A stretch of DNA of 64,000 bases from Embleya hyalina (lineage in GTDB: Bacteria > Actinomycetota > Actinomycetes > Streptomycetales > Streptomycetaceae), in NCBI RefSeq assembly GCF_003967355.1, contig NZ_BIFH01000020.1, positions 62,001-126,000 on the forward strand, written 5' to 3'. Shown in pieces: positions 1 through 64,000 of this stretch. The stretch's first letter is position 1; each line of letters starts with the position of its first letter. Made by a program: the position numbers and the translations under genes. The notes beneath the pieces were generated by a model. It searched no databases and was not told the DNA's origin. It was given only the letters and a program-made list of their open reading frames with translations.

Positions 1-2
1 GG

Positions 3-611
3 CTGCGGCCGCGGGACGGGCACGCGCTGCGCGCGCCGGAGCTGGCGGGGCGGCATGTTCTGGTGGTGGACGGCGAGGACACCTTCACCGCGATGCTCGC
101 GCACGTGTTGCGCACGCTGGGCCTGCGGGTCGAGGTCAGGTCGCACGACGACGTCACCTCGCGGCGGGTGCGCACCGCCGACCTGGTGGTGCTCGGCCCC
201 GGACCGGGCGACCCCCGCGACACCGCGCACCGCAAGATCCGACTGATGGGCGCGTTGTTGCGGACCCGGCTCGACGCGGGCGGCCCGCTGCTCGCGGTCT
301 GCCTGGGACACCAGTTGTTGTCCCACGAGCTGGGCCTGGAACTGATCCGCGAAGAGCGGCCGTACCAGGGCAAGCAGGAGACCATCGACCTGTTCGGCCG
401 GCCGGAACGGGTCGGCTTCTACAACGCGTTCACCGCGCTGCGGCCGACCGCCGGGGTGCCCAACGTGGAGTTCGCCGCCGACCCGTTCAGCGGCCGGGTG
501 CACGCGTTGCGGTCGAGCCGGATGCGGCTGGCGGGCGTGCAGTTCCACCCCGAGTCGGTACTCACCCACAACGGCCTGGCCATCGTGCGGGAGCTGCTCG
601 CCGGGTTGTGA
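3..611 (+). CDS. Anthranilate/aminodeoxyisochorismate synthase family protein, C-terminal glutamine amidotransferase part (5' partial)
   Basis: The frame is open from the window edge, so this is the last 202 residues of a longer protein. What is seen is a class I glutamine amidotransferase domain: a GPGPGDPRD oxyanion strand, the nucleophile in AVCLGHQLL (Cys codon at 300-302), and the His and Glu of GVQFHPES (His codon 546, Glu codon 552). The domain releases ammonia from glutamine for a chorismate-using synthase domain that would lie upstream. The family is TrpE/TrpG fusions and PhzE-like enzymes. The missing N-terminal half is needed to decide between anthranilate and 2-amino-2-deoxyisochorismate synthesis. 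Its place beside pfkA-macRS resembles the Streptomyces anthranilate-synthase-like gene in that neighbourhood. A strong hairpin follows the stop. Confidence 0.85.
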   Translation: MRPRDGHALRAPELAGRHVLVVDGEDTFTAMLAHVLRTLGLRVEVRSHDDVTSRRVRTADLVVLGPGPGDPRDTAHRKIRLMGALLRTRLDAGGPLLAVCLGHQLLSHELGLELIREERPYQGKQETIDLFGRPERVGFYNAFTALRPTAGVPNVEFAADPFSGRVHALRSSRMRLAGVQFHPESVLTHNGLAIVRELLAGL

Positions 612-624
612 GCGCCGCGGGTGG

Positions 625-671
625 GCGCCGGCGGGCGCGGGCCGGGTGGGCACCCGGTCCGCGCCCGGCGC
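625..671 (+). terminator. GC-rich hairpin after the anthranilate-synthase-like gene
   Basis: GCGCCG at 625 and the run up to GGGT near 647 pair with ACCCGG...CGGCGC at 652-671, with a two-base bulge and a short GGC loop. The hairpin starts 13 bases after the stop codon. There is no U-tract, as is usual in Streptomyces. Confidence 0.55.
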
Positions 672-825
672 GGCGCGGCCGCGCCGGGTCGCCCGCGGGG
701 GCGCGGATCCGCCGGGAGCGCATCCGGCGTCGCACCGGCGTGCGACCATAATCGCGTTGCTCGCCGCGGTACGACGGAGGATGCTCGACCCCGTTCGTTG
801 GCCGATCCCAGTGGAGGGGGTTCCC

Positions 826-951
826 GTGGGCTCCGATTGTCCGCCGCACGACCCCGTCGACTGGAGCGGTCGCAAGCGCTGTCGCAAGTGTGGAGTCACC
901 TTCGGCGGACCGCGCCCGCTGCCCCCCTCGCCACCGGACGCAGATGGCTGA
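826..951 (+). CDS. Small CxxC-containing protein, 41 residues
   Basis: This short GTG-started frame has a very good ribosome binding site (GGAGGGGG at 813-820, five bases before the GTG). The product starts with MGSDCPPHDP and contains CRKCGVTF, giving one single Cys and one CxxC pair, which suggests a tiny metal-binding (zinc) module, possibly dimeric because only three Cys and one His are available. Its last eight bases overlap the start of the kinase gene at 944, so the two are probably translationally coupled. I do not recognise a named family. Function is unknown. A longer upstream in-frame extension is open but has no start with a good ribosome site. Confidence 0.6.
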   Translation: MGSDCPPHDPVDWSGRKRCRKCGVTFGGPRPLPPSPPDADG

Positions 952-1837
952 TTCGCCGCCCCCGCCGCCGAACTTCCATACGGCGCCGCGCACTCCGTGG
1001 GACGCACTGCCCACCGACGCGCGCGCCGCGGTCGAACGGTGTGCGGGGCGCGTGCTGGGGGTCGCCACGGTGTGGGCCGGATTCAACTGCGAGTTCGCCG
1101 CCACGGTGACCACCGAACGATCACGCTTCTTCGTCAAGGGTGTTCCGCGCGATCATCCGGCCGCCCGCCAGCAGCGGGTCGAGGTCCGGCTCGCGCCGCA
1201 CGTGCACACCGTCGCGCCCCGGCTGCGCTGGGAGGTGCGGCTGGACGACTGGGTGTTGCTCGGCTTCGACCACATCACCGGCCGGCACGCCGACTTCGCG
1301 CCGGGCACCGCCGATCTGCCGCTGGTCGCCGACGCGCTGCGCCGACTCGGCCGGGTCGCCGTACGAGACCTGCCGCTGCCGCGGATCGAGGAGCGCTGGC
1401 GTTCGCTGTTGACCCACCGTCAGCTCGAACTGCTGCGTGGGGAAAGCCTGTTGCACACCGATCTGCACCCGCACAACGTGCTGATCGGCGGCCGGGGGCC
1501 GCGCGCCTACCTGGTCGACTGGGCGCAACCGGCCCGCGGCCCGGCCTGGATCGAGGTCACCATGGTCGCCGGCCGGCTGATGGACGAGGGCCACACCGCC
1601 GAACAGGCGGCCTCCTGGGCGGACCGCTTCGCGTGCTGGCGCACCGTCTCGCGGGAGGCGATGGAGACCTTCGTGTTCGCCGCCACCAACCAGTGCTCGC
1701 GCGGCATCGGCGCCGCCGACGCCGCACCCTGGAACGCCCGCCTGACCGCCCTGGCCGAGGCCCGCGCCGCCCGAACCCACCGCCGCGCCTGCCCCACCCG
1801 CCCCGTCGGTTCGCGCCGCCGCTCGACACTGGACTGA
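944..1837 (+). CDS. Aminoglycoside phosphotransferase-fold kinase
   Basis: A 297-residue protein with the APH/choline kinase fold. The catalytic loop reads LLHTDLHPHNVLI (HxDxxxxN, Asp and Asn for catalysis and Mg) and is followed by the metal-binding Asp in YLVDWA. The N-lobe is short and the lysine in FFVKGVP probably contacts ATP. The family phosphorylates small hydroxylated or aminated substrates, and many members are not resistance enzymes. Nothing here identifies the substrate. The start at ATG 944 overlaps the upstream CxxC mini-gene by eight bases. The C-terminal 25 residues are Arg/Thr/Pro-rich and probably disordered. It could equally be annotated simply as a phosphotransferase family protein. 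Confidence 0.8.
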   Translation: MADSPPPPPNFHTAPRTPWDALPTDARAAVERCAGRVLGVATVWAGFNCEFAATVTTERSRFFVKGVPRDHPAARQQRVEVRLAPHVHTVAPRLRWEVRLDDWVLLGFDHITGRHADFAPGTADLPLVADALRRLGRVAVRDLPLPRIEERWRSLLTHRQLELLRGESLLHTDLHPHNVLIGGRGPRAYLVDWAQPARGPAWIEVTMVAGRLMDEGHTAEQAASWADRFACWRTVSREAMETFVFAATNQCSRGIGAADAAPWNARLTALAEARAARTHRRACPTRPVGSRRRSTLD

Positions 1838-1988
1838 CCCTCGCCCCCCGAGGTTTCGCACGGGCCGCCCGCGAAGCCGCCCGCCGGGCTGCCCGAATAT
1901 CCCCTGGGGCCCACGGTGTACCGCCCGGTAGGCTCCGGCCGTTCGCACATTCGGTCGAACGGGCTCCTTCCTACGACGGGTACTCCGC

Positions 1989-3347
1989 ATGCGTCTGCGT
2001 CGTTGTCTCGCCTCGACGGCGTTCCTCGTGCTGCTCGGGTCGCCCACGGCCGTCGCGGCCCCGGTCCCCACTTCCCCGGCGGCGGAGGTGCCGCCGGGCG
2101 ACGAGCAGGTCGAACTGACCGGGGTACCGGACCGGATCCGGCCGGCCGTTCCCGTCGAGCTCACCGCGACGATGCGCAACGCCGGTCCGGCCCCGCTGCT
2201 CCTGGAGCCCGAGGTGTCGATCGGCGGGGATCGGGGGATCGCCCCGGAGCAGGTGCGCCTGGAAGTCCTCGACCCGGTCGGCGGCACCTGGGTGCTCAGG
2301 CCCCTGGGCACGCTCGGCTCGACGGCGCTGCCGTTCCCCGGCGCGGCCGCGATCACCGAGACCTCGGGTCGGCTCGCACCCGGCGCGACGGTCGACTTCC
2401 GACTGCGATTCACGATCGCGGCGAACGTTCCGACGCAGTTCGTCCAGGTCTCCATGGGCGGCCGAAGCCACTCCCCGAACACCGGCGACGAGCCGCGCTT
2501 CACCAGGGGCTTCGCGATCGACGCCGCGCTGCTCGGGCCGGACGGCGGCGCGCCCACGCGCCCCCCGTCCCCGGACGAGACCCGCCCGCCGTCCGTGCCG
2601 AACGCGGGCCCGGACCGGTCCGGCGGTGTCGCGAGGATGTTCCCCACGGCGCGGCGCGGCGACGGTCCGACGTTCAATCTCGTCGGCGTCCCCGGTCGAC
2701 TCCAGGCGGGCGGCGGCGCGGCCGAGTTCAAGGTCACGTTCACCAACGACACCGGCCGGATCATCCCCGGCGTGCGTCCGGAGGTGGTGTTCACCACCGG
2801 CCAGTCCCCGATCACCCCGCGGCAGTTGGTGGTCGAGGTGTACGACTCCTACGACCGGGGCTGGAGTCCGGTGTCGCTCCGAGTACTCACCGACCCCGCC
2901 AACGGCCGCGACGCGCACCTCGCCGGTGTCCTGACGCCCAAGCCGTGGGACGGCCAACGGCAGCTGCCGCCCGGCGAGTTCGCGACCATCTCGCTCCGGG
3001 TGTCGATCCCGGACGGCTCACCGGTCGCGGGCGGCGACCTCGCCGTACTCGCCGGGGGCGCGGCCCCGAACGGGGTGGGCCCCGACCTCTCCTCGCGCAG
3101 CGACTACCAGGTGCTCCACGTGCCCAACCCCGGCGGGCCGACGCGCGCGCCCACGCTGCGGCCCGAACTGCCGCCGACCGCCCCGGACTCGGCCGCCGGG
3201 CAGCGCAGGGAGGACCACGACGACACGTTCACCTTCGCCACCGTCGCGATCTGGGTCACCCTGGCGGTCCTCGGCGGCACCATCGTGCACTTCGCCCGCA
3301 AGAACCGTCGGCAGGGCGCCGGGACCCCGCTCGGACCCGACGCCTGA
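1989..3347 (+). CDS. Secreted, C-terminally membrane-anchored hypothetical protein
   Basis: A 452-residue protein with a Sec signal peptide (Arg-rich start, hydrophobic stretch LASTAFLVLLG, AVAA/AP cleavage site near residue 24). A long extracellular part follows, containing two similar beta-rich regions that both open with a vELTaTMRNAG / AEFKVTFTNDTG type of strand, then a Pro-rich stalk. A single C-terminal membrane helix (about residues 412-432, ATVAIWVTLAVLGGTIVHF) ends in a basic KNRR tail. No sortase LPxTG signal is visible. The domains look Ig-like, suggesting adhesion or wall-associated function, but I know no characterised relative. It converges with pfkA, 28 bases away. Confidence 0.7.
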   Translation: MRLRRCLASTAFLVLLGSPTAVAAPVPTSPAAEVPPGDEQVELTGVPDRIRPAVPVELTATMRNAGPAPLLLEPEVSIGGDRGIAPEQVRLEVLDPVGGTWVLRPLGTLGSTALPFPGAAAITETSGRLAPGATVDFRLRFTIAANVPTQFVQVSMGGRSHSPNTGDEPRFTRGFAIDAALLGPDGGAPTRPPSPDETRPPSVPNAGPDRSGGVARMFPTARRGDGPTFNLVGVPGRLQAGGGAAEFKVTFTNDTGRIIPGVRPEVVFTTGQSPITPRQLVVEVYDSYDRGWSPVSLRVLTDPANGRDAHLAGVLTPKPWDGQRQLPPGEFATISLRVSIPDGSPVAGGDLAVLAGGAAPNGVGPDLSSRSDYQVLHVPNPGGPTRAPTLRPELPPTAPDSAAGQRREDHDDTFTFATVAIWVTLAVLGGTIVHFARKNRRQGAGTPLGPDA

Positions 3348-3375
3348 CGCCCGACCCCGGCGCGCCGTCACGGCA

Positions 3376-4401
3376 TCAGCCGAACAGCACCTTCGCCTCT
3401 TCGTACAGCGCCGGCGGCACGGTCTTCAGCTCGCGCGTGGCGGCCTCCAGCGGCACCGTCACCACGTCGGTCCCGCGCAGCGCGACCATCCTGCCCCATT
3501 CGCCCGCGTTGACCGCGTCGATCGCGTGGAACCCGAACCGGGTGGCCAGCCAGCGGTCGAACGCGGTGGGCGTGCCGCCGCGCTGCACGTGGCCGAGCAC
3601 GGTGGTGCGCGCCTCGTGTCCGGTGCGCTTCTCGATCTCCGAGGCCAGCCAGTCGCCGATCCCGGACAGCTTGACGTGGCCGAACGCGTCCAGCGTCTGG
3701 TCCTTGGTCACCATCTGACCGGCCAGCGGGATGGCGCCCTCGGCGACCACGATGATCGGCGCGTAGTTGGTCCGGAACCGGCTGTCCACCCAGGCGCAGA
3801 CCTCCTCGACGTCGAAGTTCTGCTCGGGGATCAGGATCACGTTGGCGCCGCCGGCCATGCCGGAGTGGATCGCGATCCAGCCCGCGTGCCGGCCCATCAC
3901 CTCGACGATCAGCACCCGGCGGTGCGATTCGGCGGTGGTGTGCAGGCGGTCGATCGCCTCGGTGGCGATGTTGACCGCGGTGTCGAAGCCGAACGTGTAG
4001 TCGGTCGCGTTCAGGTCGTTGTCGATGGTCTTGGGCACACCGACGACCTTGACGTCGTGCTCGTGCAACCGGGTCGCCACGCCGAGGGTGTCCTCGCCGC
4101 CGATCGCCACGAGCGCGTCCACCTCGAACTTGCCCAGGTTCTCCCGGATCCGCTCGATGCCGCGATCGACCTTGATCGGGTTGGTCCGGGACGAGCCGAG
4201 GATGGTTCCGCCGCGCGGCAGGATCCCGCGTACGGCCTTGACGTCGAGCGGCATGGTGTCGCCTTCGAGCGGACCGCGCCAGCCGTCCCGAAAGCCGATG
4301 AATTCGTACCCGTAGTCCTGGACGCCCTTGCGGACGACCGCACGGATCACCGCGTTGAGACCCGGGCAGTCGCCGCCGCCGGTCAGTACTCCGACACGCA
4401 T
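3376..4401 (-). CDS. pfkA: 6-phosphofructokinase, phosphate-donor signature of the PPi type
   Basis: Phosphorylates fructose 6-phosphate to fructose 1,6-bisphosphate in glycolysis. The 341-residue protein carries the PFK nucleotide loop GGGDCPG (8-14), GGED (101-104), the catalytic PKTIDND (123-129, Asp127 as base) and MGRHAGW (169-175). Start ATG 4401 has GGAG six bases before it. Residue 104 is Asp and residue 124 is Lys. In the family, Gly104/Gly124 goes with ATP and Asp104/Lys124 with pyrophosphate use (for example the Amycolatopsis PPi enzyme), so a PPi-dependent or mixed enzyme is possible. The gene lies downstream of macSR on the same strand after a 124-base gap, a conserved Streptomyces arrangement. 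Confidence 0.93.
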   Translation of the reverse strand: MRVGVLTGGGDCPGLNAVIRAVVRKGVQDYGYEFIGFRDGWRGPLEGDTMPLDVKAVRGILPRGGTILGSSRTNPIKVDRGIERIRENLGKFEVDALVAIGGEDTLGVATRLHEHDVKVVGVPKTIDNDLNATDYTFGFDTAVNIATEAIDRLHTTAESHRRVLIVEVMGRHAGWIAIHSGMAGGANVILIPEQNFDVEEVCAWVDSRFRTNYAPIIVVAEGAIPLAGQMVTKDQTLDAFGHVKLSGIGDWLASEIEKRTGHEARTTVLGHVQRGGTPTAFDRWLATRFGFHAIDAVNAGEWGRMVALRGTDVVTVPLEAATRELKTVPPALYEEAKVLFG

Positions 4402-4525
4402 CGAAATCTCCGATTTCTTCCGTCCGGCACGATTCGCGGCCCACGCTACCGGTGCGAGCGGCCACCTCGACTCTTCCCACCACCCGTTCGAGGTACCCGA
4501 CTTGATCGTGTCGGCTTGATCGCGC

Positions 4526-5230
4526 CTAGTCGTCCAGGCCCTTCTCGATCGCGTAGCGGACCAGTTCGACCCGGTTGTGCAGTTGCAGCTTGTTCAAGGT
4601 GTTCTGGACGTGGTTCTGCACCGTGCGGTGGGACAGGAACAGGCGCTCCGCGATCTGCTTGTACGACAGCCCCTTGGCGACCATGCGCAACACCTCGGTC
4701 TCCCGGTCGGTCAGCCGCGGCGCGGTCGGGCCGCCCGCCGCGTCCCGGCGCGGCGGATCGGTGGCCATCCGGCGGAACTCGCCGAGCACCAGGCCGGCCA
4801 GCCCGGGGGTGAACACCGGGTCGCCGACGGCGGTCCGGCGCACCGCGTCGACCAGTTCCTCGCGGCTCGCGGACTTGACCAGGTAGCCGGTGGCTCCGGC
4901 CTTGACCGCCTCCAGGACGTCCTCCTGCTCACCGCTGGCGGACAACACCAGGATCCGCACCGCCCGGTCGAGGCGGACCAGTTCGCGGGCCACCTCGACC
5001 CCCGGCAGCTTGGGCAGGTTCAGGTCCAGGATCACCACGTTCGGCGAGGTGGCCCGGGCCCGGCGGACCGCCTCCGGGCCGTCCCCGGCGGTGGCGACCA
5101 CGTCGTAGCCCGCCGCCGAGAGGTCGCGCGCCACCGCCTCGCGCCACATCGGGTGGTCGTCCACGACCAGGACGCGCAGCGCGGCGGCCGGTGCCTCGTC
5201 GGTCGGTGTGCCCGTGTTCGTGTCGTTCAT
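4526..5230 (-). CDS. macR: MacR-type response regulator (NarL/FixJ class)
   Basis: A 234-residue regulator. The receiver domain (about 17-135) has the acidic pair D24-D25, phospho-acceptor Asp69 in VVILDLNLP and conserved Lys119. The LuxR-type helix-turn-helix (about 170-234) contains LTDRETEVLRMVAKGLSYKQ. The start codon overlaps the stop of the sensor kinase gene (ATGA, 5227-5230), so the pair is translationally coupled. The kinase belongs to the MacS class, so this should be its MacR partner, linked in Streptomyces to cell-envelope and morphological control. The name rests on family and neighbourhood, not on a direct test. Confidence 0.88.
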   Translation of the reverse strand: MNDTNTGTPTDEAPAAALRVLVVDDHPMWREAVARDLSAAGYDVVATAGDGPEAVRRARATSPNVVILDLNLPKLPGVEVARELVRLDRAVRILVLSASGEQEDVLEAVKAGATGYLVKSASREELVDAVRRTAVGDPVFTPGLAGLVLGEFRRMATDPPRRDAAGGPTAPRLTDRETEVLRMVAKGLSYKQIAERLFLSHRTVQNHVQNTLNKLQLHNRVELVRYAIEKGLDD

Positions 5231-6375
5231 CCGCTCCCCTGCCTCGGCACCCGGAACTCCAGTTCGGTGCCTTCTCCCGTCACCGACGACCACACCACGG
5301 TGCCGCCCAGATCGCGCACCCGGCCCTCGATCGACTGGGCCACGCCCAACCGCCCCTGGGCCCGGGCCGCCTCGAGTCGCCCCGGTTCCATCCCCGGGCC
5401 GTCGTCCCGGACGCTGACCACGATCTCGTCGGGCTCGTCCTCCAGCAGGATCCACGCCCGCGCCCGCTCGCCCGCGTGCCGGCGCACGTTGTCCAGGGCC
5501 GCGGAGACCGCGGCGGCCACCTCGCGCGCCGCGGGCGTCGGCAACAGCACGGGCGTGCCGGGCGAGGACACGGTCACCCGCGCCCCGGCGAAGCCGCCGA
5601 GCAGCACCCGCAGGTCCTGCCGGGCCGGGTCGCCGTCCGCGCCGGAGCCGGGCAGGTCGGCCGACTCGACCCGGGCGGGCGTCGCCGAGATCAACTGCCG
5701 CAGCGCCACCTCCTGCTCACCGGCCAACCGGCCGAGCCCCGCCGCCTCGCCGCCGAGCTCGGCGCCCCGGCGCTGCACCAGGGCGAGCACCTGGAGCACG
5801 CTGTCGTGGATGTCGCGCGCCAATCGTTCGCGTTCGCGGGTGGCGGCCTCCAGTTGCAGCGCGCGGGTCAGCGCCTTCTCGCTCACCCGGGCGATCTCGA
5901 CGACGTAGCCGACCGCACCGCCCGCGAGCAGCAACAGCACGATGTTGTGCTGGTTGTCGGCGGTGAGCGCGCCGCGTTCGAGGGTGTCGGCGGCGCCTAT
6001 CGTCAGCGCCGCCACCGAGCCCGTCTTCCAGCCGCCCTTGATCGCGCACGCCAGCACCGGCGCCGAGGCCCACACCGTGGGCAGCGTCATCGTGCCCTGG
6101 GCGACCCGCTCGGGATCGTCCAGCCAGCGGGTGGAGAGCAGACACCCGGCCGCGACGCAGAGGTCGACGATCAACCAGGGAGGTTCGCGAAACCTGGGGT
6201 CGCGGAAGCCGTACGCGGTCACCGCCGTCCACACCACGAGCAGCGCCATGACGGCCCACCCGCCGACCGGGTGGTCGTACTCGTCCGCGACCTGGGCGTA
6301 GCGCGCGATCGCGTAGACGAGGGCGAGCGTGCGATATACCGTCAGCGCCCGCCACAGCGACTGTTCGACCCCCAT
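5227..6375 (-). CDS. macS: MacS-type sensor histidine kinase
   Basis: A 382-residue membrane sensor. The N-terminal half has about five hydrophobic segments (roughly 15-160, DUF5931-like). A HisKA_3 dimerisation helix has the phospho-acceptor His190 in RDIHDSVLQ, and the ATPase domain has the N-box around Asn295 (ALDNVRRH) and G1 motif DDGPGM (324-329). It should sense an envelope or membrane signal and phosphorylate MacR, whose gene overlaps its stop. A GGGGGG run five bases before ATG 6375 supports the start. The gene follows the acyltransferase gene by 32 bases, so acyltransferase-macS-macR may be one transcript. Confidence 0.88.
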   Translation of the reverse strand: MGVEQSLWRALTVYRTLALVYAIARYAQVADEYDHPVGGWAVMALLVVWTAVTAYGFRDPRFREPPWLIVDLCVAAGCLLSTRWLDDPERVAQGTMTLPTVWASAPVLACAIKGGWKTGSVAALTIGAADTLERGALTADNQHNIVLLLLAGGAVGYVVEIARVSEKALTRALQLEAATRERERLARDIHDSVLQVLALVQRRGAELGGEAAGLGRLAGEQEVALRQLISATPARVESADLPGSGADGDPARQDLRVLLGGFAGARVTVSSPGTPVLLPTPAAREVAAAVSAALDNVRRHAGERARAWILLEDEPDEIVVSVRDDGPGMEPGRLEAARAQGRLGVAQSIEGRVRDLGGTVVWSSVTGEGTELEFRVPRQGSG

Positions 6376-6407
6376 CCGAACCCCCCAGAGGTGCCGGGTG
6401 GACCCGG

Positions 6408-7184
6408 TCAGCCGGCGGGTCGGCCGAGGCCGCCCGAGTCGTCGTTCGTCCCGGACGCGGCATCGGGGTCGGCGGTCTCGGCGGCCTTGGCCGCCGCCTG
6501 CTTGCGCGCCTCGTCGATCCGCTTCTTGGCGTCGGCCGCGTACATGTCGACGTACTCCTGGCCGGACAACTCCATCAGCGCGTAGATGATCTCGTCGGTG
6601 ATCGCGCGCAGGATGAAGCGGTCGTCCTCCATGCCCTCGTAGCGGGAGAAGTCCAGCGGCTCGCCGATCCGGATGCCCACGCGCATGACCTTCGGCACGA
6701 TCTTGCCGGGCGGCTGGATCTTCTCGGTGTCGATCATCGCGACCGGGATCACCGGCGCGCCCGACTCCAGCGCCAGCCGGGCGATCCCGGTCTTGCCCCG
6801 GTACAGCCGGCCGTCCGGCGAGCGGGTGCCCTCCGGGTAGATGCCGAACAGGTGGTCCTCGCGCAGCACCTTGAGCCCGGCGTTCAGCGCGGCCTCGCTC
6901 GCCCGGCCGCCGCTGCGGTCCACGGGCAGTTGGCCCACTCCCTTGAAGAACGCGGCGGTGAGCCGGCCCTTGACCCCTCGGCCGGTGAAGTAGTCCGACT
7001 TGGCCAGGAAGGTGATCCGCCGCGGGACGACCACGGGCAGGAAGAACGAGTCCGAGAACGAGAGATGGTTGCTCGCCAGAATGGCCGGGCCCCGGTCCGG
7101 GATGTGCTCCTGACCCTCCACCCAGGGGCGGAAGAAGAGCCTCAATACGGGGCCGACGATCATTTTCATCAGCCGGTAGAACAA
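6408..7184 (-). CDS. Lysophospholipid (1-acylglycerol-3-phosphate) acyltransferase
   Basis: A PlsC-family enzyme that transfers an acyl chain to a lysophospholipid at the inner membrane. The catalytic HxxxxD box is H40-D45 (NHLSFSD) and the substrate-binding EGTR is at 118-121. The first 20 residues form a membrane-associated helix. I chose TTG 7184 as start: it gives MFYRLMKM, typical of the family, and has an AGGAGG-type site (complement of 7191-7200) about seven bases upstream. Length 258 residues fits. The C-terminal 35 residues are Ala/Lys/Asp-rich and probably unstructured. It heads a possible transcript with macS and macR. Confidence 0.88.
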   Translation of the reverse strand: MFYRLMKMIVGPVLRLFFRPWVEGQEHIPDRGPAILASNHLSFSDSFFLPVVVPRRITFLAKSDYFTGRGVKGRLTAAFFKGVGQLPVDRSGGRASEAALNAGLKVLREDHLFGIYPEGTRSPDGRLYRGKTGIARLALESGAPVIPVAMIDTEKIQPPGKIVPKVMRVGIRIGEPLDFSRYEGMEDDRFILRAITDEIIYALMELSGQEYVDMYAADAKKRIDEARKQAAAKAAETADPDAASGTNDDSGGLGRPAG

Positions 7185-7460
7185 CCCTGACCTCCTCCTC
7201 GGGACAGGACGAACCCTAGAGCATCGCTCCCGGTCGGGACCTCGGTACGGGAGTTGTCGCCGGCGCCACGCCGCTGTACGCATCGCGCACGCCCGTGGGA
7301 CGATTCGAGGGCGCCCAGGTGTTGGGGGTAAGGGGCGGAACCACTCGCCTCCCGACCCCGTTATGGAACCTGTACCGCCGTCGGCCGGCGGTCGCCACCC
7401 CACGTGGCGCCCATCCGGTCGGCTCGCCCCGCCCAGCCCGTCGCCCGAAGGAGCCCGTTG

Positions 7461-8240
7461 GTGTCGATCCTGCCCGGTGCCGAGCCCGACCACCACGACG
7501 GCGGTTCGGTGGGCGTCCTGCTGTGCCACGGGTTCACCGGCACGCCGCAGTCGTTGCGGCCGTGGGCCCGACACCTCGCCGCGGCCGGGCTGACCGTGTC
7601 GCTGCCGCTGCTGCCCGGTCACGGCACCCGGTGGCAGGACATGAACCTGACCACGTGGCACGACTGGTACGCCGCCGTGGACCGCGCCTTCGACCGGCTG
7701 CGCGAGCGCTGCGACACGGTGTTCGTGATGGGTCTGTCGATGGGCGGCGGACTGGCCCTGCGGCTCGCCGAGCAGCACGGCGACAAGGTGGCGGGACTGG
7801 TCCTGGTGAACCCGTCCGTACAGGCCGACGACCCGAAGGTGCGCCTGCTGCCGGTGTTGCGGCACGTCATACCGTCGGTGCCCGGCATCGCCTCCGACAT
7901 CCGCAAGGAGGGCTCGGTCGAGCTCGCCTACGCGCGCACCCCGGTGAAGGCCGCCTACTCGCTGTCCCGGTTCTGGCGGGTGGTCGGCGCCGACCTGCCG
8001 CAGGTGACCCAGCCGGTGCTGCTCCTGCACAGCCCGCACGATCACGTGGTCTCGCCGGCCAACTCCGAGACGGTGTTGGCCAGGATCTCCTCCACGGACG
8101 TCACCGACGTCCTGCTCAACGACAGCTATCACGTGGCGACGCTCGACCACGACGCGGAACGGATCTTCGCATCCAGCCTGGAGTTCGTACGCCGGCTCGC
8201 GCCGGACGCGCGGACCCCGGAGACGGCCGAGAGGGACTGA
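7461..8240 (+). CDS. Alpha/beta hydrolase, carboxylesterase/monoacylglycerol lipase type
   Basis: A 259-residue serine hydrolase. The oxyanion segment is LLCHGFTG (20-27), the nucleophile elbow GLSMGGG puts Ser at 93, and the acid and base are probably Asp194 (HSPHDHV) and His224 (DSYHVAT). This matches Est30-like carboxylesterases that cleave short or medium acyl esters. Start GTG 7461 was chosen because GAAGGAG lies seven bases upstream; TTG 7458 is an alternative. The gene diverges from the acyltransferase and is followed after seven bases by an unrelated membrane protein gene, probably in one transcript. The natural substrate is unknown. Confidence 0.85.
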   Translation: MSILPGAEPDHHDGGSVGVLLCHGFTGTPQSLRPWARHLAAAGLTVSLPLLPGHGTRWQDMNLTTWHDWYAAVDRAFDRLRERCDTVFVMGLSMGGGLALRLAEQHGDKVAGLVLVNPSVQADDPKVRLLPVLRHVIPSVPGIASDIRKEGSVELAYARTPVKAAYSLSRFWRVVGADLPQVTQPVLLLHSPHDHVVSPANSETVLARISSTDVTDVLLNDSYHVATLDHDAERIFASSLEFVRRLAPDARTPETAERD

Positions 8241-8247
8241 ACGAACG

Positions 8248-9078
8248 GTGCGCGGACGTGGCAACGGACTCGACGCGGAGTCCTTCAAGCCCCTGACCGA
8301 CCTCGATCCCGAGGCGGCGGACGTGATGCTGGTCGCCCTGCGGGACGCGGGGGTGGCGGCGTACGTCTCGACGCTGGAGCCCCGGGATCCGGACGAGGAA
8401 CCCGAGCAGATCGAACGCCTGTGGGTGGACGCGGCGGCGACGTCGCGGGCGCGGGCCATCCTGCGCTCGCTGACCGAGCCGTCCTCGCCGCGCGCGCGGG
8501 CCAAGGAGCCGACGGCCGGACCCGCCGACATCCCGTCGGTGGAGCCGCCCCGCGCGCAGTCGGCCGAACCGGCGGACGACGATGCCGGGGCGCCCGCCGA
8601 GCGGCCGGGCGACGACGAGGTGTGGGCGCAGATCGTCGCGTCCTTCGACAACGAGGTCTCCGACCCGGTGCCGCGCTGGCCGGTGGCCGAGGACCTGGGC
8701 GGCGAGCGGCCGGGGCCCGAGGGGCCGGCCGACGGCTCGTTCAAGGTCGGCCTGCCCACCGCCGCGGGGCCGCGCGACTACTCGCTCGCGCCGCCGGGAC
8801 CGCCGGTGATCAACGAGTTGGACGAGGACCCCGACGAGCACTTCGTGCCGCCTCCGCCGCCCCCGCTGCCCAAGACCGACGCGGCCACCAAGATCGCCTG
8901 GATCGCCCTGGTCGGCGGGCCGCTCTACCTCCTCGTGTCGGTGCTGCTCGGCCGCGCGGTCGGACCGTGGACCTCGTTCGCCGCGTTCGCCGCGTTCACC
9001 GGCGGCTTCGTCGCGCTGGTGGCGCGGATGCGGCGGGACCGGGACGAGGACGACCCCGACGACGGCGCGGTGGTCTGA
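8248..9078 (+). CDS. Acidic conserved protein with two C-terminal membrane segments
   Basis: A 276-residue protein. Residues 1-75 form a compact predicted domain (LDPEAADVMLVALRDAGVAA and so on, reminiscent of DUF2007-like small alpha/beta folds that deal with an address of bits in pairs, but not assigned). Residues 75-205 are acidic and proline-rich. Two hydrophobic helices (about 212-232 and 236-258) are followed by an acidic tail RRDRDEDDPDD. The cytosolic domain and linker suggest a membrane-tethered adaptor. The GTG start has only a weak purine site 12 bases upstream and may depend on coupling from the esterase gene. Function unknown. Confidence 0.7.
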   Translation: MRGRGNGLDAESFKPLTDLDPEAADVMLVALRDAGVAAYVSTLEPRDPDEEPEQIERLWVDAAATSRARAILRSLTEPSSPRARAKEPTAGPADIPSVEPPRAQSAEPADDDAGAPAERPGDDEVWAQIVASFDNEVSDPVPRWPVAEDLGGERPGPEGPADGSFKVGLPTAAGPRDYSLAPPGPPVINELDEDPDEHFVPPPPPPLPKTDAATKIAWIALVGGPLYLLVSVLLGRAVGPWTSFAAFAAFTGGFVALVARMRRDRDEDDPDDGAVV

Positions 9079-9218
9079 CCCGCCGAGGGCGCGCCGGCCC
9101 GAGCCGGCGACGGGATCACCGTGTCGGACGACGTCGGATGACCCGTTTCGGCGGGATTCGGCTTGATCCCGACCGGTTCTGACGGGGCGTCATGCCACAT
9201 TGGAAGTCCCCGGCCGGG

Positions 9219-9224
9219 TACCTT
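9219..9224 (+). promoter_or_regulatory. -10 box of a probable leaderless promoter (kinase gene)
   Basis: TACCTT ends six bases before GTG 9231. No ribosome binding site is visible, so transcription probably begins at or next to the start codon. Confidence 0.5.
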
Positions 9225-9230
9225 CCTTGC

Positions 9231-11024
9231 GTGGACGCGGACAACGAGGGACGCCTGGTCGGCGGGCGCTATCTGCTCGCCGAGCGACTGGGGCGCGGGG
9301 GCATGGGTGCGGTCTGGCGGGCTCGGGACCAGGTCCTGGGACGCGAGGTCGCGGTGAAGGAGATGTTGCCGCAACCGGGCGCCGACGACACCGAACGGGC
9401 CCGGCTGCGCGAGCGCGCCGCCCGTGAGGCGCGCGCCGCCGCGCGGCTGAGTCATCCCTCGGTGGTGCGCGTCTACGACGTGGTCGAGGAGGACGATCGG
9501 CCGTGGATCGTCATGGAGTTGGTGCCCTCGCGCTCGCTCGCCGAGGTGATCCGGGGCGATGGGCCGATGGCCGCCGAGGCGGTCGTGGAGATCGGCCTCG
9601 CCATGATCGACGCGCTGCGCACGGCGCACGCGGCCGGGATCCTGCACCGTGACGTCAAGCCGGGCAATGTGCTGATCACCCCCGACGGCCGGGCCGTGCT
9701 CAGCGACTTCGGCATCGCGGTGGTCGAGGGCGACTCGTCGGTGACCCAGTCGGGCGTGGTCCTGGGCGCCCCGGCGTACATCCCGCCGGAGCGGGCCAAG
9801 GGCCTGAGTCCCACCGCGGCCTCGGACCTGTGGTCGCTCGGCGCGACCCTGTACGCGGCGGTCGAGGGCAAGGCCCCCTTCGAACGCTCCACGCCGCTCG
9901 CCACGTTGACCGCGATCGTCAGCGAGGACCCGGTGCCGGCCAAGCACGCGGGCCCGCTCGACCCGGTGCTGCACGCGCTGTTGGCGCGCGATCCGGCCCG
10001 GCGACCGGACGCGGCCGAGACCGAGGCGATGTTGCGCGACGCGCTGCACGAGATCCGGGAGGAGCGGGCGGCCACCCGGGCGTTGCCGCCGGCGGCGCTG
10101 CCGCCCGCGGCGGAGCCGATACCCGCGGCCGTACCCGCGCCGCGGACCGCCCCGCCCGAGCCCGACGCGATATCCGGGGGCGAGCCGGAGATCGTCTCCC
10201 CGCTCGTCGCCCCGCCCGCGAAGCCCCCGAAACCGGCTCGGGAGGACCGCCCCGCCCGGGCCTTCCCGTGGCTGCCGCTGCCGGCCGCGATCGCCGCCCT
10301 GGTGGTCTTCGGCGTCGTGGTCGGGCTGATCCTGTTCCTGATCGCCCCGGGTGACGACAAGAACGATCGGGCGAAGGGCGCCGCCGGCTCCGACTCGCCC
10401 TCGCCGCGGTCGGATTCGACGCCACCGTCGAGCCCCGGGCCGGCCGCCGAGACCGCCCCGGTCGGCGGACAACTCACCCAGCCGCCGAACACCGCGCCCC
10501 CGCCGAGCAATTCGGCGCCGCCGCCCGCGCAGACCACGCCGCCGCCCCAGGGCTCGACGCAGCCGCCGACCGGCGCCGACGGCCTGCCGGCGGGCTGGAC
10601 GTCGTACACCGGCGCCACCACCGGCTACCGGATCGGCCTGCCGCCCGGGTGGCGAAGGGTCAAGACCGAGGACAGCCAGGAGTTCCTCGCCAACGCCGAG
10701 GGCACCCTCAAGCTCAACGTGGACACCGTCGCCAGTTCACCGACCGACCCGGTCGAGGACTGGAAGAAGGCCGAGCCCGACGTCCGCCGTCGATTCACCA
10801 ACTACCAGAAGGTGAGCATCGAGAAGGCCGACTACCGTGACTACCCCGCCGCCGCCTGGCACTTCACCTACGGCAGCGGCACCCGGCACCACGTGCTCAA
10901 CCTCGGCTTCACGGTGCCGTCCGGGCGCGGCTACTCGCTCTACATGGACACCCCGGAGGCGGTCTGGAACGACCCGGCCACGCAGGAGCTGCTGGCCGGC
11001 TTCATGGCGAGCTTCCGGCCCTGA
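9231..11024 (+). CDS. Transmembrane serine/threonine protein kinase (PknB family) with extracellular C-terminal domain
   Basis: A 597-residue Hanks-type kinase. Glycine loop GRGGMG (21-26), ATP lysine 43 in VAVKEM, catalytic loop HRDVKPGN (139-146), DFG (159-161) and PPE (185-187) are all intact, so it should be active. A single membrane helix (about 350-373) is followed by a Pro/Ser/Thr-rich stalk and a C-terminal extracellular domain (about 455-597), beta-rich and resembling lipoprotein sensory domains. There are no PASTA repeats, so the ligand is probably not muropeptide. Start GTG 9231 is preferred over ATG 9192 because codon bias drops upstream and a TACCTT box sits six bases before it. 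Confidence 0.9.
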   Translation: MDADNEGRLVGGRYLLAERLGRGGMGAVWRARDQVLGREVAVKEMLPQPGADDTERARLRERAAREARAAARLSHPSVVRVYDVVEEDDRPWIVMELVPSRSLAEVIRGDGPMAAEAVVEIGLAMIDALRTAHAAGILHRDVKPGNVLITPDGRAVLSDFGIAVVEGDSSVTQSGVVLGAPAYIPPERAKGLSPTAASDLWSLGATLYAAVEGKAPFERSTPLATLTAIVSEDPVPAKHAGPLDPVLHALLARDPARRPDAAETEAMLRDALHEIREERAATRALPPAALPPAAEPIPAAVPAPRTAPPEPDAISGGEPEIVSPLVAPPAKPPKPAREDRPARAFPWLPLPAAIAALVVFGVVVGLILFLIAPGDDKNDRAKGAAGSDSPSPRSDSTPPSSPGPAAETAPVGGQLTQPPNTAPPPSNSAPPPAQTTPPPQGSTQPPTGADGLPAGWTSYTGATTGYRIGLPPGWRRVKTEDSQEFLANAEGTLKLNVDTVASSPTDPVEDWKKAEPDVRRRFTNYQKVSIEKADYRDYPAAAWHFTYGSGTRHHVLNLGFTVPSGRGYSLYMDTPEAVWNDPATQELLAGFMASFRP

Positions 11025-11049
11025 GTCCGGATGGGCCCGGTGATCCGGG

Positions 11050-11760
11050 TCAGCCGACGGGTATCCGCAGGGTGGCCAGCACCGGACGGTGGTCGGAGGC
11101 GGCGGCGTAGTCGGCGTCGGTGACGTCGTCGGGGACGCCGCAGCCGAGCACCTCGACGCGCCCGGAGACGAACACGCCGTCCGGACGGCGGCCGGGGTCG
11201 CGGCGCGGCGCGGTGAACTCCGAGCCGCTGGGCGCCGTCGGGTATCCGTCGCGGAGTTCCGCGGCCAGTCGGTCCCAGCCGGGACGGCCCGCCGATTCGT
11301 GGAAGTCCCCGGCCAGCACCCGGTGTTCGACCCCTGTCCCGGACAGTCGGCGGAGCAACTCGTCGGCCTGTGCCGGTCGTTCGGCCGCGGTCGGTCCGAA
11401 CTGCGCGCTGGCCACCGCGAATTCGGCGCCGCCGACCGCCACCACCGCGCCGGCCGGTCCCGGCGCACGCCGCCCGGACGCGGCCGGCGGCAGTTCGTCG
11501 TACGCCCGCCGCACGCTCACCCGCAGACCGCCGAGCACGAGCAGCCCCGACGCGGTGCCGCCGCCGGCGATCACCACCAGGCCGCAGTCGCGCGCGAGGC
11601 GGGCCACCGCCTGCCGACGGCGCAGGAAGCGGGGGCCCTCCTGGACGCAGAGCAGGTCGGGCGCGGCGTGCCGGACGATCCGCACCAGGGCGTCCCGATC
11701 GTCGCGCAGCGAGCGCACGTTGTACGACATGACCCGGATCTCTCCGTTGCCGACGGCCAC
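11050..11760 (-). CDS. Endonuclease/exonuclease/phosphatase family protein
   Basis: A 236-residue EEP-fold enzyme. Visible active-site elements are the Asn in MSYNVRSLR, the metal-binding Glu in LCVQEGPRF, the Asp/His region AGDFHES and the terminal SDHRPV with the catalytic His. Members cleave phosphodiesters or phosphomonoesters (DNA, sphingomyelin, inositol phosphates), and the substrate cannot be read from sequence. GTG 11760 has AGGGGG five bases upstream, and ORF extensions beyond it look non-coding. There is no signal peptide, so it is probably cytosolic. It converges with the kinase gene, 25 bases apart. Confidence 0.8.
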   Translation of the reverse strand: MAVGNGEIRVMSYNVRSLRDDRDALVRIVRHAAPDLLCVQEGPRFLRRRQAVARLARDCGLVVIAGGGTASGLLVLGGLRVSVRRAYDELPPAASGRRAPGPAGAVVAVGGAEFAVASAQFGPTAAERPAQADELLRRLSGTGVEHRVLAGDFHESAGRPGWDRLAAELRDGYPTAPSGSEFTAPRRDPGRRPDGVFVSGRVEVLGCGVPDDVTDADYAAASDHRPVLATLRIPVG

Positions 11761-11875
11761 TGATGCCCCCTTGCCCGGTTCGGACCTCCCGGCCCGAACC
11801 ACGATCGACCAGCTGTGTACGTACGCCCGCCCGGTCCCCGGGAGGCGCTGTGTTCCGCGCGTGGCGGCGGTGTCG

Positions 11876-12814
11876 TCAGTGGCGGGCCAGGTCCGCCGCG
11901 CCGACCAGTCCCGCGTCGCTGCCCAGGGTGGCGACCACGACCTCGGCGCCGAGCCGGTGGCCGCGGCGCAGCACGCCGCGGTAGGTCTCCAGGGCGGGGA
12001 CGAGCAGGAGGTCGCCCGCGTCCGAGACGCCGCCGCCGATCACGAACGCGGCGGGGTCGAGCACGGCGGACAGGTCGGCCAGGCCCTGGCCGAGCCAGGT
12101 GCCCAGCTCGCGGAAGGCGGCCAGCGAGACGGGGTCGCCGAGCAGCGCGGCCTGGGTGACGTGCGGGCCCTGGATGCCGGCGGGAGTGCCGTCGCCGAGG
12201 GCGAGCAGCTTCTCCGCCGCCTCGGGCAGTCCGGCCGCCCGGTCGCGGGCGTAGCGGGTCAGCGCGCTGCCGCTGGCGTACTGCTCCCAGCAGCCGTAGT
12301 TGCCGCACGGGCAGGCGAGGCCGTCGGGGACCACCCGCATGTGGCCGGGCTCACCCGCTATCCCGCCGCCGCCCCGGTACAGCTCGCCGCCGAAGACGAT
12401 CGCGCCGCCGATGCCGGTGCCGACGGTCACGCACATCACGTTGGTGTGCCCGGCGGCCGCGCCGAAGCGCACCTCGCCCCAGGCCGCGGCGTTGGCGTCG
12501 TTCTCGACCACGACCGGGAGGCCGATCAGCGCCTCCATACGATCGCGGAGCGGCTCGCCGACCCAGGCGCCGACGTTGGCCGAGAACAGCACGGTCGAAC
12601 GGTCCGCGCCGATGAATCCGGCCGCGCCGAGGCCGACCGCCTCCACGACGTGGTTGCGCCGCAGGGTGTTGACCGCCTCGGCGATCACCTGCGCGGTGCC
12701 ATCGGCGTCCTTGGGGGTGGCGACCTTGAGCCGATCGAGGATCACCCCGTCGGCGTCGACCACACCCGCGAGGATTTTGGTGCCACCGATGTCGACACCG
12801 ATCGTGAGTCCCAT
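11876..12814 (-). CDS. glkA: ROK-family glucokinase
   Basis: Phosphorylates glucose with ATP and, in Streptomyces, also takes part in carbon catabolite repression. The 312-residue protein has the N-terminal phosphate loop GVDIGGTK (6-13), catalytic Asp106 in VENDANAA, and the ROK zinc site: His158 (EPGHM) plus Cys168, Cys170 and Cys175 in ACPCGNYGCWE. The length equals that of the known Streptomyces glucokinase, and the neighbourhood matches its locus. Unlike ROK repressors it has no N-terminal helix-turn-helix. ATG 12814 is the start, with a weak GGGACG site. A TACGAT -10-like box lies at 12853-12858 on this strand, implying a leader of about 35-40 bases. Confidence 0.93.
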   Translation of the reverse strand: MGLTIGVDIGGTKILAGVVDADGVILDRLKVATPKDADGTAQVIAEAVNTLRRNHVVEAVGLGAAGFIGADRSTVLFSANVGAWVGEPLRDRMEALIGLPVVVENDANAAAWGEVRFGAAAGHTNVMCVTVGTGIGGAIVFGGELYRGGGGIAGEPGHMRVVPDGLACPCGNYGCWEQYASGSALTRYARDRAAGLPEAAEKLLALGDGTPAGIQGPHVTQAALLGDPVSLAAFRELGTWLGQGLADLSAVLDPAAFVIGGGVSDAGDLLLVPALETYRGVLRRGHRLGAEVVVATLGSDAGLVGAADLARH

Positions 12815-12976
12815 GTCGTCCCAAGCTCGTTCGCGTGCATTGCCCGCAACGGATCGTACTGGTCCCTTCCCCACCCCCACCCCACGCGTACGCCCGCCGG
12901 ACACCACCCGGCCGCCCACGACGCGCGCCGGACCGCCGCGGGCCCGGGCGGCGAGGTCGCCCGACCGTGCGCCCGG

Positions 12977-13405
12977 CTACTCGTCGTCGTCGAGCCGGAT
13001 CCGCTCGCTCTCGGCCGGCTTCGCGGCCCACCGGCGCTCGCGGTCGCCGACGAAGGCCCGGTACGCGGACGCCAGCTCGGTCCCGGCGGCGGCCAGGTGC
13101 GCGGCCACCTCGGGATGCCTGCGCGCCACCTGCTCGCGCACCGCCCCGGCCTGCTCCACCAGGGTCTCGGCCAGCCGCCGCGCCTCCTCCGCCAACCGCG
13201 CGGCCGGCGCCTGCTCCCCCTTGTCGGCCCCGATCAACGACTCCCCGAGCCGCCGAGCCTCCTCGCCGAGCCGCGCCCAGGGGTCGACCCGCTCCCGCGC
13301 GCCGTCGCCCTCCGCCTTCGCGTCCGCGACCGGCGGCACCTCGTCGGTACTGCCCGCCCACGCGTCCGCCGCGTCCTTGCCCGTCGCCCGCTCATCAGGA
13401 TCCAT
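12977..13405 (-). CDS. DUF5304-type helical protein
   Basis: A 142-residue, highly charged, largely helical protein with repeated EEARRLxE segments (about 47-80) that look like a coiled coil or amphipathic repeat. The family is confined to actinomycetes as far as I recall. ATG 13405 has GGAG ten bases upstream; ATG 13414 is possible. It lies downstream of the ArsA-like ATPase gene on the same strand (85-base gap), so the SRPBCC, ATPase and this gene may be cotranscribed. Function unknown. Confidence 0.65.
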   Translation of the reverse strand: MDPDERATGKDAADAWAGSTDEVPPVADAKAEGDGARERVDPWARLGEEARRLGESLIGADKGEQAPAARLAEEARRLAETLVEQAGAVREQVARRHPEVAAHLAAAGTELASAYRAFVGDRERRWAAKPAESERIRLDDDE

Positions 13406-13490
13406 CCGACGCATTCTCCGCGCTCCCACCGCCCGACGCGAACACTCCGCCCCGATTCGCGGCGAATCCGCGTCGCTTCGGCCGGTGGCC

Positions 13491-14678
13491 CTACTGCGAC
13501 GCGCGCATCCAGACGGCCGGGTCCGGGACGAAGCGGACGCGCAGGACGCCGTCGCGCAGTCCCGCGCCCTCGATGAGGCAGCGGCGCAGGGCCGAGGGCA
13601 GGCGGATCAGCCGGCGGTGCGGGCCGATCGTGATCACCAGTTCGTCGCCGCGGCGCAGCAGGTCCAGGTCGTCCCGGTCCGTGCCCGGCAGGGGTAGCAG
13701 CAACAGCAGCCGCTCGCCGTCACGTTCGATCGTGTGCCCGTCGTCGTCGGCCGCGCCGCCCGGGCCCACCGGGCCGAAGTGCACCGCCACGTCGGCGAGT
13801 TCGCTCGCGCCCAGCGGTTCGGCGGTCAGCACGGGGATCTGCGCCAACGGCACGCGCGGGAACAGCGCGCACAACGCGTCCACGGTCTCGCGCGCCACCT
13901 CGGCCCGGGCCCGTACCGCCGGATCGGGCGAGTCGGCCGCGCCGACCCCGTTCACGATCACGTCCTCGATGCGATGCCCGTACAGCGACAGTGCCGAGGC
14001 GGCCCGCCGCGCCGCGGCCAACGCGACCGTCCCGGGCCGCACCACCAGCCGCACGGTCGTGGTCGGCGCCGCCACCAGCGCGCGCAGCACCTCCAGTTCG
14101 GCGGCCACCCGCCGGGCCGTGTCGTACACCCAGTCGTCGGGCATCGGCACCCCGGCGACCGCCGCGAGCACCGGCCGCAACGCGCGCGCCGCCTGCCGCT
14201 CCACCGGCAGCAGCCGGTCCACGTAGCGGGCCAGCCCCTCCGGCACCGCGAGCGCCGGCACCGCCCGCTCGGCGGCGGGCAGGTCCACCACGATCAGCTC
14301 GTGGCGTCGCGAGTCCACCGCCCGCGCCAGCACCCGCAACGCCAGCACGTCCCCCGCGCCCGGCGGCACGGTGATCTCCTCGGGGTCCAGCGGATCCACC
14401 CCGACCACCCCGAGTGCCGCGCCCAACCGGCCCTGCACCAGCAGGAACTCGCGCTCGAACTCGGCCCGGACCGCGACCCGCTGCACGGTCAGCCCGGGCA
14501 GCACGTCGACGGGATCGGCGCCGACCGACACGTCCAGGACCGTGTCCACGTCACGGGTGCCGTCGGCGGCGAGGAGCAGCGTGCGCCGCCCGGCCCGCGC
14601 CGCGGCCACCGCGGTCGCCGCCGCGACGGTCGTGCGCCCGGCGCCCGGGAGACCGGTGACAAGCAGGACCCGCGTCAC
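13491..14678 (-). CDS. ArsA/Get3-like ATPase with degenerate P-loop and C-terminal HSP20-like domain
   Basis: A 395-residue protein of the ArsA/Get3 group of the SIMIBI class. The Walker A region is GLPGAGRTT (9-17): the signature lysine of GKGGxGKTT is absent and the P-loop lysine is arginine, so hydrolysis may be weak or lost. A DLPAAERAVPALA segment sits where switch II is expected. The last 85 residues (LLLLPLPGTDRDDLDLLRR onward) match the small beta-sandwich, HSP20-like domain found at the end of many actinobacterial ArsA relatives. GTG 14678 starts seven bases after the SRPBCC gene stop, indicating coupling. A role in protein or lipid handling with the SRPBCC partner is an inference; arsenite export is unlikely. 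Confidence 0.82.
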   Translation of the reverse strand: MTRVLLVTGLPGAGRTTVAAATAVAAARAGRRTLLLAADGTRDVDTVLDVSVGADPVDVLPGLTVQRVAVRAEFEREFLLVQGRLGAALGVVGVDPLDPEEITVPPGAGDVLALRVLARAVDSRRHELIVVDLPAAERAVPALAVPEGLARYVDRLLPVERQAARALRPVLAAVAGVPMPDDWVYDTARRVAAELEVLRALVAAPTTTVRLVVRPGTVALAAARRAASALSLYGHRIEDVIVNGVGAADSPDPAVRARAEVARETVDALCALFPRVPLAQIPVLTAEPLGASELADVAVHFGPVGPGGAADDDGHTIERDGERLLLLLPLPGTDRDDLDLLRRGDELVITIGPHRRLIRLPSALRRCLIEGAGLRDGVLRVRFVPDPAVWMRASQ

Positions 14679-14685
14679 CGCCGGG

Positions 14686-15120
14686 TCAGCTCTCGACGCG
14701 CTTCTTGAGCCCGGTCAGGGCCCGATCGATGATGACCTTCTCCGCCTTGCGCTTGAGCATGCCCAGCATCGGGATCTTGACGTCGACGGTGAGTTCGTAG
14801 GTGACCTCGGTGCCGCCGGCGATCGGGCCGAGCGCGTAGCGTCCGTCGAGCGACTTGAGCATCTGGCTGGTCACCAGGGTCCAACGCACCTCGCGGTCGT
14901 CCTCCCAGGTGTAGCCGAGCACGTGTTCGTCGCTGATCACGCCCGCGTCGAGCTTGAACCGCACCCGCACCGCGCGCCCGGTCGACTCGTCGATCTCCAG
15001 GACCTCGGTCTCCTTGACCTCGCCGGTCCACTCGGGATAGCCCTCGAACCCCGCGATGACGGCCATGACCTCGGCCGGCGTGGCGTCGATCGTGATGGTC
15101 GAGCTGGTCCGTTCAGCCAT
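14686..15120 (-). CDS. SRPBCC (START/polyketide-cyclase-like) family protein
   Basis: A 144-residue helix-grip protein. The N-terminal strand and helix (TITIDATPAEVMAVIAGFEGY) lead to PEWTGEVKETEVLE, typical of the SRPBCC family that binds hydrophobic ligands in a deep pocket. The C-terminal helix is KAEKVIIDRALTGLKKRV. ATG 15120 has GGAGGA nine bases upstream. The gene is seven bases before the ArsA-like ATPase gene, an association I recall across Streptomyces, which suggests that the two act together. Ligand unknown. Confidence 0.82.
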   Translation of the reverse strand: MAERTSSTITIDATPAEVMAVIAGFEGYPEWTGEVKETEVLEIDESTGRAVRVRFKLDAGVISDEHVLGYTWEDDREVRWTLVTSQMLKSLDGRYALGPIAGGTEVTYELTVDVKIPMLGMLKRKAEKVIIDRALTGLKKRVES

Positions 15121-15245
15121 CGTGAGGAGTCCTCCGGAAGCTCGCGTAGCCGTTGTTGGCCGCCTCGACGACACCTCGGGATGGTCGAGTACAGCCGATC
15201 CGCTCGAAGGTTATCGTGCCCGACCTGCGGGGACGCGGCACCGGC

Positions 15246-16013
15246 TCACCAGGTGAGGACGTACGGTTTCCCGGTGGCCTGGAAATGCCCCACGTTGACA
15301 CATTCGGTACGGCCGATCCGCATCCGCGCGCGCAGCGGCTGATGCACGTGTCCGAACAGCACCAGGTCGGGCTCGCTCTCGTGGATCGCCCGCAACACCG
15401 CCTCGCTGCCGCGCTCGAACCGCCGGGCGACCACGTCGTAGGTCAGGTCCGGCACGGCGGGCGGGATGTGGCAGCACAACACGTCGACCCGACCGACCGC
15501 GGCGACCTTGGCCGCGTACTCCTCGTCGGAGATCTCGTACGGCGTGTGCATCGGGGTGCGCAGCCCGCCGCCGACGAAGCCGAAGGTGCGACCGCCGATC
15601 TCCACCACCTGGCCGTCGAGCACGGTCACCCCCTCGCGCGCGTAGTCGGGCCACAGTTCGGGCACGTCGACGTTGCCGTAGGTGACGTAGGTGGGCGTGG
15701 GGAAGGCCGCGAACAGCGCGGCGTACTGGCGGCGCACCGCCGCCTCGATCGCCTGTCGGGCGCCGCCCGGCACGCCCGCCCACAACGAGCCGGAGAAGGC
15801 CCGGGCCTCGGCGAAGCGGCGGGCGTTGCGCAGCGCGAGCAGTTCGCGGGTGTTCTCCACGCCGAACAGGTCGGTGAAGATGCCCCGGTCCAGGTCGTGG
15901 TAGTCGAGGAAGAGCACCAGATCGCCCAGACACACCAGGGCGTCGGCGCCGTCGCCCGCGCGGGCGAGCGCCTCGGCGGCACCGTGGACGTCGCTCACCA
16001 CGTGGACCCGCAT
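15246..16013 (-). CDS. Metallophosphoesterase
   Basis: A 255-residue calcineurin-like phosphoesterase. The metal-binding blocks are visible in order: VVSDVHG near the N-terminus, CLGDLVLF, TYGNVDVPE (replacing GNHD), CCHIPPA and FGHVHQPL. A dinuclear site hydrolysing phosphomonoesters or diesters is expected. ATG 16013 has no ribosome binding site but a TACAGT box lies seven bases upstream, consistent with leaderless expression. It diverges from the acyl-CoA ligase gene. Substrate unknown. Confidence 0.82.
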   Translation of the reverse strand: MRVHVVSDVHGAAEALARAGDGADALVCLGDLVLFLDYHDLDRGIFTDLFGVENTRELLALRNARRFAEARAFSGSLWAGVPGGARQAIEAAVRRQYAALFAAFPTPTYVTYGNVDVPELWPDYAREGVTVLDGQVVEIGGRTFGFVGGGLRTPMHTPYEISDEEYAAKVAAVGRVDVLCCHIPPAVPDLTYDVVARRFERGSEAVLRAIHESEPDLVLFGHVHQPLRARMRIGRTECVNVGHFQATGKPYVLTW

Positions 16014-16020
16014 GTCGGTC

Positions 16021-16026
16021 ACTGTA
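16021..16026 (-). promoter_or_regulatory. -10 box of a probable leaderless promoter (metallophosphoesterase)
   Basis: On the minus strand TACAGT is followed by seven bases and then ATG 16013, with no ribosome binding site. Confidence 0.45.
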
Positions 16027-16233
16027 CTGACGGCCCCGAACCGAAACCGACGACACCGGGGGGTTGCCTCCGTCACACCCGCCCCGCACGGCGAATCGAT
16101 ACTCTCGACATGCCCGGTCGAATCGGGACGGATGCTCGTCGGCCCCTCCGCGAATTCCGAGTCGATACGGATGTGGGCTTGTCCGTAGCGTGAGACCGGG
16201 CACAGGATCCTCACGACCCCTGTCCCCCAGACC

Positions 16234-16245
16234 TACTTGCCAGTA
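16234..16245. promoter_or_regulatory. Palindromic operator candidate upstream of the acyl-CoA ligase
   Basis: TACT-TGCC-AGTA forms an inverted repeat within the 348-base divergent region 16014-16361. It lies about 120 bases before the ligase start, where a promoter would be expected. The rest of the region holds GGCACC/GACACC-rich sequence at 16295-16330 and no open gene with coding bias. Confidence 0.4.
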
Positions 16246-16361
16246 ACGTCTGCCCCCGTCAACGAGTCGGCAAGATGGACAGCCACCGAGACGGCCGGCA
16301 ACACCGACACCGGCACCGGCAGCGCCGACCTCCGGCGCCGAGACCGCAACGAGGAGCATCA

Positions 16362-18167
16362 GTGCGCGAGTGCAGCGTCCCGGCCCTGGCCGAGGTTCCC
16401 GCCGAGGGCAACCTGACCGACCTCATCAAGCGCAATGCCGCAGAGGCACCGGATGCCCCGGCGCTGGCCCGCAAGGTGGGCGGACGCTGGACGGACGTGA
16501 CCTCGACCCGGTTCCTGGCCGAGGTGTACGAGGTGGCCAAGGGCCTGATCGCGGCGGGCATCGAGCCCGGCGACCGGATCGGCCTGATGTCGCGCACGCG
16601 CTACGAGTGGACGCTGCTCGACTTCGCCATCTGGTGCGCCGGCGCGATCTCGGTACCGGTGTACGAGACCTCCTCGGCCGAGCAGATCGAGTGGATCCTG
16701 TCCGACTCGGGGGCGCGGGCGGTGGTCGTGGAGAACGCGGCGCACCAGGGCGCGGTCGACCGGGCCCGCGAGCGGCTGCCGGAGCTGGCCCACGTGTGGC
16801 GGATCGACGAGGGCGACGGCGAGGCCGCGGTGCCGGCGCTCACCGCCGCCGGGCGCGAGGTGCCCGACGCGGTGGTCGACGAGCGGTGCGCCGGCCTGCG
16901 CGCCGACTCGGTCGCCACCATCATCTACACCTCGGGCACCACCGGGCGGCCCAAGGGCTGCCTCCTCACGCACGGCAACTTCCAGGCCGAGCTGGGCAAC
17001 GTGGTCGCGCTGCTGAGCCGGCTGTTCGTGCCGGAGAAGTCGAGCTGTCTGCTGTTCCTGCCGCTCGCCCACGTGCTGGGCCGGATCCTGGAGATCGGCT
17101 GCATCATGGCCCGGGTCCGGGTCGGGCACTGTCCGGACGTCAAGCAGCTCACCGGCGAACTCCAGGCCTTCCAGCCGACCTTCGTACTCGCCGTGCCGCG
17201 CGTGTTCGAGAAGGTCTACAACGCGGCCTCGGCCAAGGCGCAGGCCGACGGCAAGGGCAAGATCTTCGAGATGGCCGCCGATACGGCGATCGCGTACAGC
17301 GAGGGCATGGACAGCGCGAGCATCAGCCTGGGCCTGCGGATCAAGCACAAGGTCTTCGACAAGCTGGTCTACGGCAAGCTGCGCGCGGCGCTCGGCGGCC
17401 GGGCCACGCACGCCATCTCCGGCGGCGCCCCGCTGGGTACCCGACTCGGCCACTTCTTCCGCGGCATCGGCTTCACCGTCCTGGAGGGCTACGGCCTGAC
17501 CGAGACCTGCGCCGCGCACACGGTCAACCCCGCCGAGGGCATCCGGATCGGCACGGTCGGTCGGCCGGTGCCGGGCTCGGCCGTCCGGATCGCCGAGGAC
17601 GGCGAGATCCTGGCCAAGGGCCCGAACGTGTTCACCGGCTACTGGAAGAACGACGCGGCCACCGCCGACGCGTTCGAGGACGGCTGGTTCCGCACCGGCG
17701 ACATCGGCGTCCTGGACGACGAGGGCTTCCTGACCGTGACCGGGCGCAAGAAGGAGATCCTGGTCACCGCGGGCGGCAAGAACATCGCGCCGGCCCTGAT
17801 CGAGGACCGGATCCGGGCCCACCCGCTGATCAGCGAGTGCATGGTGGTCGGCGACCGTCGCCCGTTCGTCGGCGCGCTGATCACCATCGACCCGGAGGCC
17901 TTCCCGACCTGGAAGGAGCAGAACGGCAAGCCCGCCGACGCGACGGTCGCCGACCTCGCCGACGACCCGGACCTGCTGGCCGCCGTCCAGGACGCGGTCG
18001 ACGAGGGCAACAAGGCCGTTTCGCGTGCCGAGGGGGTGCGCAGGTTCCGCGTGCTGACCATCAACTTCACCGAGGAGAGCGGCCATGTGACGCCGTCCCT
18101 CAAGCTCAAGCGCAACCTGGTGCTCAAGGACTTCGAGCAGGACATCGAGAAGATCTACGAGAGCTGA
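16362..18167 (+). CDS. Long-chain fatty acid-CoA ligase (AMP-forming)
   Basis: A 601-residue adenylate-forming enzyme that activates fatty acids to acyl-CoA. The AMP-binding loop is YTSGTTGRPKG (189-199), followed by the EGYGLTETCAAHT motif (about 380), WFRTGDIG with the adenosine-binding Asp, and the hinge plus C-terminal domain GRKKEILVTAGGKNIAP. GTG 16362 is preceded by GAGGAG at a five-base spacing; upstream residues have poor codon bias. The size and motif set match FadD15/AMP-dependent synthetases of actinomycetes, which are often essential for fatty-acid use. A palindrome upstream may bind a lipid-responsive repressor. The stop is followed by a strong hairpin shared with the convergent glycosyltransferase gene. 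Confidence 0.93.
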   Translation: MRECSVPALAEVPAEGNLTDLIKRNAAEAPDAPALARKVGGRWTDVTSTRFLAEVYEVAKGLIAAGIEPGDRIGLMSRTRYEWTLLDFAIWCAGAISVPVYETSSAEQIEWILSDSGARAVVVENAAHQGAVDRARERLPELAHVWRIDEGDGEAAVPALTAAGREVPDAVVDERCAGLRADSVATIIYTSGTTGRPKGCLLTHGNFQAELGNVVALLSRLFVPEKSSCLLFLPLAHVLGRILEIGCIMARVRVGHCPDVKQLTGELQAFQPTFVLAVPRVFEKVYNAASAKAQADGKGKIFEMAADTAIAYSEGMDSASISLGLRIKHKVFDKLVYGKLRAALGGRATHAISGGAPLGTRLGHFFRGIGFTVLEGYGLTETCAAHTVNPAEGIRIGTVGRPVPGSAVRIAEDGEILAKGPNVFTGYWKNDAATADAFEDGWFRTGDIGVLDDEGFLTVTGRKKEILVTAGGKNIAPALIEDRIRAHPLISECMVVGDRRPFVGALITIDPEAFPTWKEQNGKPADATVADLADDPDLLAAVQDAVDEGNKAVSRAEGVRRFRVLTINFTEESGHVTPSLKLKRNLVLKDFEQDIEKIYES

Positions 18168-18217
18168 GCGCACGCGGGCGGGCCCGGGCGGGCCCACGCG
18201 CGCGGGCGCGACGCATC

Positions 18218-18257
18218 GAGGGCGGGCGGCTCCGGGAATCCCGGGCCGGCCGCCCTC
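18218..18257. terminator. Bidirectional hairpin between acyl-CoA ligase and glycosyltransferase
   Basis: GAGGGCGGGCGGCTCCGGGA pairs with TCCCGGGCCGGCCGCCCTC almost perfectly, with a very short loop. It lies between the stops of two convergent genes and so can serve both. Confidence 0.8.
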
Positions 18258-18271
18258 GGCGCGTGTGTCGC

Positions 18272-19414
18272 TCAGCCCGCCTTCGGGTCGAGCAGTGCCC
18301 GGAGGCGTTCCGAGAGCAGGTCCCACCGCCAGGCCCGCTCCACCCAGCCGCGGCCCGCCGCGCCCATCCGGGCGGCCCGCTCCGGGTCGGCCAGCAGGCC
18401 CGCGACCCGGTCGGCGACGGCGGCCGGCGAGTGGCCGTCGACCACATGACCCGTCTCGCCCTCGAGGACCGCGTCGGGCGCGCCGCCCGAATCGCCCGCC
18501 ACCACCGGCCGGCCCACCGCCGACGCCTCCAGGTAGACGATCCCCAGGCCCTCCACGTCCAGGCCGCGACGCCGGGTGCGGCACGGCATCGCGAACACGT
18601 CGCCCGCCTCGTGGTGCGCGGGCAACTCGGCCCACGGGACCGCACCGGTGAACACCACCGAGTCGCGCACGCCGACCTGGTCGACCATCGTCTCCAGGCG
18701 GTCCCGGTACGGCCCGGCGCCCACGATCAGCAGCGCCGCGTCCGGCACCCGGCGGCGGATCCTCGGCAGCGCGTGCACGAGTACGTCCTGGCCCTTGCGC
18801 GGCACGAGTCGCGACACGCAGACCACCACCGGCCGATCGCTCAGGCCGTGCCGGGCGCGCACCTCGGCACCGCCGACGTCCGGGCGGAACACGGTCTCGT
18901 CCACGCCGGGCGGCAGTTGCACCATGCGCGCGGCGGCGGCCGGGGTGAGCGCCGGCGCGATCCTGCCCCGGGTGTACTCGCCCAGGTAGGTGACCGTGTC
19001 CACCCCCTCGCCGATCCGCCGCAACAGCCGCCTGGCGCCGGGCAGCGCGGCCCAGCCCGCCTCGTGTCCGTGCGTGGTGGCCACCAGCCGCTCCACGCCG
19101 ACCGCCCGCAGGCTCGGCGCCATCAGGCCCAGCGGCGCCGCCGCGCCGAACCACACGGTGTCGCAGCCCTCGGCCCGGGCGATCTCCCGGGCCCGGCGTA
19201 CCGCACCCGGCGTGGGCACCAGCATCGACGTACGATCACGCACCACCGGGAAGGGCTGCGCCGCGTCGAACGCGACCGTCTCGGCCCGGTCCCGCCACGA
19301 GGACGTGTAGACCACGACGCCGTCCGCGGGCAGCCGCAGCGCCATGGAGTGCACGAAGGACTGGATGCCGCCGGGCCGGGGCGGGAAGTCGTTGGTGACG
19401 ATCAAGGTCTTCAT
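18272..19414 (-). CDS. GT4 glycosyltransferase, PimB-like (phosphatidylinositol mannoside synthesis)
   Basis: A 380-residue GT-B enzyme. The N-terminal loop DFPPRPGGIQSFV binds the acceptor, VSRLVPRKGQDVLVHAL begins the nucleotide domain, and the donor site is GLGIVYLEASAVGRPVVAG with the family Glu-x7-Glu arrangement (EGLGIVYLE). The pattern is that of PimB/PimB-prime mannosyltransferases that add mannose from GDP-mannose to PIM1 at the cytosolic membrane face. ATG 19414 gives MKTLIVTNDFPP, typical of the family; GTG 19417 is directly upstream. The neighbouring polyprenol-phosphate-type glycosyltransferase fits a role in envelope glycolipids. The sugar is inferred. Confidence 0.85.
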   Translation of the reverse strand: MKTLIVTNDFPPRPGGIQSFVHSMALRLPADGVVVYTSSWRDRAETVAFDAAQPFPVVRDRTSMLVPTPGAVRRAREIARAEGCDTVWFGAAAPLGLMAPSLRAVGVERLVATTHGHEAGWAALPGARRLLRRIGEGVDTVTYLGEYTRGRIAPALTPAAAARMVQLPPGVDETVFRPDVGGAEVRARHGLSDRPVVVCVSRLVPRKGQDVLVHALPRIRRRVPDAALLIVGAGPYRDRLETMVDQVGVRDSVVFTGAVPWAELPAHHEAGDVFAMPCRTRRRGLDVEGLGIVYLEASAVGRPVVAGDSGGAPDAVLEGETGHVVDGHSPAAVADRVAGLLADPERAARMGAAGRGWVERAWRWDLLSERLRALLDPKAG

Positions 19415-19482
19415 CACGAACGAGGATCCCAGACCCGGCGCGCCGTCCGGCGGAAGGATCCGGTCGAAGCGGGCACTCTCTG

Positions 19483-19488
19483 TACGAT
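19483..19488 (+). promoter_or_regulatory. -10 box of a probable leaderless promoter (GT87-type gene)
   Basis: TACGAT ends six bases before GTG 19495, and no ribosome binding site is present. Confidence 0.5.
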
Positions 19489-19494
19489 CCGTCG

Positions 19495-20796
19495 GTGAGC
19501 CTTCCCTCCTGGCACCGCGCGCGGCATCCGTTCCGGACGCCGTCGAGCGCGCTCTGGGCCGTCGTGCTCGTCTGGGCGGCGACCCGGGCGGTGTTGCTGC
19601 TGACGGCGATGGAAGTGGTGCCCAATCCCTGGCCGTTCGTCACCGGTGACGCGCGGGCGATCTACCGCGAGTGGTTCCACGTGTTGCGCTCGGGGACCTT
19701 TCCGGTGGACGACGTGCGCTGGCAGTACCCGCCGGGCGCGGCCGGGGTGTTGCTGCTGCCCGGGCTGCTGCCGTTCGACTACGCGACGTCGGTGTACCTG
19801 CTGATGCTCGTCGCCGACGCGGCGGTGGTGTGGCTGCTGGCCCGGGGTGTCCCGCGCGGGGTGCCGCCGTACGGCGCGGCGTTGTGGGTGGTGGCGGTGC
19901 CGCTGCTCGGGCCGATAATCCTGGCCCGGTACGACCTCGCGGTGACCGCGCCGACGGTGGCGGCGCTGGTGCTGATCACGGGCCGGCGCGCCGATCGACA
20001 CCGGCTCGCGGGGCTGCTGGCGGGCGTCGCGACGGCGATAAAACTCTGGCCGGCGCTGATCTTCGTGGGGTTGCGGGGGCGCCGCGGGCCGGCCCGGGTG
20101 TACGCGTGGGCCCTGCTCGGCGCCGCGGTGGTGGTGCTCGGCTTCGCCGCCGCGCTGCCGGGGGCCTTCGCGTTCCTGGGCTACCAGCGCGAACGCGGGA
20201 TCGAGGTGGAGTCGGTGTTCGCCCTGCCGTTCCACCTCGCCTCCTGGTGCGGGTGGAGCGGGCAGGTTCGGGAAAGCTACGGATCGCTCGAATTCCACGG
20301 TCCGTACATCACCGCGGTCGGCCGGCTCAGCCTGCTCGCCAGCGTGCTGGGCTTCGGGTGGCTGCTGCTGTGGCGGGTGCGGGCCCGCCGGTTCACCGCG
20401 ACCACGGCGCCCGACGCGGCGCTGTGCGCGATGTTGATCTTCGTGACGACGAGCCGGGTGATCAGCCCGCAATATCTGGTGTGGCTGATCGGCCTGGCGG
20501 CGGTGTGCCTGCTGCGGCCGGACACCACCCAGCGCCCCGTGGCCGTACTGCTGCTGTGCGCGATGCCGCTGACCACCCTGGAATTCCCGATCTGGTTCGG
20601 CGAACTCCTCCGCAGCGACCCACCCGCGGTCCTGGCCCTGACCGCCCGCAACACCCTGCTGGTGACGGCGACGGTGATGTCGGCCCGGCGGCTGTGGCGG
20701 GCGAGCCGCGTTGTCGACGACACGACCCCGGCGGCCCCCACGACACCCCCGAGCCCGACGGACCCGCACCGATCCGCGGCGAAATCCACCGTGTAG
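19495..20796 (+). CDS. Polytopic GT87/DUF2029-type mannosyltransferase
   Basis: A 433-residue integral membrane protein with about ten hydrophobic helices. The acidic Asp in VTGDARAIY at the end of the first loop and the WQYPPGA motif are characteristic of DUF2029/GT87 (and GT-C) enzymes, which use polyprenyl-phosphate mannose outside the membrane to extend lipomannan or PIMs. YGSLEFHGPYI and SRVISPQYLVWL lie in later loops. The C-terminal 35 residues are Thr/Pro-rich and cytosolic or disordered. GTG 19495 is the start and appears leaderless. It diverges from the PimB-like gene, supporting a joint role in glycolipid assembly. Confidence 0.85.
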   Translation: MSLPSWHRARHPFRTPSSALWAVVLVWAATRAVLLLTAMEVVPNPWPFVTGDARAIYREWFHVLRSGTFPVDDVRWQYPPGAAGVLLLPGLLPFDYATSVYLLMLVADAAVVWLLARGVPRGVPPYGAALWVVAVPLLGPIILARYDLAVTAPTVAALVLITGRRADRHRLAGLLAGVATAIKLWPALIFVGLRGRRGPARVYAWALLGAAVVVLGFAAALPGAFAFLGYQRERGIEVESVFALPFHLASWCGWSGQVRESYGSLEFHGPYITAVGRLSLLASVLGFGWLLLWRVRARRFTATTAPDAALCAMLIFVTTSRVISPQYLVWLIGLAAVCLLRPDTTQRPVAVLLLCAMPLTTLEFPIWFGELLRSDPPAVLALTARNTLLVTATVMSARRLWRASRVVDDTTPAAPTTPPSPTDPHRSAAKSTV

Positions 20797-20916
20797 GCAC
20801 GCCGAACGGCGCGCCACGCCCCTTCGACACCATCGCAAGCCCCCGACGCGCCGACCACACGCCTGTGCACGACCCACCGCCCACAACACACTGGAACCCG
20901 ACGACCGCAACGACTC

Positions 20917-21069
20917 TCGTTCGCGCTCCTGGCCAAGTGGGCGCTCAAGCCGACCACGGCCGAGGAGGAGGACCGCGCCGTCTTCGAGATGCCGGAGCGC
21001 CGCGAACGCGAATTCGTCGAGCACAAGCGCCGGGAAGCCACCAGGTGTCGGCGGGACGGTTGCTCGTGA
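20917..21069 (+). pseudogene. Coding-like remnant without a start codon
   Basis: In the 316 bases between the GT87-type gene and the M48 peptidase, one frame reads as a typical high-GC3 coding sequence of about 50 codons (LLAKWALKPTTAEEEDRAV, FEMPERREREFVEHKRRE, ending CRRDGCS and TGA at 21067-21069). No ATG, GTG or TTG with a ribosome site precedes it; the only internal start is an ATG near 20991. It looks like the 3' end of a decayed gene. I do not recognise the parent family. The rest of the gap (20797-20916) shows no coding bias. Confidence 0.35.
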
Positions 21070-21112
21070 CCGTCGTCCGCATACGGCCCGGCCCATGAGC
21101 CCGGCCGCGCGG

Positions 21113-22381
21113 CTACCCCTTGCCGTGCAGGCGTTCCCAGTCTCGTGCCGAGGCGATGCGTTCGGGGGCGGACGGGTGGGAGGCGAAGAGGAATTGCAGG
21201 ATCGGGTTCGGGGTGACGTTGGAGCGGTTGGTCACGGCCAGGCTGTGCTGCATGCGGATGAACGCCTCCGGGTCGCGGGTCAGGTCGAGGGCGTGTACAT
21301 CCGCCCGGGCCTCCAGGCGGCGGCTGATCAGCATCTCGCCGGGGCCGGCCAACGTGCCGATCACCGCGACCGCCGCGAGCAGCAGGGCGAGCGAGCGCGG
21401 GTCGCCCGCCGCGTCCGCGCCGGCCCGACGCAGCAGCGGCGACCAGGACATCAGCAGACCGAGGCCGCAGACACCGGCGGCCATCGCGGCGGCGCCGATC
21501 AGCGTGCCGTGCAGCACGTCGTTGCGCTTGGCGTGGCCCAGTTCGTGTGCCGCGATCAACTCCACCTCGCGCGGATCCGCGTCGCGCACGGTGGTGTCGT
21601 AGACCACGATCCGCCGAGTGGAGCCGAACCCGGACACGTACGCGTTGAGCGCGGTGGTCCGCCGCGACGCGTCCGCGACCAGCACGTCCTTCACGGGCAC
21701 CCCGTCCCGCTCGGCGAGTTGCATGAGCGAGGTGCGCAGCGGCCCGTCGGGCATCGAGTGGAACCTGTTGAAGGCCGGCTCGACCAGCAGCGGGTACAGG
21801 AACGAGATCGCCACCACGAGCAGCGCGCCCCCGCCGGCCGCGATCAGCCAGCCGGCCCGGGGCAACGCCCGGACCAGCGCGTACAGGGCGAGCACCACCA
21901 CGAGCAGCAGCCCGGTGGACATCGCGAAGCCCTTGCCCAGATCGGCCCACCAACTCGCCCAGCTCTGCACGGACAACCCGTGGCGCCGCCGGACCACCTC
22001 CAGGCGGGCCGCGAACGGCAGCGTGGCCAGCCGACCGATCAGCGCGAGCGCCAACCCGCCGAGCAGGATCCGCCAGGCCCAGCCGCCGCCCAGGGGTCGG
22101 GCCACCGCCTCGATGATCCGCGCCCCCGCCGGGGTGAGCCCGAGCACGAGGGACACCACCAGGGACAGCGCCATGGACAGGTAGGCGGGTGGGCGCGCGG
22201 CCCGGGCCAGCGCCTGTCCGCGGGCGATCTCGGCGGCGGTGAAGTCCCGGGCCGCGTCCGGGTGGGTGAACCCGCCCGGCGGCTCCGGCAGCGGACGCCA
22301 CGGCGTGGTCACCACGACCGCCACGAGCAGCACAGCGCCCGTGCAGATCAGGCAGATCAGCAACAACCTCTGGACCGACAT
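21113..22381 (-). CDS. M48 family membrane zinc metallopeptidase (Ste24/CAAX-protease-like)
   Basis: A 422-residue integral membrane protease. Zinc ligands are in AAHELGH (HExxH) and the downstream Glu in LEARADVHALDL, the layout of M48 (Ste24p, HtpX). About five to six membrane helices precede the active site and two more follow between HExxH and the third ligand, as in Ste24. The C-terminal region SHPSAPERIA is also typical. In bacteria these enzymes take part in membrane protein quality control or peptide processing. The gene lies 16 bases downstream of the next metallopeptidase gene on the same strand, so the two are probably cotranscribed. Confidence 0.9.
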   Translation of the reverse strand: MSVQRLLLICLICTGAVLLVAVVVTTPWRPLPEPPGGFTHPDAARDFTAAEIARGQALARAARPPAYLSMALSLVVSLVLGLTPAGARIIEAVARPLGGGWAWRILLGGLALALIGRLATLPFAARLEVVRRRHGLSVQSWASWWADLGKGFAMSTGLLLVVVLALYALVRALPRAGWLIAAGGGALLVVAISFLYPLLVEPAFNRFHSMPDGPLRTSLMQLAERDGVPVKDVLVADASRRTTALNAYVSGFGSTRRIVVYDTTVRDADPREVELIAAHELGHAKRNDVLHGTLIGAAAMAAGVCGLGLLMSWSPLLRRAGADAAGDPRSLALLLAAVAVIGTLAGPGEMLISRRLEARADVHALDLTRDPEAFIRMQHSLAVTNRSNVTPNPILQFLFASHPSAPERIASARDWERLHGKG

Positions 22382-22397
22382 GCCCGCCGTGCCCCCG

Positions 22398-23780
22398 TCA
22401 TTCGGCCTGCGTCCGCAGGTAGTCGAGCCAGGTCTTGGTGAACGCGTCGGGGCCGGTGCCCAGGACGGACACCATCGCCGACGACAGGGCCGACGCCGAG
22501 TCGGGCGCGCCGACCCCGGGCGGCCGTTCGGCGCCGACGGTACGGTACAGCTCGACCAGCTTGGCCCGGCCCCACCGCTCCGCGATCAGTTTGCAGGCCA
22601 GCCACCCCATCTCGTACGCCTGGGGCAGGTCCTCCTGCGTGGTCTCGAAGCCGGCGTCGGCGGGCAGCTGTACGGGCACCTTGCCCGCCTTGACGTCGCG
22701 GCGCAGTTCGGGGGCGGCGGTGCGCATCGTCTGCGCCGACTCGAGGTAGCCGACGTAATCCGCGAACCCCTCGGAAAGCCAGGTCGGCGTCCACGCGCGG
22801 GTGAACGCGCGGCTCGCCACGTGGGTGATCTCGTGCGTCATCACCACCCGGCGCTCCAGGTCGCCCAGCTCGCGGAACGCGTCCGGGTTGACGATCACCC
22901 GGTCGGCGGCGGCCGCGTCGGCCGCCGCGCCGCGCTCGCCGGTGGTGACCGCGGCGATCTTGGCGTACTTGCTCGGTTCGGCGCCGAGCAGCCGGGCCAT
23001 CTCCGCCTGGGTGCCGGGCACCACCACCACCGCCCGCCCGGGCCAGGACTCGCCCCACACCGCGCTCACCTGCGGCACGGCCTTGTCGGTGGTGTCGGCG
23101 AACTCGCGCAGCGCGGCGCGGGTGCCGATGCCGAGCACGATGCTGTGCGTGCCCTGGACCACGGTGACCGGACCCAGGTCCCACACCTGGGCGGGGGTGC
23201 GCATCCCGGCGGCGGCGCCGTCGCCGTCCGCGGCGAGGTACCAGGTACCGCCGCGCAGGACGAAGGTCGGGAACTGCGGCACCCGCACCGGCGCCACGTC
23301 GTGTCCGGTGATCCGGTAGAGCAGGTCCACCTGGGCGGTGAACACGGGCCCGCCGAGCGCGCTCTTGCGCGCGGCGGGGAGGTCGAACGCGTCGGGCGTG
23401 ACCATCTCGTACTCCCACGCGGCGAACGGCACCTCGGCGATGTTGTCGAAGACGCCGATCTGGTTCTGCCGAAACGTCGGGTTCTGCGGGTCGAGGGTGG
23501 ACACGAGCGCCTCGCGGTCCCGGGTGCGGAACGCGTTCGCGCGCCGCTCCAGGAGCGCGCCGATCGCTATCCGGCGGGCGTTGGCGTGTTGCTCGCCGTC
23601 GCCGCTCGCCCCGGGGCCGGCGGAGCGGCCGGCGTGGATGCCGGGAGGGGTGCGGGTCACCGTGTCGGCGACGAATCGGGTCACCCCGAGGACGGCCCCG
23701 AGTTGGGCGAGCGCGCACACCACGACCAGAACGGGCAGCAGGCTGCGGATCCGGCGCGCGGCCCGATTCGGGTCATCCAC
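22398..23780 (-). CDS. Membrane-anchored gluzincin-like metallopeptidase
   Basis: A 460-residue protein with one N-terminal membrane helix (about 13-36) and a large outside part. The catalytic site is VVMTHEITHVASRAF (HExxH) with the third ligand in WLSEGFADYVGY, the thermolysin-like gluzincin pattern. An N-terminal SnoaL/NTF2-like region (about 75-200) precedes it. GTG 23780 has no ribosome site but TACGAT sits six bases upstream, so it is probably leaderless. It forms a two-gene unit with the M48 peptidase, suggesting joint roles in envelope protein turnover. The substrate is unknown. Confidence 0.82.
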   Translation of the reverse strand: MDDPNRAARRIRSLLPVLVVVCALAQLGAVLGVTRFVADTVTRTPPGIHAGRSAGPGASGDGEQHANARRIAIGALLERRANAFRTRDREALVSTLDPQNPTFRQNQIGVFDNIAEVPFAAWEYEMVTPDAFDLPAARKSALGGPVFTAQVDLLYRITGHDVAPVRVPQFPTFVLRGGTWYLAADGDGAAAGMRTPAQVWDLGPVTVVQGTHSIVLGIGTRAALREFADTTDKAVPQVSAVWGESWPGRAVVVVPGTQAEMARLLGAEPSKYAKIAAVTTGERGAAADAAAADRVIVNPDAFRELGDLERRVVMTHEITHVASRAFTRAWTPTWLSEGFADYVGYLESAQTMRTAAPELRRDVKAGKVPVQLPADAGFETTQEDLPQAYEMGWLACKLIAERWGRAKLVELYRTVGAERPPGVGAPDSASALSSAMVSVLGTGPDAFTKTWLDYLRTQAE

Positions 23781-23786
23781 CGCTCG

Positions 23787-23792
23787 ATCGTA
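23787..23792 (-). promoter_or_regulatory. -10 box of a probable leaderless promoter (metallopeptidase)
   Basis: TACGAT on the minus strand is followed by six bases and GTG 23780, with no ribosome binding site. Confidence 0.5.
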
Positions 23793-23874
23793 ACGTGGGC
23801 CCGCGTGCTCCCCGCCCGGAACGGGGACCGAAGGCGCGGCGAGCGGGTGTCGCCGACCCGCCCCGCCGCCCGGT

Positions 23875-24225
23875 TCACCCCCGGCGGTCGGCCGGGCGGC
23901 GAACGGTCGGCGACTCGCCGCTCTCGCGCACCGACCCGCCCGGCGCGGCGAACATCCCCTCCGCCGCGAACAGGCGCAGCGCGGTCAGCGTCTCCTCGTC
24001 CAACTCGATGTAGTCGGGCCGACCGGCGGGGTCGGGGTGCGACCCGGGGTCGGCCGGATCGCCGAGGTCGCCGAAATCACCGAAAGAAGCGGTATTGGAT
24101 AATTCGGGCGATATGTCGATGCCGATGGCTCGGGCGCCGATCAGGGCCGGCCCGATCGAAGCCGGGATCGCGCAGCCGGCGCCGGCGCGCCCTCGGCCGC
24201 GGTGTGTTCGACAGGCGATGCGCAT
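23875..24225 (-). CDS. Small hypothetical protein with a TTA leucine codon
   Basis: A 116-residue protein with no recognised domain. The C-terminal half (DYIELDEETLTALRLFAAEG, about 71-90) is a well-formed helix region. The N-terminus is Arg/Cys-rich then hydrophobic (PASIGPALIGARAIGIDI). The start is secure: GGGGGAGGAG lies four bases before ATG 24225. Codon 42 (24100-24102, complement) is TTA, the rarest codon in these genomes, and the surrounding stretch 24080-24125 is less GC-rich than its neighbours. In Streptomyces, TTA codons need the bldA tRNA, so expression may be delayed until development. It lies downstream of the NYN-domain gene. Confidence 0.65.
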   Translation of the reverse strand: MRIACRTHRGRGRAGAGCAIPASIGPALIGARAIGIDISPELSNTASFGDFGDLGDPADPGSHPDPAGRPDYIELDEETLTALRLFAAEGMFAAPGGSVRESGESPTVRRPADRRG

Positions 24226-24259
24226 GTGACTCCTCCCCCTCGTCGACCTTCCTCGTCAA

Positions 24260-24277
24260 CGGTAGGGAGCACTACCG
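24260..24277. promoter_or_regulatory. Inverted repeat between NYN gene and TTA gene
   Basis: CGGTAG-GGAGCA-CTACCG is a perfect six-base inverted repeat, 13 bases after the NYN-domain stop and upstream of the TTA gene. It could be an operator or a weak terminator. TTGACC on the minus strand lies just upstream, so a promoter for the TTA gene is plausible here. Confidence 0.35.
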
Positions 24278-24290
24278 ACACGCGGTGCGG

Positions 24291-26006
24291 TCAACCGCGG
24301 GTGAGCCTGCGCAGCAACATCGTCGAGGGCACCGGACGGGCACCCGCCTTGCGCACGCCCTCAGCCACCTCACGGTCGGTGGAGACCACCACGACCGGTC
24401 GGCCCGGCGGCTCGGCCCGGACCAGCCGGCGGATCAGCTCGTCGGCCGTCTCGCCCGGCTTGCTGAACATCACCCGCACCCCGCGCGCGGGAGCGAGCAG
24501 TACCGGCGCGTCCAGCTGCGCGCCGTCGAACACGCAGGTCACCTCGCAGCCGGTCTGCGCGGCGAGCCCGGTCAGCCCGCCGACCAGCCGGTCGCGCTGC
24601 TTGTTCAGCGCGAGCGTGGGATAGCCGGTCTTGGTCACGTTGTAGCCGTCGATGACCAGGTGCGCCTGGGGCAGCGCGAGCAGCTGGTCCAGCAGGGCCG
24701 GGTCGTCACCCTCCAGCGCGCGCTGTGCGATGTCCTTTATCCCGGACGCGCCCGGCACCACCGCGTCCACCATGTCGGCCGGCCTGATCCCGACCGGGGG
24801 CAGCGCCAGCTCGCGACGCAGGCCCTGGGCCGCCTCCAGGACGGTGTCCAGGAGCAGCCGGACCCGGGTGTCCTCCATGCTGCGTCCCTCGCGGGCCGCC
24901 CGGCGGCTGGCCTCCAGGGCCGATTCGACCTCGGCGACCCGGCCGCGCAGCCGGCGCGCCTCCTTCTCCGCGGCGGCGATCGCGGCCTGCGCCTCGACCC
25001 GCACCGCGTCCAGCTCGGAGCGGGCCCGGCGGGCCTCCTTCTCCTCGTGCTTGGCGCTGCCCTGCAGGCCGCGCACCTGACGGCGCAGGTGGTCGGCCTC
25101 CTTGCGGGCCGTCTCCAGCTCGGCGCGCAGCCGCTCGTGCTCGGTCTTCGAGGCCGCGCGCAGTACGCCGACCTCGTGCTCCAGGCGGGACAACGTCTCG
25201 GCGGCCTCGGCCTCGGCGCGGTCGGCGGCGGCCTCCTTGGCCGCGTCGCCGGCGGTCTCGATCAGCCGGACCCAGCCGCGCGGGCGCAGCAGGTAGGCGG
25301 CGGCGGCCACGTCGAGCGGGTCGGCCGCGGCGGGCACCTTGCCCGCTTCGAGCGCCTCGGAGATCTCCGGCAGACCCTTGCGGAAGCGCTCCGCTATGCG
25401 CTGGCGGAACACCGGATCGTTCTCCAGCGCGGCGGCCAGCGGCGTCGCGGCGAACTTGGCCCGGCGCTGATGGGTGAACCGGGCGAACCGGCGCAGCGGC
25501 CCCGGGACCTCGTCGGCGGTCATCGTGCCGAGCGCGTCGGCGGCCACCGAGATCACCCGAACCCGAACCGCCTCCGGCAACGGCCCGGTCAACACCTCGG
25601 GCTCGACGACCGGCGCCTCGGACGCACCCCGCCCCGTCTCGGGGTCGACGGCCGCCTCGACGCTCGCGGCCGCCTCGACGGCCCCGGCGGGAACGTCGCC
25701 GGCGGAATGCGTACCGGCCGGCGGCTCGGCGGCCCCGTGCGCCTCCGAGGCGACGGCGTGATGCACGGCCCCCTCGGACCGCGCGGACCGTAGCGAACCC
25801 GCCGCGGACTCGACGAGCCCGTTGGCCCCGGCCTGCCGACCCGGTTCGACGGGCTCCGCATCGGTCGCGGCGTCGGTCGCGGCATCCGGCGCCGCCGCGG
25901 TCCCGGACCGCGCGTCGAGGTCGGGCTCGGCGGCCGGCACCGCCTCGGCGGCGTCGGCGGCGTGCGCAGGCGTGACCTCGTCCGCGCGGGTATCCGGTCC
26001 GCTCAC
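24291..26006 (-). CDS. NYN (PIN-like) domain protein with coiled coil
   Basis: A 571-residue protein. Residues 1-140 are Ala/Glu/Pro-rich and probably disordered. Residues about 250-395 form a long charged coiled coil (EAEAAETLSRLEHEVGVLRA and so on). The C-terminal 170 residues are a YacP-like NYN domain: LVIDGYNVTKTGYPTL, CVFDGAQLD, RVMFSKPGETADELI and VVVSTDREV carry the clustered acidic residues of the PIN-like nuclease site. These proteins are predicted RNases or RNA-binding factors. GTG 26006 has GGAGGAG immediately upstream. The coiled coil implies oligomers. No experimental function is known to me. Confidence 0.85.
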   Translation of the reverse strand: MSGPDTRADEVTPAHAADAAEAVPAAEPDLDARSGTAAAPDAATDAATDAEPVEPGRQAGANGLVESAAGSLRSARSEGAVHHAVASEAHGAAEPPAGTHSAGDVPAGAVEAAASVEAAVDPETGRGASEAPVVEPEVLTGPLPEAVRVRVISVAADALGTMTADEVPGPLRRFARFTHQRRAKFAATPLAAALENDPVFRQRIAERFRKGLPEISEALEAGKVPAAADPLDVAAAAYLLRPRGWVRLIETAGDAAKEAAADRAEAEAAETLSRLEHEVGVLRAASKTEHERLRAELETARKEADHLRRQVRGLQGSAKHEEKEARRARSELDAVRVEAQAAIAAAEKEARRLRGRVAEVESALEASRRAAREGRSMEDTRVRLLLDTVLEAAQGLRRELALPPVGIRPADMVDAVVPGASGIKDIAQRALEGDDPALLDQLLALPQAHLVIDGYNVTKTGYPTLALNKQRDRLVGGLTGLAAQTGCEVTCVFDGAQLDAPVLLAPARGVRVMFSKPGETADELIRRLVRAEPPGRPVVVVSTDREVAEGVRKAGARPVPSTMLLRRLTRG

Positions 26007-26170
26007 TGCTCCTCCGGTCCTTCCCGTTCCCTCGAGGCCCCTCCCCGCGTCACCGTTGCCGGGACGCCGACGCCTTGATCATGGCGTGTTCCGCACCGCC
26101 GACGGTCGCGCCGGGCCGCCCCGATGCCGAAACGATGCACAGTCCCATTGTCCCCGGACGGTCACGGCGA

Positions 26171-26407
26171 TCAGGTCGCGTCGGGACGCGCCACCAGTTC
26201 GACGGAATCGGTCGCGTTGCACCAGCGGCAGCGCACCGACTCGATCTCGTCCGAGACGATCTCGCGCTCCTCGACCCGGGGGGCGCCCGCCAGGTCGAGG
26301 TGGGTGAACTCCACGGCCTTGGTGGTCCGCGTCACGTCGAACCGGGTCAGGTTGCCGCACAGCGTGCAACGCCACCGGGTGTCCTCGGTGGGGGCCTGGA
26401 TCGACAT
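26171..26407 (-). CDS. Small zinc-ribbon protein
   Basis: A 78-residue protein with two CxxC knuckles (RCTLCGN at about 13-19 and RCRWCNA at about 59-65), the arrangement of a zinc ribbon. The intervening strands suit a nucleic-acid or protein-binding ribbon. AAAGGAA lies five bases before ATG 26407. It diverges from the DnaQ-type exonuclease. Conserved in actinomycetes as far as I recall, function unknown. Confidence 0.78.
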   Translation of the reverse strand: MSIQAPTEDTRWRCTLCGNLTRFDVTRTTKAVEFTHLDLAGAPRVEEREIVSDEIESVRCRWCNATDSVELVARPDAT

Positions 26408-26523
26408 GCGTGTTCCTTTCCTGGTTCGGTCCGCGAAGCCTTACCCGTTCACCATCGGCCGCGTACACCCCATGATGCCGGGCTGCGAGAGGTACCTGGG
26501 CGCGGCCGTGTCGGGCCGGAAAC

Positions 26524-26537
26524 GTACCGTCCGGTAC
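26524..26537. promoter_or_regulatory. TetR-type palindrome in the zinc-ribbon/exonuclease divergent region
   Basis: GTACCG-TC-CGGTAC is a perfect inverted repeat within the 298-base divergent region 26408-26705. Its shape is typical of TetR-family operators. A near match is at 46097-46108. The remainder of the region has no gene with coding bias. Confidence 0.45.
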
Positions 26538-26705
26538 ATGAGCAGCACCGCGCACCGGGATTGCCGGTCACGAGGTTCGGCGGGTCAGGGCTTGCCGGCG
26601 GCCGACCCGCCGCGGCGTTCCCGCCCGCCGGACAGTATCGCCCCGGGCCACGAGTTGCGAACCATGCCCGGATCCCGAGCGATTCGTGACGAGGTGGAGC
26701 GACAG

Positions 26706-27302
26706 GTGTTCACGGTCGTCGATCTGGAGACCACGGGCCTGGATCCGCAGGAGGCCCGAATCACCGAGATCGCCGCCGTACGGGTGCGCGGGGCGGACCG
26801 CCTGGGCGAGTTCGCGACCCTGGTCGCGCCCGGGGTGCCGATCCCGGAATTCATCACCGACCTGACCGGGATATCCGACGATCTGGTGGCCGACGCGCCC
26901 CCGCTGCGTCTGGTGCTGCCGGCGTTCACCCACTTCGCCGAGGACGCCATCCTGGTCGCCCACAACGCCCCCTTCGACGTGGGCTTTCTGCGTACCGCGA
27001 GCATCGCGTGCGACCACGCCTGGCCCGACTTCCGGGTCGTCGACACCCTCGCCCTGGCCCGCGCGCTGCTGCCCGCCGGGACCCTGCCGAACCTGCGGTT
27101 GGGCACCCTCGCGCGCTACTTCGAGGCACCCACCGACCCGACCCACCGAGCGTTGGCCGACGCACGCGCGACGGCACACGTACTACGCGCGTTCATCGAT
27201 CGGATGCACGCGAGCGGCCGCCACGAACTGGCCGACCTCCTGGCCCTGGGCCGCCCTCCGACACCCGGGGTCCGCGAGCGCCAAACCACTCCGATCGGGT
27301 GA
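26706..27302 (+). CDS. DnaQ-like 3'-5' exonuclease (DEDDh)
   Basis: A 198-residue exonuclease of the DnaQ/epsilon fold. Motif I is VVDLETTGLDP (Asp and Glu), motif II LVAHNAPFDVGFL, and motif III HRALADARATAHVL with the DEDDh His and Asp. It is a stand-alone exonuclease, used in proofreading or repair rather than as the main epsilon subunit. I chose GTG 26706 because GGAG lies six bases upstream; ATG 26664 would add 14 residues with weaker codon bias and no ribosome site. The C-terminal tail is Pro/Arg-rich. Confidence 0.85.
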   Translation: MFTVVDLETTGLDPQEARITEIAAVRVRGADRLGEFATLVAPGVPIPEFITDLTGISDDLVADAPPLRLVLPAFTHFAEDAILVAHNAPFDVGFLRTASIACDHAWPDFRVVDTLALARALLPAGTLPNLRLGTLARYFEAPTDPTHRALADARATAHVLRAFIDRMHASGRHELADLLALGRPPTPGVRERQTTPIG

Positions 27303-27410
27303 CCCGCGACCCGGATTCGAGTACACATGGTTGCGCCGGCGATCCCGCACCGACGGGCGCGCGCCGACTAAGCTCGGGCACCTTGTCGTCGACAGCCGGA
27401 GGACTACCCC

Positions 27411-27689
27411 GTGATCACCGCGATCGTGCAGGTCAAGACGCGTGTGGACCAGACCCCGGAAATCGCGGAGGCGATCGCCGCGATCGAGGGTGTGAGCGAG
27501 GTCTACTCGGTGACCGGTGAATTCGACCTGATCGCCATGGTGCGCGTACGCGCCCACGACGACCTGGCCGACGTCATCCCCGGCCGCCTCAACAAGGTCC
27601 CGGGAGTAGAGGCCACCACCACCCACATCGCCTTCCGCACCTACTCCCAACACGACCTGGAAGCAGCCTTCGCCATCGGCCTCGAATAA
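27411..27689 (+). CDS. Lrp/AsnC ligand-binding (RAM) domain protein without DNA-binding domain
   Basis: A 92-residue stand-alone RAM domain: MITAIVQVKT, GVSEVYSVTGEFDLIAMV and IPGRLNKVPGVEATTTHIAF are the characteristic beta-alpha-beta segments that bind amino acids and build octamers. The N-terminal helix-turn-helix of full Lrp is missing, so it cannot bind DNA by itself and may modulate other Lrp proteins or an enzyme. GGAGGA is eight bases before GTG 27411. It converges with the class V aminotransferase gene; a hairpin follows the stop. Confidence 0.88.
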   Translation: MITAIVQVKTRVDQTPEIAEAIAAIEGVSEVYSVTGEFDLIAMVRVRAHDDLADVIPGRLNKVPGVEATTTHIAFRTYSQHDLEAAFAIGLE

Positions 27690-27695
27690 CCGGAG

Positions 27696-27722
27696 CCGGA
27701 CGAGCCCGAGGCCCGTCCGGCC
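27696..27722. terminator. Hairpin after the Lrp-domain gene
   Basis: GCCGGACGAGCC and GGCCCGTCCGGC pair across a CGA loop with one internal mismatch, seven bases after the stop. Confidence 0.65.
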
Positions 27723-27751
27723 CACCCCACCCAAACCCCGGCCAACCCACC

Positions 27752-27776
27752 AAGCCCGTCCGGCGTTCGAGGACGA
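27752..27776. repeat. Streptomyces-type intergenic repeat
   Basis: AAGCCCGTCCGGCGTTCGAG followed by GACGA matches, from memory, a short sequence found very often between genes in Streptomyces chromosomes (usual form GTCCGGCGTTTGAGGAC). It sits in the convergent gap 27690-27815. Confidence 0.6.
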
Positions 27777-27815
27777 CCCGCCCCGTCCGGGGCCGGGCGC
27801 GCGAACCCGCCCCCG

Positions 27816-29198
27816 TCACGCCACAGGCAACTCCGCGTCGGGAACGCACCGGCCCCCATCCACCGTGTAGCTCCACCGCGCGCCCCGCTCCACCACTTCC
27901 CGAACCGCCGCCGCGAAGCGGTCCAGGTGCTCGACGGGCGTCCCCAGACCGAAGCTGACCCGGATCGCGTTCAGGTTCTGCTGCCCCTCCGGCGCGTCCG
28001 GCGACCCACACTCGGTCGGCTGATCGGCCCGCCCGCCCAACAGGTGCCGCACCAGCGGGTGCGCGCAGAACAGCCCGTCCCGCACCCCGATCCCGTACTC
28101 CGCCGACAACACCGCCGCGAACCGCGAGCTGTTCCACCCCTCGACCACGAACGAGAGCACACCCACCCGCGCCGACTCGGGCCCGAACAGCTCCAGCGTC
28201 CGCACCTGGGGAATCTCCGCCAACCGCGCCCGCAACCGCGCCAACAACGCCTCCTCGCGCGCGACCAACGCCGCCGGCCCCGCCTCGGTGATCGCCCGGC
28301 ACGCGGACGCCAACGCGTAGGCGCCGATCACGTTCGGCGACCCCGCCTCGTGCCGGGCCGCGCCGCTCTGCCACTCGACGTGGTCGCGCGAGACCGCCTT
28401 GCTCGCCCCGCCGCCCGCCAGGTACGGCTCCGCCGCGTCCAGCCAGTCCCCGCGCCCCGCCAACACCCCCGAGCCGAACGGCGCGTACAGCTTGTGCGCC
28501 GACAGCGCGATCCAGTCCACGTCCAGGTCCGCGACCGACACCGGGTGGTGCGGCGCCAGTTGCGCCGCGTCCAGCACGATCCGCGCCCCGAACCGGTGCG
28601 CCACCTCGGCCAGTTCCGCCACCGGGAACAGCTCGCCGGTCACGTTCGAGGCACCGGTCACGCACACCAGCCGAGGCCCGTCACCGGAGCCTTCGAGCGC
28701 GGCCTCCAGCGCCGCGACCGCCTGCGCCGGCGAGGACGGCGCCGCCAACTGGGTCACCCCGGCGTGCCGACGCCACGGCAGCAGCGCCGCGTGGTGCTCG
28801 GTCTCGAACACGAACACCCGGGTGCCGCGCGGCAGTACGGAGGCGAGCAGGTTCAGCGAGTCGGTGGTGCCCCGGGTGAACAGCAGCGTGTCGTCGCCCC
28901 GCAGCCCGAGGAACTCCGCGACCGTGGCCCGGCTCTGCTCGTACAGATCGGTGGACAACTGCGACAGGTAGCCGGCGCCGCGATGCACGCTGCCGTAGTA
29001 CGGCAGATAGCCGGCCACGTCGTCCCACACCCGCTGCAGACACGGCGCGCTGGCCCCGTAGTCGAGCGCCGCGTACTCCACCTCACCTCCGGTGACCAGC
29101 GGAACGAGCACATCCCGCCCGACCACGGGCAGGGGGGCGGCGATGGCGACATCGGCGTCGAAGGCGGCGGAAGCGACGGAAGCGGTACGGGCGGTCAT
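27816..29198 (-). CDS. Class V aminotransferase family PLP enzyme under a SAM riboswitch
   Basis: A 460-residue fold-type I PLP enzyme related to cysteine desulfurases. The Schiff-base lysine is in WIALSAHKLYAPFGSG, PLP contacts are RGTTDSLN, the His in ETEHHAALLPW and the Asp in IVLDAAQLAPH. A cysteine is present in LFCAHPLVRHLL but not in the usual SSGSACxS desulfurase context, so desulfurase activity is uncertain. The start ATG 29198 has GAGGAG seven to eight bases upstream. A SAM riboswitch lies in its 500-base leader (29432-29552), which strongly suggests a role in methionine, cysteine or SAM metabolism. The exact reaction is not known. Confidence 0.85.
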   Translation of the reverse strand: MTARTASVASAAFDADVAIAAPLPVVGRDVLVPLVTGGEVEYAALDYGASAPCLQRVWDDVAGYLPYYGSVHRGAGYLSQLSTDLYEQSRATVAEFLGLRGDDTLLFTRGTTDSLNLLASVLPRGTRVFVFETEHHAALLPWRRHAGVTQLAAPSSPAQAVAALEAALEGSGDGPRLVCVTGASNVTGELFPVAELAEVAHRFGARIVLDAAQLAPHHPVSVADLDVDWIALSAHKLYAPFGSGVLAGRGDWLDAAEPYLAGGGASKAVSRDHVEWQSGAARHEAGSPNVIGAYALASACRAITEAGPAALVAREEALLARLRARLAEIPQVRTLELFGPESARVGVLSFVVEGWNSSRFAAVLSAEYGIGVRDGLFCAHPLVRHLLGGRADQPTECGSPDAPEGQQNLNAIRVSFGLGTPVEHLDRFAAAVREVVERGARWSYTVDGGRCVPDAELPVA

Positions 29199-29236
29199 GG
29201 CGAATCTCCTCGGCAGACGGGAACCGACCCGCGCAA

Positions 29237-29252
29237 TGTCGAGAAGTCGACA
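29237..29252 (-). promoter_or_regulatory. Small hairpin in the aminotransferase leader
   Basis: On the minus strand TGTCGA-CTTC-TCGACA is a perfect six-pair stem with a four-base loop, about 40 bases before the start codon. A second six-pair stem, ACGCGC...GCGCGT, is at about 29305-29325. Either could belong to the expression platform of the SAM riboswitch. Confidence 0.4.
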
Positions 29253-29431
29253 TCAAATCGGCGCAGGGTGATCCCCGGATGAAATGTGGTCTCGGAACAG
29301 CGACGCGCGACGATTCAGCGCGTACGGAATGGGCCGATCAGCCCGTTTCGAGAAAGAGATTTCACGCCATCACATGCTCCCCGGGTACAGGACCCGGTTC
29401 GCATGGGGCAATTGCCTGCCGTCACACCAGG

Positions 29432-29552
29432 GGTCCGCGCTTGCCGGGACGCCTGACGACGCCCGACCGTGTCATCACCCGGGGCACCCCACCGCGGAGC
29501 GAGGGTTGCCGGACAGCAAGCCGGGGCTTTCCACTGTCACTCGTGACCTGCG
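29432..29552 (-). promoter_or_regulatory. SAM riboswitch (actinobacterial SAM-IV type)
   Basis: Read on the minus strand, the conserved blocks occur in order: GGTCACGAGTGAC (P1 start), GTGGAAAGCCCCGGC, TTGCTGTCCGGCAACCCTC, CGCGGTGGGGTGCCCC, GGGTGATGAC (P1 close), and after a variable stem GGCAAGCGCGG. These match the SAM-binding core and the 3' pseudoknot element of SAM-IV riboswitches known from actinomycetes. It binds S-adenosylmethionine and should lower expression of the downstream aminotransferase gene when SAM is high. It lies 234 bases before the start codon. The assignment to SAM-IV rather than SAM-I is from memory of the consensus. Confidence 0.88.
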
Positions 29553-29651
29553 CAGAATTATTACCGCAGGAATCGCCGCGCGCAACGACCACCCCACCGG
29601 TTCCACATACTGGACACCGCTCGGACGCCCGACCGGGCCGAAACGCGACGA

Positions 29652-29683
29652 CGCCGGGCAGGCCGTCCCCGGCCCGCCCGGCG
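29652..29683 (-). terminator. Hairpin after trpD
   Basis: CGCCGGGCAGGCCG and CGGCCCGCCCGGCG pair with one mismatch around a TCCC loop, 18 bases downstream of the trpD stop and upstream of the riboswitch promoter region. Confidence 0.7.
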
Positions 29684-29700
29684 TACACGTGCGCCTCCGG

Positions 29701-30783
29701 CTACCCGCGCGCGAACGACCGCGTCACGCCGACCCACCGATCGAGCGCCGCCCGCGCCGCACCCGAGTCGATCGCCTCCGCCGCCCGCTCGATCCCGGCC
29801 GCCAACTGCTGCGTCAGCGACCCCTCTCCCGGGCCGAGCGCGGCCAGCGCCGCCGCCGAGTTCAACAACACCGCGTCGCGCACCGCGCCCTTCTCCCCCG
29901 CGAGCAGCTTCCGGGCCACCTCCGCGTTGAACATCGCGTCGCCGCCGCGCAGCGTCTCGATCCCGTTCAACGCGATGCCCAGGTCGCGCGGATCCACCCG
30001 GTCCTCGCGCACGTGCCCGTCCCGCACGATCCACACCTGGGACGTGGTGGTCACGGTCAACTCGTCCAACCCGTCGTCACCGCGGAAGACCAACGCGGTG
30101 GCCCCACGATCGGCCAGCACGCCGGCCACGATCGGCGCCATCCGCAGATCCGCGACCCCGATCGCGTGGTGCCGCACCCGGGCCGGATTGGTCAGCGGGC
30201 CCAGGAAGTTGAACGTGGTCGGCACCCCCAGCTCGCGCCGCGCCTGCGCGGCGTGCCGCAGCGACGGGTGGAAACGTTGCGCGAAACACAACGTGATGCC
30301 CGCCTCACCGGCCGTCCGGGCCACCTGCTCCGGGGTCAGATCCAGCACCACGCCGAGCGCTTCGAGCACGTCGGCCGCGCCGCTGGCGGACGACGCCGCC
30401 CGGTTGCCGTGCTTGACCACGGTCTCGCCCGCGCCCGCGACCACGATCGCGGACATGGTCGAGATGTTCACCGTACGGGCCAGGTCGCCGCCGGTACCGA
30501 CGATGTCCACCGTGCGGCCGGGCACCTCGATGGTCGACGCGTGCTCGTACATCGCCCGCACCAGACCCGAGACCTCGTCCACGGTCTCGCCCTTGGCCCG
30601 CAGCGCGATCACGAACCCGGCCACCTGCACCGGCGTGGCCTCGCCGGTCATGATGTGGTCCATCGCCCACGCCGTGGCATCCGCCGGCAGGTCGTCACCC
30701 CGCATGAGCGAGGCCAGGAGGTCGCGCCAGGAACGGGCCGCCGGGTTGCCGCCGCTCTGGTACGTAGAGGCCGAGGCGCCCAT
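29701..30783 (-). CDS. trpD: Anthranilate phosphoribosyltransferase
   Basis: Second enzyme of tryptophan synthesis; transfers phosphoribose from PRPP to anthranilate. The 360-residue protein shows the glycosyltransferase family 3 pattern: an N-terminal helical domain, the PRPP loop [15 protein letters not shown], the KHGNRAASS anthranilate/PRPP loop and the [10 protein letters not shown] segment. I chose ATG 30783 because GGGAG lies six bases upstream; ATG 30804 would add seven residues. It is not in a trp operon here; the anthranilate-synthase-like gene at the start of the window is 29 kb away. In Streptomyces, trpD is likewise found at this locus. Confidence 0.93.
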
Positions 30784-30868
30784 GGTCCGCTCCCGCAGTG
30801 TCATCGGATAAGTCGGCGCCAGCGTACCGACCGGGGCCGCCGATACCCGACGGTCATCCGCGATGCGG

Positions 30869-31267
30869 TCAGGCCGGCTGACGTCCCGCGATCCGCCCGC
30901 GGATCAGGTCGGCCGCCGCCGAGGCGAGCGTGCGCGGGTCCAGCGGATGCGCGACCACCGCGTCGGCCCGGCACCAGGTGGCCAGCCACGCGTCCTGCGG
31001 GCGGCCGACCAGGGTGAGTACGGGCGGACAGTTGTAGATCTCGTCCTTGAGCTGCCGGCACACACCCATGCCGCCGGCGGGAGCGGTCTCCCCGTCCAGG
31101 ATCACGAGGTCCACGCCGCCCTTGTCCATCGCCTCGATCACGGCGGGTTCGGTGGCGCACTCCAGGTATTCCACGAACGGCACGTCGACGGCGGGCCTGC
31201 GCCCGAGCGCGAGGGTGACCTTCCGACGGGTGTTGCGGTCGTCGCTGTACACAAGGACGGTCATGGT
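30869..31267 (-). CDS. Receiver-like (response regulator) domain protein
   Basis: A 132-residue single-domain protein with a CheY-like fold. VYSDDRNTR carries the acidic pair, and [12 protein letters not shown] the putative phospho-acceptor Asp. The usual Thr/Ser and Lys positions are weak ([12 protein letters not shown], and HPLDP instead of KP), so phosphorylation may not follow the classic mode. There is no output domain. ATG 31267 gives MTVLVYSDD, the typical family start; ATG 31282 with AGGTGG upstream is an alternative. It is upstream of trpD on the same strand, 85 bases away. Role unknown. Confidence 0.72.
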
Positions 31268-31409
31268 CTCGCCGTGCGTCATGTCCACCTGCCTGAGTCC
31301 GGGTACGGGACGACAACTAGGATCCGCCCCGGATGTTAGCGCTTTTCCCCGCGGGAATGTGGGCCTCGTCACGCCCCGATCCCGACCCGACCACCCGGGT
31401 CCGCCCGGC

Positions 31410-31820
31410 TCACGCGCGAGCCAGCACCTCGTAGCCCTCGGCGTCCCCGCCCAACCGCTGCGCCAGTCCCGCCATCCGGGTGCGTTCGCGGGCCGGTTCG
31501 AGGCCGGTGAGCACCTGCTGTCGCGCGATCCGCACGCGCAGCGGCCGCTCGTCGGCCGCGACGACCGTGACCGCCCACCCGTCCGCCGCCAGGATCCGGG
31601 TCGCCTCCGCGACCGCGTCGTGATCCGGCAGGGTCACCAGGTGGCGCATCACGAACGGACCGGCCTCCACCGCCACTCCGGCCGCCCGCATCCGCGCGAC
31701 CACCGCCGAGTCGGCACGCGCCGGATCGAAGCAGGAGCCGACCACGACCAGCGTGCCGTCGTCGACGAGCGCGGGCACCGGCTCGGCGCGCCGCCGGCGG
31801 AGGAAACGTTCCAGGATCAT
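31410..31820 (-). CDS. Conserved hypothetical protein, possible RraB-like fold
   Basis: A 136-residue protein. The segment VEAGPFVMRHLVTLPDHDAV followed by GWAVTVVAADERPLRVR resembles a ferredoxin-like fold of the RraB (RNase E inhibitor) type, but this is a weak resemblance. ATG 31820 has no ribosome site; TAGCGT is six bases upstream, so it may be leaderless, with that box overlapping the end of ctaG. Otherwise it could be co-translated after ctaG, whose stop is nine bases upstream. Confidence 0.65.
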   Translation of the reverse strand: MILERFLRRRRAEPVPALVDDGTLVVVGSCFDPARADSAVVARMRAAGVAVEAGPFVMRHLVTLPDHDAVAEATRILAADGWAVTVVAADERPLRVRIARQQVLTGLEPARERTRMAGLAQRLGGDAEGYEVLARA

Positions 31821-31826
31821 GCCGCG

Positions 31827-31832
31827 ACGCTA
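31827..31832 (-). promoter_or_regulatory. -10 box of a possible leaderless promoter (RraB-like gene)
   Basis: TAGCGT on the minus strand is six bases before ATG 31820 and overlaps the stop of ctaG. Confidence 0.35.
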
Positions 31833-32933
31833 CTCGGCCGCGCCCGCCGACCTCGGCTCGGCCCCACGGGCCACCCGGACAGCCGAATCGCCCTCCTCCG
31901 TTCGGGCAGAGTCACCCGCAAGAGTGCTCTTCGCGACGGATTTTCCGACGCCCCCGACGCCCTCGCCGCCCGCCGCCGCCTCGCGCGCCAACCGCTCCTC
32001 CCGGGCCTTGCGCCCGGCCTCGATCAGTTCGAGTCGATCGAGCCGCCGATCCTCGCGCACCGCCTCGCGTTCGGACGCCTTGGCCCACTGCACGAACAAC
32101 ACGAGGAAGACGAGCAGCCCGATGATGTCGCCGCTGCCCCACAGGATCCCGCCGGCGGTGCCCTGGTCGGACAGCGGACTCGCGCCCCAGTCGCGACCGA
32201 GGTCGTTGTACCAGTCACCGGCCAGCACCGTGGACGAACTCATGATCGCGATGCCCAGCCAGGCGTGGAACGGCAGCGTCGCGAAGACCGCCAGCAACCG
32301 CATCGGATGACTCGCGCGCGGCATCGGGTCGAGCCCGAGCAGTGGCCAGAACCACATGCAGCCGATGATCACGAAGTGCACGTGATTCATGTCGTGCATG
32401 AAGGTGTTCCGCAAGGTCAGCTCGTACCAGGGCGTGAAGTACAGCGCGAACGGATTGAGCACGAAGACGAAGCCGGCGAAGGCCGGGAAGGTGACCACCT
32501 TCGAGAATCTGCTGTGCAGGAGGGCATTGAGCCGATTACGCCACTTGGCCGGCAGGGTGCGCAGCGCCAGGGTGATCGGCGCGCCCAGCGCCAGGAAGAT
32601 CGGCGTGATCATCGCCAGCACCATGTGCTGCACCATGTGCACGCTCAACAACACGGTGTCGTAGGCGGCCAGCGCCGACTCGGTCGCGATCAGGAACGTG
32701 CCGAGGCCCAACCCCAGGAAGGAGAAGGTGCGCCACCGCGACCACGCGTCCCCGCGGGCCCTGAGCTTGTGCACCCCATACAGATAGAGCCCGCCGAACA
32801 ACATCGCGACCAGGATCGGGATCGGCTCGAACACCCACCCGGTCAGGAGCCGAATGGGGGTCAGTTCGGGCGGGACGTTCCCGGGGGTCGCGTGTGCCAG
32901 GAACATCCCGGCATCGCCTGCAGAGCCACTCAC
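31830..32933 (-). CDS. ctaG: CtaG-type cytochrome c oxidase assembly membrane protein
   Basis: A roughly 367-residue polytopic protein of the Caa3_CtaG family, involved in copper delivery to or assembly of the aa3 oxidase. About seven membrane helices are visible, with family blocks HMVQHMVLAMITPIFLALGAP and HDMNHVHFVIIGCMWFWPLL rich in conserved histidines that may bind copper. The last 90 residues are a charged cytosolic tail. The start is uncertain: GTG 32933 was chosen; TTG 32963 would add ten residues including a TTA leucine codon, and ATG 32906 would remove nine. It diverges from ctaE, whose product is part of the same oxidase. Confidence 0.85.
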   Translation of the reverse strand: MSGSAGDAGMFLAHATPGNVPPELTPIRLLTGWVFEPIPILVAMLFGGLYLYGVHKLRARGDAWSRWRTFSFLGLGLGTFLIATESALAAYDTVLLSVHMVQHMVLAMITPIFLALGAPITLALRTLPAKWRNRLNALLHSRFSKVVTFPAFAGFVFVLNPFALYFTPWYELTLRNTFMHDMNHVHFVIIGCMWFWPLLGLDPMPRASHPMRLLAVFATLPFHAWLGIAIMSSSTVLAGDWYNDLGRDWGASPLSDQGTAGGILWGSGDIIGLLVFLVLFVQWAKASEREAVREDRRLDRLELIEAGRKAREERLAREAAAGGEGVGGVGKSVAKSTLAGDSARTEEGDSAVRVARGAEPRSAGAAE

Positions 32934-33008
32934 GGAACCAGAGCCTAACCCCGACACGTTCAACGAGGGTTACCCCCCGAAGTGTGGGCAGATCCGACGA
33001 CCGCAATA

Positions 33009-33638
33009 ATGGCCGCCGTGGCGACAGCAACTTCACTAGAAACCGGGCCCCCCTCACACGGGACACACGGGACGCTCAACCGTCCCAACTTGGTCAGCAT
33101 CGGCACGATCGTCTGGTTGGCGTCGGAGCTGATGTTCTTCGCGGCCTTGTTCGCGATGTATTTCACGATCCGGTCGGTCACCGGCTCGGACGCCTGGCGC
33201 GAGCATGCCAGTGAGCTGAACATCCCGTTCTCGACGGGCAACACGACGATCCTCGTGCTGTCCTCGCTCACCTGTCAGCTCGGCGTCTTCGCGGCCGAAC
33301 GCGGTGACGTCAAGAAGCTCCGCATGTGGTTCATCATCACCTTCATCATGGGCGCCGTCTTCGTCGGCGGTCAGGTGATGGAGTACACGGAGCTGGTCAA
33401 GGAGGGCACGACTCTTTCGTCGTCGGCTTACGGTTCGGTCTTCTACCTGACCACCGGCTTCCACGGCATGCACGTGACGGGCGGTCTGATCGCCTTCCTG
33501 TTGGTCCTCGGACGCACCTACGCGGCCCGACGGTTCACGCACGAGCAGGCCACGGCCGCAATCGTCGTCTCGTACTACTGGCACTTCGTCGACGTGGTCT
33601 GGATCGGTCTGTTCTTCACGATCTACGTCATCAGGTAG
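33009..33638 (+). CDS. ctaE: Cytochrome c oxidase subunit III
   Basis: A 209-residue five-helix core subunit of the aa3 oxidase. The family blocks [44 protein letters not shown] and [15 protein letters not shown] are all present. The start is probably ATG 33009 (MAAVATATS); GTG 33018 also fits and neither has a ribosome site. It heads the unit ctaE-qcrC-qcrA-qcrB, so the bc1 complex and one oxidase subunit are made together, consistent with the bcc-aa3 supercomplex of actinobacteria. Confidence 0.95.
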
Positions 33639-33684
33639 ACGTCCCGACACTCACTACGCAGACGACATTGGACCGGGGTTATCC

Positions 33685-34485
33685 GTGAAAAAGCTCTCCG
33701 CGCGGCGACGCCACCCCTTGGCGGCGATCGTCGTACTCATTTTTGCGCTCGCGGCCACGGGGGGGCTGTACGCCGCGTTCGCGCCCGCCAAGAAGGCGGA
33801 GGCCGACGACTCTGCCTCCATCGCGGTCGAAGCGGGCAAGAAGCTCTACCTGAGCGGATGTTCGACCTGCCACGGGCTCGACGCCCAGGGCTCCTCCGAC
33901 GGTCCCTCCCTGGTCGGCGTCGGCGCGGCCGCCGTCGACTTCCAGGTGTCGACCGGCCGGATGCCCCTCCAGCAGCCCGGTGCCCAGGCACCGCGCAAGC
34001 CCGAGGTCTACACCCCGGCGCAGATCGAGCAGCTCTCCGCGTACGTGGCCTCCCTCGGCGTCGGGCCCAAGATCCCGACGGCGAACATGTACGCGCCCGA
34101 CGGCGACATCGTCAACGGCGCCGAGCTGTTCCGCACGAACTGCTCGCAGTGCCACAACTTCTCCGGTGAGGGCGGCGCCCTGACCCAGGGCAAGTTCGCG
34201 CCGCCGCTGAAGAACGTGGACGCGAAGCACATCTACGAGGCCATGCTCACCGGCCCGCAGAACATGCCTTCGTTCCCGGACAGCACGATGCCCGAGCAGC
34301 AGAAGAAGGACATCGTCACCTACGTGCGTGAGACGACGCACAAGGAGCCGAACCCCGGCGGTCTCGGTCTCGGCCGCCTCGGCCCGGTCTCCGAGGGCCT
34401 CTTCGGCTGGATCATCGCGCTCGGCCTGCTGATCGGCTGTGCGATCTGGATTGCCGCCCGGACCCCCAAGGCCAGGACCAAATGA
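33685..34485 (+). CDS. qcrC: Dihaem cytochrome c subunit of the bc1 complex
   Basis: A 266-residue membrane-anchored protein with two c-type haem sites, CSTCH (59-63) and CSQCH (153-157). An N-terminal membrane helix (about 11-32) and a C-terminal helix (about 243-263) fix it in the membrane with both haem domains outside. It replaces a separate soluble cytochrome c by passing electrons straight from the Rieske protein to the CuA site of oxidase subunit II. GTG 33685 is 46 bases after ctaE, and its end overlaps qcrA by four bases. Confidence 0.96.
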   Translation: MKKLSARRRHPLAAIVVLIFALAATGGLYAAFAPAKKAEADDSASIAVEAGKKLYLSGCSTCHGLDAQGSSDGPSLVGVGAAAVDFQVSTGRMPLQQPGAQAPRKPEVYTPAQIEQLSAYVASLGVGPKIPTANMYAPDGDIVNGAELFRTNCSQCHNFSGEGGALTQGKFAPPLKNVDAKHIYEAMLTGPQNMPSFPDSTMPEQQKKDIVTYVRETTHKEPNPGGLGLGRLGPVSEGLFGWIIALGLLIGCAIWIAARTPKARTK

Positions 34486-35567
34486 GTAGCCAGGACAAAT
34501 CCGAAGTGCCCGAAGAGCACCTGCCCGAGGTTCCCGCCTCGGCACATGTTCCGGCGGAAAGCGACCCGTTCGCCGACCCCGGCCTGCCGGCCCACGAGCC
34601 GCGCCGTACCGACATCGACGAGAAGGCGGCCAATCGCGCCGAGCGTCAGGTCGCGTTCCTCTTCGTGATCTCGATGCTGGCCACGATCGGCTTCATCTGG
34701 TCGTACGTCGGCATCGACAAAGACCGCATCATCGACATCTTCTTCTTCGGGAAGATCGGCGCCCAGAACGCCGCCCTCGGCGGCACCCTCGGCATCGCGC
34801 TGTTCTGCATCGGCGCCGGCGCGATCCACTGGGCGCGCACGCTGATGACGGACGAGGAGATCGTCCAGGAGCGCCACGAGTTCACCTCGGACCCGGAGAC
34901 CCGCGAGTACGCGATCCGCGAGTTCACCCAGGGTGCCTCCGACTCGGTGATCGGCCGTCGGCCGCTGATCCGGCGCACGATGATCGGCGCGATGGCCCTG
35001 GTGCCGCTGTCCGGCGTCGTGCTGCTGCGCGACCTCGGCCCGCTGCCCGGCACCAAGCTCCGGCACACCGAGTGGAAGCCGGGCACGGAGCTGATCAACG
35101 AGGCGACCGGCCTGCCGATCAAGCCGGACGACATCGTCAAGGGCTCGCTGACCATGGCGCTGCCCGAGGGCCTGGTCGAGAAGTACGGCCCGGCCGGTCA
35201 GAAGGAGGAGCTCTCGCACGGCTGGCTGGAGAAGGCGGGCATGTCCGCGGTCCTGCTGGTCCGGCTGGAGCCGAAGGACGTCAAGTCCAAGAAGGAACTG
35301 GCCTGGGGCTACGAGGGCATCGTGGCGTACTCGAAGATCTGCACCCACGTGGGTTGTCCGATCGGCCTGTACGAGCAGCAGACGCACCACCTGCTGTGCC
35401 CGTGCCACCAGTCCACTTTCGACCTGGCGGACGACGGCAAGGTCGTGTTCGGCCCGGCCGCTCGCTCGCTGCCGCAGTTGAAGATCCATGTGAACGAGGC
35501 GGGTAACCTCGCCGCGTCGCAGGACTTCGCCGAACCGGTCGGCGCGAGCTTCTGGGAGCGTGGCTGA
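34482..35567 (+). CDS. qcrA: Rieske iron-sulfur subunit of the bc1 complex
   Basis: A 361-residue Rieske protein of the actinobacterial type with three N-terminal membrane helices (in the region about 50-185). The [2Fe-2S] ligands are Cys287 and His289 (CTHVGC) and Cys306 with His309 (CPCHQS), and the second Cys of each motif provides the disulfide. It transfers electrons from quinol to cytochrome c. It overlaps qcrC by ATGA and shares one base with qcrB (TGATG), so the three are translated together. Confidence 0.96.
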   Translation: MSSQDKSEVPEEHLPEVPASAHVPAESDPFADPGLPAHEPRRTDIDEKAANRAERQVAFLFVISMLATIGFIWSYVGIDKDRIIDIFFFGKIGAQNAALGGTLGIALFCIGAGAIHWARTLMTDEEIVQERHEFTSDPETREYAIREFTQGASDSVIGRRPLIRRTMIGAMALVPLSGVVLLRDLGPLPGTKLRHTEWKPGTELINEATGLPIKPDDIVKGSLTMALPEGLVEKYGPAGQKEELSHGWLEKAGMSAVLLVRLEPKDVKSKKELAWGYEGIVAYSKICTHVGCPIGLYEQQTHHLLCPCHQSTFDLADDGKVVFGPAARSLPQLKIHVNEAGNLAASQDFAEPVGASFWERG

Positions 35568-37210
35568 TGTCGAGCGAACAACCCAAGGGCGGCGCGAACA
35601 AGAACGCGCCGATCCCGAACAACGCGGCCGTTCGCGCGGCCGACGCGCTGGACAGCCGGCTGGGCATCTACGGCGCGGCGAAGAAGAACCTGCGCAAGGT
35701 CTTTCCGGACCACTGGTCCTTCATGCTCGGTGAAGTGGCGCTCTACAGCTTCATCGTGCTGCTGCTGACCGGCGTGTTCCTCACGCTGTTCTTCAAGCCG
35801 AGCATGCAGGAGGTCGTCTACGACGGCTCCTACGTGCCGCTGCAGGGCATCCACATGTCGCAGGCGTACGCCTCGACGCTGGACATCAGCTTCGACATCC
35901 GCGGTGGTCTGGCGATGCGTCAGATCCACCACTGGGCGGCGCTGATCTTCGTGTCGTCGCTGTTCGTGCACATGTTCCGGATCTTCTTCACCGGGGCGTT
36001 CCGCAAGCCGCGCGAAATAAACTGGCTGTTCGGCTTCCTGCTGCTCGTGCTGGCCATGGTCAACGGCTTCACCGGCTACTCGCTGCCCGACGACCTGCTC
36101 TCCGGTACCGGTCTGCGCATCGCGGAGGGCGTCGTCCTGGCGATCCCGCTGGTCGGCACCTACGTGCAGTTCTTCCTGTTCGGCGGGGAGTTCCCGGGCG
36201 AGGACATCGTTCCGCGCCTGTTCACCATCCACGTGCTGCTGATCCCGGCGATCATGGTCGGTCTGGTGACCGTCCACCTGATCCTGGTCTTCTACCAGAA
36301 GCACACCCAGTTCCCCGGCCCGGGCAAGACCGAGAAGAACGTCGTGGGCCTGCCGCTGCTGCCGGTCTACGCGGCCAAGGCCGGTGGCTTCTTCTTCATC
36401 GTGTTCGGCATCACCGCCGCGCTCGGCGGCCTGGTGCAGATCAACCCGATCTGGTCCTACGGTCCATACAACCCCGGACAGATCACGGCGGGCTCCCAAC
36501 CCGACTGGTACATCGGATTCCTCGAGGGATCCCTGCGCCTGATGCCGAACTGGGAGTGGAACATCTGGGGCCACACGTTCAGCTTCAACGTGCTGATCCC
36601 GTCCCTGATCCTGCCCGGTGTGCTGTTCACGTTCATGGCGATGTACCCGTGGATCGAAGGCTGGATCACCGGCGACAAGCGTGAGCACCACCTCCTGGAC
36701 CGCCCGCGCAACATGCCGGTGCGCACCGGCCTGGGTGTCGCCTGGATCACCTGCTACGGCGTGTTGTGGGTCTGCGGTGGCAACGACATCATCGCGACGC
36801 ACTTCCACATGTCGATCAACGCGATCACCTGGATCGGCCGGGTCGCGTTCTTCGTCGCCCCGGTGCTGGCCTACCTGGCCACGGTGCGGATCTGCAAGGG
36901 CCTGCAGCGCCGGGACCGGGACAAGGTCCTGCACGGTCGCGAGACCGGCGTGATCAAGAAGCTCCCGCACGGCGAGTTCATCGAGATCCACGAACCGCTG
37001 GACCCGGCGACGCGGCACACCCTCACCGCGCACGAGCAGCCGAAGCCGTACGAGTTGGAAGCGGCCGAGGACGCGAACGGCGTGGCCCGCAAGGTCAAGC
37101 GTTCGGACAAGCTGCGGTCGAGGATGTCGCACTGGTACTTCGCCGAGCCGATCGAGAAGCCGACGGCGGAGGAGTACAAGGAGCTGACCAGCGGACACGG
37201 TCACCACTGA
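35567..37210 (+). CDS. qcrB: Cytochrome b subunit of the bc1 complex
   Basis: A 547-residue cytochrome b with the N-terminal haem-binding four-helix part (HHWAALIFVSSLFVHMFRIF and FTIHVLLIPAIMVGLVTVHL carry the paired His ligands) and the C-terminal quinol-site part (PIWSYGPYNPGQI in place of the PEW loop). About eight or nine helices are visible. It is the quinol oxidation and reduction core. A long hydrophilic C-terminus (about 440-547) is typical of actinobacterial QcrB. The last gene of the unit, it is followed by a 22-pair hairpin. Confidence 0.96.
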   Translation: MSSEQPKGGANKNAPIPNNAAVRAADALDSRLGIYGAAKKNLRKVFPDHWSFMLGEVALYSFIVLLLTGVFLTLFFKPSMQEVVYDGSYVPLQGIHMSQAYASTLDISFDIRGGLAMRQIHHWAALIFVSSLFVHMFRIFFTGAFRKPREINWLFGFLLLVLAMVNGFTGYSLPDDLLSGTGLRIAEGVVLAIPLVGTYVQFFLFGGEFPGEDIVPRLFTIHVLLIPAIMVGLVTVHLILVFYQKHTQFPGPGKTEKNVVGLPLLPVYAAKAGGFFFIVFGITAALGGLVQINPIWSYGPYNPGQITAGSQPDWYIGFLEGSLRLMPNWEWNIWGHTFSFNVLIPSLILPGVLFTFMAMYPWIEGWITGDKREHHLLDRPRNMPVRTGLGVAWITCYGVLWVCGGNDIIATHFHMSINAITWIGRVAFFVAPVLAYLATVRICKGLQRRDRDKVLHGRETGVIKKLPHGEFIEIHEPLDPATRHTLTAHEQPKPYELEAAEDANGVARKVKRSDKLRSRMSHWYFAEPIEKPTAEEYKELTSGHGHH

Positions 37211-37265
37211 CGCGACCGGGGCCGGGCTGCTGACGCCACATCGGCACGACCCGTAGGACGCGCAG

Positions 37266-37316
37266 GAACGACGAAGGGCCCCACCGGGGTTGATCCGGTG
37301 GGGCCCTTCGTCGTTC
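37266..37316. terminator. Very strong hairpin after qcrB
   Basis: GAACGACGAAGGGCCCCACC and the following GG pair perfectly with the complementary arm at 37295-37316, giving 22 pairs around a seven-base loop (GGTTGAT). It is placed between convergent qcrB and the L,D-transpeptidase gene and can stop both. Confidence 0.92.
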
Positions 37317-37370
37317 ACCCCGCAGCCGGCCGTACAGGGCCCTTCCCGGCCACCCCGCGGCCCGCCGGCG

Positions 37371-38597
37371 TCACAGCGGCCGGGTCGTGCCCGCTCCCGC
37401 GACGCTCCTGGTCAGCCAGTCCGGCCAGTCCAGGTTCCACTCGCCGTAGCCGTTGCCGACCGGCTCCATCACCTTGGGATCGCCCGTGTTCACCACGGTG
37501 ACCACGTCGCCGAGCTTGACCTGGTCGTAGAACCACTTGGCGTTGTCGGTGCTCATGCCCACACACCCGTGGCTCACGTTGGCGTTGCCCTGCGAGCCCA
37601 CCGACCACGGCGCGGCGTGCACGAACTCGCCGCTCCAGGTCACCCGGGTGGCCCACTCCACGTCGAGCCGGTAGCCGTCGCCGCTGTCCGCCGAGATGCC
37701 GACCGTGGTGCCGTCCATCAGCACGTGCGGCGCCTTGCCGAGCACGACCTTGGTGCCCGAGCGGGTGGTGAAACCGGGCTTGCCGGTGGTCACCGGGATG
37801 GTCTTGAGGTCGGTGCCGTTGCGACTGACCGTCATCATGTGCGCCCCGGAGTCCACCGTGGCGATCACCGAGTCGCCGACGTCGAAGGCGACCCGCCCCC
37901 CGGGGCCGCCGTACACGCCGTGCCCGAAGTCGACCCCGAGCAGACCGGTGAGCACCGCCACCTTCGTGCCGACCGGCCAGTACGCCCTGGGCCGATAGCG
38001 CACCGTCCGGTCGTCCACCCAGCCCCAGGCGCCCTCGACCGGCGCGGAGGTGGACACCTCCAGGCGCCGCTCCACCTCGGCGCGCTGCGCGGGATCGGTG
38101 ACCGGCCGGTGGAACGTGACGGTGATCGGCATGCCGACACCCACCGTCGAGTCGGCGTCCGGCGCCACCGTGTCCACGGTCAACTCGGCGTCCTGCGCGA
38201 TCGTGGTGAAGTCCTCGGTGCGCGTCGTGGTGTGCCCGAAGGCGTCCACCGCCGACGCGGTCAGCGTGTACCTGGTGGCGTAGCCCAGCGGCTCGGAGTT
38301 GGACCAGGTCGCGTCGCCGGGCGCGTTGCCCCCGGGGATCGCCTTGCCGTCGGGTCCGACCAGGTTCACCGCGTACAGCCGGCCGTCGCGCACGCTGACC
38401 ACGATCGGCCGGCCCGGCTGCGCGGGTCGATCCGGCCGGATGTCCACCGCCACCCGGGCGACGCCCGTGTCGGGACGGGGGTTGTCGGCGTCGCGGTGCT
38501 TGTCCCATGTCCCGCAGCCGGCGACGAACACCAGGGGCAGCGCCGACACGAGGGCCGCACAGAGCCACCGGGGGCGAACAGCTCCATTCCGCATCAT
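37371..38597 (-). CDS. L,D-transpeptidase lipoprotein (Ldt), first copy
   Basis: A 408-residue lipoprotein of the actinobacterial LdtMt2 type. The signal ends in LVFVAGC (lipobox Cys). Two Ig-like domains (about 50-250; MPITVTFHRPV lies in the second) precede the YkuD catalytic domain, where the nucleophile is the Cys in NVSHGCVGMS and the upstream His is in FVHAAPW. A C-terminal extension with GEWNLDWPDWL packs on the active site. It makes 3-3 cross-links in peptidoglycan outside the cell. ATG 38597 has GGAGG seven bases upstream. It is a divergent paralogue of the next gene. Confidence 0.92.
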   Translation of the reverse strand: MMRNGAVRPRWLCAALVSALPLVFVAGCGTWDKHRDADNPRPDTGVARVAVDIRPDRPAQPGRPIVVSVRDGRLYAVNLVGPDGKAIPGGNAPGDATWSNSEPLGYATRYTLTASAVDAFGHTTTRTEDFTTIAQDAELTVDTVAPDADSTVGVGMPITVTFHRPVTDPAQRAEVERRLEVSTSAPVEGAWGWVDDRTVRYRPRAYWPVGTKVAVLTGLLGVDFGHGVYGGPGGRVAFDVGDSVIATVDSGAHMMTVSRNGTDLKTIPVTTGKPGFTTRSGTKVVLGKAPHVLMDGTTVGISADSGDGYRLDVEWATRVTWSGEFVHAAPWSVGSQGNANVSHGCVGMSTDNAKWFYDQVKLGDVVTVVNTGDPKVMEPVGNGYGEWNLDWPDWLTRSVAGAGTTRPL

Positions 38598-38694
38598 GCA
38601 AGACCTCCAGCCGTGCGGGGCGAGCGCGGAGCACGCGCGGTTGCCGCATCGAGAGTGGCCGGGATGGTCCCCATTCATTCGGATAAGTAAGACA

Positions 38695-38748
38695 AACCGC
38701 CCGATCGCATGATTCCGACCACCGGTCGGATCGCGCGATCGGGCGGTT
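38695..38748. terminator. Nested hairpin between the two L,D-transpeptidase genes
   Basis: AACCGCCCGATCGC (38695-38708) pairs perfectly with GCGATCGGGCGGTT (38735-38748). Inside, CCGACC-ACC-GGTCGG (38715-38729) is a second perfect hairpin. It lies after the stop of the upstream copy and before the start of the downstream copy, so the two are probably separate transcripts. Confidence 0.7.
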
Positions 38749-38815
38749 CGCCCTACCGTGTCGGGCCCCGTCCCGGGCCCGGTCCGCTGTTGTTTCGTTC
38801 CTCCGGTCCCGCGCC

Positions 38816-40105
38816 CTACGCGGCCGGAGCGGCGGGCGGCGCCGTCGAACCGCCGCCGCCGAGCGCGCTGCCCTTGACCCAGGTCGCCCAGTCCACGCTC
38901 CAGCCGCCGAGTCCGTTGCCGGCCTTGACGGTCTTGTCGGTGCTGTTGACGACCTCCACCGGGTCACCCTGGGTGACCAGATCGAAGAAGGTCTTCGCGT
39001 TGGACGCGCTGAGCCCGATGCAGCCGTGGCTGTCGTTCTGCCGGCCGAACTTGCCGTCGTTCCACGGCGCGCCGTGCGCGTACGTCCCCGACGCGGTCAG
39101 GTGCACCGCGTGCCGCACGTTCTTCATGTTGTAGGCGTCACCGAGGCCGACCGTCTCGGAGTCCATCGTGATGCCGTCGACCTTGTCGAGCACGACCATC
39201 GTGCCGCCCCAGGTCGGGTAGTTGGGCCCGCCGGCCGAGATCGGCAGGTCCTCCACCTCGGCGCCGTCCTTCTTCACCGACATGTGCTTGGACTTCAGGT
39301 CCGCGGTCGCCACCAGCGAGCGGCCGATGGTGAACTTGATGTCCTTGGTCTGCTTGCCGTAGACGCCCGGCGCCGCCTTGGCTCCGGTCAGGTTGGCCTT
39401 GAGGTTGACCTTCGTGCCGCTCGCCCAGTACTTCTCCGGGCGGTAGTCGATCCGGTCGTTGCCGTCGAGGTCCTTGAGCCAGGACCACGAGCCCTGCACC
39501 GCGGGCTCGCTGACCACCTTGAGGTTGCGCTCGATCGCGGCCTTGTCCTTGATCGGCGCGTTGAACTTCAGCGAGATGATGGCGCCGACGCCCCAGGTGC
39601 TGTCGGGCTCGACGTTGAAGTCGGCCACGAAGGTGTCGTCGGCGGACTTGGTGTTGAACTTGCTCTGCGCGGTGACCTCGGCGCCGTCCGCGTTGGCGGC
39701 CTTGGCGGCCACCGTGTAGGCCCCGCCGTTGGCCAGCGGCGCGGCCGGCTTCCAGCCGATGCCGTCGGGGCTGATCTGCCCGTCCACGGTCTTGCCCTTG
39801 GCGTCGGTCACCACCACCGACGTGAGCTTGCCCCCGGTCGCGTCGACCTTGAGGACGCCGTCGGTCTCCACGCTCTTGGTGCCGTCGGCGGGAGTGATCG
39901 CGATCGTCGCCGGTCCGGCCGCGACCTTCTTGTTCGTGCCGCCCCCCGTGCCGCCGGAAGTACCTCCGGAGCCGCCTGGTTCGGTCTTGCCGCCGTCGGA
40001 CGAGCAGCCTGCGATGAATATGAGCGGCGCCACCATGAGTCCCGCGAAGAGGCGTATGCCGCCGCCCGCTGCCCCCGTGCGCGATGCTCCGTGTATCCGG
40101 GGCAC
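38816..40105 (-). CDS. L,D-transpeptidase lipoprotein (Ldt), second copy
   Basis: A 429-residue lipoprotein paralogue of the neighbouring transpeptidase. The signal peptide ends in LIFIAGC, followed by a Gly/Ser/Thr-rich linker, two Ig-like domains and a YkuD domain with HGAPW and the catalytic Cys in NDSHGCIGLS. The C-terminal GLGGWSVDWATWV matches the copy at 37371. GTG 40105 has GAGGGAGGG about six bases upstream. It forms peptidoglycan 3-3 cross-links. Lysine content is much higher than in the first copy, which suggests different wall contacts or regulation. Both copies sit between the bc1 and aa3 gene clusters. Confidence 0.92.
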   Translation of the reverse strand: MPRIHGASRTGAAGGGIRLFAGLMVAPLIFIAGCSSDGGKTEPGGSGGTSGGTGGGTNKKVAAGPATIAITPADGTKSVETDGVLKVDATGGKLTSVVVTDAKGKTVDGQISPDGIGWKPAAPLANGGAYTVAAKAANADGAEVTAQSKFNTKSADDTFVADFNVEPDSTWGVGAIISLKFNAPIKDKAAIERNLKVVSEPAVQGSWSWLKDLDGNDRIDYRPEKYWASGTKVNLKANLTGAKAAPGVYGKQTKDIKFTIGRSLVATADLKSKHMSVKKDGAEVEDLPISAGGPNYPTWGGTMVVLDKVDGITMDSETVGLGDAYNMKNVRHAVHLTASGTYAHGAPWNDGKFGRQNDSHGCIGLSASNAKTFFDLVTQGDPVEVVNSTDKTVKAGNGLGGWSVDWATWVKGSALGGGGSTAPPAAPAA

Positions 40106-40237
40106 GCGTGTCCCTCCCTCGTCCTGGTACTCCCTTGCGCCCATTTGACGCATCGACCCCCCGTCGGGGTTGCTACAACCGGCGAACAGTCACACATCGG
40201 TGACATTCGAGGGAGTCGGAGTCCCTTGTAGATATCA

Positions 40238-40275
40238 CACAAGGCCGACCACCCTTTCGGATGATCGGCCTTGTG
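40238..40275. terminator. Hairpin after ctaF
   Basis: CACAAGGCCGA and TCGGCCTTGTG form a perfect 11-pair stem about 50 bases after the ctaF stop on the minus strand, just upstream of the second L,D-transpeptidase gene. Confidence 0.8.
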
Positions 40276-40324
40276 GCGAAACCGTACTGCGTTGGTTGCG
40301 AACCGGTGGCCCGCGACGGCGGTC

Positions 40325-40723
40325 CTAGTAGCGCTGGTCGGCGCCCCGGTAGAACTCGAAGACCCAGCCGAAGACGCCGATCGCGACGATCGGTGCGGCG
40401 AACATCGCCAGCCACCAGCCGAAGATGACGCCCAGGAACAGCAGGGCCGAGCCGAGCGCGAGCATCAGCGGCTGCCAGCTGTGCGGGGCGAAGAAGCCCA
40501 ACTCGCCGGCGTCGTCGGCGATCTCGCCCTCTTCGTTGTCCTGCGCGAGCAGGTCCATCCGCCGCGCGGTGAAGATCAGGTAGAACCCGATCATCAGCGC
40601 GAGGCCGAAGGTCAGCGACAACGCGGTGGTACCGGTCGGGTCCTCGGAGAGCACCCAGTAGACGATCGTCACGGGCAGCAGGAACACGGCCAGGACGGCG
40701 AACAGGACACCGTTGAACTTCAC
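40325..40723 (-). CDS. ctaF: Cytochrome c oxidase subunit IV (actinobacterial type)
   Basis: A 132-residue membrane protein with about four helices (two in 5-55 and two in 80-125), the actinobacterial subunit IV that is unrelated to mitochondrial COX4. It stabilises the aa3 oxidase and the supercomplex. GTG 40723 overlaps the ctaD stop (GTGA), and GGGAG lies about eight bases upstream. It ends the ctaC-ctaD-ctaF unit. Confidence 0.9.
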
Positions 40724-42438
40724 TTCTCGGCTCCCTTCGCCAGCTCGGGCGATGCCTCGGAACGCTCGTCGGTGAGGTACTCCAGCGCGGCGATCTCCGG
40801 GTGGTGGAGGTCGAACGCGGGCGCCTCGGAACGGATCCGCGGAATGCTCGTGAAGTTGTGCCGCGGCGGCGGGCAGGAGGTCGCCCACTCCAGCGAACGG
40901 CCGTAGCCCCACGGGTCGTCCACGGTGATCTTCTTGCCGTACTTGTGCGTCTTCCAGATGTTGTAGAAGAACGGCAGGATCGACAGACCCAGCAGGAACG
41001 AGCCCAGGGTCGAGATCGTGTTCAGCGTGGTGAAGCCTTCCGAGTCCAGGTAGTCCGCGTACCGACGGGCCATGCCCTCGGCACCCAGCCAGTGCTGCAC
41101 CAGGAACGTGGTGTGGAAGCCGATGAACAGCGTCCAGAAGGTGATCTTGCCCAGTCGCTCGTCGAGCATCTTGCCGGTGAACTTGGGCCACCAGAAGTGG
41201 AAGCCCGCGAACATCGCGAACACCACGGTGCCGAACACCACGTAGTGGAAGTGCGCCACCACGAAGTAGGTGTCGGAGACGTGGAAGTCCAGCGGCGGCG
41301 AGGCGAGGATGACACCGGTGAGGCCACCGAAGGCGAAGGTGACCAGGAAGCCGATGGTCCACAACATCGGTGTCTCGAAGGACAACGAGCCGCGCCACAT
41401 GGTGCCGATCCAGTTGAAGAACTTCACGCCGGTCGGTACGGCGATGAGGAACGTCATGAAGGAGAAGAACGGCAGCATGACCGCGCCGGTCGGGAACATG
41501 TGGTGCGCCCACACGGTGACCGACAGGCCCGCGATCGAGATGGTCGCGGCGATCAGGCTCTTGTAACCGAACATCGGCTTGCGCGCGAAGACCGGGATGA
41601 TCTCCGAGACGATGCCGAAGAACGGCAGGGCGATGATGTACACCTCGGGATGGCCGAAGAACCAGAAGAGGTGTTGCCACAGGATCGGTCCGCCGTTGGC
41701 CGGATCGAAGACGTGTGTGCCGAACTTGCGGTCGGCCTCCAGCGCGAACAGCGCCGCTGCGAGCACCGGGAACGCCATCAGGACCAGCACCGAGGTCAGC
41801 AGCACGTTCCAGCAGAAGATCGACATGCGGAACATCGTCAGACCGGGCGCGCGCATGCAGATGATCGTGGTGATGAAGTTGACGGCACCCAGGATGGTGC
41901 CGAAGCCCGACATCGCCAGACCCATGATCCACATGTCGCCGCCGATGCCCGGCGAACGCACCGCGTCGGACAGCGGCGCGTACGCGAACCACCCGAAGTC
42001 GGCGGCACCCTGCGGGGTGATGAAGCCGGCCACCGCGATGATCGAGCCGAACAGGTACAGCCAGTAGGCGAACATGTTCAGGCGCGGGAACGCCACGTCG
42101 GGGGCGCCGATCTGCAGCGGCATGATCCAGTTCGTGAAGCCGGCGAACAGCGGCGTCGCGAACATCAGCAGCATGATCGTGCCGTGCATCGTGAACGACT
42201 GGTTGAACTGCTCGTTCGACATGAACTGCGTGCCGGGGCGGGCCAGCTCCGCGCGCATGAGCAGCGCGAGCACACCACCGATGCAGAAGAAGACGAAGGA
42301 GGTGATCAGGTACATCGACCCGATCGTCTTGTGGTCAGTGGTCGTCATCCACTTGACGACGATGTTCCCGGGCTGCTTCCGGCGGATCGGGGGCGGCCCG
42401 TCCGGGGCCACGGTCTGTGGCTCACTGAGGATTGTCAC
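40720..42438 (-). CDS. ctaD: Cytochrome c oxidase subunit I
   Basis: A 572-residue haem-copper oxidase core with about 12 helices. Haem a and the a3-CuB site are shown by [34 protein letters not shown] (His-Glu-Tyr of the CuB centre), [12 protein letters not shown] and [19 protein letters not shown]. The His-Pro-Glu-Val-Tyr cross-link motif and the K- and D-channel residues mark an A-type, proton-pumping enzyme. It lies three bases after ctaC and overlaps ctaF by four. Confidence 0.97.
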
Positions 42439-42441
42439 TCG

Positions 42442-43305
42442 TCACTTCTTCCCGTGCGCGTCAACGGGGGCCGGCTCGTTGATCTTGCTGCGCAGCTCGC
42501 CGGTCTGGCCCTTCGCGGCCAGCTCCTTGAGGTGCTGGACGTAGTCGGCCTTGTCCACGATCTTCACGTCGAAGAGCATGCGCGAGTGGTCCACACCGCA
42601 CAGTTCGGCGCACTTGCCGCCGTAGGTGCCCTTCTTGGTCGGGACGACCTCGAACTTGTTCGTGCGGCCCGGGATGATGTCCTTCTTGTACAGGAAGTTC
42701 GGGACCCAGAACGAGTGGATGACGTCCGGCGAGGTGAGGTCGAACCGGATCGACTCCTTGACGGGCAGGTAGAGCGTCGGCTTCTTGCCGGGCGTGCCCT
42801 GCTCGTAGACGTCGACCGTGCCGTCGGCGGGGTCGCCCTTGTAGTTGAAGGACCAGCTCCACTGCACGCCGACCACGTTGATCACGTTGTCGGGGTTCTT
42901 GGAGAGCTCTTCGAGCTTGGTCTCGTCACGCGCGGTGAAGTAGAAGAAGACCGCGATCATGATGCCGGGGATGACCGTGTACAGAACCTCGATGGGGAGG
43001 TTGTATCGCGTCTGCGGCGGGATCTCGATCTTGGTGCGCGACCGGCGGTGGAACGCGACGCTCCACAGGATGAGCCCCCACACCACGACCCCGACGATCA
43101 GCGCTGCAATCCAGGCGCCCTGCCAGAGCGACAGGACTCGCGGACCCTGCTCGGTGACAGGGTTGGGCAGGCCGAGTCTCGGCAGGTCCTTGGAATCGAC
43201 GGAGCAGCCGGTGGCGGTCGCGGTGACGAGGCCCAGAGCCAGCAGCTGCGGCACCCTGCGCCGCATCCAGCGCCGCGGCGAGCGGTCGGAGCCGTAGGGA
43301 CTCAC
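42442..43305 (-). CDS. ctaC: Cytochrome c oxidase subunit II
   Basis: A 287-residue lipoprotein with a signal ending in TATATGCS, two membrane helices (about 60-85 and 105-130) and a CuA cupredoxin domain. CuA ligands are in GKCAELCGVDHSRM plus the earlier His in VIHSFWVP; WSWSF is the aromatic electron entry patch. There is no fused cytochrome c, as QcrC delivers electrons directly. GTG 43305 has GGAAGG six bases upstream. It begins the ctaCDF unit and diverges from the cysteine desulfurase fusion gene. Confidence 0.95.
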   Translation of the reverse strand: MSPYGSDRSPRRWMRRRVPQLLALGLVTATATGCSVDSKDLPRLGLPNPVTEQGPRVLSLWQGAWIAALIVGVVVWGLILWSVAFHRRSRTKIEIPPQTRYNLPIEVLYTVIPGIMIAVFFYFTARDETKLEELSKNPDNVINVVGVQWSWSFNYKGDPADGTVDVYEQGTPGKKPTLYLPVKESIRFDLTSPDVIHSFWVPNFLYKKDIIPGRTNKFEVVPTKKGTYGGKCAELCGVDHSRMLFDVKIVDKADYVQHLKELAAKGQTGELRSKINEPAPVDAHGKK

Positions 43306-43527
43306 GTAGCGCCTTCCCGAATGTCTCGCCCGCGCGCGAGTCGGGGTGGGGAACTTTTCTTCCCTGACGACCCGTTGCGCGGACAGGTATGGATGTTTCT
43401 GCGGGCCAAACCCTACTCCAGCCCTATTCGGGTCGCGCGCGGAGGTCTGGTGTGGCGGGCCGGGTAGATGTGACGGTGCGTCCGTTCGGGCGAACGGCCC
43501 GAACGCGTCCGGGATTCGGTTATTGGC

Positions 43528-43533
43528 TACGGT
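43528..43533 (+). promoter_or_regulatory. -10 box of a probable leaderless promoter (desulfurase-TusA gene)
   Basis: TACGGT ends seven bases before ATG 43541; no ribosome site is visible. Confidence 0.45.
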
Positions 43534-43540
43534 CCGACCC

Positions 43541-44941
43541 ATGGCGTATTTCGACGCGGCCTCCACCGAACCACTGCACCCGGCCGCGAAAGCGGCGTTC
43601 CTGAGCACGCTCGACGAGGGCTGGGGCGACCCCGCGCGCGGCTATCACGACGGTCGACGGGCGCGGATGCTGCTCGACGCCGCGCGGGAGACGGTGGCGT
43701 CCGTGCTCGGCACCCGACCTGATGAAGTGTCATTCACCACATCCGGGACACAGGCGGTCCAGTTGGGCATACTCGGCGTGCTCGCCGGACGCCGCCGGGT
43801 GGGTGCCCATCTGGTGCTCGGCGCGGTCGAACACTCTTCCGTACTGCACACCGCGGACAGTCACGCGGCACGTTCGGAGCAGCGCGGAGCGACCGCGGAA
43901 ATCACCCGGACGGGGGTGGACCGTACGGGCCGCCTCGACGTGTCGGCGTTCGCCTCGGCGCTTCGTTCGGACACCGCGCTCGCGTGTGTGCAGAGCGCCA
44001 ACCACGAGGTGGGCACGGTACAGCCGATCGCCGAGGTGGCGGCGGCGTGTCGGGCGGCGGGTGTGCCGCTGCTCGTGGACGCCGCACAGTCGGTGGGCCG
44101 GCTGCCGGTCCCGGACGGGTGGTCGGTGCTGACCGCGAGCGCGCACAAGTGGGGCGGCCCGGCCGGTGTCGGTCTGCTCGTGGTGCGCAAGGGCACCCGC
44201 TACGTGTCGGCACTGCCCTACGACGAACGCGAGGCGCGGCGGGTGCCCGGCTTCGAGAACGTGCCGGCCATCGTGGCGGCCGCGGTCGCGCTGGGCGCGG
44301 CGAGCACCGAGTCGGCCGAGGAGGACGCGCGCCTGTCCGGACTGATCGACCGGATCCGGGCCCGGGTCCGCGAGACGGTGCCCGACGTCGAGGTGGTCGG
44401 CGACCCGATCGACCGGCTGCCGCACATCGTCACGTTCTCCTGCCTGTACGTCGACGGCGAGGCGCTGCTGGCCGAGTTGGACCGGGCGGGGTTCGCGGTG
44501 TCCTCGGGATCCTCGTGCACGTCCTCGACGCTGACGCCCAGTCATGTCCTGGAGGCGATGGGCGTGTTGTCCCAGGGCAACATCCGCGTCTCGCTGCCGC
44601 GCGGCACGCCCGAGGCCGAGGTGGACCGTTTCCTGGCGCTGCTCCCGGGCCTGGTCGCCCGGCTGCGCGCGGTGGTCGCGCAACCGGCGGCGGCGCCGGC
44701 CGCGGTCGCCGCCGAGGAGGGTGCGGTGGTCGACGCGCTGGGCCGGCGCTGTCCGATCCCGGTGATCGAACTGGCCAAGCGCATCCTCGACGTCGAGGAG
44801 GGCGCGGCGGTCACCGTGCTCTCCGACGACGAGGCGTCGGCGCTGGACATCCCGGCCTGGTGCGAGATGACCGGCCACGAGTTCGTCCGTGCCGAGCCTC
44901 GCGAGCGCGGCAGCGCGTACGTGGTCCGGCGCCGTTCCTGA
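43541..44941 (+). CDS. Cysteine desulfurase fused to a TusA-like sulfur carrier
   Basis: A 466-residue fusion. Residues 1-380 are a NifS/IscS-type PLP enzyme: the PLP lysine is in TASAHKWGGPAG, the catalytic Cys in SSGSSCTSSTLTPSHVLEAMG-like context (SGSSCTSS), and GNIRVSLP is the family C-terminal strand. Residues about 393-466 are a TusA (SirA) domain with the sulfur-accepting motif LGRRCPIPVIELAKR. Persulfide made by the first domain can pass directly to the TusA cysteine. Possible targets are tRNA thiolation, molybdopterin or Fe-S assembly. It diverges from ctaC and lies close to erpA, nadA and the oxidase genes that use metal centres. Confidence 0.88.
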   Translation: MAYFDAASTEPLHPAAKAAFLSTLDEGWGDPARGYHDGRRARMLLDAARETVASVLGTRPDEVSFTTSGTQAVQLGILGVLAGRRRVGAHLVLGAVEHSSVLHTADSHAARSEQRGATAEITRTGVDRTGRLDVSAFASALRSDTALACVQSANHEVGTVQPIAEVAAACRAAGVPLLVDAAQSVGRLPVPDGWSVLTASAHKWGGPAGVGLLVVRKGTRYVSALPYDEREARRVPGFENVPAIVAAAVALGAASTESAEEDARLSGLIDRIRARVRETVPDVEVVGDPIDRLPHIVTFSCLYVDGEALLAELDRAGFAVSSGSSCTSSTLTPSHVLEAMGVLSQGNIRVSLPRGTPEAEVDRFLALLPGLVARLRAVVAQPAAAPAAVAAEEGAVVDALGRRCPIPVIELAKRILDVEEGAAVTVLSDDEASALDIPAWCEMTGHEFVRAEPRERGSAYVVRRRS

Positions 44942-44956
44942 TCCGCGCCGCGACGA

Positions 44957-45001
44957 CCTCGGGCGCCGGTCCGGCCGAAGCGGCCCGGCCGGCGCCCGAG
45001 G
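44957..45001. terminator. Bidirectional hairpin between the desulfurase fusion and the sugar kinase
   Basis: CCTCGGGCGCCGG and CCGGCGCCCGAGG pair perfectly, extended by GGCC/GGCC around a GAAGC loop, between the stops of two convergent genes. Confidence 0.88.
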
Positions 45002-45013
45002 GGTGTCCTCACC

Positions 45014-46063
<1,050 letters not shown>

Positions 46064-46096
46064 CTAACCCACCTCGCTCCGGTGACCTTCGAAAAC

Positions 46097-46108
46097 TACC
46101 GATCGGTA
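46097..46108. promoter_or_regulatory. TetR-type palindrome upstream of the PfkB kinase
   Basis: TACCGATCGGTA is a perfect 12-base palindrome between the divergent sugar kinase (45991) and small ORF (46182). The flanks, AAC before and CAT after, resemble those of the 26524-26537 palindrome, suggesting that the two sites bind related regulators. Confidence 0.5.
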
Positions 46109-46181
46109 CATCGTGCCGTCACGCTCTGTGCGAACTAGGCTGGAAATCCCCCGGAGATCAGTCAAGTCGAGGAGTCATGGA

Positions 46182-46403
46182 ATGTCCCCGATGCCCGTGA
46201 TGCCCGTGATGCCGTCCCAGGCCGAGCCCGAGACGCTCGACGACCTGCGCGGCGACTGCCGTCACATCGATGCGTCGTGGACCACGCCCGGCCCGGAGCG
46301 CACGCCGGCCAAGGCGGCACCCGCCGGCTCGCACGCCCCCGCCACCGACGTGCCCGCGCACGGCGCCACCCTCGTGGCGGGCATGTCCGAGTACGGCGAC
46401 TGA
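46182..46403 (+). CDS. Small hypothetical protein with MPV repeats
   Basis: A 73-residue frame with GAGGAG seven bases before ATG 46182. The product starts MSPMPVMPVMPSQAEPETL, encoded by a nine-base tandem repeat (ATGCCCGTG twice), and continues DDLRGDCRHIDASW. No domain is recognised. A competing ATG at 46177 in another frame reads only MECPRCP before a stop, so both cannot be efficiently used. Codon bias is good in the middle part. Existence is supported mainly by the ribosome site. Confidence 0.5.
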   Translation: MSPMPVMPVMPSQAEPETLDDLRGDCRHIDASWTTPGPERTPAKAAPAGSHAPATDVPAHGATLVAGMSEYGD

Positions 46404-46460
46404 CCGTCCCGGGCGGCCCCGCCGCGGGAACCGCCTCGGCGGCGGGCGCGTCCAAGGGCC

Positions 46461-47108
46461 ATGCGTATCCACGGCGAGCCCGATGACCGCATCCGACCCG
46501 AACCCACCGCGCGCCGGCGCCCGTTGATCACCGTCCTGGCGATCGTCGGGGTGCTCGGCATCGGCGGCGGTGCCTGGGCGCTGCGGGGCGACGGCGACGA
46601 GGGGTCACCCCGTTCGAGCGCCGCCGACCCGAGCGCACCGACGCAGATCGAACCGGCCGCCCCGGGCGGCGCGGCGAGCGGCGCCCCGCCCGCAGTCCCG
46701 AACGACGCCGCACCGGCCCGACCCGGCGCGCCCGACGGCGACAGCGGCGCGAGCCCCGACACCTCGACGTCCTCCCCCAGGCTGCCCGGGGCCGCTCCGC
46801 ACACCTACCACCCGGCCCAGCCGAACACCCGCTTCAGCCGCTACACGGTGGCCCCCGACGGTCGCACCCTGACCGCGTGGTCGTGGGGCGGCCAGTGCGA
46901 GACCGACCGCCTGGTGGTCGCGAGCGATACGGCCGACGCGGTGGCCGTCCGGGTGGAGGTCACCCGGATCGGCGACGTGTGCACCGACATGGCCGTGGAG
47001 AACAAAGCCGACGTGATGCTTCCCACACCGCTGGGCGCCCGCCGGCTCGTCGACGCCGAGACCGGCGCGACCGTCACCCCCGGCGGCAACCCCTTCACCG
47101 CCGGCTGA
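46461..47108 (+). CDS. Membrane-anchored hypothetical protein
   Basis: A 215-residue protein with a short basic cytosolic N-terminus, one membrane helix (about 22-40, LITVLAIVGVLGIGGGAWAL), an Ala/Pro/Ser-rich stalk (45-115) and a small outside domain (about 120-200) with YTVAPDGRTLTAWSWGGQCE and two Cys (Cys143 region and GDVCTDM) that could form a disulfide. The start site AAGGG is only two bases from the ATG, so initiation may be inefficient or coupled to the small ORF upstream. Function unknown. Confidence 0.7.
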   Translation: MRIHGEPDDRIRPEPTARRRPLITVLAIVGVLGIGGGAWALRGDGDEGSPRSSAADPSAPTQIEPAAPGGAASGAPPAVPNDAAPARPGAPDGDSGASPDTSTSSPRLPGAAPHTYHPAQPNTRFSRYTVAPDGRTLTAWSWGGQCETDRLVVASDTADAVAVRVEVTRIGDVCTDMAVENKADVMLPTPLGARRLVDAETGATVTPGGNPFTAG

Positions 47109-47134
47109 CCGCACCCGCCCCGGACCCACTCACG

Positions 47135-47174
47135 ACGACGCCGCGCCGGCCCCTGCGGGCCGACGCGGCGTCGT
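47135..47174. terminator. Bidirectional hairpin between the membrane protein and erpA
   Basis: ACGACGCCGCG pairs with CGCGGCGTCGT, and inside it GGCCC pairs with GGGCC around a CTGC loop. Both convergent genes end here. Confidence 0.88.
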
Positions 47175-47198
47175 GGTTCGGGACGTGTCCCGACGGGA

Positions 47199-47552
47199 TC
47201 AGTGGAACGAGTCGCCGCACGCGCAGGAGCCGGCCGCGTTCGGGTTGTCGATCGTGAAGCCCTGCTTCTCGATGGTGTCGACGAAGTCGATGGTCGCGCC
47301 GCTCAGGTAGGGCGAGCTCATCCGGTCCGTGACCACCGAGACACCGTTGAAGTCGGCCACGACATCGCCGTCGAGCGAGCGCTCGTCGAAGAACAGTTGG
47401 TACCGCATGCCGGAACAACCGCCGGGCTGGACGGCCACGCGCAGCGCGAGATCGTCGCGACCCTCTTGCTCCAGCAGAGTCTTGACCTTGGCCGCCGCCT
47501 CATCGCTGAGGAGGATGCCACCGGTCGTGGTGGTCTCGTCCTGGACAGTCAT
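47199..47552 (-). CDS. erpA: A-type iron-sulfur carrier (HesB/IscA/ErpA family)
   Basis: A 117-residue A-type Fe-S carrier that delivers clusters to apoproteins. The three conserved cysteines are in GGCSGMRYQL and the C-terminal SCACGDSF. ATG 47552 has GGGAG seven bases upstream. The gene diverges from nadA, whose product needs a [4Fe-4S] cluster, across an unusually AT-rich 195-base spacer, so shared control is plausible. It lies a few kb from the desulfurase-TusA fusion and the oxidase genes. Confidence 0.93.
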   Translation of the reverse strand: MTVQDETTTTGGILLSDEAAAKVKTLLEQEGRDDLALRVAVQPGGCSGMRYQLFFDERSLDGDVVADFNGVSVVTDRMSSPYLSGATIDFVDTIEKQGFTIDNPNAAGSCACGDSFH

Positions 47553-47689
47553 CTGCAAGCTCCCACGTGGTGGTTCGACATTCGTACGCCACTTCCACCG
47601 TCGGCAACCGATGGTGGCTCGGCCCTATTCCCACATCATGCTTCGGGCCCTCGCGTTTTACTCATGGTCGCACACCCCCACTCTCGTCA

Positions 47690-47726
47690 ACCTGACATGA
47701 ACAGGATAGGATTATTAATGTCAAGT
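47690..47726. promoter_or_regulatory. Inverted repeat in the erpA-nadA spacer
   Basis: ACCTGACAT (47690-47698) and ATGTCAAGT (47718-47726) match as an inverted repeat at eight of nine positions with 19 bases between. The spacer contains TAGGAT and TATTAAT boxes and is the most AT-rich stretch nearby. This may be the nadA promoter with a flanking repressor or activator site. Confidence 0.4.
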
Positions 47727-47747
47727 AGACGAAAAGAGGTGCGCGCA

Positions 47748-48932
47748 GTGACCGCGACACACGATCTGGACCTGCCGCCGGGGGTGCGGCCGACGCCGCT
47801 CGCCCTGCTGATGCTCGGGCGCGCCGCCGACGCGCGCAGCGAACGCGGCGTCGAGTGTCCCGGCGATCTTCCCTCGCCCTCCGACCCGAACCTGGTGGCC
47901 CGGGCGCGCGCGGCCAAGGAGAAGCTCGGCGACCGGGTCTTCATCCTGGGTCACCACTACCAGCGCGACGAGGTGATCGAGTTCGCCGACGTGACCGGCG
48001 ACTCGTTCAAGCTGGCGCGCGAGGCGGCGGCCCGGCCCGACGCGCCGTACATCGTCTTCTGCGGTGTGCACTTCATGGCCGAGAGCGCGGACATCCTCAC
48101 CTCCGACGAGCAGCAGGTGATCCTGCCGGACCTGGCCGCGGGCTGCTCGATGGCCGACATGGCCACCTCCGAGCAGGTCGAGGAGTGCTGGGACGTGCTC
48201 GCCGAGGCGGGCATCGCGGACGTGACCGTGCCGGTCTCGTACATGAACTCCTCGGCCGACATCAAGGCGTTCACCGGCCGCAACGGCGGCACGATATGCA
48301 CGTCCTCCAACGCCAGGCGAGCCCTGGACTGGGCCTTCGAGCAGGGCGAGAAGGTGCTGTTCCTGCCCGACCAGCACCTCGGCCGCAACACCGCGGTCCT
48401 GGAGCTGGGGCTGAGCCTCGACGACTGCGTGCTGTACAACCCGCACAAGCCGAACGGCGGCCTCACCGTCGAGCAGCTGCGGGCGGCGAAGATGATCCTG
48501 TGGCGCGGGCACTGCTCGGTGCACGGCCGGTTCGACGTGAGCTCCGTCGAGGAGGTGCGCGAGCGCATCCCCGGGGTCAACGTGCTGGTCCACCCGGAGT
48601 GCCGGCACGAGGTGGTGACCGCGGCCGATCACGTGGGATCGACCGAATACATCATCAACACGCTGGACGCGGCCGAGCCGGGATCCGCGTGGGCGATCGG
48701 CACCGAGCTGAACCTGGTCCGCCGGGTCGCCGCGGCGCATCCGGACAAGCAGGTCGTCTTCCTGGACAAGACGGTGTGCTTCTGCTCGACGATGAACCGG
48801 ATCGACCTGCCGCACCTGGTCTGGACCCTGGAGTCGCTGGTCGAGGGCACCGTGGTCAACCGCATCCGGGTGGACGCGGAGACCGAGAAGTTCGCCAAGG
48901 TCGCGCTGGACCGCATGCTGGCCCTGCCGTAG
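47748..48932 (+). CDS. nadA: Quinolinate synthase A
   Basis: Condenses iminoaspartate with dihydroxyacetone phosphate to quinolinate in NAD synthesis. The 394-residue protein has three [4Fe-4S] ligands: Cys105 in VFCGVHFMAESA, the Cys in VHPECRHEV and the Cys in VCFCSTMNR; substrate residues lie in GHHYQRDEV and VSYMNSSADIKA. GTG 47748 has GAGG eight bases upstream. Usually nadA sits with nadB and nadC; neither is adjacent here, and the divergent neighbour is an Fe-S carrier gene instead. The 35 N-terminal residues before the core are variable. Confidence 0.95.
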   Translation: MTATHDLDLPPGVRPTPLALLMLGRAADARSERGVECPGDLPSPSDPNLVARARAAKEKLGDRVFILGHHYQRDEVIEFADVTGDSFKLAREAAARPDAPYIVFCGVHFMAESADILTSDEQQVILPDLAAGCSMADMATSEQVEECWDVLAEAGIADVTVPVSYMNSSADIKAFTGRNGGTICTSSNARRALDWAFEQGEKVLFLPDQHLGRNTAVLELGLSLDDCVLYNPHKPNGGLTVEQLRAAKMILWRGHCSVHGRFDVSSVEEVRERIPGVNVLVHPECRHEVVTAADHVGSTEYIINTLDAAEPGSAWAIGTELNLVRRVAAAHPDKQVVFLDKTVCFCSTMNRIDLPHLVWTLESLVEGTVVNRIRVDAETEKFAKVALDRMLALP

Positions 48933-49003
48933 GCCCCGCCCGCCGCGGCGCCCGACGGCGGGTCGTCGCCGAACGTACGCGGGTGGTGCTCGGACGTGAG
49001 CGA

Positions 49004-49036
49004 GCGGTGTGTCCCGGGAACCCCGGGACACACCGC
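49004..49036. terminator. Bidirectional hairpin between nadA and pspAA
   Basis: GCGGTGTGTCCCGGG and CCCGGGACACACCGC form a perfect 15-pair stem with an AAC loop between the convergent genes. Confidence 0.92.
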
Positions 49037-49067
49037 CCACACGCAGCACGGAAGAGCGATGGTCTGG

Positions 49068-49346
49068 TCAGCCCGGGATCAGGCCGTCCGCACTCAACAT
49101 CTTCCTGACCTCGTCCACATGCGCGTCCTCCGCCGGCAGCAGCAGGTCGGAGGGCACGATCTCGTCATCCGGCACCGGGGTGCCGAGTTCGCGGACCCTG
49201 GACAAAAGCGCCGTCAGCCCCGCGCGGAAGGCGGCGTCCTGGCCACCCTCGATCGCGGCCTGAAGCTCGTCGTCGAGCCGGTTGAGCGCATCGAGGTGCT
49301 CCTCCGCGACGTCGAGCTGGCCCTCACCCACGATCCGCACGATCAT
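49068..49346 (-). CDS. pspAA: PspA-associated protein PspAA
   Basis: A 92-residue protein of the PspAA family, commonly encoded with PspA in actinobacteria. It has a short alpha/beta N-terminus (MIVRIVGEGQLDV), a helical middle (EEHLDALNRLDDELQAAI) and a C-terminal segment VPSDLLLPAEDAHVDEVRKM typical of the family. It overlaps pspA by ATGA, showing coupling and a joint role in the phage-shock membrane-stress response. Confidence 0.88.
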   Translation of the reverse strand: MIVRIVGEGQLDVAEEHLDALNRLDDELQAAIEGGQDAAFRAGLTALLSRVRELGTPVPDDEIVPSDLLLPAEDAHVDEVRKMLSADGLIPG

Positions 49347-50116
49347 GTGCCTTCTCCCTGCTTGTCGAACCGCGGCCGGGGCTGACCCGGGCCGATCGCC
49401 GGCGGCGGGGTGCCTCCGGACAACTCGGCCTTCATCCGCTCCAGCTCCAGTTCCACATCCGACGTGCTGGACAAACGCTCCAACTCGGCGGTGATGTCGT
49501 CCTTCGCCATCCCGGTCGGGTCGTCGAGCGCGCCCGAGGCGAGCAACTCGTCGATCGCGCCCGCACGGGCCTGCATCTGCGCGGTCTTGTCCTCGGCCCG
49601 CTGGATCGCGAGCCCGACGTCGCCCATCTCCTCGGAGATCCCGGCGACCGCGCCACCGATCCGCGCCTGGGCCTCGGCGGCCGTGTACGTCGCCTTGATC
49701 GTCTCCTTGCGGGTGCGGAAGGCGTCGACCTTGGCCTGCAGTCGCTGCGAGGCAAGGACGAGCTTCTCCTCCTCCGCCTGGAGGTTCTGGTGTTGGGTGC
49801 CGAGGTCCGAGATCTGCTGCTGCACACCCGAGCGGCGCATCAGCGCCTCGCGGGCCAGATCCTCGCGACCGAGCGCCAGCGCCTTGCGGCCCTGGTCCTC
49901 GAGCTTGCCCGACTGCTGCTGCAGACCGGTCATCTGCAATTCGAGCCGCTTGCGGGAGGTCGCCACATCGGCCACACCCCTACGCACCTTCTGCAGCAGT
50001 TCGAGCTGCTTCTGGTACGAGTAATCGAGCATCTCGCGTGGATCCTCGGCCTTGTCGAGGGCCTTGTTGGCCTTCGCGCGGAAGATCATCGCCATTCGCT
50101 TCATTACACCGCTCAT
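49343..50116 (-). CDS. pspA: Phage shock protein A (PspA/IM30)
   Basis: A 257-residue ESCRT-III-like coiled-coil protein that assembles on stressed membranes. Residues 1-24 form the amphipathic helix (VMKRMAMIFRAKANKAL), followed by long helical hairpins (for example DPREMLDYSYQKQLELLQKV), then ALDDPTGMAKDDITAEL and a Gly/Pro-rich end. The start ATG 50116 has GAGG nearby; an internal ATG four codons later also fits. It diverges from the DUF3043 gene and is followed by pspAA. Confidence 0.93.
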   Translation of the reverse strand: MSGVMKRMAMIFRAKANKALDKAEDPREMLDYSYQKQLELLQKVRRGVADVATSRKRLELQMTGLQQQSGKLEDQGRKALALGREDLAREALMRRSGVQQQISDLGTQHQNLQAEEEKLVLASQRLQAKVDAFRTRKETIKATYTAAEAQARIGGAVAGISEEMGDVGLAIQRAEDKTAQMQARAGAIDELLASGALDDPTGMAKDDITAELERLSSTSDVELELERMKAELSGGTPPPAIGPGQPRPRFDKQGEGT

Positions 50117-50291
50117 GGGCCTCGCGTGCCCCCTTCGTAGGCAACCCGTGCTGCTCCCTGAAGCCTAAATGCCCAAGCGACCTTGTGGCAGCAGGGCTTT
50201 GCCTCACTTGACGTGTTCCCGCCCGCGAGAGTTCCGGATCGTGCTCGCGCCCGATTCGGGGAGCGTTGAAATCTCCCGCGCCTCGAACACG

Positions 50292-50297
50292 TAGGCT
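50292..50297 (+). promoter_or_regulatory. -10 box of a probable leaderless promoter (DUF3043 gene)
   Basis: TAGGCT ends six bases before GTG 50304, without a ribosome site. TTGAAA lies at 50266-50271 but with a 20-base spacing, longer than ideal. Confidence 0.5.
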
Positions 50298-50303
50298 TTG
50301 ACC

Positions 50304-50909
50304 GTGTTCCGACGACGTTCCCACGCAGAGCCCGAGACCGCCGAGCAGTCCCTGGAGCGTCTCCAGGGCGAGTCGGCCGTCCGGGACCCCCAGGCCCCGA
50401 AGGGCCGCCCCACGCCCAAGCGCTCCGAGGCGCAGGCCAACCGCAAGACCAAGGTGTCCGTCCCCAAGGACCCCAAGGCGGCGCGCAGGCAGGCCCGGCT
50501 GCGGATGCGCGAGGAGCGCGAGACGCAGCGCCAGGCGCTGCTCACCGGCGACGAGCGGGCGCTGCCGGCCCGCGACCGGGGGCCGCTGCGCCGGTTCGCC
50601 CGCGACTACGTCGACGCGCGCTACACGGTCGGCGAGTTCTTCCTGCCCTCGGCCGTGATCATCCTGATCCTGAGCATCCTGCCCAGCCTCGCGATCAAGA
50701 ATTTCTCGCTCTTCCTGTGGCTCGCGGTGATCCTGCTGATCATCCTCGACTCGGTCCGGGTCAACCTGGGCCTGAAGAAGGCGTTGCGGGCGAAGTTCCC
50801 GAAGGAGAACCTCAAGGGCGTCACCCCGTACGCGCTGATGCGCTGTCTCCAGCTCCGTCGGCTGCGGTTGCCCAAACCGCAGGTCAAACGAGGCGAGAAG
50901 GTCGCATGA
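50304..50909 (+). CDS. DUF3043 membrane protein
   Basis: A 201-residue actinobacterial protein. Residues 1-90 are charged and flexible with KGRPTPKRSEAQ, the family hallmark; residues about 107-150 form two membrane helices (FFLPSAVIILILSILPSLAI and SLFLWLAVILLIILDSVRV); the C-terminus is basic. GTG 50304 (MFRRRSHAEP) is the typical start and appears leaderless; TTG 50298 is in frame but less likely. It overlaps the following methyltransferase gene by ATGA. Function unknown, possibly envelope-related given divergence from pspA. Confidence 0.88.
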   Translation: MFRRRSHAEPETAEQSLERLQGESAVRDPQAPKGRPTPKRSEAQANRKTKVSVPKDPKAARRQARLRMREERETQRQALLTGDERALPARDRGPLRRFARDYVDARYTVGEFFLPSAVIILILSILPSLAIKNFSLFLWLAVILLIILDSVRVNLGLKKALRAKFPKENLKGVTPYALMRCLQLRRLRLPKPQVKRGEKVA

Positions 50910-51676
50910 CGACGATCACCGGGCTGAGCGGCGACCTGCACACGCAGGTCCGCCGCGAGTTGGTGGCCCGCCAACTGGCCGAGCACATGACGAGCCTGCG
51001 CGACCGCGGTCCGCTGCGGGTGCTCGACGTCGGCTGCGGGCCGGCCTCGCCCGGCATCCTGCTCGCCCGTGCGGGACACATCGTCACCTCGGTGAACACC
51101 GACACCGACGTGCTCACCACGCTGCACGAGGACCTGGCCCGGGAGTCGGCCGACGTGCAGGGGCGGATGCGGCTGGTCGAGGGCGACGGCGCCGAGGCCG
51201 GCCGGCACTTCCCGCCGGGCAGCTTCGATCTGGCCGTCTGCCACGACGTGCTGGAGGCCCAGCCCGAGCCCGACGGCATGCTCGCCGCGCTGGCCCGGAT
51301 GATGACGCAGGGCGGGCTGATCTCGGTCACCTCGCGCAACGCCGGATCGTTGGCGATGCGCGCCGGTGCCGCGGCCCAGTGGACCGCGACGCTCAAGGGC
51401 CTGTCCGCGACCACGTATCCCAACCCGGCCGGCGGCACGCTGCGCGCGGACACCGTCGACGGGCTGTGCACGGTGCTCGCGGACCTGGGCGCGCCGGTCC
51501 TGGACTGGTACGGCGTGGGCGTCTTCAGCGGCCTCCAGCCCGACGACGCCGAGCCGCCGCGCGGCCAGAAGGCGTGGACGAACCTGCTCGCCTGCGAGGA
51601 GGACGCATCGCGCCGCGACCCGTACCGCCTGATCGCGCCGGTCCTGCACCTGGTGGCCGAGAAGACCGTGCGCTAG
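50906..51676 (+). CDS. Class I SAM-dependent methyltransferase
   Basis: A 256-residue Rossmann-fold methyltransferase. Motif I is VLDVGCGPASPGI, the acidic loop that binds SAM ribose is VNTDTDVLTTL, and the post-motif region is GSFDLAVCHDVLEAQPEPDGML. The pattern resembles CmoA/UbiE-like and Smt-type small-molecule methyltransferases. It overlaps the DUF3043 gene by four bases, so both are translated together. Acceptor substrate unknown. Confidence 0.85.
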   Translation: MTTITGLSGDLHTQVRRELVARQLAEHMTSLRDRGPLRVLDVGCGPASPGILLARAGHIVTSVNTDTDVLTTLHEDLARESADVQGRMRLVEGDGAEAGRHFPPGSFDLAVCHDVLEAQPEPDGMLAALARMMTQGGLISVTSRNAGSLAMRAGAAAQWTATLKGLSATTYPNPAGGTLRADTVDGLCTVLADLGAPVLDWYGVGVFSGLQPDDAEPPRGQKAWTNLLACEEDASRRDPYRLIAPVLHLVAEKTVR

Positions 51677-51782
51677 GTCGCGCCCGGGCTCGGGGCCGGC
51701 CGGACGCGTGGGAGGGTCCGGTGTCCCGTCACGGGGACGGTGTGTCCGGTGATGCGGAAGATCGTCGCGCGGGTGTCCGACA

Positions 51783-51788
51783 TAGGGT
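51783..51788 (+). promoter_or_regulatory. -10 box of a probable leaderless promoter (aldo/keto reductase)
   Basis: TAGGGT ends six bases before ATG 51795; there is no ribosome binding site. Confidence 0.55.
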
Positions 51789-51794
51789 GTTCGC

Positions 51795-52793
51795 ATGGAC
51801 TTCCGACACCTCGGCCGCAGTGGTCTCGTCATCAGCGAGATCGCCTACGGCAACTGGCTCACCCACGGCTCCCAGGTGGAGGAGGACGCGGCACTCGCGT
51901 GTGTGCGGGCCGCGCTCGGCTGTGGCATCACCACCTTCGACACCGCCGACGTGTACGCGGAGACGCGCGCGGAATCGGTGCTCGGCCGGGCACTGAAGGG
52001 CGAGCGTCGCGAGGGCCTGGAGATCTTCACCAAGGTCTACTGGCCCACCGGTCCCGGTCGCAACGACCGGGGTCTGTCGCGCAAGCACGTCCTCGAGGCG
52101 ATCGACGGATCGTTGTCGCGCCTGGGCACCGACTACGTGGACCTGTACCAGGCCCACCGGTTCGACCACGCGACGCCGCTGGAGGAGACCATGCTGGCCT
52201 TCGCCGACGTGGTCCGCGCCGGCAAGGCGCTGTACATCGGGGTCTCCGAGTGGAACGCCGAGCAGATCCGCGCCGCCGCCGAACTCGCCCGCGAACTGCG
52301 GGTGCCGCTGGTCTCGAACCAGCCGCAATACTCGATGTTGTGGCGGGTGATCGAGGCCGAGGTGGTGCCTGCCTCGGAGGAGCTGGGGCTCGGCCAGATC
52401 GTCTGGTCGCCGATCGCGCAGGGTGTGCTCACCGGCAAGTATCTGCCGGGGCAGCCGCCGCCGGCCGGATCGCGCGCCACCGACGACAAGGGCGGCCAGG
52501 ACTTCGTCTCGCGGATGCTCACCGACGATGTGCTCACCCGGGTGCAGCAGCTGCGCCCGCTGGCCGACGAGGCCGGTCTCTCGCTCGCCCAGCTCGCCGT
52601 CGCGTGGGTGCTGCAGAACCCGAACGTGTCGGCCGCGATCATCGGCGCGTCCCGCCCGGAGCAGGTGCGGGAGAATGTCAAGGCGGCGGGTGTCCGGCTG
52701 GACGAGAGCCTGCTGACCAGGATCGACGTGATCCTGGACCCGGTGGTCAACCGCGACCCGGCGCTCACCCTGAGCCCGAGCACGCGTCCGTAG
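51795..52793 (+). CDS. Aldo/keto reductase, potassium-channel beta-subunit-like
   Basis: A 332-residue TIM-barrel NADPH oxidoreductase. The catalytic tetrad appears in order: Asp in [10 protein letters not shown] with the Tyr just after, Lys in [10 protein letters not shown] and His in DLYQAHRFD. The cofactor segment is [15 protein letters not shown]. The length and the N-terminal [16 protein letters not shown] match the KCNAB-like group (AKR6/AKR14), which reduce aldehydes such as methylglyoxal. It appears to be a single-gene transcript with its own promoter and terminator. Confidence 0.9.
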
Positions 52794-52799
52794 CCGACG

Positions 52800-52835
52800 T
52801 GCCGGCGGGCGCGGCCTCGGCCGCGCCCGCCGGCA
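52800..52835. terminator. Bidirectional hairpin between aldo/keto reductase and small gene
   Basis: TGCCGGCGGGCGCGGCC and GGCCGCGCCCGCCGGCA are a perfect 17-pair inverted repeat around two bases, placed between two convergent stops. Confidence 0.92.
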
Positions 52836-52869
52836 GGTGCGATGCGATCGGCGCGGTCCGCCGCGCGGC

Positions 52870-53076
52870 TCAGCCCTCGGCGGCGCGCAGACTCATGTGT
52901 GCGTAGACGACGGCGTCGTCCTCGAGCAGGCTCACCTGCTCGATGCCCGCCGCGAGCAGGTCCTTCCACGTCTCGCCGAGCCAGCTCTCGGCGTCCGACT
53001 GGTTGGTGAAGTCCTCGGCCTCCGGGCCCTCGACGGGGGCACCGTCCGCGTCCTCATACCGCCACACCCACGACAT
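52870..53076 (-). CDS. Small conserved actinobacterial protein
   Basis: A 68-residue acidic protein: SWVWRYEDADGAPVEGPEAE, then FTNQSDAESWLGETWKDLLA and VSLLEDDAVVYAHMSL. GAGGAG lies six bases before ATG 53076. It looks like a compact two-strand and helix domain that I recall as a conserved short protein across Streptomyces. No function is known. It diverges from the MBL-CobU gene. Confidence 0.8.
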   Translation of the reverse strand: MSWVWRYEDADGAPVEGPEAEDFTNQSDAESWLGETWKDLLAAGIEQVSLLEDDAVVYAHMSLRAAEG

Positions 53077-53167
53077 GTCGGGCTCCTCATCTCGGATCTC
53101 GGACCGTCAAAGACCTGCACAGTAGATCAAGCCCACCCACCTCATAGCCAGGAGCTCGACGACACCC

Positions 53168-54484
53168 ATGGAGCTGACGCTGCTCGGCACGGCCGGTCCC
53201 AAGGGCTGGCCCCAGCCGTTCTGCACCTGTGCCTCGTGTCTGGGGTGCACCGGGCCGGCGGTGCGCGGACCCGCGTGTGTGCTGCTCGACGGCACGCTGC
53301 TGCTGGACTGCGGCCCGGAGCCCGCGCACGCCGCCGCGCGGGCCGGGTACCCGCTGACCGGGGTGCGACGGTTGTTGCTGAGCGGTCCGGCCGAGGCCGC
53401 GCCGCTGGCCTGGCTGCCCGCGGCGGGGCTCGACGAGGTGGCCGCGCCGTCCGCGCCGCCGGCCTGGTTGCCGGCGCCTGCGGCGGGCGGGCCCGGGTGG
53501 CGACGGGTCGCGGCGGGTGACACCTTCGAGGTGGACGGTCGGCGAATACGGGTGTTGCCCGGCGGGACCCCCGGGCGGGTCGCGTACGAGGTGATCGGGG
53601 CCGACGGCACGCGGCTGCTGTACGTACCGCCCTCGACGCTGCCGCCCGAGGCCGAGGCCGGCCGGGCCTGGACGCGCGGGGGCGGGCACTACGACGTGGT
53701 GTTGCTCGACGTGGTGTCGTGGCCGGAGCGGCTGGCCACGCTGCGGCGCGACGGCGCGGTCACCGAGGACACCGACGTGCTGGCGATCCACCTGTCGCAC
53801 GAGTCGCCGCCGGGCGAGGAGTTGCACCGCCGGTTGGCCGCGTGGGGCGCTCGCGCGGTGCCCGACGGCGGTCTGGTGCGGGTCGGCGCCGACCCCTCGC
53901 CGGCGCCGCGTCCGCATCGCACCCTCGTCCTGGGCGGGGCCCGCTCGGGCAAGTCGGCGGAGGCCGAACGGCGCCTGGCGGCCTGTCCGGACGTGCTCTA
54001 CGTGGCGACCGGCGGCACCCGGGAGGGCGATCCGGAGTGGGCCGAGCGGGTCGCGCTGCATCGTGATCGCCGCCCGGACACCTGGAGCACCGCCGAGACG
54101 GTGGAACTGACCGGGCTGCTCGCCGAGGCGCGCCGGCCGCTCCTGGTGGACTGCCTGTCGTTGTGGCTGACCGCGGTGATGGACGCGCACGGCGCGTGGG
54201 ACGACGACGCGTGGGCGGACGGCGGCGCGCGCGAGGCGGTGCGGGCCGACGTCGCCGCGCTGGCCGCCGCGTGGCGGGCGTGCCGGGTCCCCGTGGTCGG
54301 GGTGAGCAACGAGGTGGGCAGCGGCGTGGTACCGGCGACCCCCGCGGGCCGCCGCTTCCGCGACGAACTGGGCCGCCTCAACGCGACGATCGCGGCCGAA
54401 TCCGACGAGGTCCTCCTGGTCGTCGCCGGCCAGGCCCTGACCCTCCGAAGCCTTCCGAGCCGAGCCAAACACGCCGCTCCCTGA
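53168..54484 (+). CDS. cobU: CobU (adenosylcobinamide kinase/guanylyltransferase) fused to a degenerate metallo-beta-lactamase-like domain
   Basis: A 438-residue fusion. Residues 1-250 have a metallo-beta-lactamase-like fold (MELTLLGTAGPKGWPQPFC, LLDCGPE, AIHLSHESPPGE), but the HxHxDH metal motif is replaced by LLLSGPAEAAPL, so hydrolase activity is unlikely. Residues about 250-438 are CobU: P-loop GGARSGKS (256-263), YVATGGTREGDPEW, VDCLSLWLTAVM and VVGVSNEVGSGVVP. CobU phosphorylates adenosylcobinamide and adds GMP in late cobalamin synthesis. Start ATG 53168 has GGAG about 11 bases upstream. It belongs with cobT and cobS downstream. Confidence 0.88.
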   Translation: MELTLLGTAGPKGWPQPFCTCASCLGCTGPAVRGPACVLLDGTLLLDCGPEPAHAAARAGYPLTGVRRLLLSGPAEAAPLAWLPAAGLDEVAAPSAPPAWLPAPAAGGPGWRRVAAGDTFEVDGRRIRVLPGGTPGRVAYEVIGADGTRLLYVPPSTLPPEAEAGRAWTRGGGHYDVVLLDVVSWPERLATLRRDGAVTEDTDVLAIHLSHESPPGEELHRRLAAWGARAVPDGGLVRVGADPSPAPRPHRTLVLGGARSGKSAEAERRLAACPDVLYVATGGTREGDPEWAERVALHRDRRPDTWSTAETVELTGLLAEARRPLLVDCLSLWLTAVMDAHGAWDDDAWADGGAREAVRADVAALAAAWRACRVPVVGVSNEVGSGVVPATPAGRRFRDELGRLNATIAAESDEVLLVVAGQALTLRSLPSRAKHAAP

Positions 54485-54504
54485 CCCCACCCCCGAAAAC
54501 CCAC

Positions 54505-54558
54505 GCGGCGAGCGGGCGAGCGAGCGGGCAGGCAAGCGAGCGGGCGGGCGGGTGGGCG
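54505..54558. repeat. Low-complexity GCGAGCGGGC-type sequence
   Basis: Irregular short tandem copies of GCGAGCGG and GGGC follow the cobU stop. The 261-base gap 54485-54745 shows no gene; besides this stretch it holds the cobT promoter at its end. Confidence 0.55.
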
Positions 54559-54733
54559 CACGCGCGACCGGCGCTTCGCGACCATCCGCGTCGGCCCCGA
54601 ACCGGCTTGCGGGGCCCGATCGGTGGGTCCCTGCGCCGTGCACGCGCAACCTTCGACCGCAACGCAACGGGCCGGGCGGGTGGGCAAAACCAACCCCTCC
54701 GCACCAAGGCGCAACCGCCGCGCCGGCGACAAC

Positions 54734-54739
54734 TACCCT
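54734..54739 (+). promoter_or_regulatory. -10 box of a probable leaderless promoter (cobT)
   Basis: TACCCT ends six bases before GTG 54746; no ribosome site and no cobalamin riboswitch are seen upstream. Confidence 0.5.
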
Positions 54740-54745
54740 GACCAG

Positions 54746-55786
54746 GTGACAATCGACCTCGACTCCCTGGCCGCACAGGTGGAGCGCCCAGACGACGACG
54801 CCCGCGCACGCGTCCGCACACACCTGGCGGACCTCGCGGGCGCACCGAGCGCGTACGGCCGACTCGAAGAGCTCGCGATCCGGTACGCCTCGATCCGGGG
54901 CGGCGAGACCACCGCGCCCATCGGTGCCCCCCGGGTGGTGCTGTTCGCCGCCGACCACGGAGTGGCCGCGCACGGCGTGTCGGTCCGCCCGCCCGGCTGG
55001 ACCGCGCGCGAGGTGCGGGCCACCCTCGCCGGCACCACGCCCGCGGCCACGTTCGCCGCCGCGCTCGAGGCGCCGATCCGGGTCGTCGACATCGCCGTCG
55101 ACGCCGAGCCCGACGCCTTCCCCGAGCCGATCGTGCGGGACCGGATCCGGCGCGGCTCCGGCGCCCTGGACAGCGCCGACGCGCTCGCTCCCGGCGAGGC
55201 CGAGGCGGCGTTCCGGGTCGGGACCGAGATCGCCGACGCGGAGATCGACTCGGGCGCCGACGTGCTGCTGCTGGGCTCCCTGGGTGCGGCCGCCACCACC
55301 CCGGCGGCCGTCCTGATCGGCGCGCTCACCGGCATGGACGCGGCGGCGGTGATCGGCCGCGGCTCCGGCATCGACGACGCGACCTGGATCCGCAAGTGCG
55401 CCACCATCCGCGACGCGCTGCGCCGGGCCCGGCCGGTGCTCGGCGACCCGATGCGGCTGCTCGGCGTCAGCGGCGGGGCCGACTTCGCCGCGATGACCGG
55501 ATTCCTGCTCCAGTGCTCGGTCCGCCGCACGCCGGTGCTGCTCGACGACGTCTCCACCGCCGCGGCGGCCCTGGTCGCCCAGCGGATCTCCTACCGCGCG
55601 CCCGACTGGTGGCTGGCCGGCCACGTCACCCCCGAGCCCGGCCACGTCAAGGCGCTGGACCGGCTCGCCCTCGAACCGATCCTGGACTACCGGGTCCGCG
55701 GCGGCGAAGGCGTCGGCGCGCTGCTCGCGCTCCCGGTGCTGCGGGCGGCGGTCGACCTGGTGGCCCGGGTGCAGCCCACCCCGTGA
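54746..55786 (+). CDS. cobT: Nicotinate-nucleotide-dimethylbenzimidazole phosphoribosyltransferase
   Basis: Makes alpha-ribazole phosphate from nicotinate mononucleotide and dimethylbenzimidazole for the lower ligand of cobalamin. The 346-residue protein has the CobT blocks VVLFAADHGVAAHGVS, GADVLLLGSLGAAATTPAAV, MTGFLLQCSVRRTPVLLD and GHVTPEPGHVKALDRLALEP. The conserved catalytic Glu is probably in the C-terminal RGGEGVGALLALPVL. GTG 54746 looks leaderless. It overlaps cobS by GTGA. Confidence 0.93.
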   Translation: MTIDLDSLAAQVERPDDDARARVRTHLADLAGAPSAYGRLEELAIRYASIRGGETTAPIGAPRVVLFAADHGVAAHGVSVRPPGWTAREVRATLAGTTPAATFAAALEAPIRVVDIAVDAEPDAFPEPIVRDRIRRGSGALDSADALAPGEAEAAFRVGTEIADAEIDSGADVLLLGSLGAAATTPAAVLIGALTGMDAAAVIGRGSGIDDATWIRKCATIRDALRRARPVLGDPMRLLGVSGGADFAAMTGFLLQCSVRRTPVLLDDVSTAAAALVAQRISYRAPDWWLAGHVTPEPGHVKALDRLALEPILDYRVRGGEGVGALLALPVLRAAVDLVARVQPTP

Positions 55787-56565
55787 GCGCCGGTACCACC
55801 TCGGCCGGGCTGCGCCTGGCGTTCGGCATCCTGTCGGTGATCCCGGTCGAGGTGGAGCGGGTGGACCGCCCGGTGGCCGGCCGCGCGATGGCCTGCGCAC
55901 CGCTGGTCGGCCTGGTCCTGGGCGGCCTCGCCGCGGGTGTGCTCGCCCTCGCCGACGCGGCCGGCACCGGCGCGTTCACCGCCGCCGCGCTCGCCGTCGC
56001 CGGCCTGGCCCTGCTCACCCGAGGACTGCACCTGGACGGCCTGGCCGACACCGCCGACGGCCTGGGCTCGGCCAAGCCCGCCCCGGACGCGCTGCGCGTC
56101 ATGAAGGCGTCCGACATCGGCCCGTTCGGCGTACTCACCCTGCTCTTCCTGGTCCTGATCGAGATCGGCGCGCTGAGTCGGCTCGGGCGGGACGGCAGCG
56201 GACCGGCCGCCGCCGCCCTGGTGTTCGCGGTGGTCACGGGCCGGGTCGCGCTGTCGATCGCGTGCGGCCCGGGCGTGCCGTCCGCGCGCCCCGACGGACT
56301 CGGGGCGATGGTCGCCGGCACCGTCGGACGCGGCGTGCTGCTCGCCTGGTCGCTCGTCCTGGTCGCCGGCGCCGGCCTGTACGGCCTCGTCCAGAACCCG
56401 GCCGAGGGGCTGCGCGCGCTCGGCGCGGCGATCGCCGGACTCGCCGCCGCCGCCCTGCTGTTGCGGCACACCACGCGCCGATTCGGCGGCATCACCGGCG
56501 ACGTGCTGGGCGCCGTCGTGGAGACCGCCGGCTGCGTCGCGCTGGTGGTCCTGTCCACTGGCTGA
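55783..56565 (+). CDS. cobS: Adenosylcobinamide-GDP ribazoletransferase (cobalamin synthase)
   Basis: A 260-residue integral membrane protein with about six helices that joins adenosylcobinamide-GDP and alpha-ribazole. Family motifs are GLHLDGLADTADGL (metal-binding acidic residues), MKASDIGPFGVL and RRFGGITGDVLGAVVE near the C-terminus. GTG 55783 overlaps the cobT stop by four bases, so the two are translationally coupled. With the upstream CobU fusion it completes nucleotide loop assembly. Confidence 0.93.
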   Translation: MSAGTTSAGLRLAFGILSVIPVEVERVDRPVAGRAMACAPLVGLVLGGLAAGVLALADAAGTGAFTAAALAVAGLALLTRGLHLDGLADTADGLGSAKPAPDALRVMKASDIGPFGVLTLLFLVLIEIGALSRLGRDGSGPAAAALVFAVVTGRVALSIACGPGVPSARPDGLGAMVAGTVGRGVLLAWSLVLVAGAGLYGLVQNPAEGLRALGAAIAGLAAAALLLRHTTRRFGGITGDVLGAVVETAGCVALVVLSTG

Positions 56566-56722
56566 GACGTTTGCCGGGAAGGCGTGAAATGCTGAGGGCG
56601 AACGTATCTTCCATACGGCTCGTCACCGCTCGACGAGGCATCCCGAGCAAGGATCGCCGCGTCGGTGCCCCACCGATCGTGCGGGCACTCAGCACCTCCG
56701 AGAGATGAGAGACAGGACACTC

Positions 56723-58228
56723 GTGACCACACTGAGTATCGGCTCCACCGCGGCCCTTTCCCTGCGCGCCGACGTTCTCGTGATCGGCGCCGTCAAGGGC
56801 AAGGACGGCGCCGTCCTGGCCGAGGGCGCCGAGAGCATCGACGCGGCGCTCGACGGCCGGCTCACCGCCACCCTGTCCGCCGTCGACGCCACCGGGGCCG
56901 AGGGCGAACTACACCGGGTACCGACGTTCGGCGCGGCCAAGGCTCCGCTCGTGCTGGTCGTCGGCCTGGGCGAGCAGCCCGCCGACGGCTTCGCGCACGA
57001 GACGCTGCGCCGCGCGGGCGGCACCGTGGCGCGGGCGCTCGCGGGCGTCAAGAAGGCGGGTGTGGCGCTGCCGTTGGCCGGTGCGGAGGCGGTGGGTGCG
57101 TTCGGGGAGGGCGTGCTGCTCGGCGCGTACTCCTTCGAGACCTACCGGGAGAAGTCGCGCGAGGGCCGCAAGGACGCGGTCAAGGACGTCGTGCTGCTCG
57201 GCCTGAAGGCCAACAAGGCGGCCAAGGCCGCCGCGGAGCGCGCCGCGATCACCGCGGAGAGCGTGAACCACGCCCGCGACCTGGTCAACACCCCGCCGAA
57301 CGACCTGAACCCGAAGGACTTCGCCGCGATCGCGGTGGACACCGGCAAGAACGCGGGCTTCAAGGTCGAGGTGCTGGACGACAAGGCGCTCGCCAAGGGC
57401 GGCTTCGGCGGCATCCTCGGCGTCGGCCAGGGTTCGGCCAACAGGCCGCGCCTGGTGCGCCTGGGCTACACGCACCCCAAGGCCAAGCGCACCATCGCGC
57501 TGGTCGGCAAGGGCATCACCTACGACTCGGGCGGCATCTCGCTCAAGCCGGCCGGGTCGAACGAGACGATGAAGATGGACATGGGCGGCGCGGCGGCCGT
57601 CCTGGGCGCGGTCACCGCGGTGGCCCGGCTCGGCCTCGAGGTCAACGTGACCGGCTGGCTGGCGCTGGCGGAGAACATGCCCTCCGGCACCGCGATCCGC
57701 CCCGGCGACGTGTTGCGGATGTACGGCGGTCGCACCGTCGAGGTGCTGAACACCGACGCCGAGGGCCGCCTGGTGCTCGCCGACGCGATCACGCGCGCGT
57801 GCGAGGAGTCGCCGCAGATGCTGATCGACGTGGCCACGCTGACCGGCGCGATGATGGTCGCCCTGGGCAACGACATGTACGGGATCATGGCCAACGACGA
57901 CGCCTTCCGCGACGCGGTGTACGACGCCGCGACGCGTGCGGGCGAGCAGGCCTGGCCGATGCCGCTGCCGGCCGACATGCGCAAGCAGATGGACTCGCCG
58001 ATCGCGGACCTGAAGAACATGGGCAACTCGCGGATGGGCGGCGGCCTGATCGCCGGCATCTTCCTCCAGGAGTTCGTCGCCGAGGGTGTGCACTGGGCGC
58101 ACCTGGACATCGCCGGCCCGGCGTTCCACGAGGGCGAGGCCGGCGGCTACCGGCCCAAGGGCGGCACCGGCGTCGCGGTGCGTTCGCTGCTCCAGGTCGC
58201 GCAGGACGTGGCGGACAACCGGATCTGA
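56723..58228 (+). CDS. pepA: Leucyl aminopeptidase (M17)
   Basis: A 501-residue cytosolic dizinc aminopeptidase. The C-terminal catalytic domain carries KGITYDSGGISLKPAG (Lys and Asp ligands), MKMDMGGAAAVLGA and the M17 signature NTDAEGRLVLADA at about 343-355. The N-terminal 170 residues are the macro-like domain. GTG 56723 was chosen for an AGGA five bases upstream; ATG 56705 would add six residues. It removes N-terminal residues from peptides. The location between cobS and lpd is as in other Streptomyces. The 157-base gap upstream holds its promoter. Confidence 0.94.
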   Translation: MTTLSIGSTAALSLRADVLVIGAVKGKDGAVLAEGAESIDAALDGRLTATLSAVDATGAEGELHRVPTFGAAKAPLVLVVGLGEQPADGFAHETLRRAGGTVARALAGVKKAGVALPLAGAEAVGAFGEGVLLGAYSFETYREKSREGRKDAVKDVVLLGLKANKAAKAAAERAAITAESVNHARDLVNTPPNDLNPKDFAAIAVDTGKNAGFKVEVLDDKALAKGGFGGILGVGQGSANRPRLVRLGYTHPKAKRTIALVGKGITYDSGGISLKPAGSNETMKMDMGGAAAVLGAVTAVARLGLEVNVTGWLALAENMPSGTAIRPGDVLRMYGGRTVEVLNTDAEGRLVLADAITRACEESPQMLIDVATLTGAMMVALGNDMYGIMANDDAFRDAVYDAATRAGEQAWPMPLPADMRKQMDSPIADLKNMGNSRMGGGLIAGIFLQEFVAEGVHWAHLDIAGPAFHEGEAGGYRPKGGTGVAVRSLLQVAQDVADNRI

Positions 58229-58248
58229 CCCGGACGCGGAACGGCGGT

Positions 58249-58288
58249 CCGGTCCGGGCGGGGCACGCAGGCGCCCCGGCCGGACCGG
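58249..58288. terminator. Hairpin after pepA
   Basis: CCGGTCCGGGCGGGGC pairs with GCCCCGGCCGGACCGG with one mismatch, 20 bases after the pepA stop and between convergent genes. Confidence 0.82.
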
Positions 58289-58339
58289 CCGTACCGCGGT
58301 GGAGCACGCGTCGCCGGGCAACGGCGGCGGCGGATCGGG

Positions 58340-58663
58340 TCAGGAACCGTCGCCGGACTGCCGCCGGGTCCACTCGCGCATGCGCTTGGGGTAGCCCACC
58401 AGGGCCGCCTCGTACACCGGTATGCCGAGCTTGCGCGCGAGGGAGCGCGCGGCCGCGGGGTCGGCGACCCGGCGCCGGGTCCACTCCCCCGTGTCGGCGA
58501 TGAACACCACGGTCGTGCCGCTCAGCGTGGTGACCGGTTCGATGTACGCCTCGACACCCTTGCGGCTGTGCGCGAATTCGCTCAGGTGGGCGGCCGCGGC
58601 GGCGGCCTGCTTACGATCGGGCGCGTCCGCGCCGGCACCGCGTTTGCGTCGGAACAGCCCCAC
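58340..58663 (-). CDS. Conserved hypothetical small protein
   Basis: A 107-residue protein: basic start MGLFRRKRGAG, helix AAAAAAHLSEFAHSRKGVEAYI, strands TTLSGTTVVFIADTGEWTRRRV and a C-terminal helix with ARSLARKLGIPVYEAALVGYP. GTG 58663 has AAGGAA eight bases upstream. I recall the same gene opposite lpd in Streptomyces. No function is known; the fold may bind a small ligand or nucleic acid. Confidence 0.78.
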   Translation of the reverse strand: MGLFRRKRGAGADAPDRKQAAAAAAHLSEFAHSRKGVEAYIEPVTTLSGTTVVFIADTGEWTRRRVADPAAARSLARKLGIPVYEAALVGYPKRMREWTRRQSGDGS

Positions 58664-58936
58664 GGGGATTTCCTTCCTGTCGTTCGCGCGTTCGCCCGCG
58701 TCCGTCCTGCGCGGACGCCGGGATCGTGCCGGAACAACGCGTCGCGAGGGCACGTCGTGCCCCCGACCCGCCATTTCGGTGCGGCCCCTGTGGGACAGGC
58801 AACACCGGGGCGGAGTGCTCGGTCGCCTCCGACAAGTGGGAGGATGTTGTACCGGCACTTGAGACCTTCCACAAGAAGGGGGTGCCGCCCGCCGCGAACC
58901 GCGCGGGTCGGCATCGCAATCACAGGAGGACGTGAC

Positions 58937-60325
58937 GTGGCGAACGACGCCGGAGCCGTTTTCGATGTAGTCATTCTCGGCGGCGGGAGTGGCGGCTACG
59001 CGTGCGCCCTGCGCGCGGCCGAACTCGGTATGCGCGTCGTCCTCGTCGAAAAGGGCAAGCTCGGCGGCACGTGTCTGCACAACGGCTGCATCCCGACCAA
59101 GGCGCTGCTGCACGCCGGCGAGGTCGCGGACCAGACGCGCGAGAGCGAGCAGTTCGGCGTCAAGTCGACCTTCGACGGCATCGACATCGCCGCGGTGCAC
59201 GCGTACAAGGACGGCGTGATCTCGCGCCTGTTCAAGGGCCTGACCGGGCTGATCGCGAGCCGCAAGATCACCGTCGTCGAGGGCGCCGGGAAGCTTGTGT
59301 CGCCGACCGCAGTCGAGGTGAACGGGCAGCGCTACGAGGGTCGACACGTGGTACTGGCGACCGGCTCGGTGCCGAAGTCGCTGCCGGGCCTGGAGATCGA
59401 CGGCAACCGCGTGATCAACAGCGACCACGCGCTCGTGCTGGACCGGGTCCCGCAGTCCGCGGTGGTGCTGGGCGGCGGCGTGATCGGCGTCGAGTTCGCC
59501 AGCGCCTGGAAGTCCTTCGGTGTGGACGTGACCATCGTCGAGGCACTGCCGCACCTGGTCGCCCTGGAGGACGAGGCGAGCAGCAAGCTCCTGGAGCGCG
59601 CCTTCCGTCGTCGCGGCATCAAGTTCGAACTCGGCGCGCGTTTCTCCGGTGTCGAGTACACCGACGCGGGCGTCCGGGTCTCGCTGGAGAACGGCAAGCG
59701 GATCGAGGCCGAGCTGCTGCTCGTCGCCGTCGGCCGCGGCCCCGTCTCGGCGGGCCTGGGTTACGAGGAGGTCGGCGTCGCGATGGACCGCGGCTACGTC
59801 CTGGTCGACGAGTACTGCGCCACCAACGTGCCGACGATCTCGGCCGTGGGCGACCTCATCCCCACCCTTCAGCTCGCCCACGTCGGTTTCGGCGAGGGCA
59901 TTCTGGTCGCCGAGCGGATCGCCGGGTTGAACCCGGTGCCGATCGACTACGCGGGCGTGCCGCGCGTGACCTACTGCGACCCGGAGGTGGCCTCGGTCGG
60001 CCTCACCGAGGCGCAGGCGGTCGAGCGTTACGGCTCGGACAAGCTCGCGTCGATCAGCTACAGCCTCGGCGGCAACGGCAAGAGCCAGATCCTCAAGACG
60101 ACCGGCCAGGTCAAGGTCGTCTCGGTCAAGGACGGCCCGGTCGTCGGCATCCACATGGTCGGCGCCCGGATGGGCGAGCTGACCTCGGAGGCCCAGCTGA
60201 TCTACAACTGGGAGGCCCTGCCGGCCGAGGTCGCCCAGCTCATCCACCCGCACCCGACGCAGTCCGAGGCGCTTGGCGAGGCCCACCTCGCGTTGGCGGG
60301 CAAGCCCCTGCACGTCCACGACTGA
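58937..60325 (+). CDS. lpd: Dihydrolipoyl dehydrogenase (E3)
   Basis: Reoxidises lipoamide bound to the E2 subunits of pyruvate and 2-oxoglutarate dehydrogenases, reducing NAD. The 462-residue flavoprotein has the FAD loop GGGSGG (15-20), redox-active disulfide Cys46-Cys51 in GGTCLHNGC, NAD loop VVLGGGVIGVEFAS, the second FAD motif SAVGDLI and the C-terminal base HPHPTQSE. GTG 58937 has AGGAGGA seven bases upstream. It is 71 bases before sucB and probably in the same transcript. Confidence 0.96.
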   Translation: MANDAGAVFDVVILGGGSGGYACALRAAELGMRVVLVEKGKLGGTCLHNGCIPTKALLHAGEVADQTRESEQFGVKSTFDGIDIAAVHAYKDGVISRLFKGLTGLIASRKITVVEGAGKLVSPTAVEVNGQRYEGRHVVLATGSVPKSLPGLEIDGNRVINSDHALVLDRVPQSAVVLGGGVIGVEFASAWKSFGVDVTIVEALPHLVALEDEASSKLLERAFRRRGIKFELGARFSGVEYTDAGVRVSLENGKRIEAELLLVAVGRGPVSAGLGYEEVGVAMDRGYVLVDEYCATNVPTISAVGDLIPTLQLAHVGFGEGILVAERIAGLNPVPIDYAGVPRVTYCDPEVASVGLTEAQAVERYGSDKLASISYSLGGNGKSQILKTTGQVKVVSVKDGPVVGIHMVGARMGELTSEAQLIYNWEALPAEVAQLIHPHPTQSEALGEAHLALAGKPLHVHD

Positions 60326-60396
60326 CGACGCGCCCCCAATCGCGCCCCGTCATCCAAGACCCACGCCTTGAAGCGTTGAGAAGGAGTCATTGACCC

Positions 60397-62193
60397 ATGC
60401 CGGTCTCCGTAACACTGCCCGCGCTCGGCGAAAGCGTGCAGGAGGGCACCATCACCCGCTGGCTGAAGCAGGAGGGTGAGCGCGTCGAACTGGACGAGCC
60501 GCTGCTCGAGGTCTCGACCGACAAGGTCGACACCGAGATCCCCTCCCCCGCCGCGGGCATCCTGGTGTCCATCAAGGCCCAGGAAGACGACACGGTCGAT
60601 GTCGGTGCCGAACTGGCCGTGATCGACGACGGCACCGGAGCGACGCCTTCGGCCCCCGCACCCGCGCCGCAGACCGCGGAAGCCCCGGCGGCGCCCGCGC
60701 AGGCCGCGCCCGCGCAGGCCGCTCCGGCCGCTCCCGCGGCTCCCGCCGCTCCGGCCGTGCAGGAGCCCGCCCAGGCTCCGGCCGCGCCCGCCGGCGACGC
60801 GCAGGGCACCCCGGTGCTGCTGCCCGCGCTCGGCGAGAGCGTGCAGGAGGGCACCATCACCCGCTGGCTGAAGCAGGAGGGTGACACGGTCGAGGCCGAC
60901 GAGCCGCTGCTCGAGGTCTCGACGGACAAGGTCGACACCGAGATCCCGTCGCCGGTCGGCGGCGTACTGCTGAAGATCAAGGTCGCCGAGGACGAGACGG
61001 TGGAGGTCGGCGCCGAGCTGGCCGTCATCGGCGCGCCCGGTGCGGCCCCGGCCGCGGCGCCCGCTCCGGCTCCGGCGGCCGCCCCCGCGGCTGCTCCGGC
61101 CGCCGCCCCGGCCCAGGCCGCCGCTCCGGCTCCGGCCCCCGTCGCGGCGCCGGCCCAGGCGCCCGCGCCGAAGCCGGCTCCGACGCCCGCACCGGCTCCC
61201 GCCCCGCAGGCCACCGCCCCGGCGGCGCAGCTCGCCCCGCCGGCCGAGGCCGACGGCGCGTACGTCACGCCGCTGGTGCGCAAGCTCGCCGCCGAGCACA
61301 ACGTGGACCTGGGCGCGATCGAGGGAACCGGCATCGGTGGCCGCATCCGCAAGCAGGACGTCCTGGAGACGGCCCGCAAGCAGCAGGCGGCCCAGGCCGC
61401 CGCGGCGGCCTCGGCTCCGGCCGCGGCCGCTCCCGCCGCCAAGGCCGCGGCGCCGATCGAGCCGTCGCCGCTGCGCGGTCGGACCGAGAAGTTGTCGCGG
61501 ATGCGCACGGTGATCGCCAAGCGCATGGTCGAGTCGCTGCAGACCTCGGCCCAGCTGACCACCGTCGTCGAGGTGGACGTCACCAACATCGCCCGCCTGC
61601 GCGACCGGGCCAAGAACGACTTCGTGGCCCGCGAGGGCGTCAAGCTGTCGTTCATGCCGTTCTTCGCCAAGGCGGCGGTCGAGGCGCTCAAGGTCCACCC
61701 GGTCCTCAACGCCTCGATGGACCTGGACGCGGGCACGGTCACCTACCACGACGCCGAGCACCTGGTGATCGCGGTGGACACCGACCGCGGCCTGATGGTC
61801 CCGGTCATCCACAACGCGGGTGACCTGAACATCGCGGGCCTGTCCCGGAAGATCTCGGACCTGGCGGAGCGCACCCGCACCAACAAGGTCAGCCCCGACG
61901 AGCTGGCCGGCGGCACGTTCACGCTGACCAACACCGGTTCGCGCGGCGCGCTGTTCGACACGCCGATCTTCCCGCAGCCGCAGGTCGCGATGCTCGGCAC
62001 GGGCGCGGTCGTCAAGCGCCCGGTCGTGGTCAACGACCCGACGCTCGGCGAGGTCATCGCGGTCCGCTCGATGGTGTACCTGGCCCTGTCCTACGACCAC
62101 CGCCTGGTGGACGGCGCGGACGCGGCCCGCTTCCTGCAGACGGTGAAGACCCGTCTCGAGGAAGGCGCCTTCGAGGGCGACCTCGGCCTGTAG
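60397..62193 (+). CDS. sucB: Dihydrolipoamide acyltransferase (E2) with two lipoyl domains
   Basis: A 598-residue E2 of 2-oxoglutarate (or pyruvate) dehydrogenase. Two lipoyl domains (1-76 and about 136-212) have lipoyl lysines Lys43 and Lys178 in STDKVDTEI. Long Ala/Pro linkers follow each. The E3-binding domain is about 288-325 ([20 protein letters not shown]), and the C-terminal catalytic domain (about 360-598) ends with the active-site [22 protein letters not shown] lies ten bases before ATG 60397. The lipoyl copies are almost identical even in DNA. In actinobacteria this single E2 often serves PDH and is called SucB or DlaT. Confidence 0.94.
60415..60551 (+). repeat. Lipoyl-domain direct repeat, copy 1
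   Basis: Nearly identical to 60820-60956, exactly 405 bases (135 codons) downstream, including most synonymous positions. Confidence 0.85.
60820..60956 (+). repeat. Lipoyl-domain direct repeat, copy 2
   Basis: Second copy of the direct repeat within sucB. The linkers between and after the copies are built of GCC/GCT and CCG/CCC codons and are themselves repetitive. Confidence 0.85.
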
Positions 62194-62227
62194 GCACCCC
62201 CTGTAGGCGGCCGGCGACACGCACGTC

Positions 62228-62265
62228 CCGAAGGCGGTTCGGACCCCGGTCCGGGCCGCCTTCGG
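62228..62265 (+). terminator. Hairpin after sucB
   Basis: CCGAAGGCGG-TT-CGGACC pairs with GGTCCG-GG-CCGCCTTCGG around two bases, 35 bases after the sucB stop and before the epimerase gene. Confidence 0.88.
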
Positions 62266-62298
62266 CATGTTCGGCGCCGGGTGGGCGAGGATGCTCCC

Positions 62299-63192
62299 AT
62301 GCGTATCGCCGTCACCGGCTCGTCCGGCCTCGTGGGTTCCGCTCTCGTCCGCTCGCTCGCCGCCGACGGCCACGAGGTGGTCCGGCTGGTCCGCCGGGCC
62401 CCGCGCGGGCCCGACGAGGTGCGCTGGGACCCGCACGGCGGCACGGTGGACACCGCCGCGCTCGGCCCGGTGGACGCGGCGGTGCACCTGGCCGGCGCGG
62501 GCATCGGGGATCGGCGCTGGACGGCCGCGTACAAGCGCGAACTCCGGGACAGCCGGGTCCTGGGCACCGCGGCCGTCTCCCGCGCCCTGGCGGCCCTGCG
62601 ACCGGCGCCGCGGGTACTGCTGTCCGGTTCCGCGATGGGCTACTACGGCGACACGGGCGAACGCGAGGTGGACGAGTCGTCCCCGCCCGGGACCGGCTTC
62701 CTGGCCGACCTGTGCACGGAGTGGGAGGCGGCCACCGCGCCCGCCGTCGAGGCCGGCATCCGGGTCGCCCACCTGCGCACCGGCCTGGTGGTCTCCCGCT
62801 CCGGCGGCGCGTGGGGCCGGATGTTCCCGCTGTTCCGGGCCGGTCTCGGCGGTCGGCTCGGCTCGGGCCGGCAGTACTGGAGCTTCATCTCCCTGATCGA
62901 CGAGGTGGCCGCGATCCGCCACGTCCTGGACCACCCGACCCTGTCCGGCCCGGTCAACCTGACCACCCCGAACCCGGTCACCAACGCCGAGGCCACCAAG
63001 GCGATGGGCCGGGCCCTGCGCCGACCCACCTTCCTCGCGGTCCCCCCATTCGCCCTGCGCATCGCTCTGGGCGACTTCGCCAAGGAAATCCTCACCGGTC
63101 AGCGCATGATCCCCAGGACCCTCCTCGACTCCGGCTTCACCTTCGAACACCCCACCATCGACACCGCGATCGCCGCCGCCCTCGACGCCTGA
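62299..63192 (+). CDS. TIGR01777 family NAD(P)-dependent epimerase
   Basis: A 297-residue extended short-chain dehydrogenase. The cofactor loop is VTGSSGLVGSALV (about 5-17). The family blocks VHLAGAGIGDRRW, LLSGSAMGYYGDTG (the active Ser/Tyr region), DLCTEWEA and GSGRQYWSFISLIDEVAAI match TIGR01777 proteins (YfcH/SDR39U1). The substrate is unknown throughout the family. ATG 62299 is preceded by GAGGAT and six bases, which could be read as a GAGG ribosome site or a -10 box of a leaderless promoter. Confidence 0.88.
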   Translation: MRIAVTGSSGLVGSALVRSLAADGHEVVRLVRRAPRGPDEVRWDPHGGTVDTAALGPVDAAVHLAGAGIGDRRWTAAYKRELRDSRVLGTAAVSRALAALRPAPRVLLSGSAMGYYGDTGEREVDESSPPGTGFLADLCTEWEAATAPAVEAGIRVAHLRTGLVVSRSGGAWGRMFPLFRAGLGGRLGSGRQYWSFISLIDEVAAIRHVLDHPTLSGPVNLTTPNPVTNAEATKAMGRALRRPTFLAVPPFALRIALGDFAKEILTGQRMIPRTLLDSGFTFEHPTIDTAIAAALDA

Positions 63193-63278
63193 GCGCCGCG
63201 TCGGGGGCGGCGGCGCCCGTCGACGGATGGACGCCCTGTGGTTGCCCGCCGGACAACCGGTGTTCTTCGGTGCGCTCC

Positions 63279-63484
63279 TTCGGGCCTTTGGTGGGTATGA
63301 CCCGTAGGCGACGGAACCAGCCGGGCCTTCGAGGGGTATGACCCGTAGGCGATGTACCCGGCCGGGCCTTCGAGGGGTATGACCCGTAGGCGATGTACCC
63401 GGCCGGACGTTCGGGGGGTATGACCCGTAGGCGACGGAACCGGCCGGGCCTTCGGGGGATATGACCTGTAGGCGACGGAACCGA
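63279..63484. repeat. 41-bp tandem repeat array (four full units plus partial ends)
   Basis: Units begin at 63294, 63335, 63376, 63417 and 63458 with an exact period of 41 bases; the fifth is cut after about 27 bases and a partial unit lies before the first. Each unit contains GGGTATGACCC, then GTAGGCGA, a variable centre (CGGAACC or TGTACCC), CCGGCCGG and a CCTTCG-type end. Units differ by a few substitutions but no insertions. It lies in the 337-base gap between the epimerase gene and the FAD oxidoreductase gene. As 41 is not divisible by three, it is not coding. Confidence 0.93.
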
Positions 63485-63529
63485 CACCGCGGCGTGGGTG
63501 GTCGTGGGCTGGGGGACGGGAGGACGATC

Positions 63530-64000
63530 GTGGTCGACGTGCGCCGTACCGAGGTGATCGTGGTGGGGGCCGGGTTGGCCGGCTTGAGCGCGGCACGGAC
63601 CGTGGCCGCGGCCGGGGTGCCGGTCACCGTGCTGGAAGCGGGCGATCGACCCGGGGGGCGGGTGCGGACGGATCTCGTGGACGGCTTCCGGGTCGACCGC
63701 GGCTTCCAGTCGCTGACCACCTCCTGGCCCCAGGTGCGCAGGCAACTCGACGTCGCCGCACTGGGGTTGCGCGCGTTCCAGCCCGGTGTGCTGCTGTACG
63801 AGGACGGCCGCACGCACCGGATCGGCGACGTGCACCGGGTCCGGGACGCGATCGGCGGGTTGCGCAACGGCAGCGGCACCGATCGCACGCGGTTGGCCGC
63901 GCTGCTCGCCCGGACCGCGTCCGCCCCGGTGGCGCGGGTGTTCGGCGCCGCCGAGACGGCCGCGGCCGATGCGCCGGTGTTGCGCGCGCTGCCGCCCGAG
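63530..64000 (+). CDS. FAD-dependent amine oxidase/desaturase-like oxidoreductase (3' partial)
   Basis: The first 157 codons of a protein that runs off the window. The N-terminal FAD-binding motif is VIVVGAGLAGLSAARTVAAAG, written here as VVGAGLAGLSAAR (about 11-23), followed by VTVLEAGDRPGGRVRTD and the DGFRVDRGFQSL segment. This is the pattern of flavin amine oxidases and phytoene-desaturase-like enzymes (NAD(P)/FAD-dependent oxidoreductases). GTG 63530 has GGGAGGA five bases upstream. It starts 45 bases after the tandem repeat array, which could therefore influence its transcription. Confidence 0.85.
   Translation, partial: MVDVRRTEVIVVGAGLAGLSAARTVAAAGVPVTVLEAGDRPGGRVRTDLVDGFRVDRGFQSLTTSWPQVRRQLDVAALGLRAFQPGVLLYEDGRTHRIGDVHRVRDAIGGLRNGSGTDRTRLAALLARTASAPVARVFGAAETAAADAPVLRALPPE

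Follow-up and report, generated by a model that had tools for sequence, protein, structure and literature searches.

A SAM-IV riboswitch ahead of a SufS-like class V enzyme in Embleya hyalina and a candidate expression platform with a short leader peptide in its relatives

Known SAM-IV leaders and riboswitches acting on short open reading frames

The pairing of a SAM-IV riboswitch with a class V PLP enzyme is already known, in print for two streptomycetes. In Streptomyces lividans, the available text of PMC8079986 places SAM-IV upstream of SLIV_26975, which is termed a cysteine desulfurase and was transcribed in RNA-seq, and Table 3 of that paper labels the riboswitch target "Thiamine metabolism." In S. 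clavuligerus, the available part of PMC8269248 reports that CRV15_21540, which encodes a class V PLP enzyme, is preceded by a premature transcription unit at SAM-IV, at which the drop in read counts was among the most extreme. These two leaders share with the locus described here the aptamer class and the kind of downstream gene, and the two genes are equated with our enzyme, called ATV below, through riboswitch and annotation and not through sequence. As far as the available portions of the two accounts extend, they give neither an expression platform nor an upstream open reading frame (uORF). Excerpts from work on other actinobacteria place SAM-IV before an O-acetylhomoserine sulfhydrylase in Mycobacterium avium (PMC3774663) and before cg1478 in Corynebacterium glutamicum (PMC3890552).

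The closest systems in terms of mechanism are mycobacterial. In M. tuberculosis, the M-box controls a small uORF; its platform is translational, and termination depends on Rho (PMC12810186, available text). Like the SAM-IV leader proposed here, it acts directly on the site at which ribosomes bind a short uORF, with termination coupled to it; the two differ in ligand, aptamer, and conserved uORF, and Rho was demonstrated for the M-box, whereas the SAM-IV leader is a candidate read from sequence, with a six-codon frame that ends in a G+C-rich hairpin. The B12 riboswitches with uORFs in M. tuberculosis (PMC11260477, available text) likewise link a riboswitch to the translation of a uORF in the neighborhood of methionine genes; they differ in responding to B12 and in a coupling that is partly termination-reinitiation at overlapping open reading frames. 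If our reading is correct, SAM-IV would join a small set of uORF-acting riboswitches composed so far, in the literature available to us, of these mycobacterial M-box and B12 elements. That reading, to which we assign a probability of about 0.5, is that SAM-IV acts as an OFF switch on ATV and would work by hiding a Shine-Dalgarno site, in part through a uORF, and that ATV is a SufS-like desulfurase serving homocysteine synthesis.

A SAM-IV aptamer upstream of ATV in Embleya hyalina

The window, meaning the whole 64,000-nucleotide stretch of E. hyalina DNA that was analyzed, contains the following features of the unit, with trpD as context outside it:

29432-29548, minus strand: SAM-IV riboswitch aptamer (RF00634), full length, 98 bits by cmscan against a gathering threshold of 38
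29206-29211, minus strand: Shine-Dalgarno GAGGAG of ATV, read from the sequence
27816-29198, minus strand: ATV, a SufS-like class V (Aminotran_5) PLP enzyme of 460 amino acids, with K236 and with C378 in R-D-G-L-F-C-A-H-P; PF00266, 256 bits
29701-30804, minus strand: trpD, the conserved upstream neighbor; TIGR01245, 352 bits

The initial annotation had read a SAM riboswitch of the SAM-IV type on the minus strand at 29432-29552 and had named a covariance-model search as the check. Run with Rfam, that search returned RF00634 at 29548-29432 with a score far above threshold (98 versus 38 bits; E value, 1.1e-16) and an alignment spanning model positions 1-116 of 116, and the three sequence blocks that had been quoted as SAM-IV-like are present in the window and align to the model. 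SAM-IV was the sole gathering-level Rfam match by cmscan in the 64 kb, and a single copy was found in the whole assembly (12.05 Mb, 78 contigs). The aptamer ends 233 nt before the ATG of ATV at 29198, on the same strand. The gene that had been proposed as the target, 27816-29198, is the next one on that strand, and all 80 of the best-matching named loci likewise have SAM-IV upstream of this gene. Because of the covariance score and the placement kept in relatives, a chance origin of the call is excluded. We infer that the window aptamer binds SAM and acts in the OFF direction, the latter being supported by the published premature transcript. Convergent with ATV, at 27411-27689 on the plus strand, is a small frame that by reading resembles a stand-alone Lrp/AsnC ligand-binding domain.

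Conservation of the riboswitch-ATV pairing

The 80 named loci are the best protein matches and hence a chosen set, mostly Streptomyces (by title, 74 Streptomyces, 2 Actinacidiphila, and 1 each of Embleya, Kitasatospora, Microtetraspora, and an unclassified actinobacterium); the closest match in a named genome was that of Embleya scabrispora, with 95% identity over the best segment. The distance from aptamer to start codon ranged from 42 to 430 nt (median, 187; 79 of the 80 loci), and trpD was present in the fetched stretch at 75 of the 80. Apparent duplicate records (L032 and L306, L034 and L027, L048 and L018, L063 and L025) are not independent, and RNA alignment A1 contains both L027 and L034. 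In a sample of the family, 118 of 121 genomes had SAM-IV, and each of the 31 family loci fetched (the genome's own and the best 30) carried both ATV and trpD.

In a sample of 198 genomes from the phylum Actinomycetota, ATV (E ≤ 1e-60) was found in 14 and SAM-IV in 19, and 12 of the 14 ATVs had an adjacent SAM-IV. A class sample of 394 genomes yielded ATV (E ≤ 1e-80) in 139 genomes from 45 of 138 genera, including 39 of the 40 Streptomycetaceae sampled. A set of 66 distant loci was assembled from 60 loci fetched from the class sample and six from the phylum sample and was scored with a covariance model built in this analysis. SAM-IV was recovered at 59 of these, and a conserved ATV motif lay on the same strand less than 700 nt downstream at 58 of the 59; L278, at which the motif check failed, nevertheless had an ATV start in the hairpin-to-start analysis described below and is one of the 59 platform leaders. 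The built model gave no match at 7 of the 66 loci (L151, L152, L255, and L292-L295), among which L255 represents an additional copy of ATV in a Streptomyces genome. SAM-IV is sometimes present in several copies, with four to six in some family genomes (G041:C169, G030:C1) that include near pairs on opposite strands.

ATV resembles group II cysteine desulfurases

Several lines of evidence relate ATV to SufS. A profile of 35 ATVs had SufS as its nearest PDB proteins, and an AlphaFold2 model (pLDDT 86.8, pTM 0.87) superposed on SufS 4w91 with a Z score of 43.8 and 2.0 Å over 384 residues at 29% identity (VIA-align), with several SufS chains within 1 Z of the top score and therefore counted as ties. 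The top VIA-align and Foldseek matches were exclusively desulfurase-type chains, and other class V families remain compatible. Against the NCBIfam SufS model TIGR01979, ATV scored 256.9 bits, below the curated cutoff of 475.1, and we therefore file it as SufS-like rather than as SufS.

Twelve residues were invariant in all 145 aligned ATVs (H135, H136, D210, Q213, H235, K236, R373, F377, C378, A379, H380, and R413), the alignment comprising the window, the 80 named loci, and 64 of the 66 distant loci (L264 and L281, which had no gene-call match, were omitted). We take these positions to correspond to E. coli SufS residues. ATV thus shares with group II SufS the fold, the PLP lysine, the position of the catalytic cysteine, and the substrate arginines; it differs in having F-C-A-H in place of H-C-A-Q/R, in a longer and variable segment after the cysteine, and in scoring 257 of the 475 bits. 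The initial annotation had stated that the usual catalytic-Cys context was lacking. The cysteine itself exists: C378 aligns with the catalytic Cys of the C-terminal SufS loop and was conserved in every one of the 145 proteins. The neighborhood, however, does differ as stated: the loop reads F377-C-A-H380 in all 145, the SufS H-C-A-x-P motif does not occur, and the flanking His has moved position. It had also held that the protein sequence alone would not reveal a role in sulfur metabolism, which does not stand; because C378 and the other residues of the SufS set are invariant, the protein by itself indicates sulfur chemistry.

The placement of the enzyme in sulfur amino acid or SAM metabolism agrees with what SAM-IV precedes elsewhere. 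Outside the Streptomycetaceae, SAM-IV was found before metX (L157 and L163 by NCBIfam; L159 and L161 by metX coordinates), before metY (L160, L163, and L166 by NCBIfam; L164 by reading), and, in genome G128 (L158:3818-5871), before an operon of DUF1737, rhodanese-like, and metZ genes (metZ, 754 bits). The rhodanese-like assignment in that operon is by reading, NCBIfam having given no family, and the operon is possibly a SAM-controlled sulfur relay. In genome G310, a rhodanese gene lies 60 nt downstream of ATV. Considering its fold, its invariant residues, and its coregulation, the most likely role of ATV is that of a SufS-like cysteine desulfurase that would form a persulfide and supply the sulfur for making homocysteine.

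It is conceivable, though we consider it unlikely, that ATV is instead a C-S lyase acting on imported organosulfur compounds, such that low SAM would turn on alternative sulfur uptake and cleavage. Other SAM-IV sites (L143, L149) precede peptide-type solute-binding proteins (SBP_bac_5), luciferase-like monooxygenase genes adjoin the SAM-IV sites L144, L149, and L158, an SBP_bac_5 gene overlaps the end of ATV by 4 nt in G127 (a genome with no SAM-IV), and at L283 two divergent SAM-IVs face ATV and a flavin monooxygenase-like cluster. However, the full SufS catalytic set is invariant, including the loop Cys, the occurrence of ATV in 39 of 40 sampled Streptomycetaceae fits core metabolism, and no transporter recurs beside ATV among the matches listed. 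No recurrent operon partner of any kind was found among those matches, which cover about three quarters of the 66 distant loci. Two Streptomyces genomes (G039, G047) have extra, weaker SAM-IVs before other genes, including those for solute-binding proteins.

A candidate expression platform that hides the ribosome start site

On the 3' side of the aptamer, two features recurred when 85 leaders were read: GGGTCC...GACCC and a purine-rich ribosome site. The mean longest complementarity between the aptamer tail and the next 92 nt was 5.99, against 5.13 in shuffled sequences, a modest excess. A joint platform test was defined on three elements: a tail GGACC or variant pairing with a 5-mer, inclusion of that 5-mer in one arm of a hairpin with 5 or more pairs, and Shine-Dalgarno-like letters within reach. 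All three were present in 33 of 59 leaders from outside the Streptomycetaceae (1.1 in shuffles) and in 28 of 81 Streptomycetaceae leaders, the window included (0.85 in shuffles); the shuffles for this and for the uORF were mononucleotide and preserve base composition alone. In its strict form, the combination was missing from 26 of the 59 (L281 among them) and from 53 of the 81. In 11 Streptomycetaceae, the tail reads GGATC with the partner GATCC, a two-sided change from GGACC/GGTCC.

These features suggest a platform that hides the Shine-Dalgarno or ribosome start site. With SAM bound, the tail would be held in the aptamer pseudoknot, the hairpin would form, and ribosome entry would be blocked; without SAM, the tail would capture the GGTCC strand and free the Shine-Dalgarno site. 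Outside the Streptomycetaceae, the site so controlled would in most lineages be the start of ATV itself. In all 33 non-Streptomycetaceae leaders with the joint arrangement, the first ATV-frame start lay 7 to 17 nt past the hairpin (median, 12), and therefore the platform there acts, if at all, on ATV translation. A plain intrinsic-terminator platform was weakly supported, with 6 of 20 leaders passing a stricter terminator test that the window failed.

A conserved six-codon frame in Streptomyces leaders

In most Streptomyces, the site freed or blocked would be the one at which a six-codon uORF begins. The pattern [AG]TG-N6-CGA-ATG-NNN-TAG was present in 73 of the 80 named leaders and had no other occurrence in the same 1.45 Mb; it typically encodes MSKRMR-stop, with the consensus x-x-K/Q-R-M-R-stop. 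The first codon is GTG in 71 and ATG in 2, the second is variable, and the third is AAG in 48, CAG in 21, and another in 4. Codons 4 (CGA), 5 (ATG), and 7 (TAG) are invariant in all 73. For comparison, the 80 ATV genes use CGA for 34 of 2,708 Arg codons and TAG for 6 of 80 stops. The seven leaders in which the pattern is missing are L062, L034, L040, L058, L076, and L097, which are short (42 to 98 nt), and L032, which is from Embleya. The core was found in 25 of the 30 loci L002-L031 and in 30 of 30 further family loci (the sets overlap), was absent from the 26 other SAM-IV and SAM-I loci tested, and had a single occurrence, remote from ATV, among the 66 distant loci. From 12 further regions, 11 leaders were obtained. 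Three of these (L310, L314, and L316) fit the pattern; L312, L313, and L315 come close to it, with a different start codon or a stop directly after the ATG.

A G+C-rich hairpin starts 0 to 4 nt from the uORF TAG in 69 of the 73 leaders, compared with 0.25 per shuffled sequence. From this spacing we infer that a blocked uORF would lead to an early stop of transcription, and that on a translated uORF RNA polymerase would continue. At least 3 T in the 10 bases after the hairpin were found in only 35 of the 69; given such sparse T tracts and the few leaders passing the terminator test, termination may be Rho-dependent or absent.

The frame could also be untranslated, with CGA-ATG-NNN-TAG conserved for a function of the RNA itself, perhaps as one strand of an antiterminator or as a site for a protein or for Rho. 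The invariance of CGA, ATG, and TAG at the nucleotide level would fit such an element, but we regard it as unlikely: codon 6 encodes Arg in 70 of the 73 through three synonymous codons (CGA 45, CGC 17, CGT 8), the start codon varies among GTG, ATG, and (in L312 and L313) TTG, and in the rows inspected an in-frame start codon stands 7 to 12 nt past Shine-Dalgarno-like letters.

Translation of the uORF as part of the OFF switch would offer a simple account of SAM-IV action in streptomycetes, in which mapping of this leader has so far yielded just a premature transcript. The eight S. lividans leader peptides in Table 4 of PMC8079986 (available text) do not include one of the MSKRMR type. A search for "MSKRMR" in the open-licence PMC papers covered found nothing, and an earlier description elsewhere is possible; within the literature searched, a SAM-IV/ATV expression platform with an R-M-R leader peptide is probably previously undescribed.

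The leader in the window

The Embleya leader has the following candidate elements:

29432-29440, minus strand: aptamer 3' tail GCGCGGACC; its proposed anti-sequester GGACC (29436-29432) can pair with GGTCC at 29394-29390 (from the sequence; joint platform test positive)
29381-29397, minus strand: proposed sequestering hairpin CCGGGT-CCTGT-ACCCGG, which shares two bases with the 5' end of the Shine-Dalgarno; kept with changes in L305-L307
29377-29382, minus strand: Shine-Dalgarno-like GGGGAG of a putative mini-ORF, from the sequence
29362-29373, minus strand: putative mini-ORF GTG-ATG-GCG-TGA (or ATG-GCG-TGA), with identical letters in L305, L306, and L307
29331-29345, minus strand: hairpin CGGGCTGATCGGCCC 3' of the mini-ORF, a possible terminator with a weak T tract; L306 keeps the pairing as GGGCG-AAT-CGCCC

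The mini-ORF occupies the place at which most Streptomyces leaders have the six-codon R-M-R uORF, and it may be a degenerate form of it. Its stop codon lies 163 nt before the ATV start, and the downstream hairpin begins 17 nt beyond that stop, near or past the ribosome footprint; a test for at least 5 T among the 9 bases that follow a hairpin gave no hit in the window. The minimum free energy fold of the window contains the sequestering hairpin, extended by CATGC/GCATG around the Shine-Dalgarno, and does not contain the pairing of the tail with GGTCC. The window leader was compared across four genomes only, and the three others of the genus (L305, L306, and L307) retain GTGATGGCGTGA. L307 has CACGTG for CATGTG, and therefore an ATG-TGA reading is not conserved and GTG-ATG-GCG-TGA is. 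By reading, both strands of the stem that encloses the Shine-Dalgarno differ, being CATGC/GCATG in the window and GGTGT/GCACG in L307. The window leader also has a 35-codon frame that contains a Cys, which was set aside because L032 differs there.

Homocysteine pathways and other arrangements

Streptomyces is reported, by Hasebe et al., to have a homocysteine route through MetM and MetO. For this route, the available text of PMC12172450 cites Hasebe et al. as its reference 44. Like ATV, the MetM/MetO route is under a SAM riboswitch: one SAM-I was found in each of the 13 Streptomycetaceae genomes tested, and it adjoins MetM by coordinates in the 8 genomes compared. ATV is unlinked to the MetM/MetO locus, and its coinheritance with that locus is not strict. 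Across the 394 genomes, 113 had both ATV and MetM, 26 had ATV only, 136 had MetM only, and 119 had neither (odds ratio, 3.8); with the window's own family removed, the counts were 74, 26, 135, and 119 (odds ratio, 2.5), and both ratios are inflated by related genomes. An obligate MetM/MetO partner for ATV was rejected as a strict rule, with 26 of the 139 ATV genomes lacking MetM and 136 MetM genomes lacking ATV. In the phylum sample, the four ATV genomes without MetM all had metX. A role for ATV as a replacement for MetX was unsupported, metX being present in 8 of the 14 ATV genomes and in 64 of the 184 others; 4 of the 8 Streptomycetaceae in that sample lacked MetX. Sulfur would pass through MetM/MetO in most ATV carriers and through MetY/MetZ in others.

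That ATV is a housekeeping desulfurase (for Fe-S, thiamine, or tRNA sulfur) under incidental SAM control is quite improbable. Its SufS-like fold and residues and the S. lividans label of thiamine metabolism (Table 3 of PMC8079986, available text) would be compatible with that role, but E. hyalina encodes elsewhere a SufS-like paralogue with a stronger Aminotran_5 match (498 bits) and the motif GHHCAR, and the control is by SAM, common to met genes, and neither by TPP nor by an Fe-S regulator. If ATV does serve homocysteine synthesis, a single invariantly conserved family would be the likely missing sulfur donor, including in some hosts without MetX. A more detailed version of this reading is doubtful: SAM-IV in Streptomyces and its kin might act on ATV only indirectly, via the R-M-R leader peptide, the translation of which would determine whether RNA polymerase continues into ATV. 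The leader would then respond to SAM through ribosome entry and maybe to the supply of methionyl- or arginyl-tRNA through pausing at CGA-ATG, where a rare Arg codon precedes Met. In this version, ATV might be a new F-C-A-H desulfurase family devoted to passing cysteine sulfur to homocysteine, which in MetM carriers would mean charging MetO.

The E. hyalina MetO-like protein is encoded after MetM and has the C terminus GGC. At that locus (L176; C30:31976-33417), SAM-I precedes MetM, which is threonine-synthase-like, and a ThiS/SAMP-like carrier, whose -GGC end places a Cys beyond the usual Gly-Gly. Elsewhere in this genome (C14:424926-427337) is a metX-metY-like pair without SAM-IV. In genome G169 (C75:67592-67960; L155/L181), SAM-I and SAM-IV stand back to back, 164 nt apart, with SAM-IV facing ATV and SAM-I facing a 2OG-Fe(II) oxygenase that is weakly WelO5 halogenase-like. 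At L283:1956-2291, one member of a divergent SAM-IV pair precedes ATV and the other precedes frames that by reading are luciferase-like monooxygenases, an arrangement that suggests a SAM-controlled organosulfur cluster.
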